Assembly: GCF_903915725.1 (NCBI RefSeq)
Contig: NZ_CAIWTY010000069.1
Span: 1-64,000, forward strand
DNA: 64,000 nucleotides
Reading direction: 5' to 3'
Source: an uncultured Rhodopila sp.
Lineage (GTDB): Bacteria > Pseudomonadota > Alphaproteobacteria > Acetobacterales > Acetobacteraceae
The notes under the pieces were generated by a model. The model searched no databases. It was not told where the DNA came from and saw only the letters and a list, made by a program, of their open reading frames with translations. The position numbers were made by a program, and so were the translations under genes. How positions within the stretch are numbered: position 1 is the stretch's first letter; every line of letters starts with the position of its first letter. Below, one piece after another: positions 1 through 64,000 of this stretch.

Positions 1-1
1 G

Positions 2-112
2 GAAACCGAGGCGTTCCTCCGCTCCGCCTACCACGACATCCCACTCGTCATCCCGGAGATCAGGACGTTCTGGCTGCCTGAGCGGTTACGCGAGGCGAAA
101 GGTCAAGCCTGA
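2..112 (+). CDS. C-terminal end of an unidentified protein (cut by window edge)
   Basis: The frame starting at base 2 is open from the window edge to a TGA at 110-112 and encodes about 36 residues with a plausible amino-acid mix, including LVIPEIRTFW and ending REAKGQA. I do not recognise the family. It runs head-on into the decayed GxxExxY gene on the other strand and overlaps its tail, which suggests that the GxxExxY gene was broken at this junction. It could also be a chance open frame in GC-rich DNA. Confidence 0.3.
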   Translation, partial: ETEAFLRSAYHDIPLVIPEIRTFWLPERLREAKGQA

Positions 113-314
113 ACCCGGGTGGTCCCGCCGCATCGGTTACGATGGTGATGGGATACTGCTGGTCAACGGTCAGGCCGGCCTTGCGCAGTTCATGGACCAA
201 AGCATTTTCGTAGACCTTTTCGAGAAAACCAACGCCGAGCGCGTTGGATACAGTCAGCGCGCAGCCGATGATCTTGTTCGAAAGCTGATCCTCGAAGAGC
301 CTATTCGTGTTCAT
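60..314 (-). pseudogene. GxxExxY family protein, 3'-truncated remnant
   Basis: The first ~60 residues match the GxxExxY family (PF13366), including NKIIGCALTVSNALGVGFLE and then KVYENALVHELRKAGL with the name-giving G-x-x-E-x-x-Y signature. The family normally runs to about 125-135 residues and continues with an R-x-DLLV segment. Here the similarity is lost after ITIVTDAAG, around base 150, and an unrelated tail follows to the stop. The ATG lies inside the atgaacacga repeat unit at 302-334, a placement that recurs in this family. These proteins have no agreed function and are often found in accessory regions. I read this copy as broken. Confidence 0.6.
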
Positions 315-413
315 TTGCGTTCATTCGTGTTTCCGAATCTGCTTGCCCGTCACCGGCGGTGCCAGTTGTGATAAAGCAATGGAAACACGAATGAACACAA
401 ATGAACACGAATA
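302..413. repeat. Inverted repeat of GTGTTCATT/AATGAACAC units
   Basis: Bases 302-334 and 379-413 are near-perfect reverse complements built from 10-base units of the form atgaacac(g/a)a. About 45 bases separate the arms, so the DNA could form a long cruciform. The left arm supplies the start codon of the GxxExxY remnant. The right arm belongs to the direct repeat that flanks the TIR-NACHT gene. Confidence 0.7.
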
Positions 414-420
414 AGTGGAG
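361..420. repeat. Left direct repeat flanking the TIR-NACHT-TPR gene
   Basis: It begins gccagttg, continues aaagcaat, then carries three decamer units (ggaaacacga, atgaacacaa, atgaacacga) and ends ataagtggag. The same order occurs in the same orientation at 3871-3920, with one decamer fewer and about seven substitutions. The repeats bracket the gene closely, as expected for a unit moved or duplicated as a cassette. Confidence 0.75.
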
Positions 421-618
421 TCTGGTTTCGATGGGAGCTTTGTCAATCTCGCGCCGACCGGGCAGGTCGAAGGCCTGCGCCGTTGTCCGGACTGGTCGCG
501 CGAACTGCTGATGCGCCGGGGCGCAAGAAGACTGTACCTCGGCGCATCCATCAATTGACCCTTGCCGCCACCCGCCACCTGTGGAACGATGCGGTTCCGC
601 ACCGCATCGGCGCCGCGC

Positions 619-3600
619 ATGAAGCTGTTCATTTCCTACGGACACGACACCCACCAGAGCTTCGTGCGCCGGATCATGGCCGATTTGACGGAGCACACCT
701 GTTGGATCGACTCCGAGCAGACCCACAAGCAGCCCGACTGGCGCCGCTCCCTGATGGACGCGCTGCATGACTGCGAGTGGACGCTCGGCTTCCTGACGCG
801 ACACTCCATGCGCCCCGGCAGCGTCACGCCGCAGGAACTGGCCATCGCCAACGACGTGAAAGCCGGCTGCCTGACCACCGTGCTGCTCGAACCGCTGGAT
901 GGCTGGCAGGTGCCCGTCGCCGTCGGCCACGCCCAGTGGGTGGACATGAGCGAGTACGCCACAAGCCAGCACGACCCGGCCTGGTACAAGGCCAAACTGG
1001 ACGAGCTGCGCGAGCGCCTCAGCCCGGCCCTGGCCGAAACCTACCGGACCGAGATCGCGGCGCTGACGGACTGGCTCGACCCCGTGCCGCAGCAGGCCGA
1101 CATCGCCCGCTATCTGGACGGCTTTGTGGGCCGCGAGTGGCTGGTGGACATCCTGGACGATTGGCGCCTGAACCGCACCAATACCCGTATGTTCTGGCTG
1201 ACCGGCCTGCCCGGCACCGGCAAGAGCGCGTTCTCCGCCTGGGTCACCACGACCCACCAGGGCAACGCCGTCGCGCTGAACCTGTGCCGCTGGGACCTGA
1301 GGGAACGCTGCGACGCCGCCCGCGTCATCCGCACTCTGGCGTGGTTCGTCGCCCGCCGCGTGCAGGACTACCGCGCGCAACTGCTGCGGCTGATGCGCGG
1401 CTTCGGGCGGGAGGCGCTGGAAAGCACCGACGCGGCGACGCTGTTCGACCGGTTGCTGATCCAGCCTTTGACCCACTGCTTCGACGGCGGACGCACAGCC
1501 GATCGGCTGCTGCTGGTGATCGACGGGCTGGATGAGGCGGTGCCGAAACAGCATCAGGAGGCGCTGCACTCGCTGCTCGACCTGCTGCGCCGCCACGGCC
1601 CCCTGCTGCCGCCCTGGATCGGCCTGCTGGTGACCAGCCGGCCGGAGCAGCCGGCGGGCACCGTGTTCGGCGATCTGCCAATGCTGCGCATCGACGCCGA
1701 TGAGGCGCGGAACCGGGCCGATCTGCGGCTGTATGCGCAGGGCTGGCTCGGCGCGAGCGGGCGGGCGGCGGCGGAGGTCGCGGCGCTGATCGACGCCATC
1801 GACGCCCGCGCCGACGGCAGTTTCATCTATCTGCGCAAGTTGCGGGAGGCGCATGAGAACCGCGGCCTGCCACTGGACAAGGACTCGCTGCCGGACGGGC
1901 TGAACGGGCTCTATGATGAGTGGTTCAGGCGGCAGTTCCCCGATGCGGGGTATTACCGGACTCGGGTCGCTCCGTTGCTGGCGCTGATCCTGGCGGCGGA
2001 GACGCCGGTGCCGGAGGCGGTGCTGGACGCGGCGATGCAGGGCGAGGACGGCTGGGACGAGGTGACCGCCGCGGCAACGCTGCAATCGCTCGGCAGCCTG
2101 TTCGAGAAGCGCGGCGACGGCTGGGCGCCGTTCCACAAGAGTTTGCGGGATTGGCTGACCGGCCGGGAGAAGACGCCTGCCCGGCATCTGGTTCCTGTCG
2201 CGGCCGGCCATGACCGGCTGGCCGCCCTGCTGTGGCGGCAGTTCGTTACGGCGGCAGCCGATCCGGAGGCGGTTCTGTCAGCCTTCTTGCTGCGGGAGTT
2301 GCCCGCCCAGGCCGCAAGCCAGACCGGCGCCACGCGGGCCGACTGGGTGCAAAAGGCCGGCAATTGGTGGTCTTTTCACATGCGCTGCGCAGATACAGTA
2401 CAGATTCTGCGCGATGCCCGCTCTTGGTCAAGCATGCTAGCGTGGTGCACGCTTTCGGACCAACTTGCCACAGGAGCTTCGGAACCGGCGGCCTTGGACC
2501 TTCAACGATGGGTTTCGGTCGAGCGCGGCGACACACTTTGTTTGCTCGGTAAGCTGAGCGCAGCGCTGGGCGCCTACAACGCCGGCCTAGCCGCTCTCGA
2601 GCGCCTCGCCGGACCGGATTATGGCAGCCCTGCTTGGCAGAGGAATTCCTACGTTATCCAAAGCAAAATCGGCGATGTATTGCAAAAACTGGGCGACATG
2701 AGTGGTGCCTTAAAATTCTACTTATCGGTAAGACTTGCTAACGAGCGCATCGCTTCATCCGATCCCAACGTCTTGGAGTGGCAGCGCGATCTATGCGCAA
2801 CCTACGATCGGCTCGGAGCGATGATGCAAATTCTAGGCGACCTAGCCGGCGCACTAGAGGCTTTCAACGCACTTATGACCATAAGCCGACGCCTCGCCGC
2901 AGAAGATCCTGACGACACGAAATTACAACGAGACCTTTCCGTCGCCCATTCCAACATTGGCGACGTACGGCTACGCCAGGGCGATCTGGATGCTGCGCTT
3001 GCCGCCTACCGAATAAGCATGGCGATACGTGAAAGCTTAGCTGAGTCAAATCGCGATAACACAGGGCGCCAGTTTGACTTGTCTATTGGCTATGAGCGTA
3101 TCGGCGATGTGCTGCAAAGCCAGGGACAATTGGACGCTGCCCTCGCCGCACATAATTCCACCATGGCCATTCGCAAGCATTTGGCCGCGCTAGATCCCGA
3201 CAATGTCGATTGGCAGCGCGGACTCTTCGTGTGCTACAATAAGATCAATGATGTGCTTGTACGTCAAGGCGATCTGATAGGTGCGCTAGGGAATTGCCGT
3301 GCCGGTATGACCATTATCGAGCGCCTCGCCGAATCGGATGGTGCTAACATTGAGTGGCAGCGCGACTTGGCGATTTGCAACGACCGTCTTGGGGACGTGC
3401 TACAACTGCAGGGCGACCTAGACGGCGCGTGGCGCGCCACCCAGACCCAAATTAGAATCACAGAGCGCTTGGCAATGTCGGATCGGGCAAATGCCGAATG
3501 GCAACGAGACCTTTCAGTCAGCTACAACAAAATGGGTAGCATACTCAAGCGCAGGGGCATGCTGAATGAGGCGGTGAGTGCGTATCGAGTCGGAATGAAC

Positions 3601-3849
3601 ATCCGAGAGCGCCTCGCGACGTCGGATAGTGACAACGCGCAGTGGCAGCGCGACCTGTTCATCAGTGAAGTCAATATCACGACGCTACTGCTACAAGTCG
3701 GTGACCGACAAGCAGCTTGCTTTGAAGCGCAACGACTGAACGCACAGGCAAGCCTTCTGGTCGACCGCTTTCCACAGGATCGGGAAAGCGAGCGGTACCT
3801 TCGCACCGCCGCGCAGCTGCTCGCGCGGGCCTGCGGGCCCGCCCAATGA
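619..3849 (+). CDS. TIR-NACHT-TPR protein (bacterial NLR-like, probable anti-phage defence)
   Basis: 1076 residues from the ATG chosen because the TIR fold begins there; in-frame ATGs at 562 and 589 are possible but have no better ribosome site. Residues 1-140 form a TIR-like domain: it starts KLFISYGHD, and E73 in the TPQEL segment sits where TIR NADases carry their catalytic Glu. A STAND/NACHT NTPase follows, with Walker A GLPGTGKS (196-203), Walker B LLLVIDGLDE (D302, DE 305-306) and TSRPE at 339-343. The C-terminal third is a regular TPR array. In known relatives the repeats sense a ligand, the NTPase oligomerises and TIR destroys NAD. Codon use is very GC-rich up to about base 2390 and clearly AT-richer beyond, as if sensor and effector halves had different histories. 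Direct repeats flank the gene. Domain calls are firm; the defence role is inferred. Confidence 0.85.
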   Translation: MKLFISYGHDTHQSFVRRIMADLTEHTCWIDSEQTHKQPDWRRSLMDALHDCEWTLGFLTRHSMRPGSVTPQELAIANDVKAGCLTTVLLEPLDGWQVPVAVGHAQWVDMSEYATSQHDPAWYKAKLDELRERLSPALAETYRTEIAALTDWLDPVPQQADIARYLDGFVGREWLVDILDDWRLNRTNTRMFWLTGLPGTGKSAFSAWVTTTHQGNAVALNLCRWDLRERCDAARVIRTLAWFVARRVQDYRAQLLRLMRGFGREALESTDAATLFDRLLIQPLTHCFDGGRTADRLLLVIDGLDEAVPKQHQEALHSLLDLLRRHGPLLPPWIGLLVTSRPEQPAGTVFGDLPMLRIDADEARNRADLRLYAQGWLGASGRAAAEVAALIDAIDARADGSFIYLRKLREAHENRGLPLDKDSLPDGLNGLYDEWFRRQFPDAGYYRTRVAPLLALILAAETPVPEAVLDAAMQGEDGWDEVTAAATLQSLGSLFEKRGDGWAPFHKSLRDWLTGREKTPARHLVPVAAGHDRLAALLWRQFVTAAADPEAVLSAFLLRELPAQAASQTGATRADWVQKAGNWWSFHMRCADTVQILRDARSWSSMLAWCTLSDQLATGASEPAALDLQRWVSVERGDTLCLLGKLSAALGAYNAGLAALERLAGPDYGSPAWQRNSYVIQSKIGDVLQKLGDMSGALKFYLSVRLANERIASSDPNVLEWQRDLCATYDRLGAMMQILGDLAGALEAFNALMTISRRLAAEDPDDTKLQRDLSVAHSNIGDVRLRQGDLDAALAAYRISMAIRESLAESNRDNTGRQFDLSIGYERIGDVLQSQGQLDAALAAHNSTMAIRKHLAALDPDNVDWQRGLFVCYNKINDVLVRQGDLIGALGNCRAGMTIIERLAESDGANIEWQRDLAICNDRLGDVLQLQGDLDGAWRATQTQIRITERLAMSDRANAEWQRDLSVSYNKMGSILKRRGMLNEAVSAYRVGMNIRERLATSDSDNAQWQRDLFISEVNITTLLLQVGDRQAACFEAQRLNAQASLLVDRFPQDRESERYLRTAAQLLARACGPAQ
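2635..3786 (+). repeat. Eight tandem 144-bp coding repeats (48-residue TPR units)
   Basis: Trp-Gln-Arg-Asp-Leu-like units recur with exact 144-base spacing at 2635, 2779, 2923, 3067, 3211, 3355, 3499 and 3643, without a single indel. The consensus is WQRDLSxxYxxxGDVLxxQG followed by DLxxALAAYRxxMxIxERLA and an acidic linker. The copies differ at many positions, so the array is old or under diversifying change. Confidence 0.8.
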
Positions 3850-3870
3850 TTCACCGATTCTGGACCCGCA

Positions 3871-3920
3871 GCCAGTTGACGCAAAGCAATAGAAACACAA
3901 ATGAACACAAATAAGTCGAA
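3871..3920. repeat. Right direct repeat flanking the TIR-NACHT-TPR gene
   Basis: It starts 21 bases after the stop codon of the TIR-NACHT gene with gccagttg, then aaagcaat, agaaacacaa, atgaacacaa and ataagtcgaa. This matches 361-420 in the same direction, lacking one decamer. No transposase or inverted terminal repeat is visible next to it. Confidence 0.75.
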
Positions 3921-4010
3921 GCCGGATTTAGGGAGCGCGCCGTCGCGACGGCCAGGTTGTGCAGATCATGCGCCGCGTTTGCGAACGCCTCGTTGCGGGG
4001 ATGGTGCTAG

Positions 4011-4628
4011 CTAGCCCGAATCGTGAGGTCTGAGTCTGCTTTGGATCAACCGTGCCATCGGCCGATGATCCTGTTTGATGAAGCCAACGCGCGACGCCTC
4101 GTTCCACCGCTTCCTGTCGCGGGAACCAAGTTCGAGATCGAACCCTGCATGATCCGCCAGCATACGAAGCCAGAAGCGTTGCGTTCTCCCGTTGCCGTCG
4201 ATGAAAGGATGACACGCATTTATCTCATTGGCGTATCGCGCTGCCCCGGTGGCGAAATCTTGCGTGCTCCGTGCGATCAGGTAGTCATCACGCGCGAGCT
4301 GCCCGAACAGGTCTTCCATCCAACGCCTGATATACTCCGGGACAGCAAATGGCACCGAGCTTCTGCCTGTCGTATAGTTCCTTTCCCGCCCTGCCCATTC
4401 GTAAAGGTCTTGAAACAGATGGCGATGAATTGCCTTGAATCCCGCGTAGGTTCTATGATGGGCGCGGGCGGGAAATCCTTCGGCGGCACGGTCTTCGGTC
4501 AAGCGGCGTTCGGTTGCCTCAAGAATCGTCCGGTCTCGAATGCCGAACTTGTTGATGTAGACGTCGCTTTCCTCATAGAAAGTTCGACGATAGGTTTCGC
4601 GTTCATGCGCAGTCCGAAGATAGCTCAC
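4011..4628 (-). CDS. fic: Fic family toxin (AMP-transferase)
   Basis: 205 residues with the full Fic active-site loop HPFIDGNGRTQR at 140-151 (HPFxxGNGR; H140 is the catalytic base) and the upstream YAGFKAIHRHLFQDLYEWAG helix typical of VbhT/Fic toxins. Fic proteins transfer AMP, or more rarely other groups, from a nucleotide to hydroxyls of target proteins such as gyrase and topoisomerase IV. The start is a GTG that overlaps the antitoxin stop (GTGA), so the two are translationally coupled. No separate promoter is visible. The intact motif predicts an active enzyme if it is not restrained by the neighbour. Target unknown. Confidence 0.9.
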   Translation of the reverse strand: MSYLRTAHERETYRRTFYEESDVYINKFGIRDRTILEATERRLTEDRAAEGFPARAHHRTYAGFKAIHRHLFQDLYEWAGRERNYTTGRSSVPFAVPEYIRRWMEDLFGQLARDDYLIARSTQDFATGAARYANEINACHPFIDGNGRTQRFWLRMLADHAGFDLELGSRDRKRWNEASRVGFIKQDHRPMARLIQSRLRPHDSG

Positions 4629-4864
4629 GACCCTCCCGATTTGGGAGTCTGACGCATTTGAACATATGCTTTAAGCTTAGCAATCCGCTGGCCCGGGCCA
4701 AGGCCAGCCGTTTCCATGTCGGCGGCAAATCGATCGATTCCGGCGTCACGGTGCAAGCCCTCGATGTCGGCATCAACCCGCGCCTGTTGCGCCCGCCACG
4801 CCGCGTCCGCGGGATTCCGGCTGTGCAGGCGGTCTATATGCCTGGCAGGGGCGGATCTAACCAT
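4625..4864 (-). CDS. VbhA-like antitoxin of the Fic pair
   Basis: 79 residues. The ATG overlaps the lepA stop (TGATG) and the gene ends in a 4-base overlap with fic. Small class I Fic antitoxins carry an inhibitory (S/T)xxxE(G/N) helix that blocks ATP in the toxin. Here residues 31-37 read DADIEGL: the Glu-Gly is present (E35, G36) but the Ser/Thr position is Asp. The order antitoxin-then-toxin, the size and the EGL helix support the call. Whether Asp31 still holds the toxin in check cannot be read from sequence. Both genes appear to depend on lepA read-through transcription. Confidence 0.65.
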   Translation of the reverse strand: MVRSAPARHIDRLHSRNPADAAWRAQQARVDADIEGLHRDAGIDRFAADMETAGLGPGQRIAKLKAYVQMRQTPKSGGS

Positions 4865-6669
4865 CACGCATCCATCTTCAACGCCGCCAGGAACGCCGAC
4901 TGCGGGATCTCCACCTTCCCGAACTGCCGCATCCGCTTCTTGCCTTCCTTCTGCTTCTCCAGCAGCTTCCGCTTCCGCGAAATATCGCCCCCATAACACT
5001 TCGCCGTCACATCCTTCGACAGCGCGCTGATCGTCTCGCGCGCCACCACGCGGCTGCCAATCGCCGCCTGGATGGCGATCTTGAACAACTGCTTCGGGAT
5101 CAGATCCTTCAGCCGGGCGCAAATCTGCCGCCCGCGGTTCTCCGCCGCCGCCCGGTGCGCGATGAACGACAAAGCGTCCACCAGATCGCCGTTCACCAGG
5201 ATGGAAATCCGCACCAGGTCGCTCTCGGCATACCCGTCCATCGCGTAATCGAACGAAGCATACCCCCGCGACACCGACTTCAGCCGATCGTAGAAATCGA
5301 ACACGACCTCATTCAGCGGGATGCGGTAGACCGCCATCGCCCGGTTACCCACATACGTCAGGTCCACCTGCTGGCCCCGCCGCTCCGTGCACAGCCCCAG
5401 CACGCTGCCGAGATACTCGTCCGGCACCATGATCGTCGCCTTGATCCAAGGCTCCTCGACATGGTCCACCACCGATCCATCCGGCATGTCCACCGGGTTG
5501 TGCAACTCCTGCATCTCCCCGCTGGTCTTGAAGATATGGTAGACCACCGATGGCGCCGTCGCGATCAGATCCAAATCGAACTCGCGCGTCAGCCGCTCCT
5601 GGATGATCTCCAGGTGCAGCAGCCCGAGGAACCCGCAGCGGAACCCGAAGCCCAGCGCCGCCGACGTCTCCGGCTCATAATGGAAGCTGGCGTCGTTCAG
5701 CCGCAGCTTGCCCAGGCTGTCGCGCAGCTTCTCAAAATCATCCGCGTCGATCGGGTACAGCCCGCACCACACCACCGGGATGGAGGGCTTGAACCCGGGC
5801 AGGGCCTCCGTCGCCGGCACCCGGTCGTCGGTGATCGTGTCGCCGACATTGCAGTCCGCCACCGTCTTGATCGCAGCCGTAATGAACCCGATTTCCCCCG
5901 GCCCAAGGTCGTCCATCGGCACCATCTTGGGCGTGAACACACCCACCTGCTCGACCACGTGGACGGCGCCGGACGACATCATGCGGATGCGCTGGCCGCG
6001 CTTGAGCCGCCCGTCCTTGATCCGCACCAGGATCACCACGCCGAGGTACTGGTCGTACCAGCTATCCACCAGCAGCGCCTTCAGCGGCGCGTTGCCATCG
6101 CCCTTCGGCGCCGGCAGGCGGGTCACCAGGGCCTCCAGCACGCCCTCGATATTCAGGCCCGTCTTGGCGCTGATCTCCACCGCGTCGGAGGTGTCCAGGC
6201 CGATGACGTCCTCGATCTGCTGCTTGACCCGCTCCGTCTCCGCCGCCGGCAGGTCGATCTTGTTCAGGATCGGCACGATCTCATGGTTGGCCTCGATCGC
6301 CTGGTAGACATTCGCCAGAGTTTGCGCCTCGACGCCCTGGGAGGCATCCACCACCAGCAGGCTGCCTTCGCAGGCGGCCAGGCTGCGGCTGACTTCATAG
6401 GCGAAGTCAACGTGGCCGGGCGTGTCCATCAGGTTAAGCTCATACGTGATCCCGTCCTTGGCGGTGTAGCTCAGCCGGACGGTCTGCGCCTTGATGGTGA
6501 TGCCGCGTTCCTTCTCCAGCTCCATGCTGTCCAGCACCTGGCTGGTCATCTCCCGCGCGGTCAGCCCGCCCGTGTGCTGGATCAGTCGATCGGCCAGGGT
6601 GGATTTCCCGTGGTCGATATGGGCGATGATGGAGAAGTTGCGGATTCGCTCGATGGGGGTGTCGGTCAT
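4864..6669 (-). CDS. lepA: Elongation factor 4 (LepA), ribosome-associated GTPase
   Basis: 601 residues, full length. G1 motif AHIDHGKS near the N-terminus, G3 DTPGH and G4 NKID are all present, followed by the EF-G-like domains and the LepA-specific C-terminal domain ([20 protein letters not shown] and the Lys-rich [18 protein letters not shown]). The start at [12 protein letters not shown] was chosen over an upstream ATG because LepA proteins begin a few residues before the I-R-N-F-x-I-I-A-H segment. EF4 acts on stalled or mistranslocated ribosomes. The stop overlaps the antitoxin start, so this core gene carries the Fic pair as a tail. The COQ9 and def genes lie upstream on the same strand. 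Confidence 0.97.
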
Positions 6670-6733
6670 GGGCCTGCGCTGTTGACCGGCGGCGGGGACG
6701 ACGGCCGGAGTTGCCGCAGAGATAGAGAGTCCG

Positions 6734-7375
6734 TCACCCCGTGTCACCCATTCGTAGTTTGCCCGGCCGCGGGAACTTGTCGAGGAACTTGTCCACGCGG
6801 GCGCGTATCCGGCGCACGCGGCCGAGGCCGGCCAGCCGCCGATCGAGGAACTCCAGCGTGGCGGCGTCGTCTTCCGACGAATCGCGCAGCCAATACAGCA
6901 GGGTGGTCGTGTAGATCCCCGCCAGGATCGCCCGCTTGGTGTACCAACTGAAATCGGCAGACCGATCGCCGGCCGCGTGCAGGATGGCGTCCACCGTCCG
7001 CGCGGTAACCGCTGTTGCCGCCTTGGCGTTGCGCGGCAGGGCCAGCACCGCCAGGGCGCGGCGGATGGCTTCCTTGTGCGGCCGGTTCTGCTCGAGCCTT
7101 AACGCGATCACCGCGCGCACCCGCGCCGGCAGCCGCGTCTCCCTCACCAACCCCTCCGCCCCCTCTTCCATCCGCCGATCGGCCAGGTCGGAGAAGGTCT
7201 CGATCATGTCCACGGCGCCGAGGGGGAACAGCAGATCGGCTTCATCCGCCGGCATGCCGGCATCGCGAACGCCGGCTTTCAGCGCGCGCTTGGTCCAGCC
7301 GTCGAAGGCGATGTGAGGCAGCATCGCCTCGATCGCCTGGTCGCGTTCCGGCAGCCGTTCGGGGGGTGCGATCAT
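6734..7375 (-). CDS. COQ9 family protein (ubiquinone biosynthesis accessory)
   Basis: 213 residues matching the COQ9 family (PF08511): an N-terminal helical half with [18 protein letters not shown], and a C-terminal half with [20 protein letters not shown], the segment that forms the lipid-binding surface and meets COQ7. In mitochondria and alphaproteobacteria COQ9 presents quinone intermediates to the hydroxylases. It starts 3 bases after the def stop, so def and this gene are one transcript, and 64 bases separate it from lepA. Confidence 0.88.
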
Positions 7376-7378
7376 CGT

Positions 7379-7918
7379 TCAGTGTCCTTGCGCCGCTTCG
7401 GCGCGGTTGAGTTCCTCGGTGAACCCGAAATAGCGGAAATCGGTCATCCGCATGGTATATAGGATGCCGTCGAGATGATCGTATTCATGCTGAACGACGC
7501 GTGCATGAAATCCACTGGCTTCCCGCTCGATCACGTTCCCGTCGCAATCGGTGCCGCTGTAGCGGATGCGGGCGGCGCGCGGCACGGCGGCGCGGAGGTC
7601 GGGGATCGACAGGCAGCCTTCCCAACCGAGCACCCGCTCCTCCCCGAGCAGTTCCACCGTCGGGTTGATCAGCACGGTGGTCGGGGTCTCGGTATCGTCC
7701 GGGTCGCGGCTGGCCCGGCCGCCCGGTACGCGGAATACGAACAGCCGCAGCGGCTGGTAGACCTGGGGCGCGGCGAGGCCGACGCCGGGGGCGTCCTCCA
7801 TCGTCTCGATCATGTCGGCGACCAAGCGGCGGATCTCCGGTGCGCCCGGATCAGCCACGGGCTGGCATTTTCGCAGCAGGACCGGGTGGCCCATGCGGGC
7901 GATTTTCAGGATGGACAT
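7379..7918 (-). CDS. def: Peptide deformylase
   Basis: 179 residues. All three deformylase motifs are present: GVGLAAPQ (45-52), EGCLS with metal-ligand C102, and QHEYDHLDG with metal ligands H144 and H148. It removes the formyl group from nascent N-terminal methionine. It is divergent from rpsU, with the shared promoter region between 7919 and 8067, and is followed closely by the COQ9 gene. Confidence 0.97.
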   Translation of the reverse strand: MSILKIARMGHPVLLRKCQPVADPGAPEIRRLVADMIETMEDAPGVGLAAPQVYQPLRLFVFRVPGGRASRDPDDTETPTTVLINPTVELLGEERVLGWEGCLSIPDLRAAVPRAARIRYSGTDCDGNVIEREASGFHARVVQHEYDHLDGILYTMRMTDFRYFGFTEELNRAEAAQGH

Positions 7919-8067
7919 CGGCTCTCCGTGAGTCTTTCGGCTGAAAATGGGCTTGTAAGTCTGGGAAGCCGTGTTATAGCGCCGATCCCCGCGCCGGAGT
8001 CTCCGGGGGGCGGATCATTTTGCGTATCCGATCGTCGGGTGCGCCCTGAAAAGGAGCAGGCGGCCAA

Positions 8068-8271
8068 GTGCAAGTCCTCGTGCGTGACAACAATGTCGAT
8101 CAGGCGCTCAAGGCGCTCAAGAAGAAGATGCAGCGCGAAGGCATTTTCCGTGAAATGAAGCTTCGGCGGCATTACGAGAAGCCGTCTGAGCGCCGCGCCC
8201 GCGAAGCCGCGGAAGCCGTGCGCCGGGCCCGTAAGCTTGAGCGTAAGCGTCTGGAGCGTGAGGGCTTCTAA
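8068..8271 (+). CDS. rpsU: Small ribosomal subunit protein bS21
   Basis: 67 residues, highly basic, beginning [20 protein letters not shown] and rich in Arg in the C-terminal half, as in bS21. The start codon is GTG at 8068, with aaggag at 8051-8056 as its ribosome site. bS21 sits near the anti-Shine-Dalgarno end of 16S rRNA. Confidence 0.95.
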
Positions 8272-8304
8272 ACAACCCCGGCTTCCTCCTTTTCAGAGTC
8301 GATA

Positions 8305-8332
8305 GCGCGGCGCGGGGGGCCCCATGCCGCGC
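8305..8332 (+). terminator. GC-rich hairpin after rpsU
   Basis: gcgcggc at 8305-8311 pairs with gccgcgc at 8326-8332, followed by ttgagttgtgt. The stem is strong but the T-run is poor, so it is only a possible terminator. Confidence 0.35.
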
Positions 8333-8352
8333 TTGAGTTGTGTACGGCTGCC

Positions 8353-8379
8353 GGCTAATGATTGGACTGATCATTAGCC
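8353..8379. promoter_or_regulatory. Perfect 10-bp palindrome directly upstream of the MocR-type gene
   Basis: GGCTAATGAT (8353-8362) and ATCATTAGCC (8370-8379) are exact reverse complements around a 7-base spacer. The block ends 10 bases before the ATG at 8390, where no ribosome site is visible. It is AT-rich against a GC-rich background. A dimer-binding operator for the MocR protein itself is the simplest reading; a hairpin acting on translation is the alternative. Confidence 0.55.
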
Positions 8380-8389
8380 TCGGTTTAAG

Positions 8390-9892
8390 ATGCCAGCACC
8401 GGACCAAACCCGCCAAACCGCCGTCTTCGACCATGTGCGCAGCAGCATCCTGACGGGGGTCCTGCCCGCCGGAGGGCGTTTGCCGCCGTCCCGGTCGCTG
8501 GCGGTGGAACTCGGGGTTGCCCGCCAGACCGTCGTGCTGGCGTATGAGCGTCTGGCCGCCGAGGGCTATGTCCGTGGCCGCACCGGCAGCGGCACTTACG
8601 TCGCAACCGATCTGCCCGACCAGGCGCCGGTCGCCGCCGAAACACCCCGCGGCGCGGCTATAGCGTTGTCCAAACGCGGTGCCCGGCTCGCCGCAATCCC
8701 CGCCACCGCGCGTGCGTCGCCGGCGGGGTTGTTGCTGGCCGGTGGCGTGCCGGCGCCCGACCTGTTCCCGGCCGCGGCCTGGGCGCGCTGCTCCGCCCGG
8801 GTGCTGAAATCGGTGGCGGGCGAGTTGGCCAGCTACCCGCCGCCTCAAGGCCTGCACGTCCTGCGCGAGCAGATCGCCGCGCATCTGGCCGCCACGCGCG
8901 GACTGGTAGCCGAACCCGGCTGCATCGTCGTCACGGCCGGCACCCAGCAGGCGCTGCGCACGGCAGCGGACCTGCTAACCGATCCGGGTGATCCGGTCTG
9001 GGTCGAGGACCCGGGCTACATCGCCGGCCGCGGCGCCCTGCTCGCCGCCGGGGCGAACATTATACCAATCCCAACCGATGCCGAGGGTATGGATATCGCC
9101 GCTGGTGAACGGTTGGCGCCCGGGGCGCGCATGGCGCTGGTGGCGCCGTCGCATGCGACTCCGCTGGGCGGGGCGCTGCCCATCGGCCGCCGGCTGGCGC
9201 TGCTGGACTGGGCGCGGCGAGCCAACGCCCGGGTGCTGGAGGACGACTGCGACTCGGAGTTCCGCTGGGAGGGCAAGCCGCTGCCGCCCCTGGCGACGCT
9301 GGATAAGGCCGGGCACGTCATCTACTGCGGCACCTTCAGCAAGACCCTTGCCCCCGCCCTGCGCATCGGCTTTGCCATCGTGCCGGCGCCGCTGGTGCCC
9401 GCGTTCGTGCGGCTGCGGACGCTAACCGATCGCGGCACCGACGGGTTCACCCAGGCGATCCTGGCGGAGTTCATGCGGGAGGGTCTGCTGGCCCCGCATA
9501 TCAGGCGGATGCGCACGGAGTATGCCCGGCGGCGGGATGCGCTGCTGGAGGCAATGCGGCGGTTTGTCTCGCGGGCGACGCCGCTGGCCGCGCCAGGCGG
9601 GCTGCACATGGTGCTGCGGCTTCCGGATGGCACCGACGAAGGCGCGGTGGTGCGCGCCTGCGCGGCGCGGGATCTGTCCGTCGCGCCGCTGCGTGCCTAC
9701 TACGCCGGGACGCCACGCATGTCCGGTCTGGTGATCGGCTTTGCCGCCACGCCGGTTGGCTTGGCGAACGACGTCGCAAAACGTCTGGAGGTGGCGCTTG
9801 CTGCGACCGGGAGGGTCCTCGTCTCACCCGTCGTGGCGGGCCTCCGCCGGCATGACGAGGCGGCACGGCCGGAGGATCGCGGCCATCGGTAG
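8390..9892 (+). CDS. MocR/PdxR-type transcriptional regulator (GntR wHTH + aminotransferase fold)
   Basis: 500 residues. The N-terminus (1-75) is a GntR winged helix: LPPSRSLAVELGVARQTVVL, then YVRGRTGSGTYVA. The rest is a fold-type I aminotransferase domain with the PLP lysine at K318 in FSKTLAPALRIGF and the EDDCDSEFRW segment. Family members bind PLP or a PLP adduct and commonly control pdxS/pdxT, GABA or taurine genes. None of these is adjacent, so the target is unknown. The last ~20 residues (from VVAGLRRHDEA) are encoded by a copy of the dispersed palindromic repeat and are unlikely to belong to the ancestral protein. Confidence 0.9.
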   Translation: MPAPDQTRQTAVFDHVRSSILTGVLPAGGRLPPSRSLAVELGVARQTVVLAYERLAAEGYVRGRTGSGTYVATDLPDQAPVAAETPRGAAIALSKRGARLAAIPATARASPAGLLLAGGVPAPDLFPAAAWARCSARVLKSVAGELASYPPPQGLHVLREQIAAHLAATRGLVAEPGCIVVTAGTQQALRTAADLLTDPGDPVWVEDPGYIAGRGALLAAGANIIPIPTDAEGMDIAAGERLAPGARMALVAPSHATPLGGALPIGRRLALLDWARRANARVLEDDCDSEFRWEGKPLPPLATLDKAGHVIYCGTFSKTLAPALRIGFAIVPAPLVPAFVRLRTLTDRGTDGFTQAILAEFMREGLLAPHIRRMRTEYARRRDALLEAMRRFVSRATPLAAPGGLHMVLRLPDGTDEGAVVRACAARDLSVAPLRAYYAGTPRMSGLVIGFAATPVGLANDVAKRLEVALAATGRVLVSPVVAGLRRHDEAARPEDRGHR

Positions 9893-9901
9893 GAGGGCCT
9901 T

Positions 9902-10195
9902 ATCACGGACGAACCGATCCAGACCTTCGATAACGTCTGGGATGCGCTGGAAGAAACCCCGGAAGAAGCCGCGAGCATGACCCTGCGGTCGGATCTGATA
10001 ACCGCGGTGCGGAACGTCGTAGAGAGTTGGCAGACAACCCAAACCCATGCCGCTGTCCGTCTGGGCGTGACGCAGCCCCGGCTGAACGATTTGCTTAGAG
10101 GGCGGATCAACAAGTTCAGCCTGGATGCGCTGATCGGATTGGCCCAGCCGGCGGGACTGACCGTGCATCTGCAGATCGAGCGGCCGGCAGCCTGA
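9902..10195 (+). CDS. XRE-family HTH protein (orphan antitoxin-like), unusual start
   Basis: The family (short XRE antitoxins of the HigA/COG5606 type) has a pattern FDNVWxxL...A..M..R..L followed by an HTH with GVTQPRLNDLLRGRINKFSL. All of it is present, but the conserved N-terminal part begins before the first ATG (9977), and no ATG, GTG or TTG lies between the in-frame MocR stop (TAG 9890-9892) and it. A strong aggagg site at 9891-9896 sits 5 bases before an ATC at 9902, the best candidate start. If only 9977 is used, 72 residues remain and the N-terminal helix is lost. No RelE/HigB-type toxin gene is next to it. Confidence 0.65.
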   Translation: MTDEPIQTFDNVWDALEETPEEAASMTLRSDLITAVRNVVESWQTTQTHAAVRLGVTQPRLNDLLRGRINKFSLDALIGLAQPAGLTVHLQIERPAA

Positions 10196-10278
10196 ACCTC
10201 CTCCGCTTTGCAACGCCCCGCAAACTGCGCCATCGTCCCCATCAATGGCGATCAAGCCGACGATGCGGAGGCAGACGG

Positions 10279-11412
10279 ATGGAGGAAGTCCCACACCTGG
10301 TCGCGCGCGCCCGGGCGCTGCAATCCCTGCTCACCCGGGACGGGGACGAGATCGACCAGCGCCGCGAACTCACTCCAGCGGTCGTCACCGCGCTAAAGGA
10401 AGGCGGTTTCTTCCGCATGCTGCAACCCCGCTCCATCGGCGGGCTGGAGCTGAAACCGTCCGAATTCGCCCGCGTCACCGAAGCCCTCGCCAGCGCCGAC
10501 GGCTCCACCGCCTGGGTGATCTGTCAGAGCAACGGCTGCGCCATGTCCGCCGCCTACCTCGACCCGCGCATCGCGCAGCAGATGTTCGGGCCGATCGACG
10601 GCATCCTCGCCTGGGGACCCCCGGGCGGCCCGTTCGAGGCCGAACCGGTCCCCGGAGGCTACCGCATCTCCGGCACATGGCGCTTCGCCAGCGGCTGCCA
10701 GAACGCCATCTGGCTGGGCGCGCACATGAAGGTTGCCGGGACGCAGGAAATCCGCACCCTGCTGTTCCCCAAATCCAGCGCCCGAATGACCGACATCTGG
10801 CACACGCTCGGCCTGCGCGGCACCGCCAGCAACGAATACACCGTCGAGGACCTGTTCGTTCCGGCAGAACAAACCATGCTGCGCGACCAGGCGATCGACC
10901 GCCGCGAACAGGGACCGCTGTATCGTTTCAGCAGCAACCAGCTCTACGCGTCCGGGTTCGCCGGCGTCGGCCTCGGCATCGCCCGCGGGCTGATCGACGC
11001 GTTCCTGGCGTTGCCCGCAACCAAGACGTCGCGCGGCGCCGGGCGGCCGCTGCGAGACAATAACGTCGTGCAATCCCAACTGGCGCAGGCGGAGGCGAAA
11101 TGGCACTCCGCCCGCGCCTTCCTGCACACCACGCTGGACGAGATCTACGCCCATGTCGTCCGGCACGGCGAGATGACGGAGCAGCAGGGGGCGATGATCC
11201 GCCTCGCCTCCACCTGGGCGATCAACCAGTCGCGGGAAGCCGTGACCGCCCTGTTCCACTGCGCCGGTTCCGCCGCGGTGTTCGAAGACCAGCCGTTCGA
11301 GCGCCGCCTGCGCGACATCCATACCGTCAACCAGCAGGCCCAGGGGCGGCAGCTTCATTACGAGTCCGTTGGCCAGATCATGCTCGGGATGCTGCCGGAA
11401 AACCAATTCTAG
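10279..11412 (+). CDS. Acyl-CoA dehydrogenase-like flavoprotein (possible group D monooxygenase)
   Basis: 377 residues with an acyl-CoA dehydrogenase fold: an N-terminal helical domain, a middle domain with GGYRISGTWRFASGCQNAIW, a GLRGTASNEYTV segment, and a C-terminal four-helix domain ending near VNQQAQGRQLHYESVGQI. The GTWxFASG and GTGS-like patterns resemble the DszC/HpaH/HsaA branch, which hydroxylates aromatic or sulfur compounds with reduced flavin, rather than true acyl-CoA dehydrogenases. Ribosome site cggagg at 10266-10271. The VOC gene follows after 12 bases, so the two probably act on the same small molecule. Substrate unknown. Confidence 0.75.
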   Translation: MEEVPHLVARARALQSLLTRDGDEIDQRRELTPAVVTALKEGGFFRMLQPRSIGGLELKPSEFARVTEALASADGSTAWVICQSNGCAMSAAYLDPRIAQQMFGPIDGILAWGPPGGPFEAEPVPGGYRISGTWRFASGCQNAIWLGAHMKVAGTQEIRTLLFPKSSARMTDIWHTLGLRGTASNEYTVEDLFVPAEQTMLRDQAIDRREQGPLYRFSSNQLYASGFAGVGLGIARGLIDAFLALPATKTSRGAGRPLRDNNVVQSQLAQAEAKWHSARAFLHTTLDEIYAHVVRHGEMTEQQGAMIRLASTWAINQSREAVTALFHCAGSAAVFEDQPFERRLRDIHTVNQQAQGRQLHYESVGQIMLGMLPENQF

Positions 11413-11424
11413 GAAGGAACGTCC

Positions 11425-11853
11425 ATGCCGGCGCAGTCGCTCAACCATTACACGATCAGGGTCCGCGACCTGGAGCGCACCAAGGACTTCTACTGCGACA
11501 TCGTCGGTTTGACCACCGGCGATCGGCCCCCTCTGCCATTTCCCGGCTACTGGCTCTACTGCGGCGGCGTTCCCGTCGTGCATCTGATTGGCTATCGCGC
11601 CGAGGATCCCGTCATCGACGACGGTCCATCCGCTCCCGCATCGACCGGGCGGCTGGACCATATTGCTTTTTCCTGCACCGGATTGAAGCAGATGCGATCC
11701 GACCTGGACGCGCGGGGCATCAGGTTCGATGAGCGCGTGCTACCGAGACTGAACATGACGCAGTTGTTCTACCTCGACCCGGACGGCATTTCCGTCGAAT
11801 GCAACTTCGATGCGCAGGAGACGGAGACGACCGGCATGAAGGGGTATCGATAG
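11425..11853 (+). CDS. VOC family protein (glyoxalase/dioxygenase fold)
   Basis: 142 residues with one N-terminal and one C-terminal beta-alpha-beta-beta-beta module. Possible metal ligands are H8 in LNHYTIRV, H77 in RLDHIAF and the Glu in DPDGISVECNFD, the usual His/His/Glu pattern. Ribosome site aaggaa lies 8 bases upstream. Such proteins are metal-dependent dioxygenases, isomerases or lyases; the neighbouring flavoprotein suggests a two-step catabolic or detoxifying route. The exact reaction cannot be told. Confidence 0.8.
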   Translation: MPAQSLNHYTIRVRDLERTKDFYCDIVGLTTGDRPPLPFPGYWLYCGGVPVVHLIGYRAEDPVIDDGPSAPASTGRLDHIAFSCTGLKQMRSDLDARGIRFDERVLPRLNMTQLFYLDPDGISVECNFDAQETETTGMKGYR

Positions 11854-11928
11854 ACCGCTGCGGCTGCCAGGAGACCTGCCGTATACCAACCGACCGTGAC
11901 GTTTACCCATAGGCATGATCGCTTCTAC

Positions 11929-12035
11929 CGTCATGGCGGGCGAAGGCCCGCCATCCACGACTTTATTTGTGCGGGCAAAAAGGCGTGGATGCCAACCGCC
12001 GGCCTTCGCCGGGGCAGGCTCCGTCGGCATGACGA
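11929..12035. repeat. Dispersed palindromic repeat, family A (full-length copy)
   Basis: It runs from gtcatggcgggcgaagg through gcccgccatccacg, a short variable centre and aaggcgtggatg to the closing catgacgagg, so it folds on itself. Related full copies lie at 17269-17357 and 41746-41833, with partial ones at 9829-9862, 24443, 31224, 51546, 55522 and 56200. Confidence 0.75.
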
Positions 12036-12050
12036 GGCGGCGCGACCGTA

Positions 12051-12278
12051 TTATTCCGGACCGCGAGCCTCACCGGCCGCCAGAAGCGACATCACCCGCA
12101 GCACCGACGCAAGCTGCGAGTCCGGGCCGCGCGCCGCGTCCGCCTCCGCGATCAGCGCCGACAGGTTCAGTCCGCGGCGTTGCGCAATCCGCAGCAGGGC
12201 GTCCCAGAACTCCGGCTCCAACGCGATGCTGGTCCGGTGCCCGGCCAGCGTGAAACTCCGTTTGACCAGGCCGCTCAT
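12051..12278 (-). CDS. Ribbon-helix-helix domain protein (RHH_4)
   Basis: 75 residues matching the RHH_4 family (PF13467): LVKRSFTLAGHRTSIALEPE, then FWDALLRIAQRRGLNLSALI. These are short DNA-binding proteins of the MetJ/Arc fold, presumed regulators. The ATG overlaps the stop of the ZorB-like gene by 4 bases (ATGA), so it is the third gene of that operon and may repress it. A family-A repeat begins just downstream. Confidence 0.85.
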   Translation of the reverse strand: MSGLVKRSFTLAGHRTSIALEPEFWDALLRIAQRRGLNLSALIAEADAARGPDSQLASVLRVMSLLAAGEARGPE

Positions 12279-13189
12279 GGCCGCCCCCCGGCATCGTCAA
12301 GCACAGGCTGCATCTCGATCGACGCCGGCGGAGACAGCACAAAACGCAAATCGATACGCCGGTTGGCCGGACAGTTCGCCTCCGCGCTGCATGCCGCATC
12401 CGCCCTCGGCCGGCGTTCGCCATATCCCGAAACGCCGATAAGTGGCTGGCCGGCAGCGTTCACCACACGGTCCAACCCCGGCTGGGCGCGGCGCAGTTCC
12501 AGAAACACCGCCAGCGCGCGATCCGCCGACAGGCGATCGTTTCGGTCCTGAGAGGCCGCAATGTCCAGCCCTTCAAACCGCTGGCGATCCGTATGGCCTT
12601 CCACCAGGACCGTTTCCAAAAGCGAAGCAGATCTCGAACACGGGGCTGCGTCGGCGCAGGGCAGGGTTGTTACGAGAACATCGGCCAGGGTCCGCACCAC
12701 GGCACGGGCGCGCGGCTCCAGCGTGGCGCTTCCGGTCGCAAACAGCGAATCAGCCGGCAGCCGCAGAATTCCGGTTTCCGGATCAATAGAAACCACGACA
12801 TTGCGTTCGTGCATCATGCGCTGCAACGCGATCAGCAGGCTGGTGCGCGAGGCGGCGCGCTCACCAAGGTCCTGCCGTATCCGCGCCGTGGCCTGCTTCA
12901 GCAATGCCCGCAGCTGTTCATTCTCCAGCGACTCCCGCGCGGCTTCCGCCCGGGCCTGCCGCGCCAACGTTTGTTGCTGTTCCAGGTCTCGCTGAGCCGC
13001 TTCATACGTTGCCCGCTCGACCGTTTGGGCCTGTTCGGCATCCTTGTAGTTCAGAGCAAACACGGTCAGCATCAGAAGGAACATGAACAAAACGCCAACC
13101 ATCAGGTCGCTGACGGATGCAAAATAGCCATCGCCGGCGGGTTCGTCTCCCGCCGCGCTTCTGTCGCGTGCCGCGCGCCGCCCGTTCAT
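12275..13189 (-). CDS. ZorB-like MotB/OmpA-family stator protein
   Basis: 304 residues. A single transmembrane helix begins with the segment YFASVSDLMVGVLFMF (22-37); D28 sits at its start, the place of the proton-carrying Asp in MotB and ZorB. A coiled coil (about 50-105) and a periplasmic OmpA-like peptidoglycan-binding domain (about 150-300, with VEGHTDRQR) follow. The architecture is that of ZorB from the Zorya anti-phage system, with a rather Cys-rich OmpA domain. The ATG overlaps the ZorA-like stop (TGATG). No zorC/D or zorE-type gene is nearby, so this may be a minimal relative or a different proton-driven machine. Confidence 0.72.
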   Translation of the reverse strand: MNGRRAARDRSAAGDEPAGDGYFASVSDLMVGVLFMFLLMLTVFALNYKDAEQAQTVERATYEAAQRDLEQQQTLARQARAEAARESLENEQLRALLKQATARIRQDLGERAASRTSLLIALQRMMHERNVVVSIDPETGILRLPADSLFATGSATLEPRARAVVRTLADVLVTTLPCADAAPCSRSASLLETVLVEGHTDRQRFEGLDIAASQDRNDRLSADRALAVFLELRRAQPGLDRVVNAAGQPLIGVSGYGERRPRADAACSAEANCPANRRIDLRFVLSPPASIEMQPVLDDAGGRP

Positions 13190-13926
13190 CAGCCCGGAAC
13201 CCGTGCCGTCACCACCAACTGCCGCAGCAGGTCGTTCGTTTCGGCAAGCATCTGGATTGGCGTGATCATTGGGATGCGCTCATCCAGCGCCGCGTGAAAC
13301 GCGTCCAGCGCGGCGTCAACCTTGTGCAGGCGACTCCGCCTGAACAGCGCATAGACAATCGACAGAAACAGCCCGGCGACCGACGTCCAGAACTTGAAAG
13401 ATGCCGCGCCGAGAAGCTGATGCAGCGCGGCGTTCCGATCCGCCTGCGTCACGGCGTCGCCAACGAGGTCACCCGCGCCATGCAGGGCAACCGCCAGGCC
13501 AAGAAACGTGAACAGCAGACCGGCACCAACGAGCAATCCCGGCATCGCCGCGTGGTATCGCAGGTCCACGCCGATCGCCCGCGACCGATACAGTCCGAGA
13601 TCAAACCAGACATCCGGGCGCTCGGTCGCGCGGATAAGTCCTTGCTCCGGAACAAACAACGACCGCCGATACTCCCGCCAGCGGACGCCGAGCACCGGAT
13701 TTTCGCTCAGGTCGCGCGACAGCGTTGGAAAGCGCGCGCTAAAGGCACTGTCGCTGACCGCGTTTTTCAGGTGCCCGGTAGCCCTGTCCAGCTCATTCAG
13801 CAAAATATCCGTCTGCATAAGCAAACGATACGCCGATCGGCCGGCCCAGACGGTCAGGCTGGCGATGACGATGGCGATGGTCCAGATGCTGGCGACCGCC
13901 GGGGCGATAAGCGTCAGGATATCCAT
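13189..13926 (-). CDS. ZorA-like MotA/TolQ/ExbB proton-channel protein
   Basis: 245 residues with three predicted membrane helices (about 7-30, 129-150, 177-198). The pair AAMPGLLVGAGLLFTFLGLA and FWTSVAGLFLSIVYALF corresponds to the MotA/TolQ core helices that line the proton path. ZorA proteins usually add a long cytoplasmic helical tail; this one stops about 45 residues after the last helix, so the tail is missing. First gene of the three-gene operon ending with the RHH gene. A TolQ/ExbB role is less likely because the partner is ZorB/MotB-like and not TolR/ExbD-like. Confidence 0.72.
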   Translation of the reverse strand: MDILTLIAPAVASIWTIAIVIASLTVWAGRSAYRLLMQTDILLNELDRATGHLKNAVSDSAFSARFPTLSRDLSENPVLGVRWREYRRSLFVPEQGLIRATERPDVWFDLGLYRSRAIGVDLRYHAAMPGLLVGAGLLFTFLGLAVALHGAGDLVGDAVTQADRNAALHQLLGAASFKFWTSVAGLFLSIVYALFRRSRLHKVDAALDAFHAALDERIPMITPIQMLAETNDLLRQLVVTARVPG

Positions 13927-13987
13927 TAGCGGGAAGTGTCATGCATGCGCCGATCTTACAGAGGTGCCGGCCCCAAAACAAACTCCG

Positions 13988-15447
<1,460 letters not shown>

Positions 15448-15451
<4 letters not shown>

Positions 15452-16359
15452 TCGCGGCCTCCCGCCTGCAACAATCGGCCCATGAAGCCGCCCGGAAAGA
15501 ACAGGATGACGATCAGCGCGACGGCGGACACCACGAAGGTGGACAACTGCCCGAGCGGCCGGAGGATTTCCCCCGCCCCGATCAAAAAGATAGCCCCGAC
15601 AGCGGCACCTATAATGGTGCGCCGCCCGCCCAGCACGGCGGCGATGATGACGTTCACGCCGACGGCGATATCCACCACCGTGCCGACCGACGCGGTGCCG
15701 AGGTAGAAGATCAGCATCGCGCCGGCCAACCCGGAGAAGAACGCGCTGATGCAGAACGCCGTCAGCTTGTGCTTGGCGACGTTGAAGCCGAGTGCCGCCG
15801 CCTCGATCGCGTCCTGTCCGCTGGCCTGCAGGATCAACCCGACGGGGGAGCGCGACAGGCCGAACAGGATGCCGCCACTGACGGTCATGAAAGCCAGCGC
15901 GTAGTAGTAATTGGTGTTCTCGTCGATCGCGAGCACGTCCGGCAGGTCCAGCCCGATCTCTCCCCCGGTGATCCCGGCGAACAGCACCAGTACGTTCTGC
16001 AACAACAACACCGCAACCAGTGTCACCAACCCGAAATACGGACCCGTCAGCCGCAGTGCCGGGACCGCCAGCACCGCCCCCGCCGCCACGGCCGCCACAG
16101 CCCCCGCCGCCAGGCAAACCGGTATCGGCCATAGCCAGTAATGGTTCAGCAGCGCGGCGGTATAGGCGCCGACGCCAATCAGAAAGCTTGGGCCGAAATT
16201 GACCTCGCCCGCGAAGCCGAACAGCAAATCCCAGGACATCGCGAACACGGCGTAGTAATAGCCGAGGGTGAGAAGTCCGAGGATGTAGCCGCCGACTCCC
16301 AGCGGCAGCAGCGCCATGACCAGCAGGGCGGGCAAGACGATGAGAAGGACGCGGGTCAT
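15448..16359 (-). CDS. livM: Branched-chain amino acid-type ABC transporter permease LivM
   Basis: 303 residues, very hydrophobic, with the LivM pattern GFAGEVNFGPSFLIGVGAYT near residue 48 and the conserved EAAALGFNVAKHKLTAFCIS loop that docks on the ATPase. It begins 3 bases after livH and overlaps the fused ATPase gene by 4 bases, so livH-livM-livGF are coupled. It pairs with LivH to form the membrane channel. Confidence 0.93.
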
Positions 16360-16362
16360 GGC

Positions 16363-17235
16363 CTATCTCCGCCCCAGCAGGCCCTGCGGCCGTACATAGA
16401 CGACCGCCACCAGCAGCAGCAGAACCGGCACGGTGCGGATCGAGGGATTCACCAGATACGCCGTCATGGTCTCCAGGTATCCGACGACATAAGCCGCGAT
16501 CAGCGAGCCGGAAACGCTGCCCAGACCGCCCAGCACGACGATTGAGAAGGCGCTGGCGGTCAGCACCCCGGCGTTGTCGGAACTGACCCCCAGGAACGCA
16601 CCCAGCAGCACGCCCGCGATCCCCGCCAGCACGCCGTAGATCGCCCAGACCAGGACGTAGATGCTGGACAGCTCAAACCCCAGCAAGGTCAGGCCGCGCG
16701 GGTTCATCGACGCGGCCAGCAGCGACTTCCCGGTCCGCGTGCGGTTGACCAGCAGATACAGCAGCCCGATCGCGATCCAGGACAGCAACGCCGTCAGGAT
16801 TTCGTTCAGCGGCGTGCGGACGCCGAGGATCATGATCACACCCTCAACCAGCGGACGCACCGTCTTGGGGTTGTTGGTGAAGAAGTAGGCCGTCGCCTCC
16901 TGGAGCATGATCCCCCACAGCAGGGTCGCGGTGAGGACGAAGATCTCCTTCTCCTCCCGCGGGATCGCCCGCGAGTTCTGTATCGGCCGCACGATCACCC
17001 GGTAGGTGAAGAAGGCGCAGGCCAGACTGGCGGCGACCCCCGCCAACGCACCGAGATACGGGCCGGAGCCGAAGCCCCCGACCCACCAGGCGATGACGGC
17101 GGCCACCACCATGATCGCGCCATGCGACAGGTTCAGCACCCCGGAAACGCCGAAGATCAGCGTGAACCCGATGGCGCCGAGGGCATAGAGGCTGCTGATC
17201 GCGAAGCCGTCGATCAGGATTTGTAAGCCGAGCAT
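16363..17235 (-). CDS. livH: Branched-chain amino acid-type ABC transporter permease LivH
   Basis: 290 residues, hydrophobic throughout, with the LivH landmarks YALGAIGFTLIFGVSGVLNL, SHGAIMV near residue 37 and a C-terminal GLGSVSGSLIAAYVVGYLE segment. It is separated from the binding-protein gene by about 150 bases that contain a dispersed repeat, so it may be transcribed less than that gene. Confidence 0.93.
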   Translation of the reverse strand: MLGLQILIDGFAISSLYALGAIGFTLIFGVSGVLNLSHGAIMVVAAVIAWWVGGFGSGPYLGALAGVAASLACAFFTYRVIVRPIQNSRAIPREEKEIFVLTATLLWGIMLQEATAYFFTNNPKTVRPLVEGVIMILGVRTPLNEILTALLSWIAIGLLYLLVNRTRTGKSLLAASMNPRGLTLLGFELSSIYVLVWAIYGVLAGIAGVLLGAFLGVSSDNAGVLTASAFSIVVLGGLGSVSGSLIAAYVVGYLETMTAYLVNPSIRTVPVLLLLVAVVYVRPQGLLGRR

Positions 17236-17268
17236 GGATCTCCGTCCGGTGGTGCAACCGTTACGCGC

Positions 17269-17357
17269 GTCATGGTGGCCGGAGGGCCACCATCCACGCC
17301 TTAGCCGCTACCACAACCGCAAGGCGTGGATGGCAGGCCTACGCCCGCCATGACGAG
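17269..17357. repeat. Dispersed palindromic repeat, family A (full-length copy)
   Basis: It starts gtcatggtggccgg and ends cccgccatgacgagg, with gccaccatccacgcc and aaggcgtggatgg inside. It sits between livH and the upstream substrate-binding gene of the same operon and can form a hairpin in the transcript. Confidence 0.75.
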
Positions 17358-17389
17358 GAGGGGCGGGTGCCACTCCGCCCCGCAAGAAC

Positions 17390-18607
17390 TTACTGCGGCA
17401 GCTTGATGAACTCCGGGAACGTCATCTTGCCGGACGCGACATTGGCGGGCCATACCGTCACCGGGTTGCCCTTCTGCCACTGCACCATCAGACCCGTGAT
17501 ATAGCCCGGCCCGATCCGCATGCCGTGTGCGAAGGTGTTGTCCTTCGGCAGGAACTCGATATGCCCGATGGTGCCGACGTATTCGGTCTTCTCCATCGCC
17601 TCGACAATCTTGTCCGGGTCGGTTGAGCCGGCCTTCCGGATCGCATCGGCCCACATGTAAACGTCGTCGTACGAGGTGTAGGCCGCATAGCCGGGCAGGT
17701 TGCCATATTTTGCCTGATACGCCTTGGCGAACGGAATGGTCTTCGGCGTGACCGCGACATCCGGCGCCGAGAACATGTTGAAGATCACGCCGTCGGTCGC
17801 ACCGTTGGTGTCTTTCCAGAAGGTGCTGTTGGTCGCCTGGCTGGATACTCCGTACATCGGTATCGGCACCTGCTGCTGTTGCCACTGCACCGTCGGCTGC
17901 ACGCCGACATGGCTGATCCCGGTGACGATGACATCCGGCTTCTCACCCTCGATCTTGTTGAATATCGGCGTGAAGTCTGTGGTGTCGGGCGACAGGCGGA
18001 TATGGTCGAGCACCTTGATGCCGGCTGCCGGCAGGCATTTCAGGTATTCCTCGTCCAGCGGGATCGTCCAGGCGGCATCCTCGCTCATGATCACCGAGGT
18101 CTTCGCATGCAGGTCGCCGACCATCAGCGACTTGCCGGCTTCGCAGACCACGTCGGCGATCTGGGTGGAGGCCAGGTAGCCGTGGAAGACGTATTTCAGG
18201 TGGTCGTAGTCGTCATGCACCCGCTTGGTAATCTCATTGCTGGCCGCGCCCGGCGTGATCAGCGGCATCTTCAGCCGCCCGGCCCAGGGCTCCAGCGCCA
18301 GCACCACCTCACTGATATAGCTGGCGATGACCGCGGACACCTTGTCCTGCTGGGCGGCGCGCTGGAACGCCCGCACCGCATCCACCGCCGAATTATGGTC
18401 GTCATAGTCCACGATCTCGATCGGCCGCCCGTTCACGCCGCCGGCCGCGTTGATCTCCTCCGCGGCCATCTTGGCGGCATTGGGAATGCCGACTCCGCTT
18501 ATTGCCGAGGTTTCCGCGATGACGCCGATCTTGATCGGGTCCGCCGCAAGCGCGGCAGGCGCAGCAAGCGCCAGCCCGAGCACGATTGTCCCGGACGAAA
18601 TTCGCAT
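17390..18607 (-). CDS. ABC transporter periplasmic binding protein, LivK/amide-urea type
   Basis: 405 residues with a clean signal peptide (about 1-22, ending PAALAA) and the type I periplasmic binding fold: KIGVIAETSAISGVGIPNAA, then KMAAEEINAAGGVNGRPIEI. It is first in the liv operon. The start MRISSG was taken because the signal peptide begins there; an upstream ATG would add 29 unlikely residues. The family binds branched-chain amino acids, amides, urea or aromatic acids, and the sequence does not decide which. Confidence 0.88.
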   Translation of the reverse strand: MRISSGTIVLGLALAAPAALAADPIKIGVIAETSAISGVGIPNAAKMAAEEINAAGGVNGRPIEIVDYDDHNSAVDAVRAFQRAAQQDKVSAVIASYISEVVLALEPWAGRLKMPLITPGAASNEITKRVHDDYDHLKYVFHGYLASTQIADVVCEAGKSLMVGDLHAKTSVIMSEDAAWTIPLDEEYLKCLPAAGIKVLDHIRLSPDTTDFTPIFNKIEGEKPDVIVTGISHVGVQPTVQWQQQQVPIPMYGVSSQATNSTFWKDTNGATDGVIFNMFSAPDVAVTPKTIPFAKAYQAKYGNLPGYAAYTSYDDVYMWADAIRKAGSTDPDKIVEAMEKTEYVGTIGHIEFLPKDNTFAHGMRIGPGYITGLMVQWQKGNPVTVWPANVASGKMTFPEFIKLPQ

Positions 18608-18768
18608 GGTCCGTCTTCCCTTCATTAAAGCCTGCCGCCCCGTTGATCGGGCAACTGTACGCACCATGCTTGAACCGCGGTCGTTGCGCAACATCGCTCG
18701 ACCGCGGCTTCCATCAACATGTCAGCACACCTGCCAGACGCCTGTAGTGCAACGGCGCCCGATGCGGC

Positions 18769-19965
18769 TCAGGCCGTCTTGCGCGCCTCCAGGTTTTGGT
18801 AAACCGCGGTTTCGAAATCCATATACCCCTGAAAAGAGACGGGATCCCCGAACGGCAGGACCTGGGTCGCCCAGAAGCCGCCGACACCATTCCGGCGATC
18901 GATCCAGTAAAACAGGTTCGCGAGACCCGCCCATCCCAAGGCCCCGGCCGGGCGACCCGTCGGCGCGGTCTCATCATTGACCATGAAGGTCAGCGCCCAG
19001 GACTTCGACAGCCCAGGGAAGAACTCCGCGTCGTTGGTGAATGCCGCGGCGATGCCGGGCAGCATTTTGATCTTCTTGTCGCCGAGGCCGTTCTTCTCGG
19101 CCATCAAAACCGTTTCCCGCTTCAGCACCCGGCCGTGCTCGCCCTCGCCGTCGTTCAGCCACATGCGGATGAACCGGATATAGTCGCCCACGGTCGAGTA
19201 GAGCCCGTGGCCGCCCATGTGGACCTCCGGGTTCGGCACCAGTTCGAAATCCGGCAGCGGCGTCAGCGACCCGTCCGCCTCCCGCTGATGCATCTTCGCC
19301 AATCGGGCGCGTGTCGCCGGGTTCAGTTCGAACGACGAATCGGTCATGCCGAGCGGGGCGAAAATCCGCTCCTGCATCACCTCGCCGAGCCGCTTGCCGG
19401 TGACGGCTTCCACCACCTGTCCCGCCCAGTCGATGTTCGATCCGTATTCCCATTGCTCGCCGGGGTCGAACAGCAGAGGCGTCTTCAACGATGCCCTGGT
19501 CGCGCTCACCACGCTCGGGTAGCCGTGGTCCGAGGTCAGGCGCAGGTAGCTCTCGCTGAAGAAATCGTATGCGAACCCAGCGGTGTGCAACAGCAGCATC
19601 CGCGTGGTGATGTCGCGTTTCGGCGCCCGCAGCTTCGGCCTGCCGGCGGCATCGAAGCCCTCCAGCACCTGCACGTCGCTGATCTCCGGTATGTATTTCT
19701 TCGCTGGCGCGTCGAGGTCGAGCCTGCCGTCCTCGACCAATTGCAGCACGGCCGTTCCGGTGATCGCCTTGGTGGTGGAGAAGATGGCGAACACGCTGTC
19801 GGTGGTCATATCGGCGCCTTCGCCGAGCTGGCGCTGTCCCGCCGCGCCCTCATAGATGGTCCCGTGCCGATCGGCTGCGAAGGCCACGACCCCCGGCACG
19901 CGCGGCTGGCCGTACACCACGCGCTGCAAGATTGCGTCGGCCGCGGTCGTCAGCTCCTGGCTCAT
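18769..19965 (-). CDS. Serine hydrolase, class C beta-lactamase/EstB esterase fold
   Basis: 398 residues, no signal peptide. Active-site motifs: S-x-x-K in [11 protein letters not shown] (about residue 63) and Y-x-N in WEYGSNIDW (about 175). The third box is a GG/HxG-like segment near HMGGHGLYS or GRPAGALGW. The lack of a signal peptide and the EstB-like spacing favour a cytosolic esterase over a beta-lactamase. Ribosome site ggagag lies 10-15 bases upstream of MSQELT. Monocistronic; substrate unknown. Confidence 0.85.
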
Positions 19966-20055
19966 TGTATTTCTCTCCCTGCTGCCGTTGTCTTTGCTTT
20001 TGTCGAGGCATCGAGTGCAAGCCCCAGCTGGCGTCGGCGCGTGAGCTAAAGTCAT

Positions 20056-20596
20056 GTCATGTCAGCGGTAAAGAGGGTGGCGAACACGAGGCCGTGCTGA
20101 GTCGCTTCATCGGCACGCTCAGCGCAAGGGCCAATCGAAACAGGCAAATTTTTTCGGAGAGGGAACGCGAACGATCACGAAGCGTTTAAGTCGTGGGCTT
20201 AGTGTTGCTGATGGCAGCTTGTGAATTAGACGTGAGCGGTGGATTACAACGGTTTGGAATTGCTGTAACGGTTATCGACAAGCTCGGTGTTCGGCGACTT
20301 CGTGGTTCTGCAATGACTACGCCTAGGCCGGATTGGCCTTCTTAACGATGGCGGGAGCCCAGCGTCTGAACGCCTGGCTTCGCGATAGTGAGTGCAACCC
20401 GCCTCCCAAGCTGGCCGCGGGCTGGACCCCGAACCATATCAGGTGCACAATGCAACCAATCCTGTGCAGACAAACCTGAATGAGCTTCAGATGATGCGAC
20501 TTATTTCGCATAACCCGCCGGGTGGTGAGTTCCTGTTATGTTTATTGCTCGTGCTGTCACGGTTATCTGCGGTTCGGTTGCGAAATCGGCGGCCCC
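20056..20596. other. Intergenic region without a recognisable gene
   Basis: About 540 bases between divergent genes, AT-richer than the surroundings, with a run of T at about 20150. I find no convincing coding frame, tRNA or repeat-family copy. It must hold the promoters of the esterase and of the CheB-CheR kinase gene. Confidence 0.5.
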
Positions 20597-23500
20597 ATGA
20601 CGGCCGCGCCTCTCTCTGTCGTGGGAATCGGCGCCTCCGCCGGCGGGATCGAGGCGTTCCATCGGTTCTTCGAAAACATGCCGGCGAACAGCGGTCTGGC
20701 TTTCGTCGTCGTCCTTCATCTGGCCGCGGATCGCAAAAGCATGCTGCCGGAAATCCTCGGGCGCTGGACCGCCATGCCGGTATCCGAGGCGCATGACGGC
20801 GAAGGCATCCAGGCCAACAAGGTGCTGGTCGTTCCCCCTGGCACGGTCGCATCGCTGACCGACGGTCATCTCGCGTTGCGGCAGCTTCTGCCCAGTGAGC
20901 CCCGGGCGCCCGCGCCGATAGATGCGTTTTTCGACTCCCTTGCCAGCACCCTCAATGAGAACGCCATCGGTGTCGTATTGTCCGGGACCGGCCATGACGG
21001 CGCCCTCGGCCTGAAAGCCATCAAGTCACGCGGCGGCCTGACTCTCGCCCAGGGCGTCGACGGTTCAGCTCCGGAATACTCCGGAATGCCGGACAGTGCC
21101 GTCGCCGCGGGAGGGGTCGATCTCCTGGTCCCGGTGGAGCAGATGCCCGCCAGCATTCTCGCCGCCCGTTCGAGCCGCCTGGCCGAATTGCCGGACCCGG
21201 GTGCCGACACCGTCCGGCTGGCGATCTGCGACATCCTCCGGTCCCGCCTCGGACACGACTTCACGCAGTATAAGCGCCAGACCTTCATGCGCCGGGTGCA
21301 GCGCCGGATGCAGGTGCTGCAACTTATCGCCTTCGACGCGTATCTGGCGCGGCTGGAAGCCGATCGGGACCAGGTTGTGCTGCTGTTCCGCGACCTGCTG
21401 ATCAGCGTCACCAGCTTCTTCCGCGACACCGAGGCGTTCGACGTCATCGAGCGGAAGATCATACCGCGGCTGTTCAAGGGCAAGGACGCCGCGGGCGAGG
21501 TGCGGGTCTGGGTGCCGGGCTGCGCAACCGGCGAGGAGGCCTACTCCCTGGCCATCCTGTTGTGCGAACACCTCGACCACCTGACGATGAAGCCGAAGGT
21601 GCAGATCTTCGCCACCGACATCGATGAGGTTGCCATCGCCACTGCGCGGGCCGGGCGCTACCCTGCCACCTTGCTCGATGGCATGCCGCCCGAGCGGCGG
21701 TCACGGTTCTTCGTGGAAGGGCCAGCGGGCTATGGCGTGCGGGAGGATGTGCGGGAACTTTGTACGTTTTCCACCCACAGCCTGATCCGCGACCCGCCAT
21801 TCTCCCGCGTCGATTTCGTCTCCTGCCGCAACCTGCTGATCTACATGGATAACGAGCTGCAGGACCGGGTGATCCCGATCTTCCATTACGCGCTTTCGCC
21901 CGGCGGCATCCTGATGCTCGGCATCTCGGAAACCATCGGCCGGCATGATCGGCTGTTCGAGCCGCTCGACCGGTCGCAATGCATCTTCGTCCGGCGGGAA
22001 GGTCCGAGCGAGGCGCCCAGCCTGTCGCTGGCCGCGGCGCGGGACCAGCGGCCCGCCGGCCCGGGCGCGGCGGCGCCGCCTGATCCGAAAGCGCATTGGC
22101 CGCGCGCGGTCAGCTACGCCACCCGTCGCATCCTGGAACGCTTTGCCTCGGCCTTCGTCGTGGTCAACGCCATCGGCGACGTCATCCATTTTTCCAGCCA
22201 CACCGGCCGCTTCCTTGAGCCGGCTTACGGATCGCCGACAGCCAATCTGTTCGAACTGGCCCGACCCGGTTGGAGCCTCGCGCTACGCTCCGCCCTGCGC
22301 CGCTGCATCGAAACCGGACGGCCGGTCGAGCAGGACCGTTCGTTGATCGTGACGGACGGCAAGGTCTCGCCGCTGGTCAAGCTGATCGTCGAACCCCTGC
22401 CGGCCCCTTCCACCGACCCGCTGTTCATGGTGGTGTTCGTGGAGGTGGAACCCGCACGCCCGGCCAGCGACATCGACGCCGCCGTGGTCCAGCCGGACGG
22501 GATCCTCGCTCATCTCGAACGCGAAAACCGCGATCTGCGCGAACAGTTGCAATCGATCACGGAAGAACATGCCACGACGATCGAGGAGTTGCGCAGCTCT
22601 AACGAAGAACTGCAATCGGTGAACGAAGAGTTGCAGTCCACGAATGAGGAGCTGGAAACCTCCCGCGAGGAGATCCAGTCGATCAACGAGGAGCTGAACA
22701 CGGTCAATGTGCAACTGTCCGGCAAGGTGGAGCAGCTCGACCGCAGCAACAGCGACCTGAAGAACCTGTTCGACAGCACGAAGGTCGCCACGGTCTTTCT
22801 CGATCCGTATTTGATCATTCGCAGTTTCACGCCGGAAATCGCCAGTCTCTATAACCTGATCCCCAGCGACCTTGGTCGCCCGCTGAGCGACATCGTAACG
22901 CGGCTGAACTATACTACGTTGCGCGAAGACATCCAAACCGTGCTGCAGTCCCGGGAGGCGCTGGAGAAGCGCGTCGAGCGCGCCGACGGCTCGGCGCATT
23001 ACCTGATGCGCATCCTGCCTTATCGCAGCCCCGACAGCAGTATCGACGGCTCGCTGATAACTTTCGTTGATGTGACCAGTATCGTTCTCGCGGAACAACA
23101 TCAGCGCCTGCTGGTCGATGAGTTGAACCACCGCGTCCGCAACATGCTGACGGTTGTCATTTCACTCGCAACCAACACGTTAAAGCGATCGAAGGGCCTT
23201 GAGCAATTCTCCACTGTCTTTCTTGGCCGAATCCATGCGTTAGCTGCGGCCTACGCTTTGCTCAGCCGGGACGGCTGGACGCCGATCGCGGTCGGGGAGA
23301 TCGTAATGGAGGAGATGAAGCCGTTTATTTCGGGCGATCGTCCCAATGTCGTGCTGACCGGCGACAAAGTGAGTCTGGAGCCGCGCGCCGCCCTCGCGCT
23401 GGGTATGGCGGTTCATGAACTGGCGACCAATGCCGCCAAATACGGCGCGCTGTCGGTGCCGGAGGGTGTCGTGTCCATAAGCTGGACGGTGGATGCGGCC

Positions 23501-23704
23501 AGGCAGTTCGAGCTGACATGGGTCGAGCGGAACGGGCCGCCGGTGACGGCGCCCGCCGGAAAGGGCTTCGGCATGACCCTCGTTGAGCGCAGCTTCGCCT
23601 ATGATGTCTCCGGCGCGGTCAATATCGACTTCGCACCGGAAGGAGTCACGGCCACGTTGCGTGCGCCGCTCCCCGGTGCCGTACGGGAAAGGAAACCGGC
23701 ATGA
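20597..23704 (+). CDS. CheB-CheR-PAS-HWE histidine kinase fusion
   Basis: 1035 residues. 1-190: CheB methylesterase (catalytic Ser in VVGIGASAGGIEAF, His in VVLHLAAD, Asp in SGTGHDGALGLKAI). About 215-475: CheR methyltransferase (SAM loop VWVPGCATGEEAYSLAI). About 640-720: Glu-rich coiled coil with SNEELQSVNEELQSTNEEL. About 725-850: PAS domain. 855-1035: HWE/HisKA_2 kinase with phospho-acceptor His in DELNHRVRNML and an HATPase end. The start was set at MTAAPLSVVG because CheB begins there; a GTG further up at 20522 is less likely. It overlaps the following receiver gene by 4 bases. No chemoreceptor or flagellar gene is near, so it probably signals stress or light rather than taxis. Confidence 0.92.
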   Translation: MTAAPLSVVGIGASAGGIEAFHRFFENMPANSGLAFVVVLHLAADRKSMLPEILGRWTAMPVSEAHDGEGIQANKVLVVPPGTVASLTDGHLALRQLLPSEPRAPAPIDAFFDSLASTLNENAIGVVLSGTGHDGALGLKAIKSRGGLTLAQGVDGSAPEYSGMPDSAVAAGGVDLLVPVEQMPASILAARSSRLAELPDPGADTVRLAICDILRSRLGHDFTQYKRQTFMRRVQRRMQVLQLIAFDAYLARLEADRDQVVLLFRDLLISVTSFFRDTEAFDVIERKIIPRLFKGKDAAGEVRVWVPGCATGEEAYSLAILLCEHLDHLTMKPKVQIFATDIDEVAIATARAGRYPATLLDGMPPERRSRFFVEGPAGYGVREDVRELCTFSTHSLIRDPPFSRVDFVSCRNLLIYMDNELQDRVIPIFHYALSPGGILMLGISETIGRHDRLFEPLDRSQCIFVRREGPSEAPSLSLAAARDQRPAGPGAAAPPDPKAHWPRAVSYATRRILERFASAFVVVNAIGDVIHFSSHTGRFLEPAYGSPTANLFELARPGWSLALRSALRRCIETGRPVEQDRSLIVTDGKVSPLVKLIVEPLPAPSTDPLFMVVFVEVEPARPASDIDAAVVQPDGILAHLERENRDLREQLQSITEEHATTIEELRSSNEELQSVNEELQSTNEELETSREEIQSINEELNTVNVQLSGKVEQLDRSNSDLKNLFDSTKVATVFLDPYLIIRSFTPEIASLYNLIPSDLGRPLSDIVTRLNYTTLREDIQTVLQSREALEKRVERADGSAHYLMRILPYRSPDSSIDGSLITFVDVTSIVLAEQHQRLLVDELNHRVRNMLTVVISLATNTLKRSKGLEQFSTVFLGRIHALAAAYALLSRDGWTPIAVGEIVMEEMKPFISGDRPNVVLTGDKVSLEPRAALALGMAVHELATNAAKYGALSVPEGVVSISWTVDAARQFELTWVERNGPPVTAPAGKGFGMTLVERSFAYDVSGAVNIDFAPEGVTATLRAPLPGAVRERKPA

Positions 23705-24084
23705 CAGCCGCGGAACGGGCGCTCGCCGGCAAGCGGGTCCTGATCGTCGAGGACGAACTGCTGGTGGCGCTGATGATCGAGGATTTTCTGACCGAGTTCG
23801 GCTGCACCACCATCGGACCATATGGCACTGTCGAGACCGCCTTGAATGCGGTTCAGACCGAGGCGCTGGATCTGGCCATTTTGGACGTCAACCTGAGCGG
23901 GGAGCGGGTTTATCCCGTCGCCGAGGCGCTCGCGGAACGGCATATCCCGTTCCTGTTCCTGTCAGGCTATGGGGAGGAGGCGATACCGCCCGACCATATG
24001 GATTGGAAGGTCTGTGCCAAGCCGTTCAGGGGAGCGGAGCTTGCCGGCATGCTCTGTGCCGTGCTGGGGACGGTCGTTACCTGA
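23701..24084 (+). CDS. Single-domain response regulator, partner of the HWE kinase
   Basis: 127 residues, a lone receiver domain: acidic pocket in LIVEDELLVAL, phospho-acceptor Asp in LAILDVNLSG, Thr/Ser replaced by LFLSGYG, Lys in CAKPF. There is no output domain. The ATG overlaps the kinase stop (ATGA), so the pair is co-translated. In HWE systems such receivers act as phosphate sinks or relay to PhyR/NepR-like partners, none of which is visible here. Confidence 0.93.
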   Translation: MTAAERALAGKRVLIVEDELLVALMIEDFLTEFGCTTIGPYGTVETALNAVQTEALDLAILDVNLSGERVYPVAEALAERHIPFLFLSGYGEEAIPPDHMDWKVCAKPFRGAELAGMLCAVLGTVVT

Positions 24085-24236
24085 CCCGGGGTGTGATGCT
24101 TCCGTGTGTCCGGTGGTGCCCTGCGCCAACACCAATTTCGGGTCGCTGACTGCGGCGGAGACGATTTTAGCCGGGTCTTGACGGTAGGGGGTTGCATTGC
24201 CGGGGAAGGTTGTTAGAAACCGCCCCTCGTTGGTGC

Positions 24237-24312
<76 letters not shown>

Positions 24313-24671
24313 ATGAATTCAATGGGTTACAAAGAATGGGGCGAGGGCAAGTGCCCTCCGTCAGACTCCTGGTGAGTCTGAATAGCGGTGGCACTATATC
24401 GGCCCGCGTTGAGTTTGTTTAATAGGCACCGCCGCCGCTGCCGTCATGGCGGGCGCAGGTCCATAGGCGTTAGAGCGGGTTCAGGCTGACTGGGAACGCG
24501 CCGAACGCGGCCACATCGTTATGGCCCGGCTTGTCTAAACACTTTCGGACCACAGCCGGGTGTCGGTTTCATGGAGATCGGGCATCGGACAACTCCCTGC
24601 CGTTCAACGGCCGAGAATGGTGGCCGCTGCCGCCGTGGTCGCGGCCTTGCAACGGCGTATCCAAGCCGCGG
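24313..24671. other. Intergenic region with two small hairpins and repeat fragments
   Basis: gagggc/gccctc (about 24343-24358) and TCAGACTC/GAGTCTGA (24361-24368, 24374-24381) form two tandem perfect stems after the tRNA, without a T-run. A partial family-A repeat starts near 24443 and a half copy of family B near 24519. I find no gene. Confidence 0.5.
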
Positions 24672-25304
24672 CTACACGCGGCGGCGGCGAATCAGGCCGA
24701 GACCGAACAAGCCGGTCGCGAACAGAGTCATCGAGGCGGGTTCGGGCAGACTTTCGGCAACATAGGTGAAATCGTCGTAGATAACCCAATCGCCCCCGCC
24801 CGTTGGGGTAAATACAACTTTGGAGATCCCGGAGGCCGCGATGCCATCGAAGGAACCGGCGCAGCAACCCGGATCGACGGTGATTGTCTCCAGGACGGTG
24901 TTGGAAGCGTCATAGGCGGTCCACGTCCAACTCGTGTTATACACCGCGCCAAGCACACCGAAGGCCGAGACGGGGGTTGCGAAGGTCACCACCCACTGGT
25001 TGCCGCCGCCGACGTTGTTCAGCGTATTACCGGAAACGCCGGATTGATAACCACCGTCATATTGATCGGACACCGTAAGATTGGCATTGGCATCTCCCAG
25101 AAACGTTGCATCGCCGATCGTCAACGATGTGTAGACGCCCTGCGGCGTGCTGTCGAAATCGATCACCGTCGCACCGGCCAGCGCGGGATCGGCCGGCGAG
25201 GTTATCTCGTAAGCGTTTGCTGTATTCGCAAAGCCCATTGCCAGAATGGCCGCAGCCCAGAGAGGCTTGGCCGACGCTACGTCCGTTGCGCTTCGATTGC
25301 TCAT
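24672..25304 (-). CDS. PEP-CTERM sorting domain exported protein
   Basis: 210 residues with a signal peptide (about 10-30, ending NTANA), a Gly/Thr/Asp-rich beta-type body (residues 40-180) and a C-terminal tail LPEPASMTLFATGLFGLGL followed by IRRRRV. The Pro-Glu-Pro, hydrophobic helix and Arg cluster define the PEP-CTERM signal cut by exosortase. The start MSNRSATD is supported by caggaa 4 bases before the ATG; an upstream ATG at 25421 would bury the signal peptide. No exosortase gene is in this window. Confidence 0.85.
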   Translation of the reverse strand: MSNRSATDVASAKPLWAAAILAMGFANTANAYEITSPADPALAGATVIDFDSTPQGVYTSLTIGDATFLGDANANLTVSDQYDGGYQSGVSGNTLNNVGGGNQWVVTFATPVSAFGVLGAVYNTSWTWTAYDASNTVLETITVDPGCCAGSFDGIAASGISKVVFTPTGGGDWVIYDDFTYVAESLPEPASMTLFATGLFGLGLIRRRRV

Positions 25305-25737
25305 TTCCTGCCTTTTTCGGCCGGCGACGAACGCCGACGCGGCGGAATGATCACCGGATCGATTCCCGGAGGCCGGAGGTCCGGCGGAGATTGCATCGGT
25401 AGCCGTCAGTTTCTTTGCCATGGTCGTCCGTGTTCGAATGCGCCGCGGTGGGGAATATGATACGATCTCATCACATGCGCGATGTGTCAACGACTGTCGG
25501 AACGTGTCAGCGCGGAAGCGGTCGGTGTCACCATGTCAGGCGTGATGGATGCGCATTTGGCCCGGGCAACACGGTCCGGAAGCGACTCTGCACAGGCGAG
25601 CCGCGGAAGCGGACTGCGCGCGGCGACCCATTCAGGCACTCAAAAATGATCGGCTGCGGCATCGTGAAGCGACCGCATCGTCTGGTCCTGTTCGCAGTCA
25701 ACCGCTTAAGGTCACACCACGCAATGAGGATGTGTCC
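25305..25737. other. Intergenic region between divergent genes
   Basis: About 430 bases with no recognisable gene. The divergent promoters of the PEP-CTERM and FkbM genes must lie here; I cannot place them with confidence. Confidence 0.4.
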
Positions 25738-26601
25738 ATGCTGGCCAGTTTCAGGCAATGGTTCGGAGCGGCCGGCGTCTCGCCCGACCGTCCGGATTCG
25801 ACGGGTTTTTTCACCATGACCCTGCCCGGCGGAAAGACCATCCTGATGGACCCGGTCAACGGGCGCGACCAAATCGTGTTGATGGCCGAGCGTTCATCCT
25901 GGGACGAGTTCGAACGCCCGCTCCCGGGCATTATCCGCGCCTGCGCCGAGACCCATCCGAAGGGTGTGATCGTCGATGTGGGGGCAAACACCGGCTTCTA
26001 CGCGCTGATCGCCTCACGTGCAGCCCCGCGCGCCCGCGTCCTGGCCTTTGAGCCTTTTCCGCTGGCGTTTGAAACGCTCAGTCGAAACATCGCAGCCAAT
26101 GCGGGGGTTCGCATCCGGGCGGTACCAATGGCGGTCAGCGACCGCAACGGCGAGGCGACACTATATGTCCCAACCCAGGAGCATGGCCTGGTCGAAACCA
26201 GCAGTTCGCTGGAGGAGGGGTTCAGGTCCGACTACGGCTCCACGCAGGCTGTGCCGATAACGACGCTGGATACCTACCTGTCCAACGAGCGGCTGGCCGG
26301 GGAGCGGGTAACGATGATCAAGGCCGATGTCGAAGGGCATGAAGCCGCCGTGATAGCTGGCGCACGAGCGACGATCGCCCGGTGGCGGCCCTTGCTGTTC
26401 CTGGAGGTGCTGCCGCACGGTGATGCCAGGGCGATGACCAGTTTTCTGGCCGAGGAGCGCTATGAGGACGTGCCAATCCGCGCCGGTGTGAAGCTGCGTG
26501 TCGAACCGCGGGTGGAGCATCACTGGGACGCCTGGAACCATGCCCTGGTGCCGGCGGAGCATCTGGACAGGTTTCTGAAGCTGGCCGGCAGCCTGACCTG
26601 A
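25738..26601 (+). CDS. FkbM family methyltransferase
   Basis: 287 residues. The SAM-binding loop is VIVDVGANTGFYALIAS (about residues 78-94), followed by VLAFEPFPLAFETLSRNI, and a later KADVEGHEAAVIAGA segment; these three blocks define Methyltransf_21/FkbM. ATG 25738 has gagga 7 bases upstream; longer in-frame starts lack a site. Family members O-methylate sugars, polyketides or other small molecules, often in surface polysaccharide loci. No glycosyltransferase is adjacent, so the acceptor is unknown. Confidence 0.88.
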   Translation: MLASFRQWFGAAGVSPDRPDSTGFFTMTLPGGKTILMDPVNGRDQIVLMAERSSWDEFERPLPGIIRACAETHPKGVIVDVGANTGFYALIASRAAPRARVLAFEPFPLAFETLSRNIAANAGVRIRAVPMAVSDRNGEATLYVPTQEHGLVETSSSLEEGFRSDYGSTQAVPITTLDTYLSNERLAGERVTMIKADVEGHEAAVIAGARATIARWRPLLFLEVLPHGDARAMTSFLAEERYEDVPIRAGVKLRVEPRVEHHWDAWNHALVPAEHLDRFLKLAGSLT

Positions 26602-26689
26602 AAGCGATCATCCTGTCGTCAGAGGTCACTCGATGAACTGGCCCTTCCGCATCGCGGCAGGGCCGGTTTAATCCGCCAATACCCTTGCT

Positions 26690-27055
26690 TTACCGCCCGG
26701 CGTTAGGATCGTACGCGTTCGGAAGCTGCTGCGGCAGTGCCCCGGCGGCACGGGCGCATGCACCCTTTTGCTGCAGCGCATCGCGCGCGCAAACCGTACC
26801 ATCCGAATACCCGCAGACCGAATAGCCGCTCGGCATCACCAGGCAGTAGTCGCCGATGCGGCTGGCCGCGACCTTCACTTCCGCCGGGTTCACCTCGCAG
26901 CTTCCGTTCTGCCGCGTGGCGTCTTTGGCGCATTGAGATCCATCGTAATACATGCATTGCGGCGCGGCGTTCGGAATGACCATGCAGAACGGGGCGGCGA
27001 TCGCGCCGATTGGCGATGCAAGGCAAAGGGCAGCCACGGTGACGATCTTGAGCAT
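26690..27055 (-). CDS. Small secreted protein with two tandem Cys-repeats (DUF3551-like)
   Basis: 121 residues with a signal peptide (1-20, ending GAIAA) and two ~45-residue repeats of the same Cys pattern: FCMVIPNAAPQCMYYDGSQC then SCEVNP, and YCLVMPSGYSVCGYSDGTVC then ACARA. The four Cys per repeat suggest two disulfides each. The pattern resembles DUF3551, usually a single copy in alphaproteobacterial secreted proteins, so this is a tandem form. Function unknown. Start chosen at MLKIVTVAAL where the signal peptide begins. Confidence 0.72.
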   Translation of the reverse strand: MLKIVTVAALCLASPIGAIAAPFCMVIPNAAPQCMYYDGSQCAKDATRQNGSCEVNPAEVKVAASRIGDYCLVMPSGYSVCGYSDGTVCARDALQQKGACARAAGALPQQLPNAYDPNAGR

Positions 27056-27428
27056 GGGATATCCTTCGGTCTGACACGCGGTGGCAGGCCACGGCCACAT
27101 ACGCGTCGTTCTATCTGAAACCGCCCGCGGGTCCAACTGGGCGGCCGGCACACTGTATACTGGCCGCGACTAGCTCGTTACCGCAATTATTTGTGACTGT
27201 CCTTGCGGAAACCCGCACGACCCGGTGATGGCGTCCCATCCGATCGACCGCCACCGCCGTTTGATTGCGTCGGCGGTACGTTGGTCTGCGCCGTCCGCTT
27301 GTGAATGGTTCGAACCCCACGCTAAACTGTGACCGTGGCCAGGCCGGGTAAACGCCACCCTCGGTCGGCCGGACAACGCCGGACCCAATAACGCCGGACA
27401 AGGCAGCCCGCGGGAGGGGGCGCGGAGA
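27056..27428. other. Intergenic region upstream of the FIST gene
   Basis: About 370 bases, no convincing gene. A short gccggac motif recurs several times (27368-27402). The promoter of the sensor-kinase operon should lie here, but no clear -35/-10 pair stands out. Confidence 0.4.
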
Positions 27429-28583
27429 ATGGCAACCGACCAGGAGATCAGGCGTGGCTGCTCGCTCGCCCGAGACACGGTGCAGGCAGCGCGGGAGTTC
27501 CACGCCGCCGTCTTGCAGCCGGACGGCGCCGGCCTCGTGGTGTTCTTCTGCGCGCCAACCTACGATCTCGACCTGCTGGCCGCCGAAATGGCCCGCCTCT
27601 TCGCCGGCACGCCCCTCATCGGCTGCACCACCGCCGGGGAGATCGGCCCTGACGGCTACCTCGAAGGCTCGATCACCGGCTTCAGCCTGCCGGCCGCCGA
27701 ATGCACCGCGGCGAGCGTCCTGATCCAGGGCCTGTCGGACTTCAACATGTCCCGCGGCCATGATGCCGCCGAAGCGGCGATCGACGGCCTCGCCGGGCGC
27801 AGCGGCCAGGCCGTCGATCCCGAGACGACCTTCGCCATGCTGCTCAGCGACGGCATCTCCACCAACCAGGAGGTGCTGATCGCCTCCCTGCAGGGCCGCA
27901 TGGCCAATCTCCAGATGCTCGGCGGTTCGGCCGGCGACGACATGCATTACGAACGGACCTGCATCTATCACGCCGGGCGGTTCCATGCGGACGCCGCATT
28001 GCTGTCCCTGATCAAGACATCCCGCCCGTTCCGCATCTACCGCTGCCAGCACTTCTTCGGCTCCGACACCAGGATGGTGGTGACCGCGGCGGACCCGGTC
28101 GCCCGCATCGTCAGCGAGATCAACGCCGAACCGGCGGCCGCGGAATACGCCCGCATCATCGGCCTGCGCCCGGACCAGCTTACCTCCGCCCGGTTCGCGG
28201 AATCCCCGGTCATGGTGCGTGTCGGCGGCGAGTATCACGCCCGGTCGATCCAGCGCATGAACGACGACGGCAGCCTGACCTTCTACTGCGCCATCGACGA
28301 AGGCGTCGTGCTGACCCTGGCCCGCCGCCAGGACATCGTCGAGAACCTGGATACCTTCTTCGCCAAGGTGCGCGGAGAAATGGGCTCGCCCGGGCTGGTC
28401 GTCGGTTTCGACTGCGTTCTGCGCAGCCTGGAGGCCGAGCACCGGCAGACCAAGCACAAGCTCGGCCGCATCCTCAGCGCCAACAACGTCGTCGGCTTTT
28501 GTACCTATGGCGAGCATTACCGCGCCATGCACGTCACCCAGACCTTCACCGCCCTGGTGTTCGGGAGCACCGGCGCCGCATGA
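27429..28583 (+). CDS. FIST-domain sensor protein, NosP-like
   Basis: 384 residues forming a FIST_N plus FIST_C pair: LIGCTTAGEIGPDGY (about 65-79), LQMLGGSAGDDM (about 158-169) and a C-terminal GFCTYGEHYRAMHVTQTFTA. The same FIST-then-kinase order is found with P. aeruginosa NosP (PA1975), a heme nitric-oxide sensor that regulates the kinase NahK/ErcS', next to the PQQ ethanol-oxidation genes. The context here is the same. Heme binding is an inference from that neighbourhood and not visible in the sequence. The stop overlaps the kinase start (ATGA). Confidence 0.85.
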   Translation: MATDQEIRRGCSLARDTVQAAREFHAAVLQPDGAGLVVFFCAPTYDLDLLAAEMARLFAGTPLIGCTTAGEIGPDGYLEGSITGFSLPAAECTAASVLIQGLSDFNMSRGHDAAEAAIDGLAGRSGQAVDPETTFAMLLSDGISTNQEVLIASLQGRMANLQMLGGSAGDDMHYERTCIYHAGRFHADAALLSLIKTSRPFRIYRCQHFFGSDTRMVVTAADPVARIVSEINAEPAAAEYARIIGLRPDQLTSARFAESPVMVRVGGEYHARSIQRMNDDGSLTFYCAIDEGVVLTLARRQDIVENLDTFFAKVRGEMGSPGLVVGFDCVLRSLEAEHRQTKHKLGRILSANNVVGFCTYGEHYRAMHVTQTFTALVFGSTGAA

Positions 28584-29974
28584 GGCATGCGCTGCCCGCA
28601 CCATCGCGCGATGCGCTGGAAAACGACCTGCGAAAGCTGCGCAAGATCAACCAGGTGCTGATGGACCGCGTCGAGCGCAACATGGACGCCCAGGGCGGCG
28701 ACGCGTTCTCATTGTTCCAGACCGCGATAACCCTGGAAGCCCGGGTGTCCGAACGGACCGACGAACTCACCCGGCTGACGCAGCGCCTGATGCACGAAAT
28801 CTCCGTCCGGCGGGAAACCGAGCGGGCGCTGCTGGAGGCCAAGGCCGAGGCGGAACAGGCGAATCTCGGCAAGACGCTGTTCCTGGCGGCGGCCAGCCAC
28901 GACCTGCGCCAGCCGTTGAACGCCGCGCGGCTGTTCCTCGGCGCGCTGGGCGACGAAGTCGGCGACGGGCGGCCGCGCGAGCTTGTCGGCCGCGTCGAGA
29001 CCGCGCTGGATACGGTGACGGAACTGATCAACGCGGTGCTCGACATCTCCAAGCTCGACACCGGCGCCTGGGCGGTGTCGCCCGCCAGCTTCCCGGTGGC
29101 GCCGCTGCTGGCCCGGCTGGCGGACGAATACGGGCCGGAGGCGGCGGCCTGCGGACTGACGATGCGCGTGGTTCCAGGCAGCGCCTTCGTGCACACTGAC
29201 CGAGCTTTGTTCCAGCGGGCGATGAGCAACCTGGTCAGCAATGCCATCCGCTACACCCGCAGCGGCAAGATCCTGATTGGCTGCCGCCGCCGCCAGGGCT
29301 GGATCAGCGTCGAGGTGTGGGACACCGGCATCGGCATCCCGGACTCGATGCGGCCTTATATCTTCGACGATTTCCGCCAGGTCGGGACTCCGCCGCGCAG
29401 CCATGAGAAAGGCTTCGGCCTCGGCCTGGGGATCGTCGAGCGAATCGTCCGCCTGCTTGGGCTGGAGATCGAGGTGCGCTCCCGCGATGGACTCGGTTCG
29501 TGCTTCGCGCTGCGCGTGCCCTGCGGCCATCCCGGCCACGCCGCACCGGAACCCGAACCCGTGCTGCCGCCGATAGCGCGGCGAGCCTTCGCCGGCCTGC
29601 GCGTCGCCTGTCTCGACCCCGACCCGCCGATACGCGAGGCCTTGGCGACGCTGCTGCAATCCTGGGGCTGCCGCCCGGTGATTGCCGGCGGCCTGGACGC
29701 CTTGCTGGATGGCCTCGCCCCGGAGCCGGGCGGCCCGGACCTGATCCTGTGCGACATCGAGCTTGCCGGGCACCGCCGCGGCACCGAAGCGATCCAGGCG
29801 CTGCGGCGGATCTTCGGCCGCGCGATTCCGGCCATCGTTGTGTGCAAGGACCGTGACGCGGCGCCGCGCGAGGAGATCGACGGGCTCGGCTGCGGCCTGC
29901 TCTTCAAGCCCCTGCAGCCTGCCAGGCTGCGCGCGATGATCGGCCATGTGCTGGATCAGGGTCCGGTCTGCTGA
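28580..29974 (+). CDS. Hybrid histidine kinase, NahK/ErcS'-like
   Basis: 464 residues, soluble. An N-terminal coiled coil (10-100) leads into HisKA with phospho-acceptor H107 in AAASHDLRQPLNA, an HATPase domain (N box SNLVSNAIRYTRSG, G box DTGIGIP and GFGLGLGIV), and a C-terminal receiver (about 335-460) with Asp in LILCDIELAG and Lys in FKPLQ. The acidic pocket of the receiver reads LDPDP instead of a classic DD, so it may be partly degenerate. It has no input domain of its own, as in NahK, and would take input from the FIST protein. It ends convergent with and 19 bases inside the regulator gene on the other strand. Confidence 0.9.
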   Translation: MRHALPAPSRDALENDLRKLRKINQVLMDRVERNMDAQGGDAFSLFQTAITLEARVSERTDELTRLTQRLMHEISVRRETERALLEAKAEAEQANLGKTLFLAAASHDLRQPLNAARLFLGALGDEVGDGRPRELVGRVETALDTVTELINAVLDISKLDTGAWAVSPASFPVAPLLARLADEYGPEAAACGLTMRVVPGSAFVHTDRALFQRAMSNLVSNAIRYTRSGKILIGCRRRQGWISVEVWDTGIGIPDSMRPYIFDDFRQVGTPPRSHEKGFGLGLGIVERIVRLLGLEIEVRSRDGLGSCFALRVPCGHPGHAAPEPEPVLPPIARRAFAGLRVACLDPDPPIREALATLLQSWGCRPVIAGGLDALLDGLAPEPGGPDLILCDIELAGHRRGTEAIQALRRIFGRAIPAIVVCKDRDAAPREEIDGLGCGLLFKPLQPARLRAMIGHVLDQGPVC

Positions 29975-30606
29975 CGGACGGCGAAGCTCTCGCCGCGCAC
30001 CGCAACGATCGCCTGCGCCCGGGTTTCCACGCCCAGGCTGCGCAGAATGGCGGTGACATGCGCCTTGACCGTCATGTCGCTGATCGCCAATTCGCGGGCG
30101 ATCTGCTTGTTCGATTTGCCCTCGACCAGCTTTTCCAGCACGGCCGCCTGACGGGGGGTTAGCGTCTCGCCGGGCGGGAGATCGCCCTCCCGCCGGTTCG
30201 CCACGGTGCCTGGCGGCAGGTAGACCCCGCCGCCCAGTATCATTTGCAGGCCCTCGATCATCGCATCCATGGAAGAGGCTTTCGGGATGAAGCCGACGGC
30301 GCCGCACAGCATGGCGCGGATCATCATCTCACGGTCCTCGATCGCGGAGATCACCACGACGGGCGTGGCCGGCAGCCTGGCGCGGAAGCGCAGCAGCGAC
30401 GAAAGGTCGTTTGCGTCGGGCAGGTAGATATCGAGGGTGACGAGGTCGAGCTCCGGCACGGCGGCGGCGTGATCGAAGGCCTCCCGGAAGCTGGAGGCTT
30501 CGCGATAGGTCGCGTCCCATCCCTTCGCGGCGAACAACCGGCCGATGATGTCGCGGATCGCCGCGCGGAACAGGGGATGGTCGTCGATGATCAGAATCGT
30601 CTGCAT
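29956..30606 (-). CDS. LuxR-family response regulator, copy 1
   Basis: 216 residues. Receiver: MQTILIIDDHPLFRAAIRDI, phospho-acceptor D59 in LVTLDIYLP, Lys in FIPKASS. HTH: LTPRQAAVLEKLVEGKSNKQ, then IARELAISDMTVKAHVTAIL. NarL/FixJ type, like ErbR/AgmR and PedR of pseudomonad PQQ-alcohol loci. It is nearly identical to the gene at 34628-35287. The start MQTIL was chosen as the domain start. It is divergent from the cytochrome c/bc1 operon across a 0.9-kb gap that carries a shared 18-bp box. Confidence 0.92.
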   Translation of the reverse strand: MQTILIIDDHPLFRAAIRDIIGRLFAAKGWDATYREASSFREAFDHAAAVPELDLVTLDIYLPDANDLSSLLRFRARLPATPVVVISAIEDREMMIRAMLCGAVGFIPKASSMDAMIEGLQMILGGGVYLPPGTVANRREGDLPPGETLTPRQAAVLEKLVEGKSNKQIARELAISDMTVKAHVTAILRSLGVETRAQAIVAVRGESFAVRQQTGP

Positions 30607-31511
30607 TCCACCCCGCGGCGCGTTTTGAAGCTGCCGTTTCGGTCCGGATCGGCCTGCGGCGCCCGGGCATATGCGGCAAGGACGAAAATCCCGACGATGG
30701 TATCGTTTTACATCAGCGCCGGCAACACTGATATACGAAACGAGCCTGCGGCCGCCACATTCATGCAGCGGCAGTACAATATGGGAAAATTCCCTGACCG
30801 GCTTTGCGATGTTTCCAATCATGATAACGTCCTACATTGGCTCGGCGCGGTCGATTTCGCCGATCGGCTAAGCAATGGTATCGCTCGCTTGTTTCGGCTT
30901 ACTGTATTTATTGTGCAGTTGCGAGACGCAAGATTCTATAAAATCCACCAAAAAGCACAGCATTGATCCCCCGAATTTCTTGAAAATATTCGCTGATACG
31001 ACCTTTGGGTTATATCCGCGGGTGCCGGAAAGCTATCTTATATCAATCAAGGGTCCCGGGCGAAAGATGCCTGCCGAGAACGAGACCGCGGGGAGGCAGA
31101 TAATGACTTCCAGTTATGATTTGTTATGCAATGCAGCGATTATCCGGCGGCTATCGAGGCCGGGGACCCGGTCGCGAAAACGACGTTGTTGTAAAATCGG
31201 CCAATCGGCAAAGACGCCTTCACCGTCATGGTGGCAGGTGGCTCAACATCCACGCCTTTTCTTGCAACAGTAAAAAGCGACGCCGCCCCGAGTCTTCGTG
31301 AAGGAGCGGCAATGCCGGGGATTTCGCAAAGCTTATGATAGCGACGCCCGGCATACGCAGCCATCGATAGACTGGTCCATCAACCGCAAACAATACGTTG
31401 CGGCCCCGGCTGGAAGACCTGTGCGCTTGCCGAAGTCGAAGACATCGGCAAACAGCCAACCGATGCGATTTCCAGCGGCGGGGCCACCTTCGTTCGCCTC
31501 GGAGCATTAAC
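30607..31511. other. Long divergent intergenic region upstream of the cytochrome operon
   Basis: About 905 bases, AT-rich for this genome between 30700 and 31050. It holds the 18-bp box at 30996-31013, a gggaa/ttccc dyad near 30783, and a diverged family-A repeat at 31224-31275. A 132-codon frame (30875-31273) is present but ends inside the repeat and looks accidental. The length suggests a long 5' leader or several regulator sites. Confidence 0.5.
30996..31013. promoter_or_regulatory. Shared box 1: probable response-regulator site
   Basis: atacgacctttgggttat, identical but for one base to 35471-35488. Both lie between one of the twin LuxR-type regulator genes and the oxidation genes that diverge from it. 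No other copy was noticed in the window. Confidence 0.55.
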
Positions 31512-31964
31512 ATGCAACACTATCAGATGTTAAGTCGTCTCACCTTTGGTATGGTTCTCGGTGCCGCTGCCGCCTGGCCGGCCGGGGCGCAGGCGCCCGG
31601 TTCCGACCCCGCCGCACCGGCGACGGCGCTGGCGGCATCGGAAAATACCGGCGATACGCAGCAGGCGATGCTGCAACCAAGCAGGATTGTACCAAAGAAT
31701 TCCGAGCTTGAGATGATCGCCGAAGGCCAGAAGATCTTCAACGGCACCTGCTCGCACTGCCATGGTCCGGATGCCGTCCAGTCGATCAGGCGGCTCGACC
31801 TGCGCCAGTTGCGGCACCGCTACGGTGAGACAACGGAAACGGTGTTTGATGAAACGGTCAACAAGGGCCGACCGGCCAAGGGCATGCCGAGCTGGAGCCA
31901 GGTGTTCACCGAGGACAAGTTCCGCAAGCTATATGCCTACCTGAGCACGATCCAGGCGCCGTAA
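31512..31964 (+). CDS. Periplasmic c-type cytochrome
   Basis: 150 residues with a signal peptide (1-27) and one heme c site CSHCH (C80, C83, H84); the axial Met is probably in KGMPSWSQVF. Its heme domain matches the C-terminal domain of the fusion protein at 37292-38440 almost throughout, including IFNGTCSHCHGPDAVQS. It precedes petABC in the same direction (73 bases) and probably carries electrons between the quinoprotein side and an oxidase or bc1. Confidence 0.88.
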   Translation: MQHYQMLSRLTFGMVLGAAAAWPAGAQAPGSDPAAPATALAASENTGDTQQAMLQPSRIVPKNSELEMIAEGQKIFNGTCSHCHGPDAVQSIRRLDLRQLRHRYGETTETVFDETVNKGRPAKGMPSWSQVFTEDKFRKLYAYLSTIQAP

Positions 31965-32037
31965 CGGCCGAATCGGACATCCGCCGCGGCAGCGCGCGCC
32001 GACATATACCGTGGCTCATAACGCCGGAGGGTCCTGA

Positions 32038-32595
32038 ATGACCACCATGCACCCCGCGCCCATCGGTCCGTCCGATGCGGTGCCGAGACGCGATATCCTG
32101 ACGCTGGTGGCGCTGGCCGGCGGAGCCATCGGCGTCGCCGGCTACGCCTGGCCCTTGATCGACTTCATGAACCCGTCAAAGGATGTGCTTGCACTTGCAT
32201 CCGTCGAGGTGCCGCTGGAGTCCATCCCGCCCGGGATGGGCGTCACCGTGGTCTGGCGCGGCAAGCCGATTTTCGTGCGCCACCGCACCGAGGCTGAAAT
32301 CCAGCAGGCCCGCAACACGCCGCTCGACCAACTCAGCGACCCGCAGGACGATCGCGCCCGGGTCCAGCCCGGCCATGAACAATGGATCGTCGTCGTTGGC
32401 ATCTGCACCCATCTCGGCTGCATCCCGTTGGGCAACAAGCCATCCGAGATGCGCGGCAACCTGGGCGGCTGGTTCTGCCCCTGCCACGGCAGCCAGTTCG
32501 ACACATCAGGCCGCATTCGCGTGCCCCCCGCGCCGAGCAACCTGCCGATCCCGCCTTACACGTTCGAGGGCGATACAAAAATACGCATCGGCTGA
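32038..32595 (+). CDS. petA: Rieske iron-sulfur subunit of cytochrome bc1
   Basis: 185 residues. N-terminal membrane anchor (about 22-42) after a twin-Arg-like RRDILTLVAL. Cluster ligands in CTHLGC and CPCHGSQFD, 20-odd residues apart, with the PPAPSNLPIPPYTF strand behind. It takes electrons from ubiquinol to cytochrome c1. First gene of petABC, with an aggag-type site before the ATG. Confidence 0.96.
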   Translation: MTTMHPAPIGPSDAVPRRDILTLVALAGGAIGVAGYAWPLIDFMNPSKDVLALASVEVPLESIPPGMGVTVVWRGKPIFVRHRTEAEIQQARNTPLDQLSDPQDDRARVQPGHEQWIVVVGICTHLGCIPLGNKPSEMRGNLGGWFCPCHGSQFDTSGRIRVPPAPSNLPIPPYTFEGDTKIRIG

Positions 32596-32622
32596 CCCCC
32601 TGTATTTCCGGAGGCCCCTATC

Positions 32623-33873
32623 ATGTCCACCGCAACCCAAAGCGGCTTTGTCCGGTGGGTCGACACTCGCCTGCCGATCGTTACGCTGATGCAGAAGGAG
32701 TTCGGCACGTTTCCGGTGCCGAAGAATTTCAACTATTTCTGGAACTTCGGCGCCATCTCGATGCTGCTGATGGTGGTGATGATCAGCACAGGCGTGGTGC
32801 TGGCGATGGACTACATGCCGAACGCCGCCGAAGCCTTCGCCAGCGTCCAGCATATCATGCGGGACGTCAATTACGGATGGCTGGTTCGCTATCTGCACCA
32901 GAACGGCGCCTCGATGTTCTTCATTGCGACCTACATCCATACGTTCCGAGGCATCTACTACGGTTCGTATAAATCGCCGCGCGAGCTGCTGTGGATACTC
33001 GGAGTCGTCACGCTGCTGATCATGATGTCCACAGCGTTCATGGGCTACGTGCTGCCATGGGGCCAGATGTCCTACTGGGGTGCGACCGTCATTACCAACA
33101 TGTTCGCCGCCATTCCGCTGATTGGCGATTCCGTCGTCACCTGGCTATGGGGCGGTTTCGGCGTCGATAGCCCGACCTTGAGCCGCTTCTACAGCCTGCA
33201 CTACCTGCTGCCGTTCGTTCTGGTGGCCGTGGTTCTGCTGCACATCACTGCGATTCACAAGGTCGGGTCGAACAACCCACTGGGCATCGACGTCAAGTCG
33301 CCGCAGGACACGCTGCCGTTCCATCCGTACTACACCATCAAGGACTGCTTCGGGCTGTGCGTCTACCTGGCCCTGTTCGCGGTGCTGGTGTTCTTCGCGC
33401 CGGACCTGTTCGGCGATCCGACCAACTTCATTCCGGCGAACCCGTTGCAGACCCCGGCCGACATCCAGCCGGAATGGTACTTCCTGCCGTTCTACGCCAT
33501 CCTGCGCGCGGTGCCGAACAAACTGGGCGGAGTCGCGCTGATGTTCGGAGCCATGGCCATACTGCTGGCTTTGCCGTGGCTCGATACGAGTCCGGTGCGC
33601 AGCGCCCGGTTCCGGCCGATATACCGTCCGCTGTTCTTCGTCTGGCTCGCCTCGATCGTCTTGCTGGGCGCCGTCGGCGCGCACAAGCCGGAAGGCATCT
33701 GGGTGATCCTCGGCCGTATCGGCACGCTGTATTACTTTGGGCACCTGCTGGTGGTGATGCCGCTCCTTGGACGTATCGAACGGCCGCTGCCGCTGCCCGA
33801 CAGCATCAGCCGCCCGGTCATCAACCGGGGATCGCTGCCGCGCGGCGCCTCCGTAGCGGAGATCCGCCCATGA
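32623..33873 (+). CDS. petB: Cytochrome b of the bc1 complex
   Basis: 416 residues, eight or so membrane helices, with the paired heme His residues in helices B and D ([37 protein letters not shown]) and the Qo-site motif PEW in [11 protein letters not shown]. It overlaps petC by 4 bases (ATGA). It is the quinone-oxidising core of the complex. Confidence 0.97.
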
Positions 33874-34631
33874 ACAGGTTCGCTGTCATCGTTGCGCTGG
33901 CCGGTCTCGTGCTCGGCGCACCGGCCCGGGCGGAGGAGGCCGATACGCTGACGCCGCCCTCGCAAAGCTGGAGTTTCGCCGGACCGCTCGGCACCGTCGA
34001 TCAGGCCGCGGCGCAGCGCGGCTTCCAGATCTACGCCGATGCGTGCTCCAACTGCCACGGGCTGAAGTATCTGCATTACCGCGACCTCAGCGGCATCGGC
34101 TTCACCGACAGCCAGATCAAGGAGATCGCAGCCAGGTTCACGGTTCCCGCTGGTTTCGACAATCAGGGCAACCTCGTGACCAAGCCGGCGACGCCGGCCA
34201 GTCCGTTTCGTCCGCCGTTTCCGAATGACGAGGCAGCGCGGGCGATGCTGAACGGGGCGCTGCCGCCCGACCTGTCGCTGATCGTCAGTTCGTTTCCGAA
34301 CGGACCGAATTATATCTATGCGCTGCTGACTGGCTATCGGGATGCGCCGGCGGAGGTGAAACTCGCGGACGGCATGAACTACAACCCGTATTTCCCCGGC
34401 CATCAGATCGCCATGCCGCCGCCGCTGAACGAAGGCGACATCACCTATACTGACGGGACGGTGTCAACGGTCGCGCAGAACGCCCATGACGTCGTCACCT
34501 TCCTGGCCTGGGCGGCGCATCCGGATATGGTGCAGCGCAAACGCATCGGCATCGGCGTGGTGCTTTATTTCCTGGGAATGGCGGGCGTCACCTTCGCGCT
34601 CAAGCGCAGAATCTGGCACGGCGTGCACTAA
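33870..34631 (+). CDS. petC: Cytochrome c1 of the bc1 complex
   Basis: 253 residues. Signal peptide (1-21), heme site CSNCH near residue 55 followed by [10 protein letters not shown], an axial Met in QIAMPPPL, and a C-terminal membrane anchor (about 225-243) ending in KRRIWHGVH. It ends 4 bases inside the convergent regulator gene. With petA and petB it forms a complete complex next to the PQQ dehydrogenase. Confidence 0.96.
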
Positions 34632-35287
34632 ACGCCCACCGCCTGGCGCCCAGCCAGGCCGTCGCCGCGGACCGCAACGATCGCCTGCGCCCTCGTCTCG
34701 ACCCCGAGGCTGCGCAGGATGGCGGTCACATGCACCTTCACCGTCATGTCGCTGATCGCCAGTTCACGGGCGATCTGCTTGTTCGACTTGCCTTCCACCA
34801 GCTTTTCCAGCACGGCGGCCTGGCGGGGAGTCAGCGCCACCCCCGTGTCCCCGCCGGCATGATCGCTGTCGCGCCGTATCGGCTCGGTTCCGGGTGGCAG
34901 GTAGACCCCGCCGGCCAGCACGACCTGCAGGCCCTCGATCATCGCATCCATTGACGAAGCCTTAGGAATGAATCCGACGGCGCCGCACAGCATCGCCCGA
35001 ACGATGGTGTCCCTTTCCTCGATCGCCGAAATCACCACGATCGGCGTGGCCGGCGCGATGGCGCGGAAGCGCAACAGGCCGGACAGGTCGTTTGAATCCG
35101 GCAGGCATATATCAAGGGTGACGAGGTCCAGGTCCGGCGTTGCCGCCGCGTGGTCGAAAGCTTCCTGGAAGCTGGAGGCTTCGCGGTACGTCGCGTCCCA
35201 TCCCTTGGCGGCGAACAGCCGTCCGACGATGTCGCGGATCGCTGCCCGGAACAGCGGATGGTCATCGATGATCAGAACTGTCTGCAT
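34628..35287 (-). CDS. LuxR-family response regulator, copy 2
   Basis: 219 residues, the close paralogue of the gene at 29956-30606: MQTVLIIDDHPLFRAAIRDI, D59 in LVTLDICLP, and the HTH TPRQAAVLEKLVEGKSNKQ. Differences cluster in the linker and the extreme C-terminus ([10 protein letters not shown] against SFAVRQQTGP), while the recognition helix is nearly the same, so both probably bind the same DNA. It is divergent from the PQQ dehydrogenase gene. An ATG at 35305 would add six residues. Confidence 0.92.
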   Translation of the reverse strand: MQTVLIIDDHPLFRAAIRDIVGRLFAAKGWDATYREASSFQEAFDHAAATPDLDLVTLDICLPDSNDLSGLLRFRAIAPATPIVVISAIEERDTIVRAMLCGAVGFIPKASSMDAMIEGLQVVLAGGVYLPPGTEPIRRDSDHAGGDTGVALTPRQAAVLEKLVEGKSNKQIARELAISDMTVKVHVTAILRSLGVETRAQAIVAVRGDGLAGRQAVGV

Positions 35288-35470
35288 CCCACTCTGCTCC
35301 GTCACGTCCCGGCTGCCGCGCCACCTCTTAGCACGATCCCGCCCGCGCCGCGCGATACCGGAGATTTATTTTGCGCCGCCGCGCTTTTTCTCTCGGCGAG
35401 ACAATTTGTTTTTGGCAGCCCTGTGCAACCGCCAGGTGGCTGATGCTGCACTGCACAATATACTCAATCT

Positions 35471-35488
35471 ATACGACCTTTGGGCTAT
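35471..35488. promoter_or_regulatory. Shared box 2: probable response-regulator site
   Basis: atacgacctttgggctat, one base different from 30996-31013. It lies 90 bases upstream of the PQQ dehydrogenase ATG and 183 bases from the start of regulator copy 2, a position suited to an activator site. Confidence 0.55.
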
Positions 35489-35577
35489 TTCACCTATAAG
35501 GGCCAAACGCTAGTGACCGGAGCCAAGATTGCCGGTCTGTGATCCCGGCGCCGGCGACACTCGGAGGAACGCAAAGA

Positions 35578-37287
35578 ATGACGTCCAAATTCAGATTGTT
35601 GGGCAGCGCTGCCATTCTCGGGGCGATGCTGACGGGCTTCGGCACCGCCAACGCGGGCGATGCGCCCGGCAAGGCCGCGGACGCCAACGGCTGGGCCGTC
35701 TACGGGCACGGCTACGACAATACGCGGTACAGCCCGCTGGATCAGGTCAACAGCAAGAACGTTTCCAAGCTGAAATTGGCATATGCATTCTCGCTCGGAT
35801 CGTTGCGCTCCAACGAATCAACCCCGATCGTCATCGGCGATACGCTGTATGTCTCCACCTCCTGGGGGCCGAAATACGTCTATGCGCTCGATGCCAAGAC
35901 CGGCGCGCAGCGCTGGAAGTATGAGCCGGAAATTCCCGACGATGTGCTGCAATACGCCTGCTGCGACGTCAACAGCCGCGGCGTGACCTTTGCAGAAGGT
36001 AAGATCTTCGTCGGCCGCCTGGACGGCAAGCTGGCGGCGCTCGACGCCAAGACCGGCAAGGAGCTTTGGGTCGCCGACGTCGTAGACTATAAGCAAGGCT
36101 CGGTTATCACCTCACCCCCGGTCGTCGTGCATGACAAGGTCATCACCGGCTTCGGCGGCGGCGAGTATGGCGCGCGCGGCAGCCTGCAGGCCTATGACAT
36201 CAACACCGGCAAGCAGGTCTGGAAGACCTGGACCGTGCCGCTGGCGAATGAGCCGGGCGGCGATAGCTGGAAGGGCGACAGCGCCCAGCACGGCGGCGGC
36301 GTGGCCTGGCTGGTTGGCTCATATGATGCCAAAACCAATTCGTTGTATTTCGGCACCAGCAACCCCGGCCCCTGGGCCACGGTCGTTCGCAGCACCGGCG
36401 ACGGCAATTACGGCAAGCTGACCAACCTGAATACCTCCAGCACGCTGTCGCTCGACCCGGATACCGGTGCGATCAAATGGGCCTATCAGGGCACCCCGGC
36501 CGACGCCTGGGACTATGACGGCGTCAACGAATTGCTGCTGACCGATCTGAAAATCGCCGGCAAGGAGACCCCGGTCGGCTTGAAAGCAGACCGTAACGGA
36601 TTTTTCTATGTGCTGAACCGCGAGACCGGCAAGCTGATCTCGGCCGAGAAGTTCGTCCCGACCAACTGGGCAACGAAGATCGATCCGGCGACGACACGCC
36701 CGGTGGAAGATCCCGACAAGCGTCCGGGACCGAACCACGCGGCGAAAAACATCTGCCCGAACCTGATTGGCGGCAAGAACTGGCAGCCGATGTCGTTCAG
36801 CCCGAAGACCGGGTTCGTCTACATCCCCTCCAACAATATCTGCCAGGATATGTCGGAGCTGAAGGACGTCGAATACCGCAAGGGCGTGTTCTATCTCGGC
36901 AAGGACTTCACCGCGCTGCCCGGGCCGGGCGGTTATCTGGGTGACATCGAAGCCTGGGACCCGGTGACGCAAAAGGCCGTCTGGCACAACAAGGAACCGC
37001 TGCCGTTCAACGGCGGCACCCTGGCGACCGGTGGCGACCTGGTGTTCTACGGCAACCTGCTGGGCTACTTCAAAGCGGTTGATGCCAAGACCGGCGCCGA
37101 ACTCTGGAAGGTGCAGCTTGGCACCGGTGTCGGCGCCGGGCCGATCACCTACTCGATCGGCGGCAAGCAGTATGTGGCGGTTGTTGCCGGCCGCACCGCT
37201 GCGATCCCGGCCTTCCTGGGGGATATCGGCAAGCAGATGACGGACGCGACCCCGGAAGGCGGCACGCTTTTCGTGTTCTCGGAGTAA
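35578..37287 (+). CDS. PQQ-dependent alcohol dehydrogenase, lanthanide type (PedH/XoxF-like)
   Basis: 569 residues, signal peptide 1-26 (ending TANA), eight-bladed propeller with repeated W-motifs such as YALDAKTGAQRWKYE. The vicinal disulfide is C128-C129 in YACCDVNSRG. A metal-ligand Glu lies in GGEYGARG. The catalytic Asp is D312 in DAWDYDGVNE, and D314 two residues later is the extra Asp that marks lanthanide-dependent enzymes; calcium enzymes have Ala, Ser or Thr there. It oxidises primary alcohols in the periplasm and hands electrons to cytochrome c. Whether methanol, ethanol or another alcohol is preferred cannot be read off. Start placed at MTSKF, 40 bases into a longer open frame. 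Confidence 0.93.
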   Translation: MTSKFRLLGSAAILGAMLTGFGTANAGDAPGKAADANGWAVYGHGYDNTRYSPLDQVNSKNVSKLKLAYAFSLGSLRSNESTPIVIGDTLYVSTSWGPKYVYALDAKTGAQRWKYEPEIPDDVLQYACCDVNSRGVTFAEGKIFVGRLDGKLAALDAKTGKELWVADVVDYKQGSVITSPPVVVHDKVITGFGGGEYGARGSLQAYDINTGKQVWKTWTVPLANEPGGDSWKGDSAQHGGGVAWLVGSYDAKTNSLYFGTSNPGPWATVVRSTGDGNYGKLTNLNTSSTLSLDPDTGAIKWAYQGTPADAWDYDGVNELLLTDLKIAGKETPVGLKADRNGFFYVLNRETGKLISAEKFVPTNWATKIDPATTRPVEDPDKRPGPNHAAKNICPNLIGGKNWQPMSFSPKTGFVYIPSNNICQDMSELKDVEYRKGVFYLGKDFTALPGPGGYLGDIEAWDPVTQKAVWHNKEPLPFNGGTLATGGDLVFYGNLLGYFKAVDAKTGAELWKVQLGTGVGAGPITYSIGGKQYVAVVAGRTAAIPAFLGDIGKQMTDATPEGGTLFVFSE

Positions 37288-37291
37288 CGTG

Positions 37292-38440
37292 ATGCGGCTT
37301 GGTGTGCGTATCAGCCGTCTCGCCGCAGCCCTTGCCCTCGGTGCCGCTTTTGCGACGCCGGGCCGGGGCGGGGCGGAAACTCCCGCGCCGAACCAGGCTC
37401 AGCCGTTGCGGGTATGTGCTGATCCCGATGACCTGCCGTTCAGCAGCGCGCAGTCCGGGCCACCCGGGCTTTATGTCGAACTCGGCCGGCAGGTCGCCCA
37501 GTCGCTCGGCCGCCCGTTTGAGCCGGTCTGGGCGCTGAGCTATTTCGGCAAGCATGCGGTGCGCACGACGTTGCTGGCCAAGACCTGCGATGCCTATGTC
37601 GGGTTGCCGGGCATCAAGGGTTTCATGGGGCCGCAACTGGTCTATTCGAAACCGTTCCTGCACATCGGCTACGCGATCATGGCGCCGGCGGGCCAGCACA
37701 TCACGCGGCTGGACGATCTGTCCGGCAAGCGGGTGGGCGTGCAGTTTTCCACGCCGCCGCAGATGGTCCTGGCGGAACGGGACGACGTGAAGTCGGTGAC
37801 GTTCCTCAACCCCGAGGAAGCCGTAAAGGCCCTGGAGCACCACGAGGTTGATATGGCGTTCGTCTGGGGACCCGTGGCCGGCTACATGAACAAGACCTCG
37901 TTGCACGGCGCTTACGAAGTGACTCCCATCGCCGGTGAGGGCATGGAGTATCCGGTCAAGATTGGCTTCAACCGGGCCGATGCGGATCTGCGCGACAAGG
38001 TTGATCTGGCGTTGGAAGGTGCCCGGCCGGCGGTGGCTGATTTGGCGGCGAAATACGGGTTGCCGACGGCGGCCCCGATCGAACTGGCGAGCCTGGACGA
38101 ACCCGTCATGATCCTGGCCTCCACCAGCGAACCGGCACCGCCCGCGGCGGCGGAACCCGCCAAGGAAGCGGCGGCGCCGACGGCAGACGATGTGGCCGAG
38201 GGCCATGCGATCTTCAACGGCACCTGCTCGCACTGCCACGGCCCGGACGCGGTGCAATCAGTCCGCAAGATCGATCTGCGCCTGCTGCACCACCGCTATG
38301 GCGATACCACCGCGACGGTGTTCCACGAAACCGTGACGAAAGGCCGCCCTGCGAAGGGCATGCCGAACTGGAGCGCGGTCTTTAGCGAAGACGACTTCAA
38401 GAAGATCTACGCCTACCTGAGCACGATTCAGACCGATTGA
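37292..38440 (+). CDS. Quinoprotein-associated binding protein fused to cytochrome c (XoxJ-like + heme c)
   Basis: 382 residues. Signal peptide (about 1-28), a type II periplasmic binding domain (about 38-265: LRVCADPDDLPFSS to AAKYGLP) of the XoxJ/MxaJ family, an Ala/Pro/Glu-rich linker, and a C-terminal cytochrome c with CSHCH at 312-316 and KGMPNWSAVF. XoxJ-type proteins assist or activate the adjacent dehydrogenase, and a separate cytochrome (XoxG/ExaB) normally accepts its electrons; here both are one chain. A GTG at 37289 could serve as start instead. It follows the dehydrogenase by 4 bases. Confidence 0.9.
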   Translation: MRLGVRISRLAAALALGAAFATPGRGGAETPAPNQAQPLRVCADPDDLPFSSAQSGPPGLYVELGRQVAQSLGRPFEPVWALSYFGKHAVRTTLLAKTCDAYVGLPGIKGFMGPQLVYSKPFLHIGYAIMAPAGQHITRLDDLSGKRVGVQFSTPPQMVLAERDDVKSVTFLNPEEAVKALEHHEVDMAFVWGPVAGYMNKTSLHGAYEVTPIAGEGMEYPVKIGFNRADADLRDKVDLALEGARPAVADLAAKYGLPTAAPIELASLDEPVMILASTSEPAPPAAAEPAKEAAAPTADDVAEGHAIFNGTCSHCHGPDAVQSVRKIDLRLLHHRYGDTTATVFHETVTKGRPAKGMPNWSAVFSEDDFKKIYAYLSTIQTD

Positions 38441-38499
38441 GTCTGCGCTGATCCAACCCGCACGGCATGGTGCCGGCGACAACCGAGTGGAGAGGAAAT

Positions 38500-40020
38500 A
38501 TGGTCGATAAAGCCCTGGCTGAACTTGCCCGCACCGTTTCGATCAAGCGGCAATACGACAACTTCATTGGCGGTGAATGGGTTCCCCCCGTGCGCGGCCA
38601 ATACTTTGACAACGTCTCGCCGGTCAACGGCAAGGTGATCTGTCAGGTTGCCCGTTCGACCGCCGAAGACATCGAGCTCGCGCTCGATGCGGCGCACAAG
38701 GCAAAGGACGCCTGGGGCGCGACCTCCTACGCCGAGCGTTCCCGCGTCCTGAACAAGATCGCCGATCGGCTGGAGGAAAAGCTGGCGACCCTGGCACTGG
38801 TCGAGACGCTGGATAACGGCAAGCCGATCCGCGAAACGACCCATGCGGATTTGCCGTTGGGGATTGATCATTTCCGTTACTTCGCCGGAGTAATTCGGGC
38901 CCAGGAAGGCAGCACCTGCCAGATCGACAGCACCACGGTCGCGTATCATTTCCATGAGCCGCTGGGCGTCGTCGGCCAGATCATTCCGTGGAACTTCCCG
39001 CTGCTGATGGCGATCTGGAAGCTGGCGCCTGCACTCGCCGCCGGCAACTGCATCGTACTGAAGCCGGCCGAACAGACCCCGCTCAGCATTCTTGTGTTGA
39101 TCGAAATTATTGCCGATCTGCTGCCGCCCGGAACGATCAACGTGGTCAACGGGTTCGGCGTCGAGGCCGGCAAGCCGCTCGCGCAGAACAAGCGGATCGC
39201 CAAGATCGCCTTCACCGGTGAGACGACCACCGGCCGCCTGATCATGCAATACGCCTCGGAAAATCTCATTCCGGTCACGCTGGAACTGGGCGGCAAGTCG
39301 CCGAACATCTTCTTCGCCGACGTGATGAACGAAGACGACGCGTTCTTCGACAAGGCGCTCGAAGGCTTCACCATGTTCGCGCTGAACCAGGGCGAGGTCT
39401 GCACCTGCCCGAGCCGCGCGCTGATCCACGAAAGCATCTACGACCGCTTCATGGAGCGTGCGCTCAAGCGCGTCGCCGCCATCACCCAGGGCAACCCGTT
39501 CGACGCCTCCACCATGATCGGCGCCCAGGCTTCCAACGACCAGCTTGAGAAGATCCTGTCCTACATCGACATCGGCCGTCAGGAAGGTGCCAAGGTGCTG
39601 GCCGGTGGCAATCGCGCGATCCATCCGGGCGACCTGGCCGGCGGCTACTATGTCGAGCCGACGGTGCTGCAGGGCCACAACAAGATGCGGGTCTTCCAGG
39701 AGGAAATCTTCGGGCCGGTCGTGTCCGTGACCACCTTCAAGGACGATGCCGACGCGCTGGCGATCGCCAACGATACGCTGTACGGCCTCGGCTCCGGCGT
39801 GTGGACCCGCGACGGCACCCGTGCCTACAACTTCGGCCGCTCGATCCAGGCCGGTCGCGTCTGGACCAACTGCTACCACCTGTATCCGGCGCACGCGGCG
39901 TTCGGCGGCTACAAGCAGTCTGGCATCGGGCGTGAAAACCACAAGGCGATGCTTGACCATTACCAGCAGACGAAGAATATGCTGGTCAGCTACAGCCCGA
40001 ACGCTCTGGGCTTCTTCTAA
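38500..40020 (+). CDS. NAD-dependent aldehyde dehydrogenase (ExaC/AldB-like)
   Basis: 506 residues, complete: NAD-binding [31 protein letters not shown], general-base Glu in LELGGKSPN and catalytic C301 in [11 protein letters not shown], the pattern of acetaldehyde dehydrogenases of PQQ-ethanol loci. It oxidises the aldehyde made by the dehydrogenase to the acid in the cytosol. aggaa lies just before the ATG. It is co-directional with the DUF779 gene. Confidence 0.95.
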
Positions 40021-40076
40021 CCGGCAACGGGCCGGGACCCGATCCCGGGTTCCGGCCCACCACCGCGGAGGATGCG

Positions 40077-40460
40077 ATGACTCAACGAGTTCTCATCACG
40101 CCCGAAGCGGAAGCTGTCGTGGACCGCCTGCGCGCGGTGCATGGTCCGCTGATGTTCCACCAGTCCGGCGGATGTTGCGATGGCAGCGCGCCGATGTGCT
40201 ACGCCAAGGGCGAATTCCGCACCGGTGCGCAGGATATGCTGCTGGGTGAGATCGCCGGCTGCCAGTTCTTCATGGGCGCGGCGCAGTTCGAATACTGGCA
40301 GCACACGCAATTGATCATCGACGTGGTCAAGGGCCGCGGGGCCGGCTTTTCGCTCGAAGCCCCCGAAGGTGTCCGCTTCCTCACGCGTTCGCGCGTGTTC
40401 ACCGACGCGGAGGTCGCCGAATTGGGAGCCGCCGGGGCGGTGCCGACAGGTGCCCCCTAG
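40077..40460 (+). CDS. DUF779 family protein
   Basis: 127 residues matching DUF779: VLITPEAEAVVDRLRAVHG, MFHQSGGCCDGSAPMCY with three Cys (probable metal site), and GCQFFMGAAQFEYWQHTQL. It nearly always follows an AldB/ExaC-type aldehyde dehydrogenase gene, as here (56 bases). Role unproven; a metal-dependent accessory to aldehyde oxidation is the usual guess. Site ggagg before the ATG. Confidence 0.93.
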   Translation: MTQRVLITPEAEAVVDRLRAVHGPLMFHQSGGCCDGSAPMCYAKGEFRTGAQDMLLGEIAGCQFFMGAAQFEYWQHTQLIIDVVKGRGAGFSLEAPEGVRFLTRSRVFTDAEVAELGAAGAVPTGAP

Positions 40461-40497
40461 CTTGTGGTGAGCGGCTAACTTCACTACGAACGTCAGT

Positions 40498-41718
40498 ATG
40501 GAACGTCCAAATGGAAATGCGCGTAACGGCATCAGCCGGCGCGGCGTGATGGCTGTGCTCGCGATCGGTGCGCTTGCAGCACCCGGTGCGCGTGCCGATA
40601 GTGGCGTGGTTCGCATCGGCTATGTCCGCTCCCTGATCCGCCGTCCGGTAATTTCGCTGCTGGAGCAACCCGGGCCGGATGCCGGCCTTGCGGGTGCCAA
40701 ACTGGCGCTGGACGACAACAACACGACGGGAAGTTCTCTCGGCCAGAGTTTCGAAATGGTCGATGTGCCGGTGCGCAAGGGTGCGAACCTGCCGGCCGCG
40801 CTTGACCACCTGGCGGGGCAGGGCGTGCGGCTGGTGATGACCGATCTCGACGCCGACGGCGTGCTGCTGCTGGCGGATGGCGCTCGGACACGCGGCATGA
40901 CGCTGTTCAACCTCGCAGCCCCGGACGATTCGTTGCGCCAGCAGGACTGCCGCGGCGATGTGATTCATGTCGCGCCGACGCGCAGCATGTTGGCCGATGC
41001 AGTAGCGCAATATCTGGTCTGGAAGAAGTGGAACCGCTGGCTGCTGGTGTATGGTTCGTATCCGTCGGACAAGCTTCTTGCCGACGCGTACCGCCGATCG
41101 GCCAAGCGGTTCGGGGCGAAGATCGTGCAGGAGAAGGTCAGCGAGGATACCGGCGGCTCGCGCCAGAGCGATTCGGGGGTCGTACAGACACAGCAACAAA
41201 TCCCGGTGCTGACCCAGGGCGCGCCCGATTACGACGTGCTGGTCGCCGCCGACGAGAACCAGGTTTTCGCAGGCTATCTGCCGTATCGCACCTGGGACGC
41301 CCGGCCGGTCGCGGGTTCGGCGGGGCTGGAGCCCGTGACCTGGGATGCCAGCAGCGAATCCTGGGGCGGCACGCAGTTGCAGAACCGTTTCGTCAAGCTG
41401 TTCAACCGGCGGATGATGCCGCTGGATATGCAAGCCTGGACCGGCGTCCGGATGATCGGTGAGGCTGCCACCCACACCGGCAGCACCGATGCCGGCAAGC
41501 TGATCGCCTACATGAAAAGCCCGGAGTTCGGGATTGCGGCATACAAGGGGCAGCTTCTGACGTTGCGCGATTGGGATCTGCAACTGCGCCAGCCGATTTT
41601 GCTATCCGACGGGCGCACGGTCGTTTCGATATCTCCGCAGCCCGGTTTTCTCCACCAATCCAACGAGCTCGATACGCTCGGCATCGATCGGCCTGAAACC
41701 AAATGCAAACTGCAATGA
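40498..41718 (+). CDS. ABC transporter binding protein of PQQ-alcohol systems (PedA1A2BC type)
   Basis: 406 residues. A twin-Arg-like export signal (ISRRGVMAVLAIGALAAPGA, about 12-31), then a periplasmic binding domain of the PQQ_ABC_bind family (TIGR03863), with KLALDDNNTTGSSLGQSFEM and a long C-terminal region ending ETKCKLQ. It is the first of four genes (binding protein, propeller, ATPase, permease) that match the P. putida PedA1A2BC transporter, linked there to lanthanide supply. Transport direction and cargo are not shown by sequence. Confidence 0.85.
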   Translation: MERPNGNARNGISRRGVMAVLAIGALAAPGARADSGVVRIGYVRSLIRRPVISLLEQPGPDAGLAGAKLALDDNNTTGSSLGQSFEMVDVPVRKGANLPAALDHLAGQGVRLVMTDLDADGVLLLADGARTRGMTLFNLAAPDDSLRQQDCRGDVIHVAPTRSMLADAVAQYLVWKKWNRWLLVYGSYPSDKLLADAYRRSAKRFGAKIVQEKVSEDTGGSRQSDSGVVQTQQQIPVLTQGAPDYDVLVAADENQVFAGYLPYRTWDARPVAGSAGLEPVTWDASSESWGGTQLQNRFVKLFNRRMMPLDMQAWTGVRMIGEAATHTGSTDAGKLIAYMKSPEFGIAAYKGQLLTLRDWDLQLRQPILLSDGRTVVSISPQPGFLHQSNELDTLGIDRPETKCKLQ

Positions 41719-41745
41719 ATGTTCTGATGCGCCGACGTTTCATTC

Positions 41746-41833
41746 CCGTCATGGCGGGCGAAGGCCCGCCATCCACGCCTTTTGCTGGTCGCGACAAAGG
41801 CGTGGATGGTGCGCCTGCGCGCACCATGACGAT
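41746..41833. repeat. Dispersed palindromic repeat, family A, running into a start codon
   Basis: Starts gtcatggcgggcgaagg and ends gcgcaccatgacgatg; its last arm provides the ATG of the next gene (41826). It lies inside the ABC operon and can form a hairpin over that gene's initiation region. Confidence 0.75.
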
Positions 41834-42812
41834 GATGCGCCAGTGCGTCTGCCTCACTGCGTTCATGGTATTTGCAAGCCTCGCCCTGCCGCAACCCGCA
41901 CGGGCGCTGACAGCCTATGTAACGAACGAACGCGACAACACCGTCAGCGTCGTCGATCTCGACGAGATGAAAACCGTCAAGACCATTGATGTCGGCCAGC
42001 GCCCGCGCGGCATCACGCTCACCGCGGACGGAAAATCCATCCTGGTGTGCGCCAGCGACGACGATACCATCCAGGTCATCGATCGAGCCACCTTGCAGAT
42101 CACCGGCGAACTTCCTTCCGGAGCCGATCCGGAAACGTTTGCGTTGGGACAGGGTGGCGACAGGCTGTTTGTTTCAAACGAAAACGATCAGATGGTCACG
42201 GTGATCGACGTGCCCTCCCGCAAGGTCGTGGCGAAAATTCCGACCGGCGTCGAACCGGAAGGCATGGCGGTCAGTCCGGACGGCAAGACCATCGTCAATA
42301 CGTCCGAAACCACCAACATGGCGCATTTCATCGACTACGAGACCCGCAAGGTCGTCGCGACGGTGCTGGTCGATCCGCGCCCGCGTATCGCGCAGTTCAA
42401 ACATGACGGGTCGGAGTTGTGGGTGTCCTCGGAACTCGGCGGTACGGTCAGCGTGATCGATCCGGTTGCCCACGTCGTAAAGAACAAGATCCATTTCGAG
42501 GTTCAGGGCCTTCGCGACAAGGCGATCCAGCCGGTGGGGATTCGATTCACCAAGGATGACAGCCTGGCGTTCGTCGCGCTCGGCCCGGCCAACCGCGTCG
42601 CGGTGATCGATGCGAAGACCGGAACGGTCCAGAAATACCTGCTGGTGGGCCAGCGCGTCTGGCAGATGGCATTCACCCCGGACGAGAAATACCTGCTGAC
42701 CACCAACGGGCTGTCCAACGACATCTCGGTCATCGATGTGGCCGCGCTGAAGGTGGTGAAATCCATCCAGGTTGGACGCCTGCCCTGGGGTGTGGTGGTC
42801 TCGCCGCAATGA
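41826..42812 (+). CDS. PQQ-catabolism-associated beta-propeller protein (YVTN repeats)
   Basis: 328 residues. Signal peptide (about 1-27, ending ARA), then seven ~42-residue blades with patterns like NTVSVVDLDEMKTVKTIDVG and AYVTNERDN; matches the TIGR03866-type propeller of PQQ loci. The first ATG (41826) comes from a repeat element; ATGs at 41832 and 41835 are alternatives, and no good ribosome site is visible. It overlaps the ATPase gene by 4 bases. Probably a periplasmic part of the ABC system. Confidence 0.87.
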   Translation: MTMMRQCVCLTAFMVFASLALPQPARALTAYVTNERDNTVSVVDLDEMKTVKTIDVGQRPRGITLTADGKSILVCASDDDTIQVIDRATLQITGELPSGADPETFALGQGGDRLFVSNENDQMVTVIDVPSRKVVAKIPTGVEPEGMAVSPDGKTIVNTSETTNMAHFIDYETRKVVATVLVDPRPRIAQFKHDGSELWVSSELGGTVSVIDPVAHVVKNKIHFEVQGLRDKAIQPVGIRFTKDDSLAFVALGPANRVAVIDAKTGTVQKYLLVGQRVWQMAFTPDEKYLLTTNGLSNDISVIDVAALKVVKSIQVGRLPWGVVVSPQ

Positions 42813-43591
42813 ATATCATGTCCGCCGAAACGCATGTCACTGTCTTTCCGCCTGCCCTGGCGGTCGATGGCGTCAGCCACGCCTATGGCCGGCGCCGTGT
42901 GCTGGACAAGGTTTCGCTGACCGTTCCGCAAGGGCAGTTCACCGCTGTGCTCGGCCTGAACGGGGCGGGCAAGACCACGCTGCTGTCGCTGATCACCCGG
43001 CTGTTCGATACGCAAAGCGGCAGCATCAGCGTGCTCGGCCATCGTATCGATCGTGAACCGGGCGAGGCGCTGCGCCGGCTGGGCGTGGTGTTCCAGGCGC
43101 GCACGCTCGATCTCGATTTGTCGGTGATGGACAATCTGCTGTTCCACGCAGCCTTACATGGCATCGGAGGGCGCGAGGCGCGCAGACGTTCGACGGCCGC
43201 GCTGGCCGATGTCGGTATGGCCGAGCGGGCGAAGGACAAGGCACGCGACCTGTCCGGCGGCCAGATGCGCCGCGTGGAAATCGCCCGTTCGTTGCTGCAT
43301 GGGCCAAGCCTGCTGGTGCTGGACGAACCCACGGTTGGCCTGGATATCGCATCGAAGCAGGCGATCGTGACCCATGTTCGCAGCCTGGTGCGGGATCGCG
43401 GTGTCGGCGTGCTGTGGACGACCCATATGCTGGACGAGATCGAACCGTCGGACCAAATCCTGGTGCTGCATCTGGGGAAATCGCTCGCCCGCGGTGTCGT
43501 CAGCGATGTCGTCGCCGCCTCCGGCAAGGACAGCCTGCGCGCTGCTTTCGCGTCGCTGACAGAATCAGCCGCTCCGCGAGACGAATCATGA
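42809..43591 (+). CDS. ABC transporter ATPase of the PQQ-alcohol system (PedB-like)
   Basis: 260 residues: Walker A GLNGAGKT, signature LSGGQMRR, Walker B LLVLDEPTVGLD and H-loop TTHML. It belongs to the branch that pairs with ABC-2 type permeases. The permease gene follows after a 118-base gap that holds a family-B repeat. In P. putida the equivalent subunit serves lanthanide-dependent growth. Confidence 0.92.
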   Translation: MNIMSAETHVTVFPPALAVDGVSHAYGRRRVLDKVSLTVPQGQFTAVLGLNGAGKTTLLSLITRLFDTQSGSISVLGHRIDREPGEALRRLGVVFQARTLDLDLSVMDNLLFHAALHGIGGREARRRSTAALADVGMAERAKDKARDLSGGQMRRVEIARSLLHGPSLLVLDEPTVGLDIASKQAIVTHVRSLVRDRGVGVLWTTHMLDEIEPSDQILVLHLGKSLARGVVSDVVAASGKDSLRAAFASLTESAAPRDES

Positions 43592-43619
43592 GCGATTTGC
43601 CTGCCCAACCGTCCCCATC

Positions 43620-43695
43620 GTCATGGCCCGGCTTGTCCGGGCCACCTATCGCCGCACGTGCTGGGATAGGTGGCCCGGACAAGCCGGGCCATGAC
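43620..43695. repeat. Dispersed palindromic repeat, family B
   Basis: gtcatggcccggcttgtccg and its reverse complement close a near-perfect ~76-base palindrome with accacctatcgc/gataggtgg inside. Copies at 58500-58578 and 61163-61240, half copy near 24519. In this operon it separates the ATPase from its permease and would fold in the mRNA. Confidence 0.8.
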
Positions 43696-43709
43696 TATGA
43701 GGAGACGCT

Positions 43710-44555
43710 ATGAGCGACCTCACCCTCGACGCCCCGGCGCGCGGCTTCACCCTCGGCCAATACCTGACCTGCCTGCGCGGCATCATGTGGCGCGAGGCGT
43801 TGCGCTTCGTGCACCAACGGGAACGTTTCGTTTCCGCCCTGGTGCGGCCGCTGGTCTGGCTGTTCATCTTCGCCGCCGGTTTCCGCCAGATCCTCGGCGT
43901 CTCGATCATTCCGCCGTACGAGACCTACGTCCTGTATGAGGTCTACGTCACCCCCGGCCTGATCGCGATGATCCAGCTTTTCAACGGCATGCAGTCGTCG
44001 CTGTCGATGGTCTACGACCGCGAAATGGGCAACATGCGTATGCTGCTGGTCAGCCCGTTCCCGCGCTGGTTCCTGCTGGTGTCCAAACTGCTGGCCAGCA
44101 CCACCGTCTCCATCCTTCAGGTCGCCGCCTTCATGATTGTCGCCTGGCTGTGGGGGGTCGACCTGCCGCCGTGGTCGTTCCTGACCGCGCTGCCGGCGCT
44201 GGTGCTGTGCGGCCTGATGCTCGGCGCGCTGGGGATGCTGCTGTCGTCGCTGATCAAGCAACTGGAGAACTTCGCCGGCGTGATGAACTTCGTCATCTTC
44301 CCGATGTTCTTTGCCTCCTCGGCGCTGTATCCGCTGTGGTTGGTGCAGCAATCCAGCCCGGTCGTCTACTTCATCTGCCGGCTCAATCCCTTCACCTATG
44401 CGGTCGAGCTGATCCGCTTCAGCTTATACGGCAAATTAGATTTTCTCTCGCTCGCCGTTGTTGCCTCGGCCGCCACAGTGTTTACCATCGCCGCCATTCT
44501 GGCCTACGACCCGGCTCGGGGGCTGCTCGTTCGCCGCGGAGGTGGGGCACCATGA
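43710..44555 (+). CDS. ABC-2 type permease of the PQQ-alcohol system (PedC-like)
   Basis: 281 residues with six hydrophobic helices and the ABC-2 membrane pattern (LRGIMWREALRFVHQRERFV at the N-terminus; MLLVSPFPRWFLLVSKLLA; PLWLVQQSSPVVYFICRLNP). It matches the PedC-type permease family. ABC-2 proteins usually export, yet this family is tied genetically to metal supply, so direction is uncertain. It overlaps the next gene by 4 bases (ATGA). Confidence 0.92.
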   Translation: MSDLTLDAPARGFTLGQYLTCLRGIMWREALRFVHQRERFVSALVRPLVWLFIFAAGFRQILGVSIIPPYETYVLYEVYVTPGLIAMIQLFNGMQSSLSMVYDREMGNMRMLLVSPFPRWFLLVSKLLASTTVSILQVAAFMIVAWLWGVDLPPWSFLTALPALVLCGLMLGALGMLLSSLIKQLENFAGVMNFVIFPMFFASSALYPLWLVQQSSPVVYFICRLNPFTYAVELIRFSLYGKLDFLSLAVVASAATVFTIAAILAYDPARGLLVRRGGGAP

Positions 44556-45532
44556 CACATATATCCCGGCGGGCGTTGCTCGCGGCCGGCGCGGCATCCA
44601 TCGCTCTACCCGTGCGGGCAGATAACCCGTTGCGGCTTGGCACTTTGCAGTTCGGCACCGTCCAGTGGGTGGCCGACGTCATCCGCCGGCATGATCTCGA
44701 TACAAAACATGGCTTCGCGTTGCGCGGCACGATGCTCGCCAACAACGATGCCGGGCGCGTATCGCTGATGGCCGGTGCGAGCGACGTCATTCTGTCGGAC
44801 TGGGCCTTCGTCGCGGTGCAACGCGCCAGCGGAACGAAGCTGTGCTTCGCGCCGTTCTCCAGCGCCACCGGCGGCGTCATGACCGCGGCCGACTCGCCGA
44901 TACGGCGGCTGGCTGATTTGAAGGGCCGCAGTCTGGGCGTGGCCGGCGGCCCGGCCGACAAATCCTGGCTTGTGGTGCAGGCTGCCGGACGCGGCCAGGG
45001 CATCGATCTCGCCACCGAGGCGAAGCCGGTGTTTGGCGCCCCGCCCCTGCTTGGCGCCAAGCTGCAGCAGCGCGAACTCGATGCGGTGCTGACATACTGG
45101 AATTTCTCCGCCCGGCTGGAGGCCGCCGGCTTCCGCCAGGCCGTTTCGGTGGCGGATTGCGCCAGGGCGCTGGATATCTCGCCGCAGGTCAGCATGGTCG
45201 GATTTGTCTTCCACGAAGACTGGGCGAACGCCAATCGAGCCGCGATCGACGGATTTCTCGCCGCCGTCGATGCAGCCGATGGGCTGCTGGCCGGTTCGGC
45301 CGAGGAGTGGGCGGCGGTGCGCCCGTTGATGGACGCCGACAGCGATGCGCTGTTCGTTCGCCTGCGCGACCGTTACCTCGCCGGCGTGCCGCGGGTGGAT
45401 GCCGCGGAACAGGCCCGCGGTGCCGCCCGCCTGCTCGCCGTCCTGCACGAAACCGGCGGCTCGCAAGCGACGGGCGGCATCGAGACGCTGCCGCCGGGTG
45501 TCTTCTGGCCGGTCAAAGATGGGTCGAGCTGA
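44552..45532 (+). CDS. ABC transporter binding protein, nitrate/taurine (SsuA/TauA) type
   Basis: 326 residues with a twin-Arg-like signal (SRRALLAAGAASIALPVRA, to about 23) and the NMT1/THI5-like binding fold: LRLGTLQFGTVQWVADVIRR, then the ADLKGRSLGVAGGPADKSW hinge. First of three genes (binding protein, permease, ATPase) forming a second importer directly after the PedC-like gene. SsuABC/TauABC-type systems import sulfonates, nitrate, cyanate or thiamine precursors; the ligand here is not evident. It ends 14 bases inside the permease gene. Confidence 0.87.
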   Translation: MTHISRRALLAAGAASIALPVRADNPLRLGTLQFGTVQWVADVIRRHDLDTKHGFALRGTMLANNDAGRVSLMAGASDVILSDWAFVAVQRASGTKLCFAPFSSATGGVMTAADSPIRRLADLKGRSLGVAGGPADKSWLVVQAAGRGQGIDLATEAKPVFGAPPLLGAKLQQRELDAVLTYWNFSARLEAAGFRQAVSVADCARALDISPQVSMVGFVFHEDWANANRAAIDGFLAAVDAADGLLAGSAEEWAAVRPLMDADSDALFVRLRDRYLAGVPRVDAAEQARGAARLLAVLHETGGSQATGGIETLPPGVFWPVKDGSS

Positions 45533-46295
45533 AGCCGGCGCGCTATCAATCGCGGCTCGCGACCGCCTGCTGTCCCTGCTGGGCTTCATCGCCATCTGGT
45601 GGCTGGGTTCTTATTTATCGGCCAACCCGAACCTGCTTCCGGGTCCGCAGCGGGTTGCCTTATTCGCCTGGCACGAAATCGTAACGGGCGCGCTGCCGGC
45701 GGCGTTCGCCGCGACGCTGGCACGTGTCATCGTCGCCTTCATTCTCGCCATGCTCGGCGGGGGCGCCCTCGGCTACATCACCGGCCGATCGGCCAGGGCC
45801 AATGCATGGGTGGATCCGTGGGTAGTGATCGGCCTCAATCTCCCCGTCCTCGTCGTCATTGTTCTCGCTTACATCTGGATCGGCCTTAACGACGCCGCCG
45901 CGGTCCTGGCGGTTGTATTGGCGAAAGCCCCGACAGTTGTCGTGACGGTGCGGGAGGGAGCGCGGGCGCTGGATCCCGGCCTGGCCGAGATGGCGCAAGC
46001 GTTCCATCTGCCGCAATGGCGGCGCCTGCGTCACGTGGTGCTGCCGCAATTGCTGCCCTACATCGCCGCCGCCGGTCGCAGCGGCCTGTCGATCACCTGG
46101 AAGATCGTGTTGCTGGTTGAACTTCTCGGCCGCCCAAGCGGTGTGGGTTATGTGCTGAATTTGTTCTTCCAGAACTTCAACGTCACCGGAATTCTGGCGT
46201 ACGGCCTGGCGTTTGCCGGCCTGATGCTGCTGTTCGAGGCTGCTGTTCTGCAACCGCTGGAACGCCGCGCAACGGCCTGGCGGTCGAATGCTTAG
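45519..46295 (+). CDS. ABC transporter permease, SsuC/TauC type
   Basis: 258 residues, about six membrane helices, with the inner-membrane docking loop EMAQAFHLPQWRRLRHVVLP (EAA motif). It begins inside the end of the binding-protein gene and ends 8 bases inside the ATPase gene, so the three are translationally coupled. MGRAEAGALS was taken as start because it directly precedes the first helix. Confidence 0.92.
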   Translation: MGRAEAGALSIAARDRLLSLLGFIAIWWLGSYLSANPNLLPGPQRVALFAWHEIVTGALPAAFAATLARVIVAFILAMLGGGALGYITGRSARANAWVDPWVVIGLNLPVLVVIVLAYIWIGLNDAAAVLAVVLAKAPTVVVTVREGARALDPGLAEMAQAFHLPQWRRLRHVVLPQLLPYIAAAGRSGLSITWKIVLLVELLGRPSGVGYVLNLFFQNFNVTGILAYGLAFAGLMLLFEAAVLQPLERRATAWRSNA

Positions 46296-47031
46296 TGTTC
46301 GTATCGATCGCAAGGCGTATACGTCGGACTCCGGCGTCGAACGGACGATTTTGTCCGATGTCCATTTCTCGGTCGCACCCGGTGAGGTCGTTGGCCTGCT
46401 CGGCCCATCCGGGGCCGGCAAGAGCACGATGCTGCGGATTCTGCTCGGACTCGACACAGCCTACGAAGGCCATGTGCGGCACGATTTCCGCCGGGTGGGC
46501 GTGGTGTTTCAGGAGCCTCGGCTGCTACCCTGGCTGACCGTTGAAGAAAACATCCGGCTGGTCGTAACGGATGACATGCGGCAGCCGGATATCGGGTTTC
46601 TGTTGGAAACCGTGCAGCTTGGCCATGCCGCCGCGCTGCGGCCGCGGCAGCTTTCGCTCGGTATGGCCCGGCGGGTGGCGCTGGCCCGGGCCCTGGCGAT
46701 TTCACCGGAACTGCTGGTGCTGGACGAACCCTTCGCGTCGTTGGACGCCCGGCTTGGCGCCGGACTCGCTGAAAGCGTGGCGCGCTGGGCTCGTTCCACC
46801 GGAGCGGCGGTCATCATTGCGACGCATGATCTGGCTCAGGCGATGGAGCGGGTCTCGCGGTTGCTGATTCTATCGGGCGTCCCTGCGCGCCTCTCCGCCG
46901 ATCGGCCGGTTCCGGCGGCGGGCGATACGGCGCTGTACGCGAAGTTGTTGGCGGAATTCGCATTTCTCCGCGCTGACAAGCGCGGCACTGAGGAAGTGCA
47001 GCAATTGCCGTCCGAGCAGACCTCGGGTTAG
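46288..47031 (+). CDS. ABC transporter ATPase, SsuB/TauB type
   Basis: 247 residues: Walker A GPSGAGKS, Q-loop VVFQEPRLLPWLTVEEN, Walker B LLVLDEPFASLDA and H-loop IATHDLAQA. The signature reads LSLGMARR instead of LSGGQ, which is unusual in this subfamily and could lower turnover. Partner of the preceding two genes. Confidence 0.92.
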   Translation: MLSVRIDRKAYTSDSGVERTILSDVHFSVAPGEVVGLLGPSGAGKSTMLRILLGLDTAYEGHVRHDFRRVGVVFQEPRLLPWLTVEENIRLVVTDDMRQPDIGFLLETVQLGHAAALRPRQLSLGMARRVALARALAISPELLVLDEPFASLDARLGAGLAESVARWARSTGAAVIIATHDLAQAMERVSRLLILSGVPARLSADRPVPAAGDTALYAKLLAEFAFLRADKRGTEEVQQLPSEQTSG

Positions 47032-47065
47032 TATCTGCGCAAGAAAATTGATGCGGGGAGACGAG

Positions 47066-47407
47066 ATGCCGTTTCGGCTGGCCTGGTTGCTGTTGACGTT
47101 TGCCCTCAGCCTGCCGGCTGCGGCGGCTGATCGTTTCTTTATGTATAACCTCACTGACTCGACGACGTTCCCCGGTGTCTATCTGGCGCCTGTCGGAACC
47201 GGGCATTGGGGAACCAACCAGGCGCTCAACGACAAGGACAAGGCGATCGATCCGTCGGAGCGATTGCCGATCACGGAGGTCAGCCGTGGGTTGTTCGACG
47301 TCAAGCTGGTGGATGAGAAAGGCCGGGTCTGCATCGCGCACGGCATCGACCTGACCAAGGACACCACGTTTGCAATCCATGACGCGGATCTGGCCGACTG
47401 CCACTGA
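47066..47407 (+). CDS. Small secreted protein of unknown function
   Basis: 113 residues. Signal peptide (1-20, LLLTFALSLPAAAA), then a beta-rich domain with YNLTDSTTFPGVYLAPVGTG, a WGTNQ segment, GLFDVKLVDEKGRVCIAHG and a final Cys; C92 and the terminal C112 could form a disulfide. I do not recognise a named family. The ATG has a ggggag site 5 bases upstream, and the gene follows the ATPase by 34 bases, so it is probably part of the same transcript. Confidence 0.75.
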   Translation: MPFRLAWLLLTFALSLPAAAADRFFMYNLTDSTTFPGVYLAPVGTGHWGTNQALNDKDKAIDPSERLPITEVSRGLFDVKLVDEKGRVCIAHGIDLTKDTTFAIHDADLADCH

Positions 47408-47433
47408 AACGCCTTCAACCACGGGAGAGAAAC

Positions 47434-47739
47434 ATGATCGTATCGGTGATTTACCAGCTTCAGCCGGGGCAAAAGCTCGATGTCGATTACTACCTGAAGA
47501 CGCATATCCCGCTTGTCCAGGCGCGGTGGGGTTCGCTCGGCCTGAAGGGCGTGCAGGTTCTGAACGGCACGGGTTCGCCCGCGGGTTCGGCCCCTGCCAT
47601 ATTGATCACGTTGCTGGATTTCGAGTCGCCTCAGGCGTTCCAAACCGCAATCGAAACGCACGGCGCGGAGGTGATGGGCGACGTGGCGAAATTCACCGAC
47701 ACGCAGCCGTCTATCCAGTTCAACGACAGACTGGTCTAA
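47434..47739 (+). CDS. EthD family protein
   Basis: 101 residues of the EthD dimeric alpha-beta barrel family: MIVSVIYQLQPGQKLDVDYY, KTHIPLVQARWG with the conserved H-x-P, and FTDTQPSIQFNDRLV. EthD was first seen in an ether-degradation locus; its role is unclear. It ends the cluster before a strong hairpin. Confidence 0.88.
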   Translation: MIVSVIYQLQPGQKLDVDYYLKTHIPLVQARWGSLGLKGVQVLNGTGSPAGSAPAILITLLDFESPQAFQTAIETHGAEVMGDVAKFTDTQPSIQFNDRLV

Positions 47740-47785
47740 GATCGGGTCGCGCGACGAACCGGCTTATCGTTCTTATAACCCATTT

Positions 47786-47819
47786 TTATCGGTCTGACCG
47801 CTTGCGGTCAGACCGATAA
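47786..47819 (+). terminator. Strong perfect hairpin after the EthD gene
   Basis: Bases 47786-47800 and 47805-47819 are exact 15-bp reverse complements around a cttg loop. The following ttgcgg has only a short T-run, so it may terminate weakly, protect the upstream mRNA end, or reduce read-through into the porin gene. Confidence 0.55.
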
Positions 47820-47874
47820 TTTGCGGAATTGTTGCCCCTTCCTGCCGGCAAAACAAAATCTTCGGGGCACGTCC

Positions 47875-49284
47875 ATGCTGATCCGGTTCCCGCGAGTCCT
47901 TGCGGGACTCCTCGTCATCGCGCTTATTCTGCCGTTATCCGCCCGCGGCGCCAGCCCCGAACCGGGCGATCCGACGTATCACAACCTGAGATACGATGAT
48001 GACTTTTCCTATCTGGCCGACGCCTCCAAGGCGACCAGTCCGTGGGACAAATTCAAATACATGCCGCTTGGCGACGGTCAATACGGCGCCAGCTATGTCA
48101 GCCTCGGTGGCGAACTGAGGTTCCGGGCGGAATCCTACCTCAACCCGAATTTCGGCATCAACGCGCCGCCCAGCAACGGCTATCTGCTGGAGCGGCTGCT
48201 GCTGAACGCCGACGTGCATCTGACCGACTATTTCCGGATCTTCCTCCAGCTCGGCGAGATGGAACGCATCGGCGATCGCGGCGTCCCGTCCACCACGGAT
48301 ATCAACCAACTCGACATGATGCAGGCATTTGTCGACCTGCGTCCGCCGTCCCCGCTCGGCGACGCCCCGATTGTTCGCATCGGCCGGGAGGAGCTGTTGT
48401 TCGGTTACCAGCGCCTGATCGCCGTGCGCGAAGGCCCCAATATCCGCCGCGATTTCGATGGCTTCCGATTCGACGATAAAATCGGCGGTGCATCGGTCGA
48501 TGTGATCGCCGTCCGGCCGGTCAGCAACGCCGAGGGCGTGTTCGACGACCACACCAACATGAAACAATACATCTGGGGACCCTACGTCACCGTGCCGCTG
48601 GGACCGCTCGGCAAGGCGGATATCTATGAGCTGAACTATGAAAACGAATCGGCGAAGTATCGCGGCCTGACCGGCACGGAAAACCGGGCCACCTTCGGGT
48701 TCCGTTTGTTTGGCGATTCAAACGGTTTCGACTGGAACGCCGAATTCGCAGGGCAGCGCGGCACGTTCCGGAACCTTGATATTCGCGCCGACATGCTGGC
48801 CGGCATTTTCGGCTACACGTTCCGAGACACGCTATGGGAGCCGAGGATCGGGATCGAAAGCAACTTCGCCACCGGCGACAACGCCCACGACCGCCACACC
48901 CTCGGCACGTTCAACGCCATGTATCCGCGCCTGCCATACTTTGCCGAGACCTCGCTGCTGGTGCCGGCCAATGTCTATGACATCCGGCCGGTGGTGAGCG
49001 TCAAGCCGGCGAAGGACGTGCTGGCGGTGTTCGGCTGGGATACGTTGTGGCGGGCTTCGATGACGGACGGCCTGTACGGCAGCGGCATGGTGCAATACCC
49101 CGGCACTGCCAAGGTCACCGGCATGCGGGTGGGCACTGAACTGTCGGCCGACGTGCGCTGGCGGGTCAATCAGCATCTGCTGCTCGGCGCGATCTTTGCC
49201 GAGTTCCTGTCAGGGCCGGCGGTGCAGGAAGCGCTGGGCAAGAACGTCTCCTTCTTCGTGTTGTTCGCAACGTTCCGGTTCTAG
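47875..49284 (+). CDS. Outer-membrane porin, alginate-export family
   Basis: 469 residues. Signal peptide (about 1-24, ending ARG), then a beta-barrel rich in alternating hydrophobic strands (GGELRFRAESYLN, LFGYQRLIAVREGPNIRRDF, TFGFRLFGDSNGFDW), ending in aromatic FVLFATFRF as expected for an outer-membrane barrel. Matches the alginate export family (PF13372), whose members pass polysaccharides or aromatic/chelated substrates. At the end of the ABC cluster it may give the outer-membrane route for the imported compound. Start at MLIRFPRV where the signal peptide begins. Confidence 0.88.
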   Translation: MLIRFPRVLAGLLVIALILPLSARGASPEPGDPTYHNLRYDDDFSYLADASKATSPWDKFKYMPLGDGQYGASYVSLGGELRFRAESYLNPNFGINAPPSNGYLLERLLLNADVHLTDYFRIFLQLGEMERIGDRGVPSTTDINQLDMMQAFVDLRPPSPLGDAPIVRIGREELLFGYQRLIAVREGPNIRRDFDGFRFDDKIGGASVDVIAVRPVSNAEGVFDDHTNMKQYIWGPYVTVPLGPLGKADIYELNYENESAKYRGLTGTENRATFGFRLFGDSNGFDWNAEFAGQRGTFRNLDIRADMLAGIFGYTFRDTLWEPRIGIESNFATGDNAHDRHTLGTFNAMYPRLPYFAETSLLVPANVYDIRPVVSVKPAKDVLAVFGWDTLWRASMTDGLYGSGMVQYPGTAKVTGMRVGTELSADVRWRVNQHLLLGAIFAEFLSGPAVQEALGKNVSFFVLFATFRF

Positions 49285-49285
49285 T

Positions 49286-50449
49286 CTAGAACAGCGACAA
49301 CTGCCGGGACGTCGCCGCCGCCGCATCGGGAACCGCGAACCGCCCGCAATCCAACTGTGTCCGCGCCTCGTCGAACCCGAGGCGCCGTGACGCTTTCCCA
49401 AACCGCTGCCCCAGAAGATCGGCGTACGGTCCGTGGCCGGTGAACCGGTGATGGAAGCGCGGATCGTTCAGCTCCCCGGCGCGCGTTTGCCGGATCAGGC
49501 TGAGCACGTGCCGCGCCCGGTCGGGGAAGTGCGTGTGCAGCCACGCCTCGAACATCTGCCGCAGCTCCAGCGGCAGCCGCAGCAGGATGTAGCTGGCGTG
49601 GCGCGCGCCGGCTGCCGCCGCGGCTTCGAGGATTTTCTCCATCTCCGCGTCGGTCAGCCCCGGGATCATCGGCGCCGCCAGCACCCCCGTTGGCACCCCC
49701 GCCCGGGTCAGTTCGGCGACCGCCTGCAGCCGCCGCGCCGGAGTCGCCGCGCGGGGTTCCATCACCCGCGCCAGCCGCGGGTCGAGCGTCGTCACCGACA
49801 TATGCACCCGCACCAGGTTCCGCTGCGCCATCGAGGTCAGGATATCCAGGTCCCGCAGCACCCCGGCCGATTTGGTGACAATGCCGACAGGATGGTTGTA
49901 GCGGTCCAGCACCTCCAGCACCGAACGGGTCAGCTTCAGCGTCCGCTCTATCGGCTGGTACGGATCGGTGTTCGACCCTAGCGCCAGTGTGCGCGGGACG
50001 TAACCGGGCTTGCGCAGCTCCTTCTCCAGCAGCTCCGCCACGTCCGGCTTGAAAATCAGCTTGGTCTCGAAATCCAGTCCCGGCGAGTAGCCGAGATAAG
50101 CGTGCGACGGCCGTGCGTAGCAGTAGATGCAGCCATGCTCGCAGCCACGGTACGGATTCACCGCCCGGTCGAATCCGATATCGGGCGAGGTGTTCCAACT
50201 GATGGCGGAGCGGCTCGAATCCCGAATCAGGCTGGTGTCGAGTCGCGGGAGGTCGCCGATATCTTGCGTCAGCGTCTCCCACCCGTCGTCGAACGGGAAG
50301 GCGGTATGCGCATCGAACCGGACGCCGGGGTTGCTGACCGCGCCGCGTCCGGCGGTTTGCCGCCCCGGCATCGGCCGGGTCGCCTCCGCTTCCGGCAATC
50401 CAGCGATTTCAAAGGCGGCAACGGCGTCGCGGTCGATCGTGGTCTGCAT
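49286..50449 (-). CDS. PA0069-family radical SAM protein
   Basis: 387 residues. Cluster motif CEHGCIYC (C-x3-C-x2-C) at about 103-110, preceded by the FDRAVNPYRG stretch and followed by YARPSHAYLGYSPGLDFETK, the signature of the PA0069/SplB-like group. It has the TIM-barrel strand ITL pattern FKPD...LALGSNTDPYQPIERT. Reaction unknown. It is convergent with the porin gene, one base apart. Confidence 0.9.
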   Translation of the reverse strand: MQTTIDRDAVAAFEIAGLPEAEATRPMPGRQTAGRGAVSNPGVRFDAHTAFPFDDGWETLTQDIGDLPRLDTSLIRDSSRSAISWNTSPDIGFDRAVNPYRGCEHGCIYCYARPSHAYLGYSPGLDFETKLIFKPDVAELLEKELRKPGYVPRTLALGSNTDPYQPIERTLKLTRSVLEVLDRYNHPVGIVTKSAGVLRDLDILTSMAQRNLVRVHMSVTTLDPRLARVMEPRAATPARRLQAVAELTRAGVPTGVLAAPMIPGLTDAEMEKILEAAAAAGARHASYILLRLPLELRQMFEAWLHTHFPDRARHVLSLIRQTRAGELNDPRFHHRFTGHGPYADLLGQRFGKASRRLGFDEARTQLDCGRFAVPDAAAATSRQLSLF

Positions 50450-50562
50450 GGGATCGGGCGCCCCTTTTGCGTGTTCTTACTGCGTTCCTCCCTCCATCTC
50501 CCACACGCCAGGGGGTGGAGTCAAGAACACAGTGTGAACATGCGGGCGCCGGGGATAAAGGC

Positions 50563-50568
50563 TTGACA
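50563..50568 (+). promoter_or_regulatory. Probable -35 element for tRNA-Trp/secE
   Basis: TTGACA in gcttgacaat, about 70 bases ahead of the tRNA. No good -10 is seen at 17 bases, where the sequence is a T-run, so the assignment is tentative. Confidence 0.35.
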
Positions 50569-50638
50569 ATACCCCCGCCGCATCCTTTTTTGCGGCCTCG
50601 TCGCGTCCGATCCCATGGGTTGAGCGCCGGCCCGCTGT

Positions 50639-50715
50639 AGGGGTGTAGCTCAATTGGCTAGAGCGCCGGTCTCCAAAACCGGAGGTTCAGAGTTCGAGTC
50701 TCTGCTCCCCTGCCA
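50639..50715 (+). tRNA. tRNA-Trp (CCA)
   Basis: 77 bases with encoded CCA. Acceptor aggggtg pairs with ctcccct, anticodon loop CTCCAAA gives CCA, T arm cagagttcgagtctctg. It sits before secE, the usual arrangement in alphaproteobacteria. Confidence 0.97.
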
Positions 50716-50771
50716 GCACCTTGGGCAACGGCTTGGTATCGTGGCGGCGATCTTCGAAGGATGTGGCAAAC

Positions 50772-50966
50772 GTGGCGTTTAATCCGGTTAAGTTCGTGCG
50801 TGAAGTCCGGCAGGAAGTGGCCAAGGTGACCTGGCCCGGCCGCAAGGAAACCATGGTGACCACCGGTCTGGTCTTCGCCATGGCCGCCGTCGCCGCCATC
50901 TTTTTCTTCGTCGTCGATCAGGTGATCGGCCTTGGGGTGCGCGCGTTATTCAGTGTGGGCATCTGA
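50772..50966 (+). CDS. secE: Preprotein translocase subunit SecE
   Basis: 64 residues: FNPVKFVREVRQEVAKVTWP, then one membrane helix ending near FSVGI. The GTG at 50772 was chosen because it gives the usual length, with aagga 10 bases upstream; a GTG at 50763 is possible. It stands 9 bases before nusG, as in most bacteria. Confidence 0.95.
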   Translation: MAFNPVKFVREVRQEVAKVTWPGRKETMVTTGLVFAMAAVAAIFFFVVDQVIGLGVRALFSVGI

Positions 50967-50975
50967 GGGCATCAC

Positions 50976-51506
50976 ATGGCGAAGAACTGGTACGTCGTCC
51001 ACGTATACTCCGGATTCGAAAAAAAGATCGCCCAGCAGATCACCGAGCAGGCCGCCCAGAAAGGCCTGGCCGAGCAGTTCGAGGCAGTCCTGGTGCCGTC
51101 CGAGAACGTCGTCGAGGTCAAGCGCGGCCGCAAGATCAACAGCGAGCACAAGTTTTTCCCGGGCTACGTCCTGGTGAAAATGGACCTGACCGACGACGCC
51201 TGGCATCTGGTCAAGAACACCCCCAAGGTCACCGGCTTCCTCGGCAGCAAGACCAAGCCCAGCCCGATCAGTGAGGCCGAGGCCGAACGCATCCTCAAGC
51301 AGAACCAGGAAGGCGTGGATCGTCCGCGTCCGGCGGTGATGTACGAAATCGGCGAGCAGGTCCGCGTCGCCGACGGCCCGTTCACCAGCTTCAACGGCAC
51401 GGTGGAAGAGGTGGACGAGGAAAAGGGCCGGGTGAAGGTCAGCGTCTCGATCTTCGGCCGTTCGACGCCGGTGGAACTGGAATACTCCCAGGTGGAGAAG
51501 CTTTAG
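50976..51506 (+). CDS. nusG: Transcription antitermination factor NusG
   Basis: 176 residues: NGN domain beginning AKNWYVVHVYSGFEKKIAQQ, with KFFPGYVLVKMDL, and KOW domain with EIGEQVRVADGPFTSFNGTV. Binds RNA polymerase and couples it to Rho or the ribosome. Co-transcribed with secE. Confidence 0.97.
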   Translation: MAKNWYVVHVYSGFEKKIAQQITEQAAQKGLAEQFEAVLVPSENVVEVKRGRKINSEHKFFPGYVLVKMDLTDDAWHLVKNTPKVTGFLGSKTKPSPISEAEAERILKQNQEGVDRPRPAVMYEIGEQVRVADGPFTSFNGTVEEVDEEKGRVKVSVSIFGRSTPVELEYSQVEKL

Positions 51507-51590
51507 CAGCGCCGCTGCATCGTGGGGTCTGCGGCCGTGCCGCCCCGTCATGCCGGCGAAGGTCGGCGGTGTTGGCGCGGTGCGTCAAAC

Positions 51591-51644
51591 TCAACGTAGG
51601 CTCATAAACTCCAGGACGTTGGAACCAAAGACGCTATCGGGCAT
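51591..51644 (-). pseudogene. VapC-type PIN toxin remnant (18 codons)
   Basis: An ATG overlaps the antitoxin stop and starts MPDSVFGSNVLEF, the beginning of a PIN-domain toxin (normally MPDxFxDSNVLLY), but a stop follows after 18 codons and a dispersed repeat begins just beyond. The first catalytic Asp of the D-S-N motif is Gly here. The toxin is gone. Confidence 0.55.
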
Positions 51645-51864
51645 TCGCCTCGTCGCGGTCGAACGTGAAGTCCGGAGGCAGCCGCCCCCGGAAGGCGAGA
51701 AGGCGCTCCAGCAGTTCCTCACGGCCGGGCTTGCGCGCGACGGCGAATTCCCGCGCGTCCGAGACATGGGTCTCGGTCTCATCGCCTTCCGCAAGCAGCA
51801 ACGTCGCGACCTTGGCGGCGGTGAGACGGACTGCCAGACCCGTGCGACATTTGCCGATCGGCAT
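51634..51864 (-). CDS. AbrB/MazE-type antitoxin, partly degenerate (VapB-like)
   Basis: 76 residues resembling antitoxins that begin (M)xVxKWGNSLAVRLP. Here the stretch reads PIGKCRTGLAVRL, with the usual Trp-Gly-Asn-Ser altered. The C-terminal REELLERLLAFRGRLPPDF and FDRDEANAR ending are typical of these antitoxins and would bind the toxin. The ATG has ggag 6 bases upstream. With its toxin truncated, the gene is either a relic or a free-standing immunity gene. Confidence 0.6.
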   Translation of the reverse strand: MPIGKCRTGLAVRLTAAKVATLLLAEGDETETHVSDAREFAVARKPGREELLERLLAFRGRLPPDFTFDRDEANAR

Positions 51865-51949
51865 CATGCGCTCCATGGGTATACCGAAGTCGCCGTGTAC
51901 ATCTGACGACTGTCCAGCGCAACGGATCGGTGTCCCCGGTGGCCGCCCG

Positions 51950-53071
51950 TCACGCCTGCAGCGAATCGGGCGGAGCCCCTGACCGGGCGGTGAACATCAC
52001 CCGAAGCTCATCCAGCGGCAGCAAACTGCCATCCCGTTCGAAGTGCCAGAACGTCCAGCCGTTGCAGCTCGGCGCATTCTGCGCCAGCGCACCGACCTTA
52101 TGGATCGATCCGCGGACGTCGCCCATGCTGAGCGACCCGTCCGGCCCGACCACCGCGCTGACCCGCCGCTGGCGGTCGAAGATCGTCGTGCCGGGCGAGA
52201 TCAGGCCCTGCTCGACCAGGCTGCCGAACGGAATTCGCGGCGCCTCCCGCTTGGTGGGTTCCGAGGTCGCGCCTTCGACCGAGATCGCCTTGGTCCGCCG
52301 CACGCGCCCAATGGCGGCCTCGGCATAGGCGGGATGCCGCTCGATGCCGATAAACCGCCGCCGCAGCCGCTTGGCGACCGCCGGGGTGGTGCCGGTGCCG
52401 GCAAACGGGTCCAGCACCACGTCGTCCTGGTTGGTGCTGGCCAGCAGCACGCGATGGATCAGTGCCTCCGGCTTCTGAGTGGGATGCAGCTTCAGGCCGT
52501 GCTCGTTGCGCAGCCGCTCCGGCCCGGTGCACAGCGGGATGAACCAGTCGCTGCGCATCTGGATGTCGTCGTTCAGCGACTTCATCGCCTGGTAGTTGAA
52601 GCGATACCGCGAATCGCGCCCGCGCGCCGCCCAGATCAAAGTCTCATGCGCGTTGGTGAAGCGCCGCCCGCGGAAATTGGGCATCGGGTTGGATTTCCGC
52701 CAGATCACGTCGTTCAGGATCCAGAACCCGAGGTCCTGCAGGATGGCGCCGATGCGGAAGATGTTGTGGTAGGCGCCGATCACCCAGAGCGTGCCGTCCT
52801 TGCGCAGCAGCCGGCGGCACTCGCGGAGCCATTCCCGGGTGAACGCGTCGTAGGAGGCGAAATCGGTGAAGCGGTCCCATTCCTCATCGACGCCATCGAC
52901 AAGGCTGTCATCCGGCCGCCGCAGTTCGCCCCTGAGCTGCAAATTATACGGCGGATCGGCGAAGACGCAGTCAACCGACCCCGACGGCAACATGCGCATC
53001 ATCTGCACACAGTCGCCTCGCAGTATCTGGTCCAGCGGCAGGTCGTGATAGGCGTCCAAGCGGAGTCCCAA
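51950..53071 (-). CDS. ccrM: Cell-cycle DNA adenine methyltransferase CcrM (GANTC)
   Basis: 373 residues. Catalytic motif DPPYNLQL at about 39-46 and SAM motif DPFAGTGTT near 222-230, in the beta-class order of CcrM. The C-terminal ~80 residues (SVVGPDGSLSMG, GWTFWHFERDGSLLPLDELR) form the CcrM-specific extension needed for site recognition. It methylates GANTC sites late in replication in alphaproteobacteria. Gene runs before rnhB with 47 bases between. Confidence 0.95.
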   Translation of the reverse strand: MGLRLDAYHDLPLDQILRGDCVQMMRMLPSGSVDCVFADPPYNLQLRGELRRPDDSLVDGVDEEWDRFTDFASYDAFTREWLRECRRLLRKDGTLWVIGAYHNIFRIGAILQDLGFWILNDVIWRKSNPMPNFRGRRFTNAHETLIWAARGRDSRYRFNYQAMKSLNDDIQMRSDWFIPLCTGPERLRNEHGLKLHPTQKPEALIHRVLLASTNQDDVVLDPFAGTGTTPAVAKRLRRRFIGIERHPAYAEAAIGRVRRTKAISVEGATSEPTKREAPRIPFGSLVEQGLISPGTTIFDRQRRVSAVVGPDGSLSMGDVRGSIHKVGALAQNAPSCNGWTFWHFERDGSLLPLDELRVMFTARSGAPPDSLQA

Positions 53072-53118
53072 CCTTATCTACAGCATTGCCGCACCGTGAC
53101 GGGTCGCCGGAAGTCACG

Positions 53119-53739
53119 TCAATCGGCAATCGTCAGATCCAGCCGGAGTTGTGCCACGGTTCCGAACGCTTCGCGGTGGTGGCGCGTTGGCCCGAGCCGT
53201 TGCAGCGCCTCCCGATGCACCGCCGTGGCGTAGCCGGCGTTGGAGTGCCAGCCGTAGCCGGGGAAGCGCACCCCCAGCCGCGCCATGGCCCGGTCGCGCA
53301 CGACTTTCGCGACGATCGAGGCGGCGGCGATCGACAGGCACAGCGCGTCGCCCCCCACCACGCAGCGCACGGCGCAATCCAGCTTCGGGGGGTAGTTGCC
53401 GTCCACCAGCGCGAGGTCGGGCGGGATGCGCAGCCGGGACACCGCCCGCCGCATCGCCAGCATGGAGGCGTGCAGGATGTTCAGCCGCAGGATCTCCGTC
53501 ACCGAAGCGGCGCCAACGCCAATCTCGGCGGAGGAGGCATACAGGGCGAGGAAGGCGGCGAGGCGCTGGTCCGCGGTGAGTTTCTTCGAATCGTCCAACA
53601 GGATGGCCAGTTCGGGCGGGGTGTCGGCGCGCAGCACGACGGCGGCGGCAACCACGGGGCCGGCGAGCGGTCCCCGCCCGGCCTCGTCAACGCCAGCGAC
53701 TCGCCCCCCGGCGGCCAGTTCCATGTCCAGACTGGGCAT
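53119..53739 (-). CDS. rnhB: Ribonuclease HII
   Basis: 206 residues with catalytic Asp-Glu in [20 protein letters not shown] and further acidic residues at LLDDSKKLT and [10 protein letters not shown]. It removes ribonucleotides from [13 protein letters not shown] was taken as start because the family begins shortly before the GxDEAGRG motif; a longer frame upstream with CxxC pairs exists but is atypical. It lies after ccrM's start on the same strand, an arrangement common in this class. Confidence 0.95.
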
Positions 53740-53942
53740 ATATGGCCCGTAGCAGGGGCGGGCCGAGTCGCGGAAGCGTTTGCGCTCGCGGCAAGCGGGG
53801 CATTTGGGAACGACGCAACGGTAAGCCGGCACACTCGCACGAACGGTGTCCCCCGCGCCTAATCCGCCCGCGTGAACTGATGCCCGCCGCGCCAAGTAAC
53901 GGAAAGACTATGCATGACTCATGAATGCCGCACTCGAGCCGA

Positions 53943-54479
53943 TCAAACAACGTTGAGGCCGTAGGTAGCCGAGCAAATAGCATAGCTCCGGGCTTCGTTT
54001 CCAACCCGCACAGCATAGAATACCGCCGCGGTTAAACGCTCGTTGGCTTCCAGCCCAAGCGTCCGATTGAATGCGCCGCCGGCAGCGATCAGGACTGAAA
54101 GCTGGTCCGAGTTGACTGATAATGATGATAGTCTTTGCAATCCATCAACGGTTGATGTTGCTATCGTGATAAAGTTCCCTATAACCGGTATGGCGCTCAT
54201 GGGTCCCAATATCCATGGGATCTGGGCGGCGTTGGTTTTCATTTTGAAAAACCGGGCGAAATCACGAGCTTGCAGGGCAGTTAGAATTTTTTGGTCAATA
54301 ACGAGAGGTTTTCCGCCCTGGAGGCGACCAAAAGTGGCCTTAGGAAGATTAACCCACAGATTTCCGGATGCCGGTGAGCCATCGATCGATAGGCCGGATG
54401 TCGGGAACAGCGATCCCACGGAGAGGTAGGCGGCTGAGAATCCGAACGGATCGTTGATCGAGAAATAGCCTGTCGGCAT
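53943..54479 (-). CDS. Hypothetical protein, AT-richer than its surroundings
   Basis: 178 residues, no recognised family. It is rich in Ser, Leu, Ala and Gly with few charged residues; a hydrophobic stretch IPWILGPMSAIPVIGNFITI (about 87-106) could be a membrane segment. The coding DNA contains A/T runs (for example around 54290) and differs in codon use from rnhB and yebC beside it. Probably a recently acquired orphan. Confidence 0.55.
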   Translation of the reverse strand: MPTGYFSINDPFGFSAAYLSVGSLFPTSGLSIDGSPASGNLWVNLPKATFGRLQGGKPLVIDQKILTALQARDFARFFKMKTNAAQIPWILGPMSAIPVIGNFITIATSTVDGLQRLSSLSVNSDQLSVLIAAGGAFNRTLGLEANERLTAAVFYAVRVGNEARSYAICSATYGLNVV

Positions 54480-54749
54480 CGATAGGTCCCTCGAACCAGT
54501 TCCCCATCCAACTTAAGAGACCACTTTCATCGGCGCAATCCGAGAGCGAGCCGGTCGCGCCGGGCGCAGCAGGAGTCCGTTCTGGTCGCTCGCCCGGACC
54601 CGCCCGCTGGTTCAGACGGGGCAATATCCGCGGCCCGGCGTCCGAGATCGAAGCGATAAACCGCCCTGTGAGCAGACGCGTTTCCCCCCGGCAGCCCGGC
54701 GTAGTAGTCTCGGAGCGGACACACCAACCTGAGAGTTGATAGACGACCC

Positions 54750-55499
54750 ATGGCCGGCCATTCCCAGTTCAAGAACATCATGCACCGCAAGGGTGCCCAG
54801 GACGCCCGCCGCGGCCGCCAGTTCGCGCGCATCATCCGGGAGATCACCGTCTCTGCCCGGCAGGGGCTGCCTGACCCGTCGTCGAATCCGCGGCTCCGTG
54901 CGGCGGTCACCGCGGCGCGGCAGGCCAACATGCCGAAGGACACGGTGGACCGGGCGATCAAGAAGGCCTCCGGCGCCGGGGCAGGCGACGACTATGCGGA
55001 GGTCCGCTACGAGGGCTACGGCCCGGCCGGCGTGGCGGTAATCGTCGAGGCGCTGACCGACAACCGCAATCGCACCGCGTCGGACGTGCGCACTGCGTTC
55101 AACAAGGCCGGCGGCGCGCTGGGGGAGACGAACTCGGTCAGCTTCATGTTCAACCGGCTGGGCGTGATCCGGTATCCCGCGGCGGTGGCGACGGCCGACG
55201 ACATGCTGGAGGCCGCGATCGAAGCCGGTGCCGAGAATGCCGAAAGCGACGATGAGGCGCATGAGGTGACTTGCCCGATCGAGGATTTCTTCACCGTCCG
55301 GGATGCCCTGGAGGCCCGCTTCGGCGCGCCGGAAAGTGCGAAGCTGGAGTGGCGGCCGACGACGGTGGTGACTCTGGATGAAGACCGGGCGGCCGGGCTG
55401 CTGAAGCTGCTGGATGTGCTGGATGAGAACGAGGACGTGCAGAATGTCTACGCCAACTTCGATATTCCGGAATCCGTGATGGCGGCGCTGTCGCGGTAA
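54750..55499 (+). CDS. YebC/PmpR family protein
   Basis: 249 residues: [20 protein letters not shown], three-domain fold, with [20 protein letters not shown] in the middle. YebC proteins relieve ribosome stalling at proline-rich sites or act as regulators. Upstream of ruvC, the usual neighbour, with a family-A repeat between. Confidence 0.96.
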
Positions 55500-55521
55500 G
55501 CCGCACTGGGACCGTGCCGCT

Positions 55522-55577
55522 CCGTCATGCCGGCGGAGGCCGGCATCCACGCCTGTGATTTGTCGGGACACAGATGT
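55522..55577. repeat. Dispersed palindromic repeat, family A (partial)
   Basis: gtcatgccggcggaggccgg with catccacgcc, lacking the closing catgac arm. Lies between yebC and ruvC. Confidence 0.6.
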
Positions 55578-55674
55578 GGATAGACGACCCGAACCGACGG
55601 TGAACGGAAACAGCCTATCCCCGCCCTGGTTGGTGTAAGCACTGGCCGTGCGAACGGCGGGGTGCGAATCGACA

Positions 55675-56169
55675 ATGGTCAGGCTGCTGGGCATCGACCC
55701 CGGTTTACGGTTTACCGGCTGGGGCCTGATCGACGTCGACGGCAACCGCCTGCGCCACATCGCCGACGGCGTGATCGCGACCGACAGCGACCACTCCGTC
55801 CCCGATCGGCTGAAGATGTTGCACGACGCGCTGATGGCGCTGCTGGTGCTGCACAAGCCCAACGAGGCCGCGGTCGAGGAAACCTATGTCAACCGCAATG
55901 GCGCGGCGACACTCAAGCTAGGCTATGCCCGCGGCGTCGCGCTGCTAACCCCGGCTTTGGCGGGGATCAAAGTCACCGAATATCCCGCCAAGACCGTGAA
56001 GATGGCCGTTGTCGGCACCGGAGGCGCGGAGAAGGAGCAGGTGGCGATGATGGTGCGCCGCCTGCTGCCTGGCGCGACGCTGCGGCGAGCCGATGCGTCG
56101 GATGCGCTGGCGGTGGCGATCTGTCACGCGCACCATCGGTCGTCCCGGCTGGCCTGGGGGGCAGCATAG
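55675..56169 (+). CDS. ruvC: Holliday junction endonuclease RuvC
   Basis: 164 residues. Catalytic acidic residues: Asp in LLGIDPGLRFTGWGL, Glu in AVEETYVNRN, and the C-terminal Asp pair in RADASDALAVAICHAH. It cuts Holliday junctions as a dimer with RuvAB. ruvA and ruvB are not next to it. Start MVRLLGIDPG chosen; a GTG nine codons upstream is possible. Confidence 0.96.
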   Translation: MVRLLGIDPGLRFTGWGLIDVDGNRLRHIADGVIATDSDHSVPDRLKMLHDALMALLVLHKPNEAAVEETYVNRNGAATLKLGYARGVALLTPALAGIKVTEYPAKTVKMAVVGTGGAEKEQVAMMVRRLLPGATLRRADASDALAVAICHAHHRSSRLAWGAA

Positions 56170-56199
56170 CCGCACGGCGTAATGGCTGCCGCGCGGCAA

Positions 56200-56238
56200 G
56201 GCGTGGATGGTGGCCCTGCGGCCACCATGACGATGAGG
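56200..56238. repeat. Dispersed palindromic repeat, family A (right half only)
   Basis: aaggcgtggatggtggccct and ccaccatgacgatg, the closing half of the family-A element, between ruvC and thiC. Confidence 0.55.
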
Positions 56239-56309
56239 GGCCGGTGCGCCACTCCCGACAGCAGGTCACGCCCCTCGCGTTATCAGCCGCCGCCGCTGCG
56301 CCGATCGGC

Positions 56310-58184
<1,875 letters not shown>

Positions 58185-58207
58185 TCAGGTCCCATGATAA
58201 CGACCCG

Positions 58208-58308
58208 TCCCTCCGCCGGCATGACCCGGTTCAGGTTAAAGGGTCATCGCACCGCCGGTTGGTCCGGCTTTACGCGATATCTCAGCCCCGTCGGCGGGAC
58301 ACCCCTCG
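58208..58308 (-). ncRNA. TPP riboswitch (THI element) controlling thiC
   Basis: Read on the minus strand it starts gaggggtgtcccgcc, contains ctgagat, then the thi box ACCCTTTAACCTGAACC, GGGTCATGCC, and ends GGCGGAGGGA. Order and spacing match the thiamine pyrophosphate aptamer. It lies 72 bases from the thiC ATG, so TPP probably shuts off thiC translation or transcription. Confidence 0.93.
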
Positions 58309-58365
58309 GCAATTCCGCAAGATGCGGCGGCCTAGTCGGTGTGTCAAATCAGAGAAAGGTGGTTT

Positions 58366-58438
58366 GGAGCGGGTGACGGGAATCGAACCCGCACAGCCAG
58401 CTTGGAAGGCTGGGACTCTACCATTGAGCTACACCCGC
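58366..58438 (-). tRNA. tRNA-Gly (TCC)
   Basis: 73 bases with encoded CCA. Acceptor gcgggtg pairs with cacccgc; D arm gctcaatggtagagt; anticodon loop CTTCCAA gives TCC; T arm gcgggttcgattcccgt. Sits between the riboswitch and the DUF3126 gene. Confidence 0.96.
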
Positions 58439-58499
58439 ATCGGCACGGAAACTAACGGCAGGCCGCGCGATTAGCAATCGCGGCGTTTGGTTCCCCAGT

Positions 58500-58578
58500 C
58501 GTCATGGCCCGGCTTGTCCGAGCCACCTATCGCGGCACGGTGCTGGTATAGGTGGCCTGGACAAGCCGTGCCATGACG
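58500..58578. repeat. Dispersed palindromic repeat, family B
   Basis: gtcatggcccggcttgtccg to acaagccgtgccatgacg, 79 bases, near-perfect palindrome; second copy of the element seen at 43620-43695. Confidence 0.8.
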
Positions 58579-58589
58579 AGGGGAAGGGC

Positions 58590-58847
58590 TTACCGCCGCC
58601 CCGGCGCAGCGGCGGCCGTCTTGGCGGCGGGGCGAGGCGCCGGGAGATCCTCCTCCAGCACCGTCAGATGGATCGAATACGACGTCTCCCCGTCATCGAC
58701 GTCCTTATGCACGGTGCCGATGGTCTCGTCATTGACAGCGAACTCGATGGAAAGGCCCTTGCGCGGCGGCAATACCACCTTGATCCGCTCGCTGCCGAAC
58801 AGCTTGCGCAGGTAGGTTTGCAGACGGTCGACTTCGATCGGTGTCAT
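58590..58847 (-). CDS. DUF3126 family protein
   Basis: 85 residues: TPIEVDRLQTYLRKLFGSER, then an acidic, Asp-rich VHKDVDDGETSYSIHLTVLE and a Pro/Ala tail. Matches DUF3126 (PF11324), found almost only in alphaproteobacteria; function unknown. The Ala/Pro tail at the C-terminus is longer than usual. Confidence 0.88.
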   Translation of the reverse strand: MTPIEVDRLQTYLRKLFGSERIKVVLPPRKGLSIEFAVNDETIGTVHKDVDDGETSYSIHLTVLEEDLPAPRPAAKTAAAAPGRR

Positions 58848-58935
58848 CGGGCTCTCATGCGAATGTGGCGCAAACCTTTAGCCGCTACAGCGGGGCCGGT
58901 CCAGGACAAGGCAGGCGAACCCCTACCGCAGTCTT

Positions 58936-60057
58936 CTAGTCAAGCATGTGACCGAAGCGGGACGCCTTGGTGGCAAGATACTCGTCGTTAACGCCGTTGG
59001 CGGCAAACAGATGCGGCTCCCGCCCCACCACGTCGATGCCGCAGGCCTCCATCGCTTCCAGCTTGTCGGGGTTGTTGGTCAGCAACCGCACCCGCCTGAT
59101 GCCCATGATCTGCAGCATCGCCGCGCCGACGAGGAAGTTGCGCTCATCCGCGCCCCAGCCGAGCACCCGATTCGCGTCCATCGTATCCAGGCCGCGGTCC
59201 TGCAGCTCATAGGCGCGCAACTTGTTGATCAGGCCGATGCCCCGTCCCTCCTGCGCCAGATACAGCAGGACGCCGGCGCCGTCCTCGGCCATGCGCGCAA
59301 TCGCGCCCCGAAGCTGTTCGCCGCAGTCGCAGCGCAGGCTGCCCAACAGGTCCCCGGTGAAGCATTCCGAGTGGATTCGCACCAGCGGCGCCGCGTGATC
59401 CTGCGGACGCCCGATCACAATCGCTAGATGCTCGATCGCCGAACCCTCGGTGCGGAATGCAACCACGCGGCTGTCCGGGGCGCCGTTCAGCGGCACATGC
59501 GCCGAGACGATTTGCCGCAGGCCGGCAACCTCGTCGCTGGCATACTCCAGCACCTCCGAGGCCGGGACCTCAATGATACCGTGCCCGGCCAACCGGGCGG
59601 TGGAGCCGTCCGGCAAAGCCACCGCGACCACCGCCGGCAGCAGCCGGCCGATCTTGGCGAGGCCCAAAGCGGCGGCGGCGGCGGGAGGTAGAGCGGTGAG
59701 CTTCAGCGCCTCCCGCATCAGCGGCTGCGCCGCGGTCGGGTCAACAATGGATTGAAAAACATCAATCTCGCGAAGCGATGCAGGCAGCGTGAGGGCGACA
59801 GCATCCGCCTGCGCCGGCATCGGCGCGCGCAGAATCGCGGCCGCCCGGGCGGGTGCGAGGATCAACCTGATCTCGCTCCCCGACACGGTTTCCAGTTCCG
59901 CCAGCCCGTCGACTCCCGCCGTCTCCGCTGCCATGACCAGCAGCGACGACGCTCCGCTCAGGATAACGGGAACGCCGCGGCGCAGGTCCGATGCCCCGCG
60001 ATGGATCTGTCGAAGGCGCAGCCTCACGCGCTCAGCGGTAGCAGTTTCAGAGGGCAT
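58936..60057 (-). CDS. ribA: GTP cyclohydrolase II (RibA) with degenerate N-terminal domain
   Basis: 373 residues. The C-terminal half is RibA: zinc ligands in SECFTGDLLGSLRCDCGEQL, YLAQEGRGIGL and TNNPDKLEAMEACGIDV. The N-terminal ~170 residues align in position with the RibB (DHBP synthase) domain, but I do not find its acidic active-site motifs. This two-domain RibA with an inactive front half is common in alphaproteobacteria. First step of riboflavin synthesis. Confidence 0.93.
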   Translation of the reverse strand: MPSETATAERVRLRLRQIHRGASDLRRGVPVILSGASSLLVMAAETAGVDGLAELETVSGSEIRLILAPARAAAILRAPMPAQADAVALTLPASLREIDVFQSIVDPTAAQPLMREALKLTALPPAAAAALGLAKIGRLLPAVVAVALPDGSTARLAGHGIIEVPASEVLEYASDEVAGLRQIVSAHVPLNGAPDSRVVAFRTEGSAIEHLAIVIGRPQDHAAPLVRIHSECFTGDLLGSLRCDCGEQLRGAIARMAEDGAGVLLYLAQEGRGIGLINKLRAYELQDRGLDTMDANRVLGWGADERNFLVGAAMLQIMGIRRVRLLTNNPDKLEAMEACGIDVVGREPHLFAANGVNDEYLATKASRFGHMLD

Positions 60058-60414
60058 TGCTGGCCGGAGGTTGTATTGAGGCGTGTCGATCCCATCGCGA
60101 ACGCTGCAATATCGAGTAACATTGAGGCCAAACTGCCGACACTATCAACCTTCGAACTAAAAATCGCTGCGCCAAGCGATGATTGCACATCACGCATTCC
60201 TATATAGGTGGTATGAACGAGCCTAGACAGGCTTTTGACTCGCTCGCCTGCCGCGCAGGCGCTCTATTTTGTGATCGAATAAGACTTGATATCGTGGACG
60301 TACACGATTTTGTCCTCTTTCGGGACCGTATAGAGTGATGACGCCTTCCAGGAGCCAATCAGAACGCGGGCAGAAACCCGGCCACGTTCAAAACTGACAA
60401 AGAGGAATTAGCGT
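60058..60414. other. AT-rich intergenic region with three hairpins
   Basis: AT-rich for this genome. cctatatagg (60199-60208) is a perfect 10-base palindrome. Stems: AGCCT/AGGCT with a T-run (60220-60236), GCCTGC/GCAGGC (60246-60260) and ATCGTG/CACGAT followed by tttt (60291-60311), each readable as a weak terminator on the + strand. The divergent promoters of ribA and the response regulator must be here. No gene found. Confidence 0.5.
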
Positions 60415-61152
60415 ATGTCGGCAGAACGCCCCGTCCTGATCGTTGATGACGACGATGCTCTGCGCGAAACCCTGGTCGACCAGTTGGCCGTCGACGGGGA
60501 GTTCGTGGCGACAGAGGCGGCGTCGGTGCAGGAGGCCGAGTCGCGGCTGGCGTCCAAGGATGCCCGTTTCGACGCCGTGATCCTAGACGTCGGCCTGCCG
60601 GACGGCGATGGCCGCGACCTCTGCGCCAAGCTGCGCAAGCAGGGCCAGCGCATGCCCATTATCATGCTGACCGGCCTCGATGGCGAGAACGACGTGGTCA
60701 AGGGCCTGGATTGCGGCGCCAACGACTACATCGCCAAGCCGTTCAAGTTGGCCGTGCTGCTGGCGAGGCTGCGCGCGCAGTTGCGCATCTTCGAGAACAG
60801 CGAGGACGCTGTCTTCACCATCGGGCCGTACACCTTCCGCCCGGCCGCCAAGCTGCTGCAAGAGCCGGCGAAGAACCGCCGCATCCGCCTGACGGAGAAA
60901 GAGGCGGCAATCCTGAAGTTCCTTTATCGCGCCGGCACCCGGTCGGTCGCTCGGCAGGTGCTGCTGAACGAGGTGTGGGGCTACAATGCCGCGGTCACCA
61001 CGCACACGCTAGAGACGCATATCTACCGCCTGCGCCAGAAGATTGAGCCGGATCCGGCGAACGCGCGTCTCCTGGTGACGGAAGGCGGCGGATACCGTCT
61101 GGACCCGGAGGGCATTCCGGCGGCGCGGGTCCCTGCCGCGGTGCACGCGTAA
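60415..61152 (+). CDS. OmpR/PhoB-family response regulator
   Basis: 245 residues. Receiver: VLIVDDDDALRETLVDQL, phospho-Asp in AVILDVGLPDGDG, Lys in YIAKPFK. Trans_reg_C winged helix with LTEKEAAILKFLYRAGTRSV and THTLETHIYRLRQKIEPDP. No kinase gene is adjacent, so it is an orphan in this window. aggaa lies 6 bases before the ATG. Confidence 0.94.
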   Translation: MSAERPVLIVDDDDALRETLVDQLAVDGEFVATEAASVQEAESRLASKDARFDAVILDVGLPDGDGRDLCAKLRKQGQRMPIIMLTGLDGENDVVKGLDCGANDYIAKPFKLAVLLARLRAQLRIFENSEDAVFTIGPYTFRPAAKLLQEPAKNRRIRLTEKEAAILKFLYRAGTRSVARQVLLNEVWGYNAAVTTHTLETHIYRLRQKIEPDPANARLLVTEGGGYRLDPEGIPAARVPAAVHA

Positions 61153-61162
61153 GTCTACCTCA

Positions 61163-61240
61163 CCGTCATGGCCGGGCTTTTCCCGGCCATCTGCGCTTCA
61201 GCGGTGCTGCGAAGATGCCGGGACAAGCCCGGCCATCACG
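61163..61240. repeat. Dispersed palindromic repeat, family B (diverged)
   Basis: gtcatggccgggcttttcccggccat and gggacaagcccggccatcac enclose a variable centre; a third, more diverged family-B copy, between the response regulator and the GH65 gene. Confidence 0.65.
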
Positions 61241-61262
61241 TCGGCGGGGTCGATCCCGACCG

Positions 61263-63497
61263 TCATCTAATACTGACGCTCAACCCCTCTTCCCGGCTGA
61301 TCTCGAGACGCTCGCCGCCAATGGTCACTATCATCGGCTCGCCTTCCTCCAGCGTCGCCTCGATCACCCCGCTTCGCCGATGGGCGCTGACGTGCAGGCA
61401 GCGGCCGCGCCACTGAACCCGGAACGCGATGCTGTCCCAGCTTTCCGGCAAGCGCGGGTCCAGAGCAACGCCATCCTCCCGCACTGACAAGCCGGCAAAG
61501 CCGCACACCACCAGCATCCAGATCCCGCCAAGCGCCGCGATGTGGACACCCTCGTCCACCGGACCCGGCCGATCGGCCAGATCGATCGCCGCGGTCTGCT
61601 GGAAGAAGCGCATCGCCATCTCGGTGTCGCCGTACCGGGCGGCAACGAGGCCATGCATGGCCGGACTCAGCGAACTGCGATGCGTGCAGCGCGGCTCGTA
61701 ATAGCGGAAATTCCGCAGGCCCGAGTCGCCCGGAAACTCCTCCGGCAACAGCGCCAGCAGCGCCACGACATCGGCCTGTTTGGCAAGCTGCGCGTTTTGC
61801 GTCCGCTCCTGCCCCAGTTGCACCTCGACGGGGTCCGTTCTGTCGGCAAACGGCGCCAGGTCGATATCCTCGAGGTCGAAAAAGCCGGTGAATTGCTCGT
61901 ACATCCCGGTCTTCGCATCGAAACCGGTGACAAGTCTGTCAGCCACATCAGACCATTGGCCGAGTTCCGCCTGATCGATGCCCAGCCGGGCGGAAAGCCC
62001 CGCCCAATGCTGCGGCCAACCCTGCCGCAGCATCGCAGCCACATCCAGCGCGCGCCGAATGTTCCAGCGCGCCATGACATTGGTGAAGGCGTTGTCGTCG
62101 ATATGCTCGTGGTTCTCGTCCGGTCCGATGATCCCGCGGATGTGGCAATGCCCGTCCGCCTCCGGCACTGCACGGCTGGCCCAGAAGCGTGCCGTCTCCA
62201 GCAGAATTTCGGCCCCGGCCTCCAGCAGGAAGCGATCGTCGCCGGTGGTCCGCCAATACTGCCAGACCGCGTAGGCGATATCCGCGCTGATGTGCTGCTC
62301 CTGCGTGCCGCACAGCACGTCCACCCAGTTGCCGTCCTGGTCCTTCAGATGCTCCGGCGTCATTTCCGCGCCGGTCAACGCCGATTCCCATGCATACAGC
62401 GCGCCGCGCCAGCCCAACCGCGCCGCCTTGGCCCGGGCGCCGTCGAGCGTATGGAACCGGTACATCAGCAAGGACCGGGCCGCCTCGGGCCAGGTCAGGA
62501 CATAGAACGGCAACAGGAAGATCTCGGTGTCCCAGAAGACATGGCCGTGATAGCCTTCCCCGGTCAGCGCCCGCGCGCCGATGGAGACCCGCTCATCGGC
62601 CGGATTGGCCGCGCTGTTGAGGTGATAGGCAGCGAATCGCACCGCCCGCTGGGCGTCCGCGTCGCCGGCGATCTGCACATCGCTGCTGTGCCAGCGGCTC
62701 GCCCAGGCAGCCTCGTGCGACTGCACCACGCTGCGCCAGCCGATACGCCTGATATGGTTGAGCGTATCGTGCGCCTTGACGGCGGGATCGAAATGCGCCG
62801 CATCGCCGCGCACCATGGCGGCACCACGGCGGAAATGCACAACCTGGCCGGCCCGCGAGGTCCAACTCCAGGTCCAGGTTAGCGGCGCGGGCCTGGCGGG
62901 CGCGAGATCGCTGCCGTCGATCTCCAGCGCCGCCGCGACCGCCATGGCCAGCGTCTGGCCCGACTGCCGCGTGCGCCATACCCCCAGGTCGTGCTCTATC
63001 CGCTGCGGAACCAGGTCGAGCGCCGACACGTCCACCGAGGCTTCCAGCGTGACCTGCAGGCCGGCCTCGCCGATAGCCAGTTCGATCAGTTGCAGGCCAA
63101 CGGACGGATCGTGCAGCGATACCAGCCGCAGTCCGCGCTCCAGCAACGACCCGGCGCGCGTCTCGGTCATCAGCACGCCCCGGCTGACATCGAGCACGGT
63201 GCGCTGAAACGGCTGCCGGGCCAGCGGCGTGCCGGCGATTGTAACATGCAGGCGGAGCCAGTCGGCGGCGGGGATCAGCGCCGTCATGGTGCCATCGTGG
63301 CCGACAGTGTCGAACAATCCGGCGACATAGGTTCGCGTTGGCACCGCGATGGGGTCGCCCGCGGGCGCCACGGCGGCATCGAACGTGCCGAGGAAGCCGT
63401 TGCTGATCGCGAAGCGCGACCCCGAAACCTGTCCCCCGGATGAATCCATCCCGAACAGCCAGGTGTCGTCGGCCGTCGGCTTGAGTATGCGCTCCAT
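61263..63497 (-). CDS. Glycoside hydrolase family 65 phosphorylase (trehalose/maltose/kojibiose type)
   Basis: 744 residues, complete. The catalytic Glu of GH65 lies in IIGPDENHEHIDDN (about residue 450), and HVFWDTEIFLLPFYVLTWPE marks the (alpha/alpha)6 barrel. These enzymes split alpha-linked disaccharides with phosphate to beta-glucose 1-phosphate. The ATG overlaps the stop of the phosphoglucomutase-like gene (TGATG), so the pair forms a pathway from disaccharide to glucose 6-phosphate. Substrate specificity cannot be told. Confidence 0.93.
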   Translation of the reverse strand: MERILKPTADDTWLFGMDSSGGQVSGSRFAISNGFLGTFDAAVAPAGDPIAVPTRTYVAGLFDTVGHDGTMTALIPAADWLRLHVTIAGTPLARQPFQRTVLDVSRGVLMTETRAGSLLERGLRLVSLHDPSVGLQLIELAIGEAGLQVTLEASVDVSALDLVPQRIEHDLGVWRTRQSGQTLAMAVAAALEIDGSDLAPARPAPLTWTWSWTSRAGQVVHFRRGAAMVRGDAAHFDPAVKAHDTLNHIRRIGWRSVVQSHEAAWASRWHSSDVQIAGDADAQRAVRFAAYHLNSAANPADERVSIGARALTGEGYHGHVFWDTEIFLLPFYVLTWPEAARSLLMYRFHTLDGARAKAARLGWRGALYAWESALTGAEMTPEHLKDQDGNWVDVLCGTQEQHISADIAYAVWQYWRTTGDDRFLLEAGAEILLETARFWASRAVPEADGHCHIRGIIGPDENHEHIDDNAFTNVMARWNIRRALDVAAMLRQGWPQHWAGLSARLGIDQAELGQWSDVADRLVTGFDAKTGMYEQFTGFFDLEDIDLAPFADRTDPVEVQLGQERTQNAQLAKQADVVALLALLPEEFPGDSGLRNFRYYEPRCTHRSSLSPAMHGLVAARYGDTEMAMRFFQQTAAIDLADRPGPVDEGVHIAALGGIWMLVVCGFAGLSVREDGVALDPRLPESWDSIAFRVQWRGRCLHVSAHRRSGVIEATLEEGEPMIVTIGGERLEISREEGLSVSIR

Positions 63498-64000
63498 CAG
63501 TCTTGTCCCCGCAGGCAAAGCCGTCCATCGGCCAGCGCGTCTATTGCGATTTCGTCGAAGCTTGTCACGACCCGATCCGCTCCCGCCGATTTGAGAGACG
63601 CCGCATCATTGTTGCGCGCGATGCCGAGCGCGGTCATTTTGCCGGCCAGTGCTGCCTCGATGCCGACGGGTGCGTCCTCCGCAACGAAGCAATGCTTCGG
63701 CGGAATGCCCAGGTCCTGCGCCGCCAGCAGGAAGATCGCCGGGTCGGGTTTGCCGCGCGGCAGGTCGCGTCCGCATACATTGGCGCTGAAGACGTCGAAC
63801 AGGGTCCGGCCGGAGTCCAGGCGGACCGATTGCATCATTTCGTTGGCGTTTTTAGACGACGACGCGGCGGCGATGCGCCATCCCAGGCCGAGCAGCGCCT
63901 GGACAAAGCGCAGCGCGTCGGGGAAGGCCGGGACGCCCTCCTGCCTGATCAACTCCTCCAGCAGTGTCTGCTTGCGCTCGGCGTAGGCCACCGCCTGATG
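63497..64000 (-). CDS. Beta-phosphoglucomutase-like HAD phosphatase (N-terminus outside window)
   Basis: C-terminal ~167 residues of a HAD family member: AAASSSKNANEMM (motif II Ser/Thr), CGRDLPRGKPDPAIFL with the motif III Lys, and HCFVAEDAPVGIEAALAGKM with the motif IV Asp. This is the beta-PGM pattern (GKPxPDIFL, VxEDAxxGxxA). The reading frame is open to the right edge of the window, so the nucleophile Asp lies beyond it. With GH65 it would turn beta-glucose 1-phosphate into glucose 6-phosphate. Confidence 0.9.
   Translation of the reverse strand, partial: HQAVAYAERKQTLLEELIRQEGVPAFPDALRFVQALLGLGWRIAAASSSKNANEMMQSVRLDSGRTLFDVFSANVCGRDLPRGKPDPAIFLLAAQDLGIPPKHCFVAEDAPVGIEAALAGKMTALGIARNNDAASLKSAGADRVVTSFDEIAIDALADGRLCLRGQD

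Follow-up and report, generated by a model that had tools for sequence, protein, structure and literature searches.

The two direct repeats that bracket a bacterial NLR-like gene near the start of the window (the whole 64,000-nt stretch analysed, from an uncultured Rhodopila sp.) belong to a family of inverted arrays of a ~10-bp unit that is dispersed through the genome. This family is probably a mobile, REPIN-like one driven by GxxExxY, a gene for a small predicted nuclease; its mobility is what we infer. The left and right repeats would be the surviving ends of two such small elements, the left one being the outer palindrome arm before a GxxExxY gene that was later split by an IS66-family element, and the right one a lone arm already beside fic and lepA.

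Alignment confirms that the ordered blocks at 361-420 and 3871-3920 lie in the same direction, as the sequence-only reading had described. The agreement amounts to 86% over 42 nt (361-402 against 3871-3912) and 83% over 35 nt (394-428 against 3894-3928). Eight 11-mers are common to the two repeats, and at least one common 11-mer was obtained in just 3 of 2000 block shuffles; the two-decamer pattern, at up to three mismatches, has 2 matches in the window versus 0.00 expected. The similarity is real and exceeds chance. Blocks, order and direction match, but the right copy is one decamer shorter than the left. Likewise, the repeats do bracket the open reading frame at 562-3849, but they stand ~130 bp before it and 21 bp after it.

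A third, inverted copy, overlooked earlier, is found at 302-334 on the reverse strand. This inner arm (inverted repeat I1) is 97% complementary to 381-413, 46 nt away, and together they form a palindrome of 33+46+33 nt (302-413) at the start of the GxxExxY gene. The loop (335-380) has similar counterparts in C61 of this genome and in the relative G171. The left repeat is one arm of this palindrome; with its short outer tail the outer arm occupies 381-432 (forward strand), the decamers being at 381-413. The right repeat consists of a single arm, half a palindrome with an outer tail (3871-3930, forward strand), and has one decamer fewer than the corresponding repeat of the relative G177. Since the unique flanks of the two differ, with that of the right repeat common to G177, the repeats look like two older elements and not like a duplication from the arrival of the NLR gene.

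The GxxExxY gene (TIGR04256 / PF13366 PDDEXK_3) is represented by its N-terminal half (141-314, reverse strand), the first codons of which lie inside the repeat arm. ORF 60-314 scores 56.1 bits with PF13366 and 57.1 bits with TIGR04256, and open homologues occur in L104 and, within this genome, in C45. Inserted in the gene is the right end of an IS66-family element (1-141, forward strand; 94% to C62:3325-3465), inside which the contig starts. C62 encodes TnpB_IS66, DDE_Tnp_IS66 and UPF0149 proteins. The other half of the GxxExxY gene is found at the end of contig C105, together with the left end of an element of this kind, and an 8-bp direct repeat is common to the element junctions of C105 and the window contig. 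The IS66-family element is a separate, later insertion splitting the gene. Followed onward in G177, the C105 flank leads to another gene and no array; G171 likewise has no array there.

Beyond the right repeat lies a gene for a Fic/Doc-domain protein (4011-4628, reverse strand; PF02661 61.2 bits, PADLOC PDC-S04 176.9 bits), which is kept with the right repeat in G177. A small ORF overlapping the fic start (4625-4864, reverse strand, part of ORF 4625-5122) had no match in the Pfam search and is a possible antitoxin. The gene at 4864-6747 (reverse strand), which from its sequence we take to be lepA, was matched in 31 of 33 genomes of the genus and is the conserved anchor of the site. At the Rfam gathering threshold, only three tRNAs and one TPP riboswitch were detected.

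The family extends well beyond this locus. In the 6.7-Mb genome, double decamers at up to two mismatches have 37 matches (19 forward, 18 reverse), versus 0 for the reversed-pattern control. They fall into 12 sites: seven tail-to-tail (some with one degenerate arm), four head-to-head and one lone arm, and three of the four head-to-head palindromes adjoin a GxxExxY gene or remnant. The same family occurs at ten further sites, one per contig, where it brackets nothing. A collection of genomes yielded 30 triple-decamer stretches, 20 of them outside two Rhodopila MAGs. PF13366 matches were present in 16 of 18 genomes with such stretches versus 3 of 14 control genomes, with the GxxExxY gene inside only 2 of the 30 stretches. 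One Terriglobia genome shows, by eye, complex nested repeats, with a GxxExxY fragment accompanied by another decamer type.

Plasmid and phage origins were considered and rejected. Of 72,556 plasmid records, none matched the palindrome and 8 encode the GxxExxY protein; a typed 40-nt decamer query had no match either. Triple-heptamer arrays in viruses form 37 stretches, none with GxxExxY, and protein scans found 0 and 3 relatives; these three have inverted-repeat scores of 28, 16.5 and 23.5, with decamer-like ends in L394 only.

Old dispersed palindromes might also be passive, offering homology for rearrangement between loci by which flanks including the NLR gene were joined to fic-lepA. Consistent with this, synteny between this genome and G177 breaks at the right repeat, and the left flanks of the C36 and C87 palindrome sites adjoin in G177, where there is no decamer array. 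These are just two cases, however, and the inverted decamers on both sides of GxxExxY genes would be left unexplained, so this reading is somewhat unlikely. In a reciprocal-junction test, the ~4.4 kb of G177 beside its repeat, at the limit applied, matched nothing in this genome.

Presence and absence of an element as a block can be seen at one GxxExxY site, which among eight comparable genomes is filled in G000, G171, G177 and G153 and empty in G168, G169, G158 and G099. The insertion of ~554 bp reaches 16 and ~50 bp past the inverted repeats, and the ~12-16 bp direct repeat around it does not abut them; no clear target-site duplication was seen. Of 14 sites of the dispersed palindromes, 13 entered the joined-flank search and six were compared with the regions of relatives. 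These six showed synteny breaks or partial matches, and none was a clean empty site.

The association of decamers with GxxExxY genes was measured with an inverted-repeat test free of the unit sequence. It replaced earlier tests, in which arrays beside GxxExxY looked poor; those had sought long arrays or a single unit. With an inverted-repeat score of at least 16.5 as the threshold, which corresponds to the 95th percentile among mismatched pairs, 23 of 38 GxxExxY genes, from three or more phyla, have inverted repeats made of iterated ~10-bp units on both sides; 0 of 102 shifted control windows and 73 of 1406 mismatched pairs reach this score. Most of the 38 genes derive from this genus and from genomes selected for a single array type, and eight pairs are more than 70% identical. 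In the 23 genes the self-match at lag 10 is 0.47, versus 0.23-0.32 at the other lags from 5 to 15. The end sequences differ among genes of at least three phyla. Below the threshold are 15 genes. They include C82, C86 and C87 among the genes tested from this genome, and all five copies from the Rhodopila genus that belong to the subtype found in the window or are close to it; these five lack an end of this kind on their 3' side. Copies in this genome measure 441-488 bp end to end. In L303, judged by eye, one copy that holds GxxExxY has decamer ends and flanking sequence in common with several copies that lack the gene.

The gene starts lie in or beside the decamer arrays, which is also what would be expected if the arrays were not transposon ends but operators through which a GxxExxY nuclease, perhaps one serving defence or repair, regulates its own gene; iterated 10-bp sites would fit cooperative binding. 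This reading is improbable given that the inverted arrays stand on both sides of the 23 genes, that gene-less palindromes are dispersed, and that one element is present or absent as a block.

Models of both NCBI and Pfam recognise the GxxExxY protein; the prediction here is of a PD-(D/E)XK nuclease like Cas4 and lambda exonuclease. E32, D71, K83, Q95 and Y99 are invariant in five sequences, and E81 is replaced by D in one. The structure model has a pLDDT of 93.6 (a single-sequence model with a pLDDT of 35 was discarded), and its best PDB matches are SSO0001, LHK-Exo and lambda exonuclease (E 4e-4 to 1e-2, TM-scores 0.40-0.55). At weaker E come tRNA splicing endonuclease and Holliday resolvase, whose folds are also PD-(D/E)XK-like. 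In the passages found in the literature searched, which did not concern mobility, no role for GxxExxY/PDDEXK_3 came up, and literature matches to six decamer strings typical of its ends were non-bacterial, judging by title.

The catalytic activity of GxxExxY is a predicted one, and 15 of the 38 genes are without ends by the measure used. Both points would suit a passenger gene, with some other transposase mobilising decamer-ended elements in trans. This is likewise improbable: differing ends accompany GxxExxY in three or more phyla, which suits a partner better than a passenger, and elements of 441-488 bp have room for little else. In the preferred reading, with GxxExxY as the driver, its nuclease would bind the iterated decamers at both ends and cut there, and would mobilise its own ~450-bp element as well as the gene-less palindromes in trans.

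Several known systems resemble this family in part. RAYTs are thought to move REPINs and provide a model for the action of GxxExxY. REPINs and the present family have in common short inverted repeat pairs that are dispersed (here at 12 sites), the occurrence of pairs and singlets, and a small nuclease gene beside some. In contrast to RAYTs, the partner here is not a HuH (Y1) tyrosine transposase; the linked gene belongs to TIGR04256/PF13366, with a predicted PD-(D/E)XK fold. The arms are iterated 10-bp units rather than REP hairpins, and the family is found in several phyla with differing unit sequences. MITEs of DDE insertion sequences are likewise gene-less inverted-repeat elements, accompanied by longer copies in which similar ends enclose a gene, a relation seen by eye at L303. 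Unlike theirs, the gene-holding copies here are without a DDE transposase between the ends in family and structure searches, the ends are iterated decamers and a clear target-site duplication is missing. The predicted fold, the catalytic residues and their order, presumably the E...D...ExK...QxxxY motif, place GxxExxY with Cas4, lambda exonuclease and RecB-type nucleases, but it stands alone at ~127 aa, often with inverted repeats around the gene.

The gene between the repeats (562-3849, forward strand) encodes a protein of 1095 aa with matches to TIR_2, NPHP3_N, AAA_16, NACHT, HTH_TANC1 and TPR_12. With TIR, NACHT/NPHP3-type ATPase and TPR in one protein, it is presumably of the TIR-STAND/NLR-like defence type; PADLOC yields a weak TPR match only, so that no named system can be assigned. 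Among 33 genomes of the genus, compared at the best nine candidate places per genome (40 for the two nearest), its DNA is present in this genome alone, the best-scored places of the other 32 giving short matches of ~40-190 bp. In G177 (the same as G151), a single right repeat with fic, lepA and the same right flank is found without the NLR gene. G171 has a GxxExxY-palindrome near lepA, also without it; the flanks differ, and orthology was called from gene, palindrome and lepA distance only. Decamer arrays occur in 2 of 30 lepA loci, those of this genome and of G177.

The sequence-only reading had proposed a mobile NLR cassette with the repeats as its recombination ends. The gene is indeed variable and lineage-specific, but the evidence does not support the repeats as such ends: they belong to a dispersed family, and each occurs without the NLR gene in a different relative, which also speaks against a target-site duplication or scars of NLR recombination as the leading reading. 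G177 comes close to the predicted empty site, but a clean one with a single repeat was not found, and no locus joining both flanks through one repeat appeared in the genus-search matches (33 genomes) or in the regions read in the two nearest. Although the repeats are direct and bracket a gene missing from the other 32 genomes, and G177 has one of them, it is unlikely that gene and repeat were moved or lost by homologous recombination between the repeats, as the left flank of G177 is unrelated to that of this genome and not that of a simple excision product, the unique flanks of the two repeats differ, the joined product is absent from every locus seen, and the family seems to own a mobility gene in GxxExxY. 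Because each is found without the NLR gene in a relative, both repeats are probably older than that gene, which is probably a lineage-specific gain beside lepA. It would have entered this lineage between two older elements, at a variable site, and may have moved independently of them.

A wider proposal, held at somewhat less than even confidence, is that GxxExxY genes form a new class of minimal mobile element, widespread among bacteria. In it a Cas4-like PD-(D/E)XK nuclease of ~130 aa, between terminal inverted repeats of iterated, subfamily-specific 10-bp units, would move both itself and swarms of gene-less palindromes. At ~440-490 bp such an element would rank with the smallest autonomous ones, and it would seed the genome with sites for recombination at which genes, the NLR gene included, are exchanged. 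For those who study defence genes, the locus is a warning that direct repeats flanking such a gene may not be its own ends. If GxxExxY proteins do mobilise decamer-ended elements, this would give dispersed repeats of several phyla an origin and a stand-alone Cas4-like nuclease a function, and would open a DNA transposition system of very small size to testing.

Repeats flank the TIR-NACHT-TPR (NLR) gene (562-3849, plus strand) at 361-420 and 3871-3920, and the match at its two ends, pointed out in the sequence-only reading, is well beyond chance. Identity is 86% over 42 nt in one register and 83% over 35 nt in the other; the repeats have eight 11-mers in common (3 of 2000 shuffles have any), and the pattern of iterated ~10-bp units, or decamers, that make up their arms occurs twice in the window (0.00 expected). 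A third copy, overlooked in that reading, lies inverted at 302-334 and forms a palindrome with 381-413 (arms of 33 nt, 97% complementary, loop of 46 nt). The bracketing of the gene is true, whereas the mechanism proposed for it, movement or excision by recombination between the repeats, is doubtful.

Two MAGs titled uncultured Rhodopila sp., G171 and G177, are near relatives of the source genome (G-numbers are compared genomes, C-numbers contigs of the source genome and L-numbers individual loci). G177 matches the window from 3889 on, through fic (4011-4628, minus strand) and lepA (4864-6747, minus strand), agreeing in 107 of 117 columns outside the array, and has a lone repeat one decamer longer than that of the window. 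G177 has the lone repeat, fic and lepA without the NLR gene, close to the single-repeat locus predicted by the sequence-only reading; the upstream genes there encode a Bro-N protein and a tannase. G171 has an open gene of the small GxxExxY family with the same palindrome, 93% identical over window 141-430 and ~1.9 kb from lepA, although the outer flank of the left repeat does not match there (63/111). Where the window has the NLR gene and fic, G171 carries a gene for a PIN-domain protein and an ORF that matches nothing in Pfam. It is parsimonious that the repeats were present before the NLR gene.

Among 33 genus genomes, with the best nine candidate places taken per genome, NLR DNA was found in the source genome alone, bar matches of ~40-190 bp, and lepA in 31. 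Protein relatives have been detected in 14 of 150 family genomes, at full length in the source genome only. Since the lepA flanks of relatives differ, the NLR side of lepA is variable and adjoined by a tRNA gene in many of them: tRNA-Ser(GGA) lies in this flank in 14 of 25 loci scanned (from a set of 30) and is absent from 11, including those of the source genome, G171, G177, G153 and G168. The NLR gene is itself mosaic, as if its TPR half were of other origin: GC at third codon positions is 0.86-0.92 up to ~2370, over the TIR-NACHT part, and drops to 0.56-0.66 beyond. The Fic protein, which matches the PADLOC candidate PDC-S04, has a small overlapping ORF upstream; the pair (4011-4864) is toxin-antitoxin-like. 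The window also contains a TPP riboswitch (58191-58316) and, elsewhere, three tRNAs.

To the left of the NLR gene, the ORF at 60-314 (minus strand) codes for the N-terminal half of a GxxExxY protein (PF13366, TIGR04256). The gene is broken off at 141, where it meets the right end of an IS66-family element; window 1-141 matches C62:3325-3465 at 94% identity, and IS66 proteins are encoded on C62. The remaining GxxExxY half, followed by the left end of an IS66-family element, is found at the end of C105. Because this end complements the window's and an 8-bp direct repeat is common to both junctions, we strongly infer that C105 and the window's contig are neighbours, which is not an assembly fact. 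A hairpin-rich repeat at 11914-12030 (GTCATGGCGGGC...GGCGTGGATGCC) resembles a copy in C105, and the C105 copy finds matches at dozens of positions in G171 and G177.

In the 6.7-Mb source genome the two-decamer pattern matches 37 times (19 forward, 18 reverse), and a reversed control not at all. They group into 12 sites, one per contig except for the window's contig (C69), which has two. Four are head-to-head palindromes (C18, C45, C61 and C69). Three of them adjoin a GxxExxY gene, which is open at C45 but has decayed at C61 and is split at C69. Six are tail-to-tail, one arm being degenerate in some (C26, C73, C87, C90, C92 and C95). The others are the lone arm at 3871-3930 and a C36 site whose single matching array is followed ~170 bp later by a short opposite end, itself behind a different decamer array. 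At ~2840-2965 of L189 (C36), a tandem array of a different decamer (TCTGCGTTCA type) lies within a AATGAACAC-type palindrome, as though an element of one type had gone into an element of the other. With up to one mismatch, the pattern occurred only in the source genome among 150 evenly drawn family genomes, one of them another genus member; repeat-like matches in genus searches also came from G171, G177 and G153.

A triple decamer gave 30 stretches in a collection of 84,980 species, 10 in the two Rhodopila MAGs and 20 elsewhere, including Verrucomicrobia, Acidobacteria, Nitrosomonas, Zetaproteobacteria, Cloacimonadota, Anaerolineae and a Methanotrichaceae archaeon. Several are by eye tail-to-tail palindromes (e.g., L094, L100, L112). 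A profile of five own-genome proteins placed a GxxExxY gene inside only two of the 30. PF13366 matches were found in 16 of 18 genomes with such stretches, one short and weak (G193) and some others stop-broken, versus 3 of 14 control genomes; the 18 genomes account for all but two of the 20 stretches outside the Rhodopila MAGs, L111 (same MAG as L103) and L116 being left out.

At 6 of 30 GxxExxY loci (L298, L301, L303, L309, L310, L313, with L301 and L313 a single place), CACGAAT arrays beside the gene are mirrored by their reverse complement on its opposite side. L298 and L301, in a Hydrogenophilales and a Burkholderiales MAG, have the element between the same two neighbour genes, presumably an ABC-transporter ATPase and permease. 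A unit-free test took the best inverted repeat between 150 bp before and after 38 distinct GxxExxY genes, some related, with a few of the long alignments crossing neighbouring copies (L090). Scores of at least 16.5 were reached by 23 of 38 genes, 0 of 102 outward-shifted windows of the same loci and 73 of 1406 mismatched pairs; lowering the threshold to 14 gave 27, 5 and 127. The ends consist of ~10-bp units (lag-10 self-match 0.47 versus 0.23-0.32 at other lags from 5 to 15) whose type varies by copy: CACGAAT-, CGCAGAT-, CACAGAG-, CGCAGAG-, ACAGGAT- or CACAAAA-type. Among the 15 genes below 16.5 are all five copies from the genus that have the window's own subtype or come close to it (L104, L121, L006, L191, L123), and the copies at C87, C82 and C86 score 15.0, 7.5 and 6. 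L104 and the C45 copy have a palindrome at the 5' side instead of both-sided ends; the C45, C61, G171 and G177 units align from the outer arm to just beyond the stop codon, that of G177 with a deletion. Between hand-set ends, own-genome copies measure 469 bp (C26), 441 bp (C16, outside the 38-gene test, and C87; both contain a stop codon) and 488 bp (C7). Acidobacteria locus L303 (600-2050) holds several gene-less decamer-ended copies and one GxxExxY copy in a row, set apart by ~60-bp direct repeats. G195, a Terriglobia chromosome, has 13 loci (L354-L366) of a repeat up to ~1.3 kb carrying a GxxExxY fragment, with main aligned segments 91-98% identical to L355.

Cas4/RecB-type nucleases have the motif order E-D-ExK-QxxxY. 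The residues conserved in five aligned GxxExxY sequences (E32, D71, K83, Q95, Y99) fit this order. A PDB search by sequence alone gave nothing convincing (best E 0.07). The L104 protein model (mean pLDDT 93.6) matched four PDB chains at E ≤ 0.001, SSO0001 (a Cas4 protein) three times and LHK-Exo, with lambda exonuclease next (E 2e-3; TM-scores of matches 0.40-0.55). This supports a nuclease fold rather than a DDE or HuH transposase. Viral models gave, as best named match, a PD-(D/E)XK nuclease from Halogranum tailed virus 1.

Flanks of four own-genome elements were searched in the 33 genus genomes; nine gave any match and eight were comparable at the C7 site. The element is present there in the source genome, G171, G177 and G153; the G177 copy is internally deleted, and in G153 ~3 kb of other DNA separates it from the left flank. 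In G168, G169, G158 and G099 the flanks join directly, with no element between them. In the other carriers lepA is 95, 95 and 89% identical, in the empty-site genomes 89, 87, 86 and 85%, so one gain would be the simplest reading; loss instead is possible. A direct repeat of ~12-16 bp flanks the insertion (~554 bp), which overshoots the inverted repeats by 16 and ~50 bp; as it is old, its exact ends are blurred. The other three flank pairs were found in the source genome only, bar short partial matches. The dispersed palindromes yielded no clean empty site: G177 has the C36 and C87 left flanks side by side without a decamer array, and one flank differs at C92 and C95.

Literature passages naming GxxExxY, PF13366 or PDDEXK_3 contained nothing about mobility, and TIGR04256 was not found, in a search that left out most subscription papers and preprints; six decamer strings matched there only work titled on connexin 26 and optic cup morphogenesis. 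The nearest known systems found are REPINs and RAYTs. The decamer-ended elements linked to GxxExxY nucleases are probably a mobile family, and it is to this family that the repeats beside the NLR gene lead.
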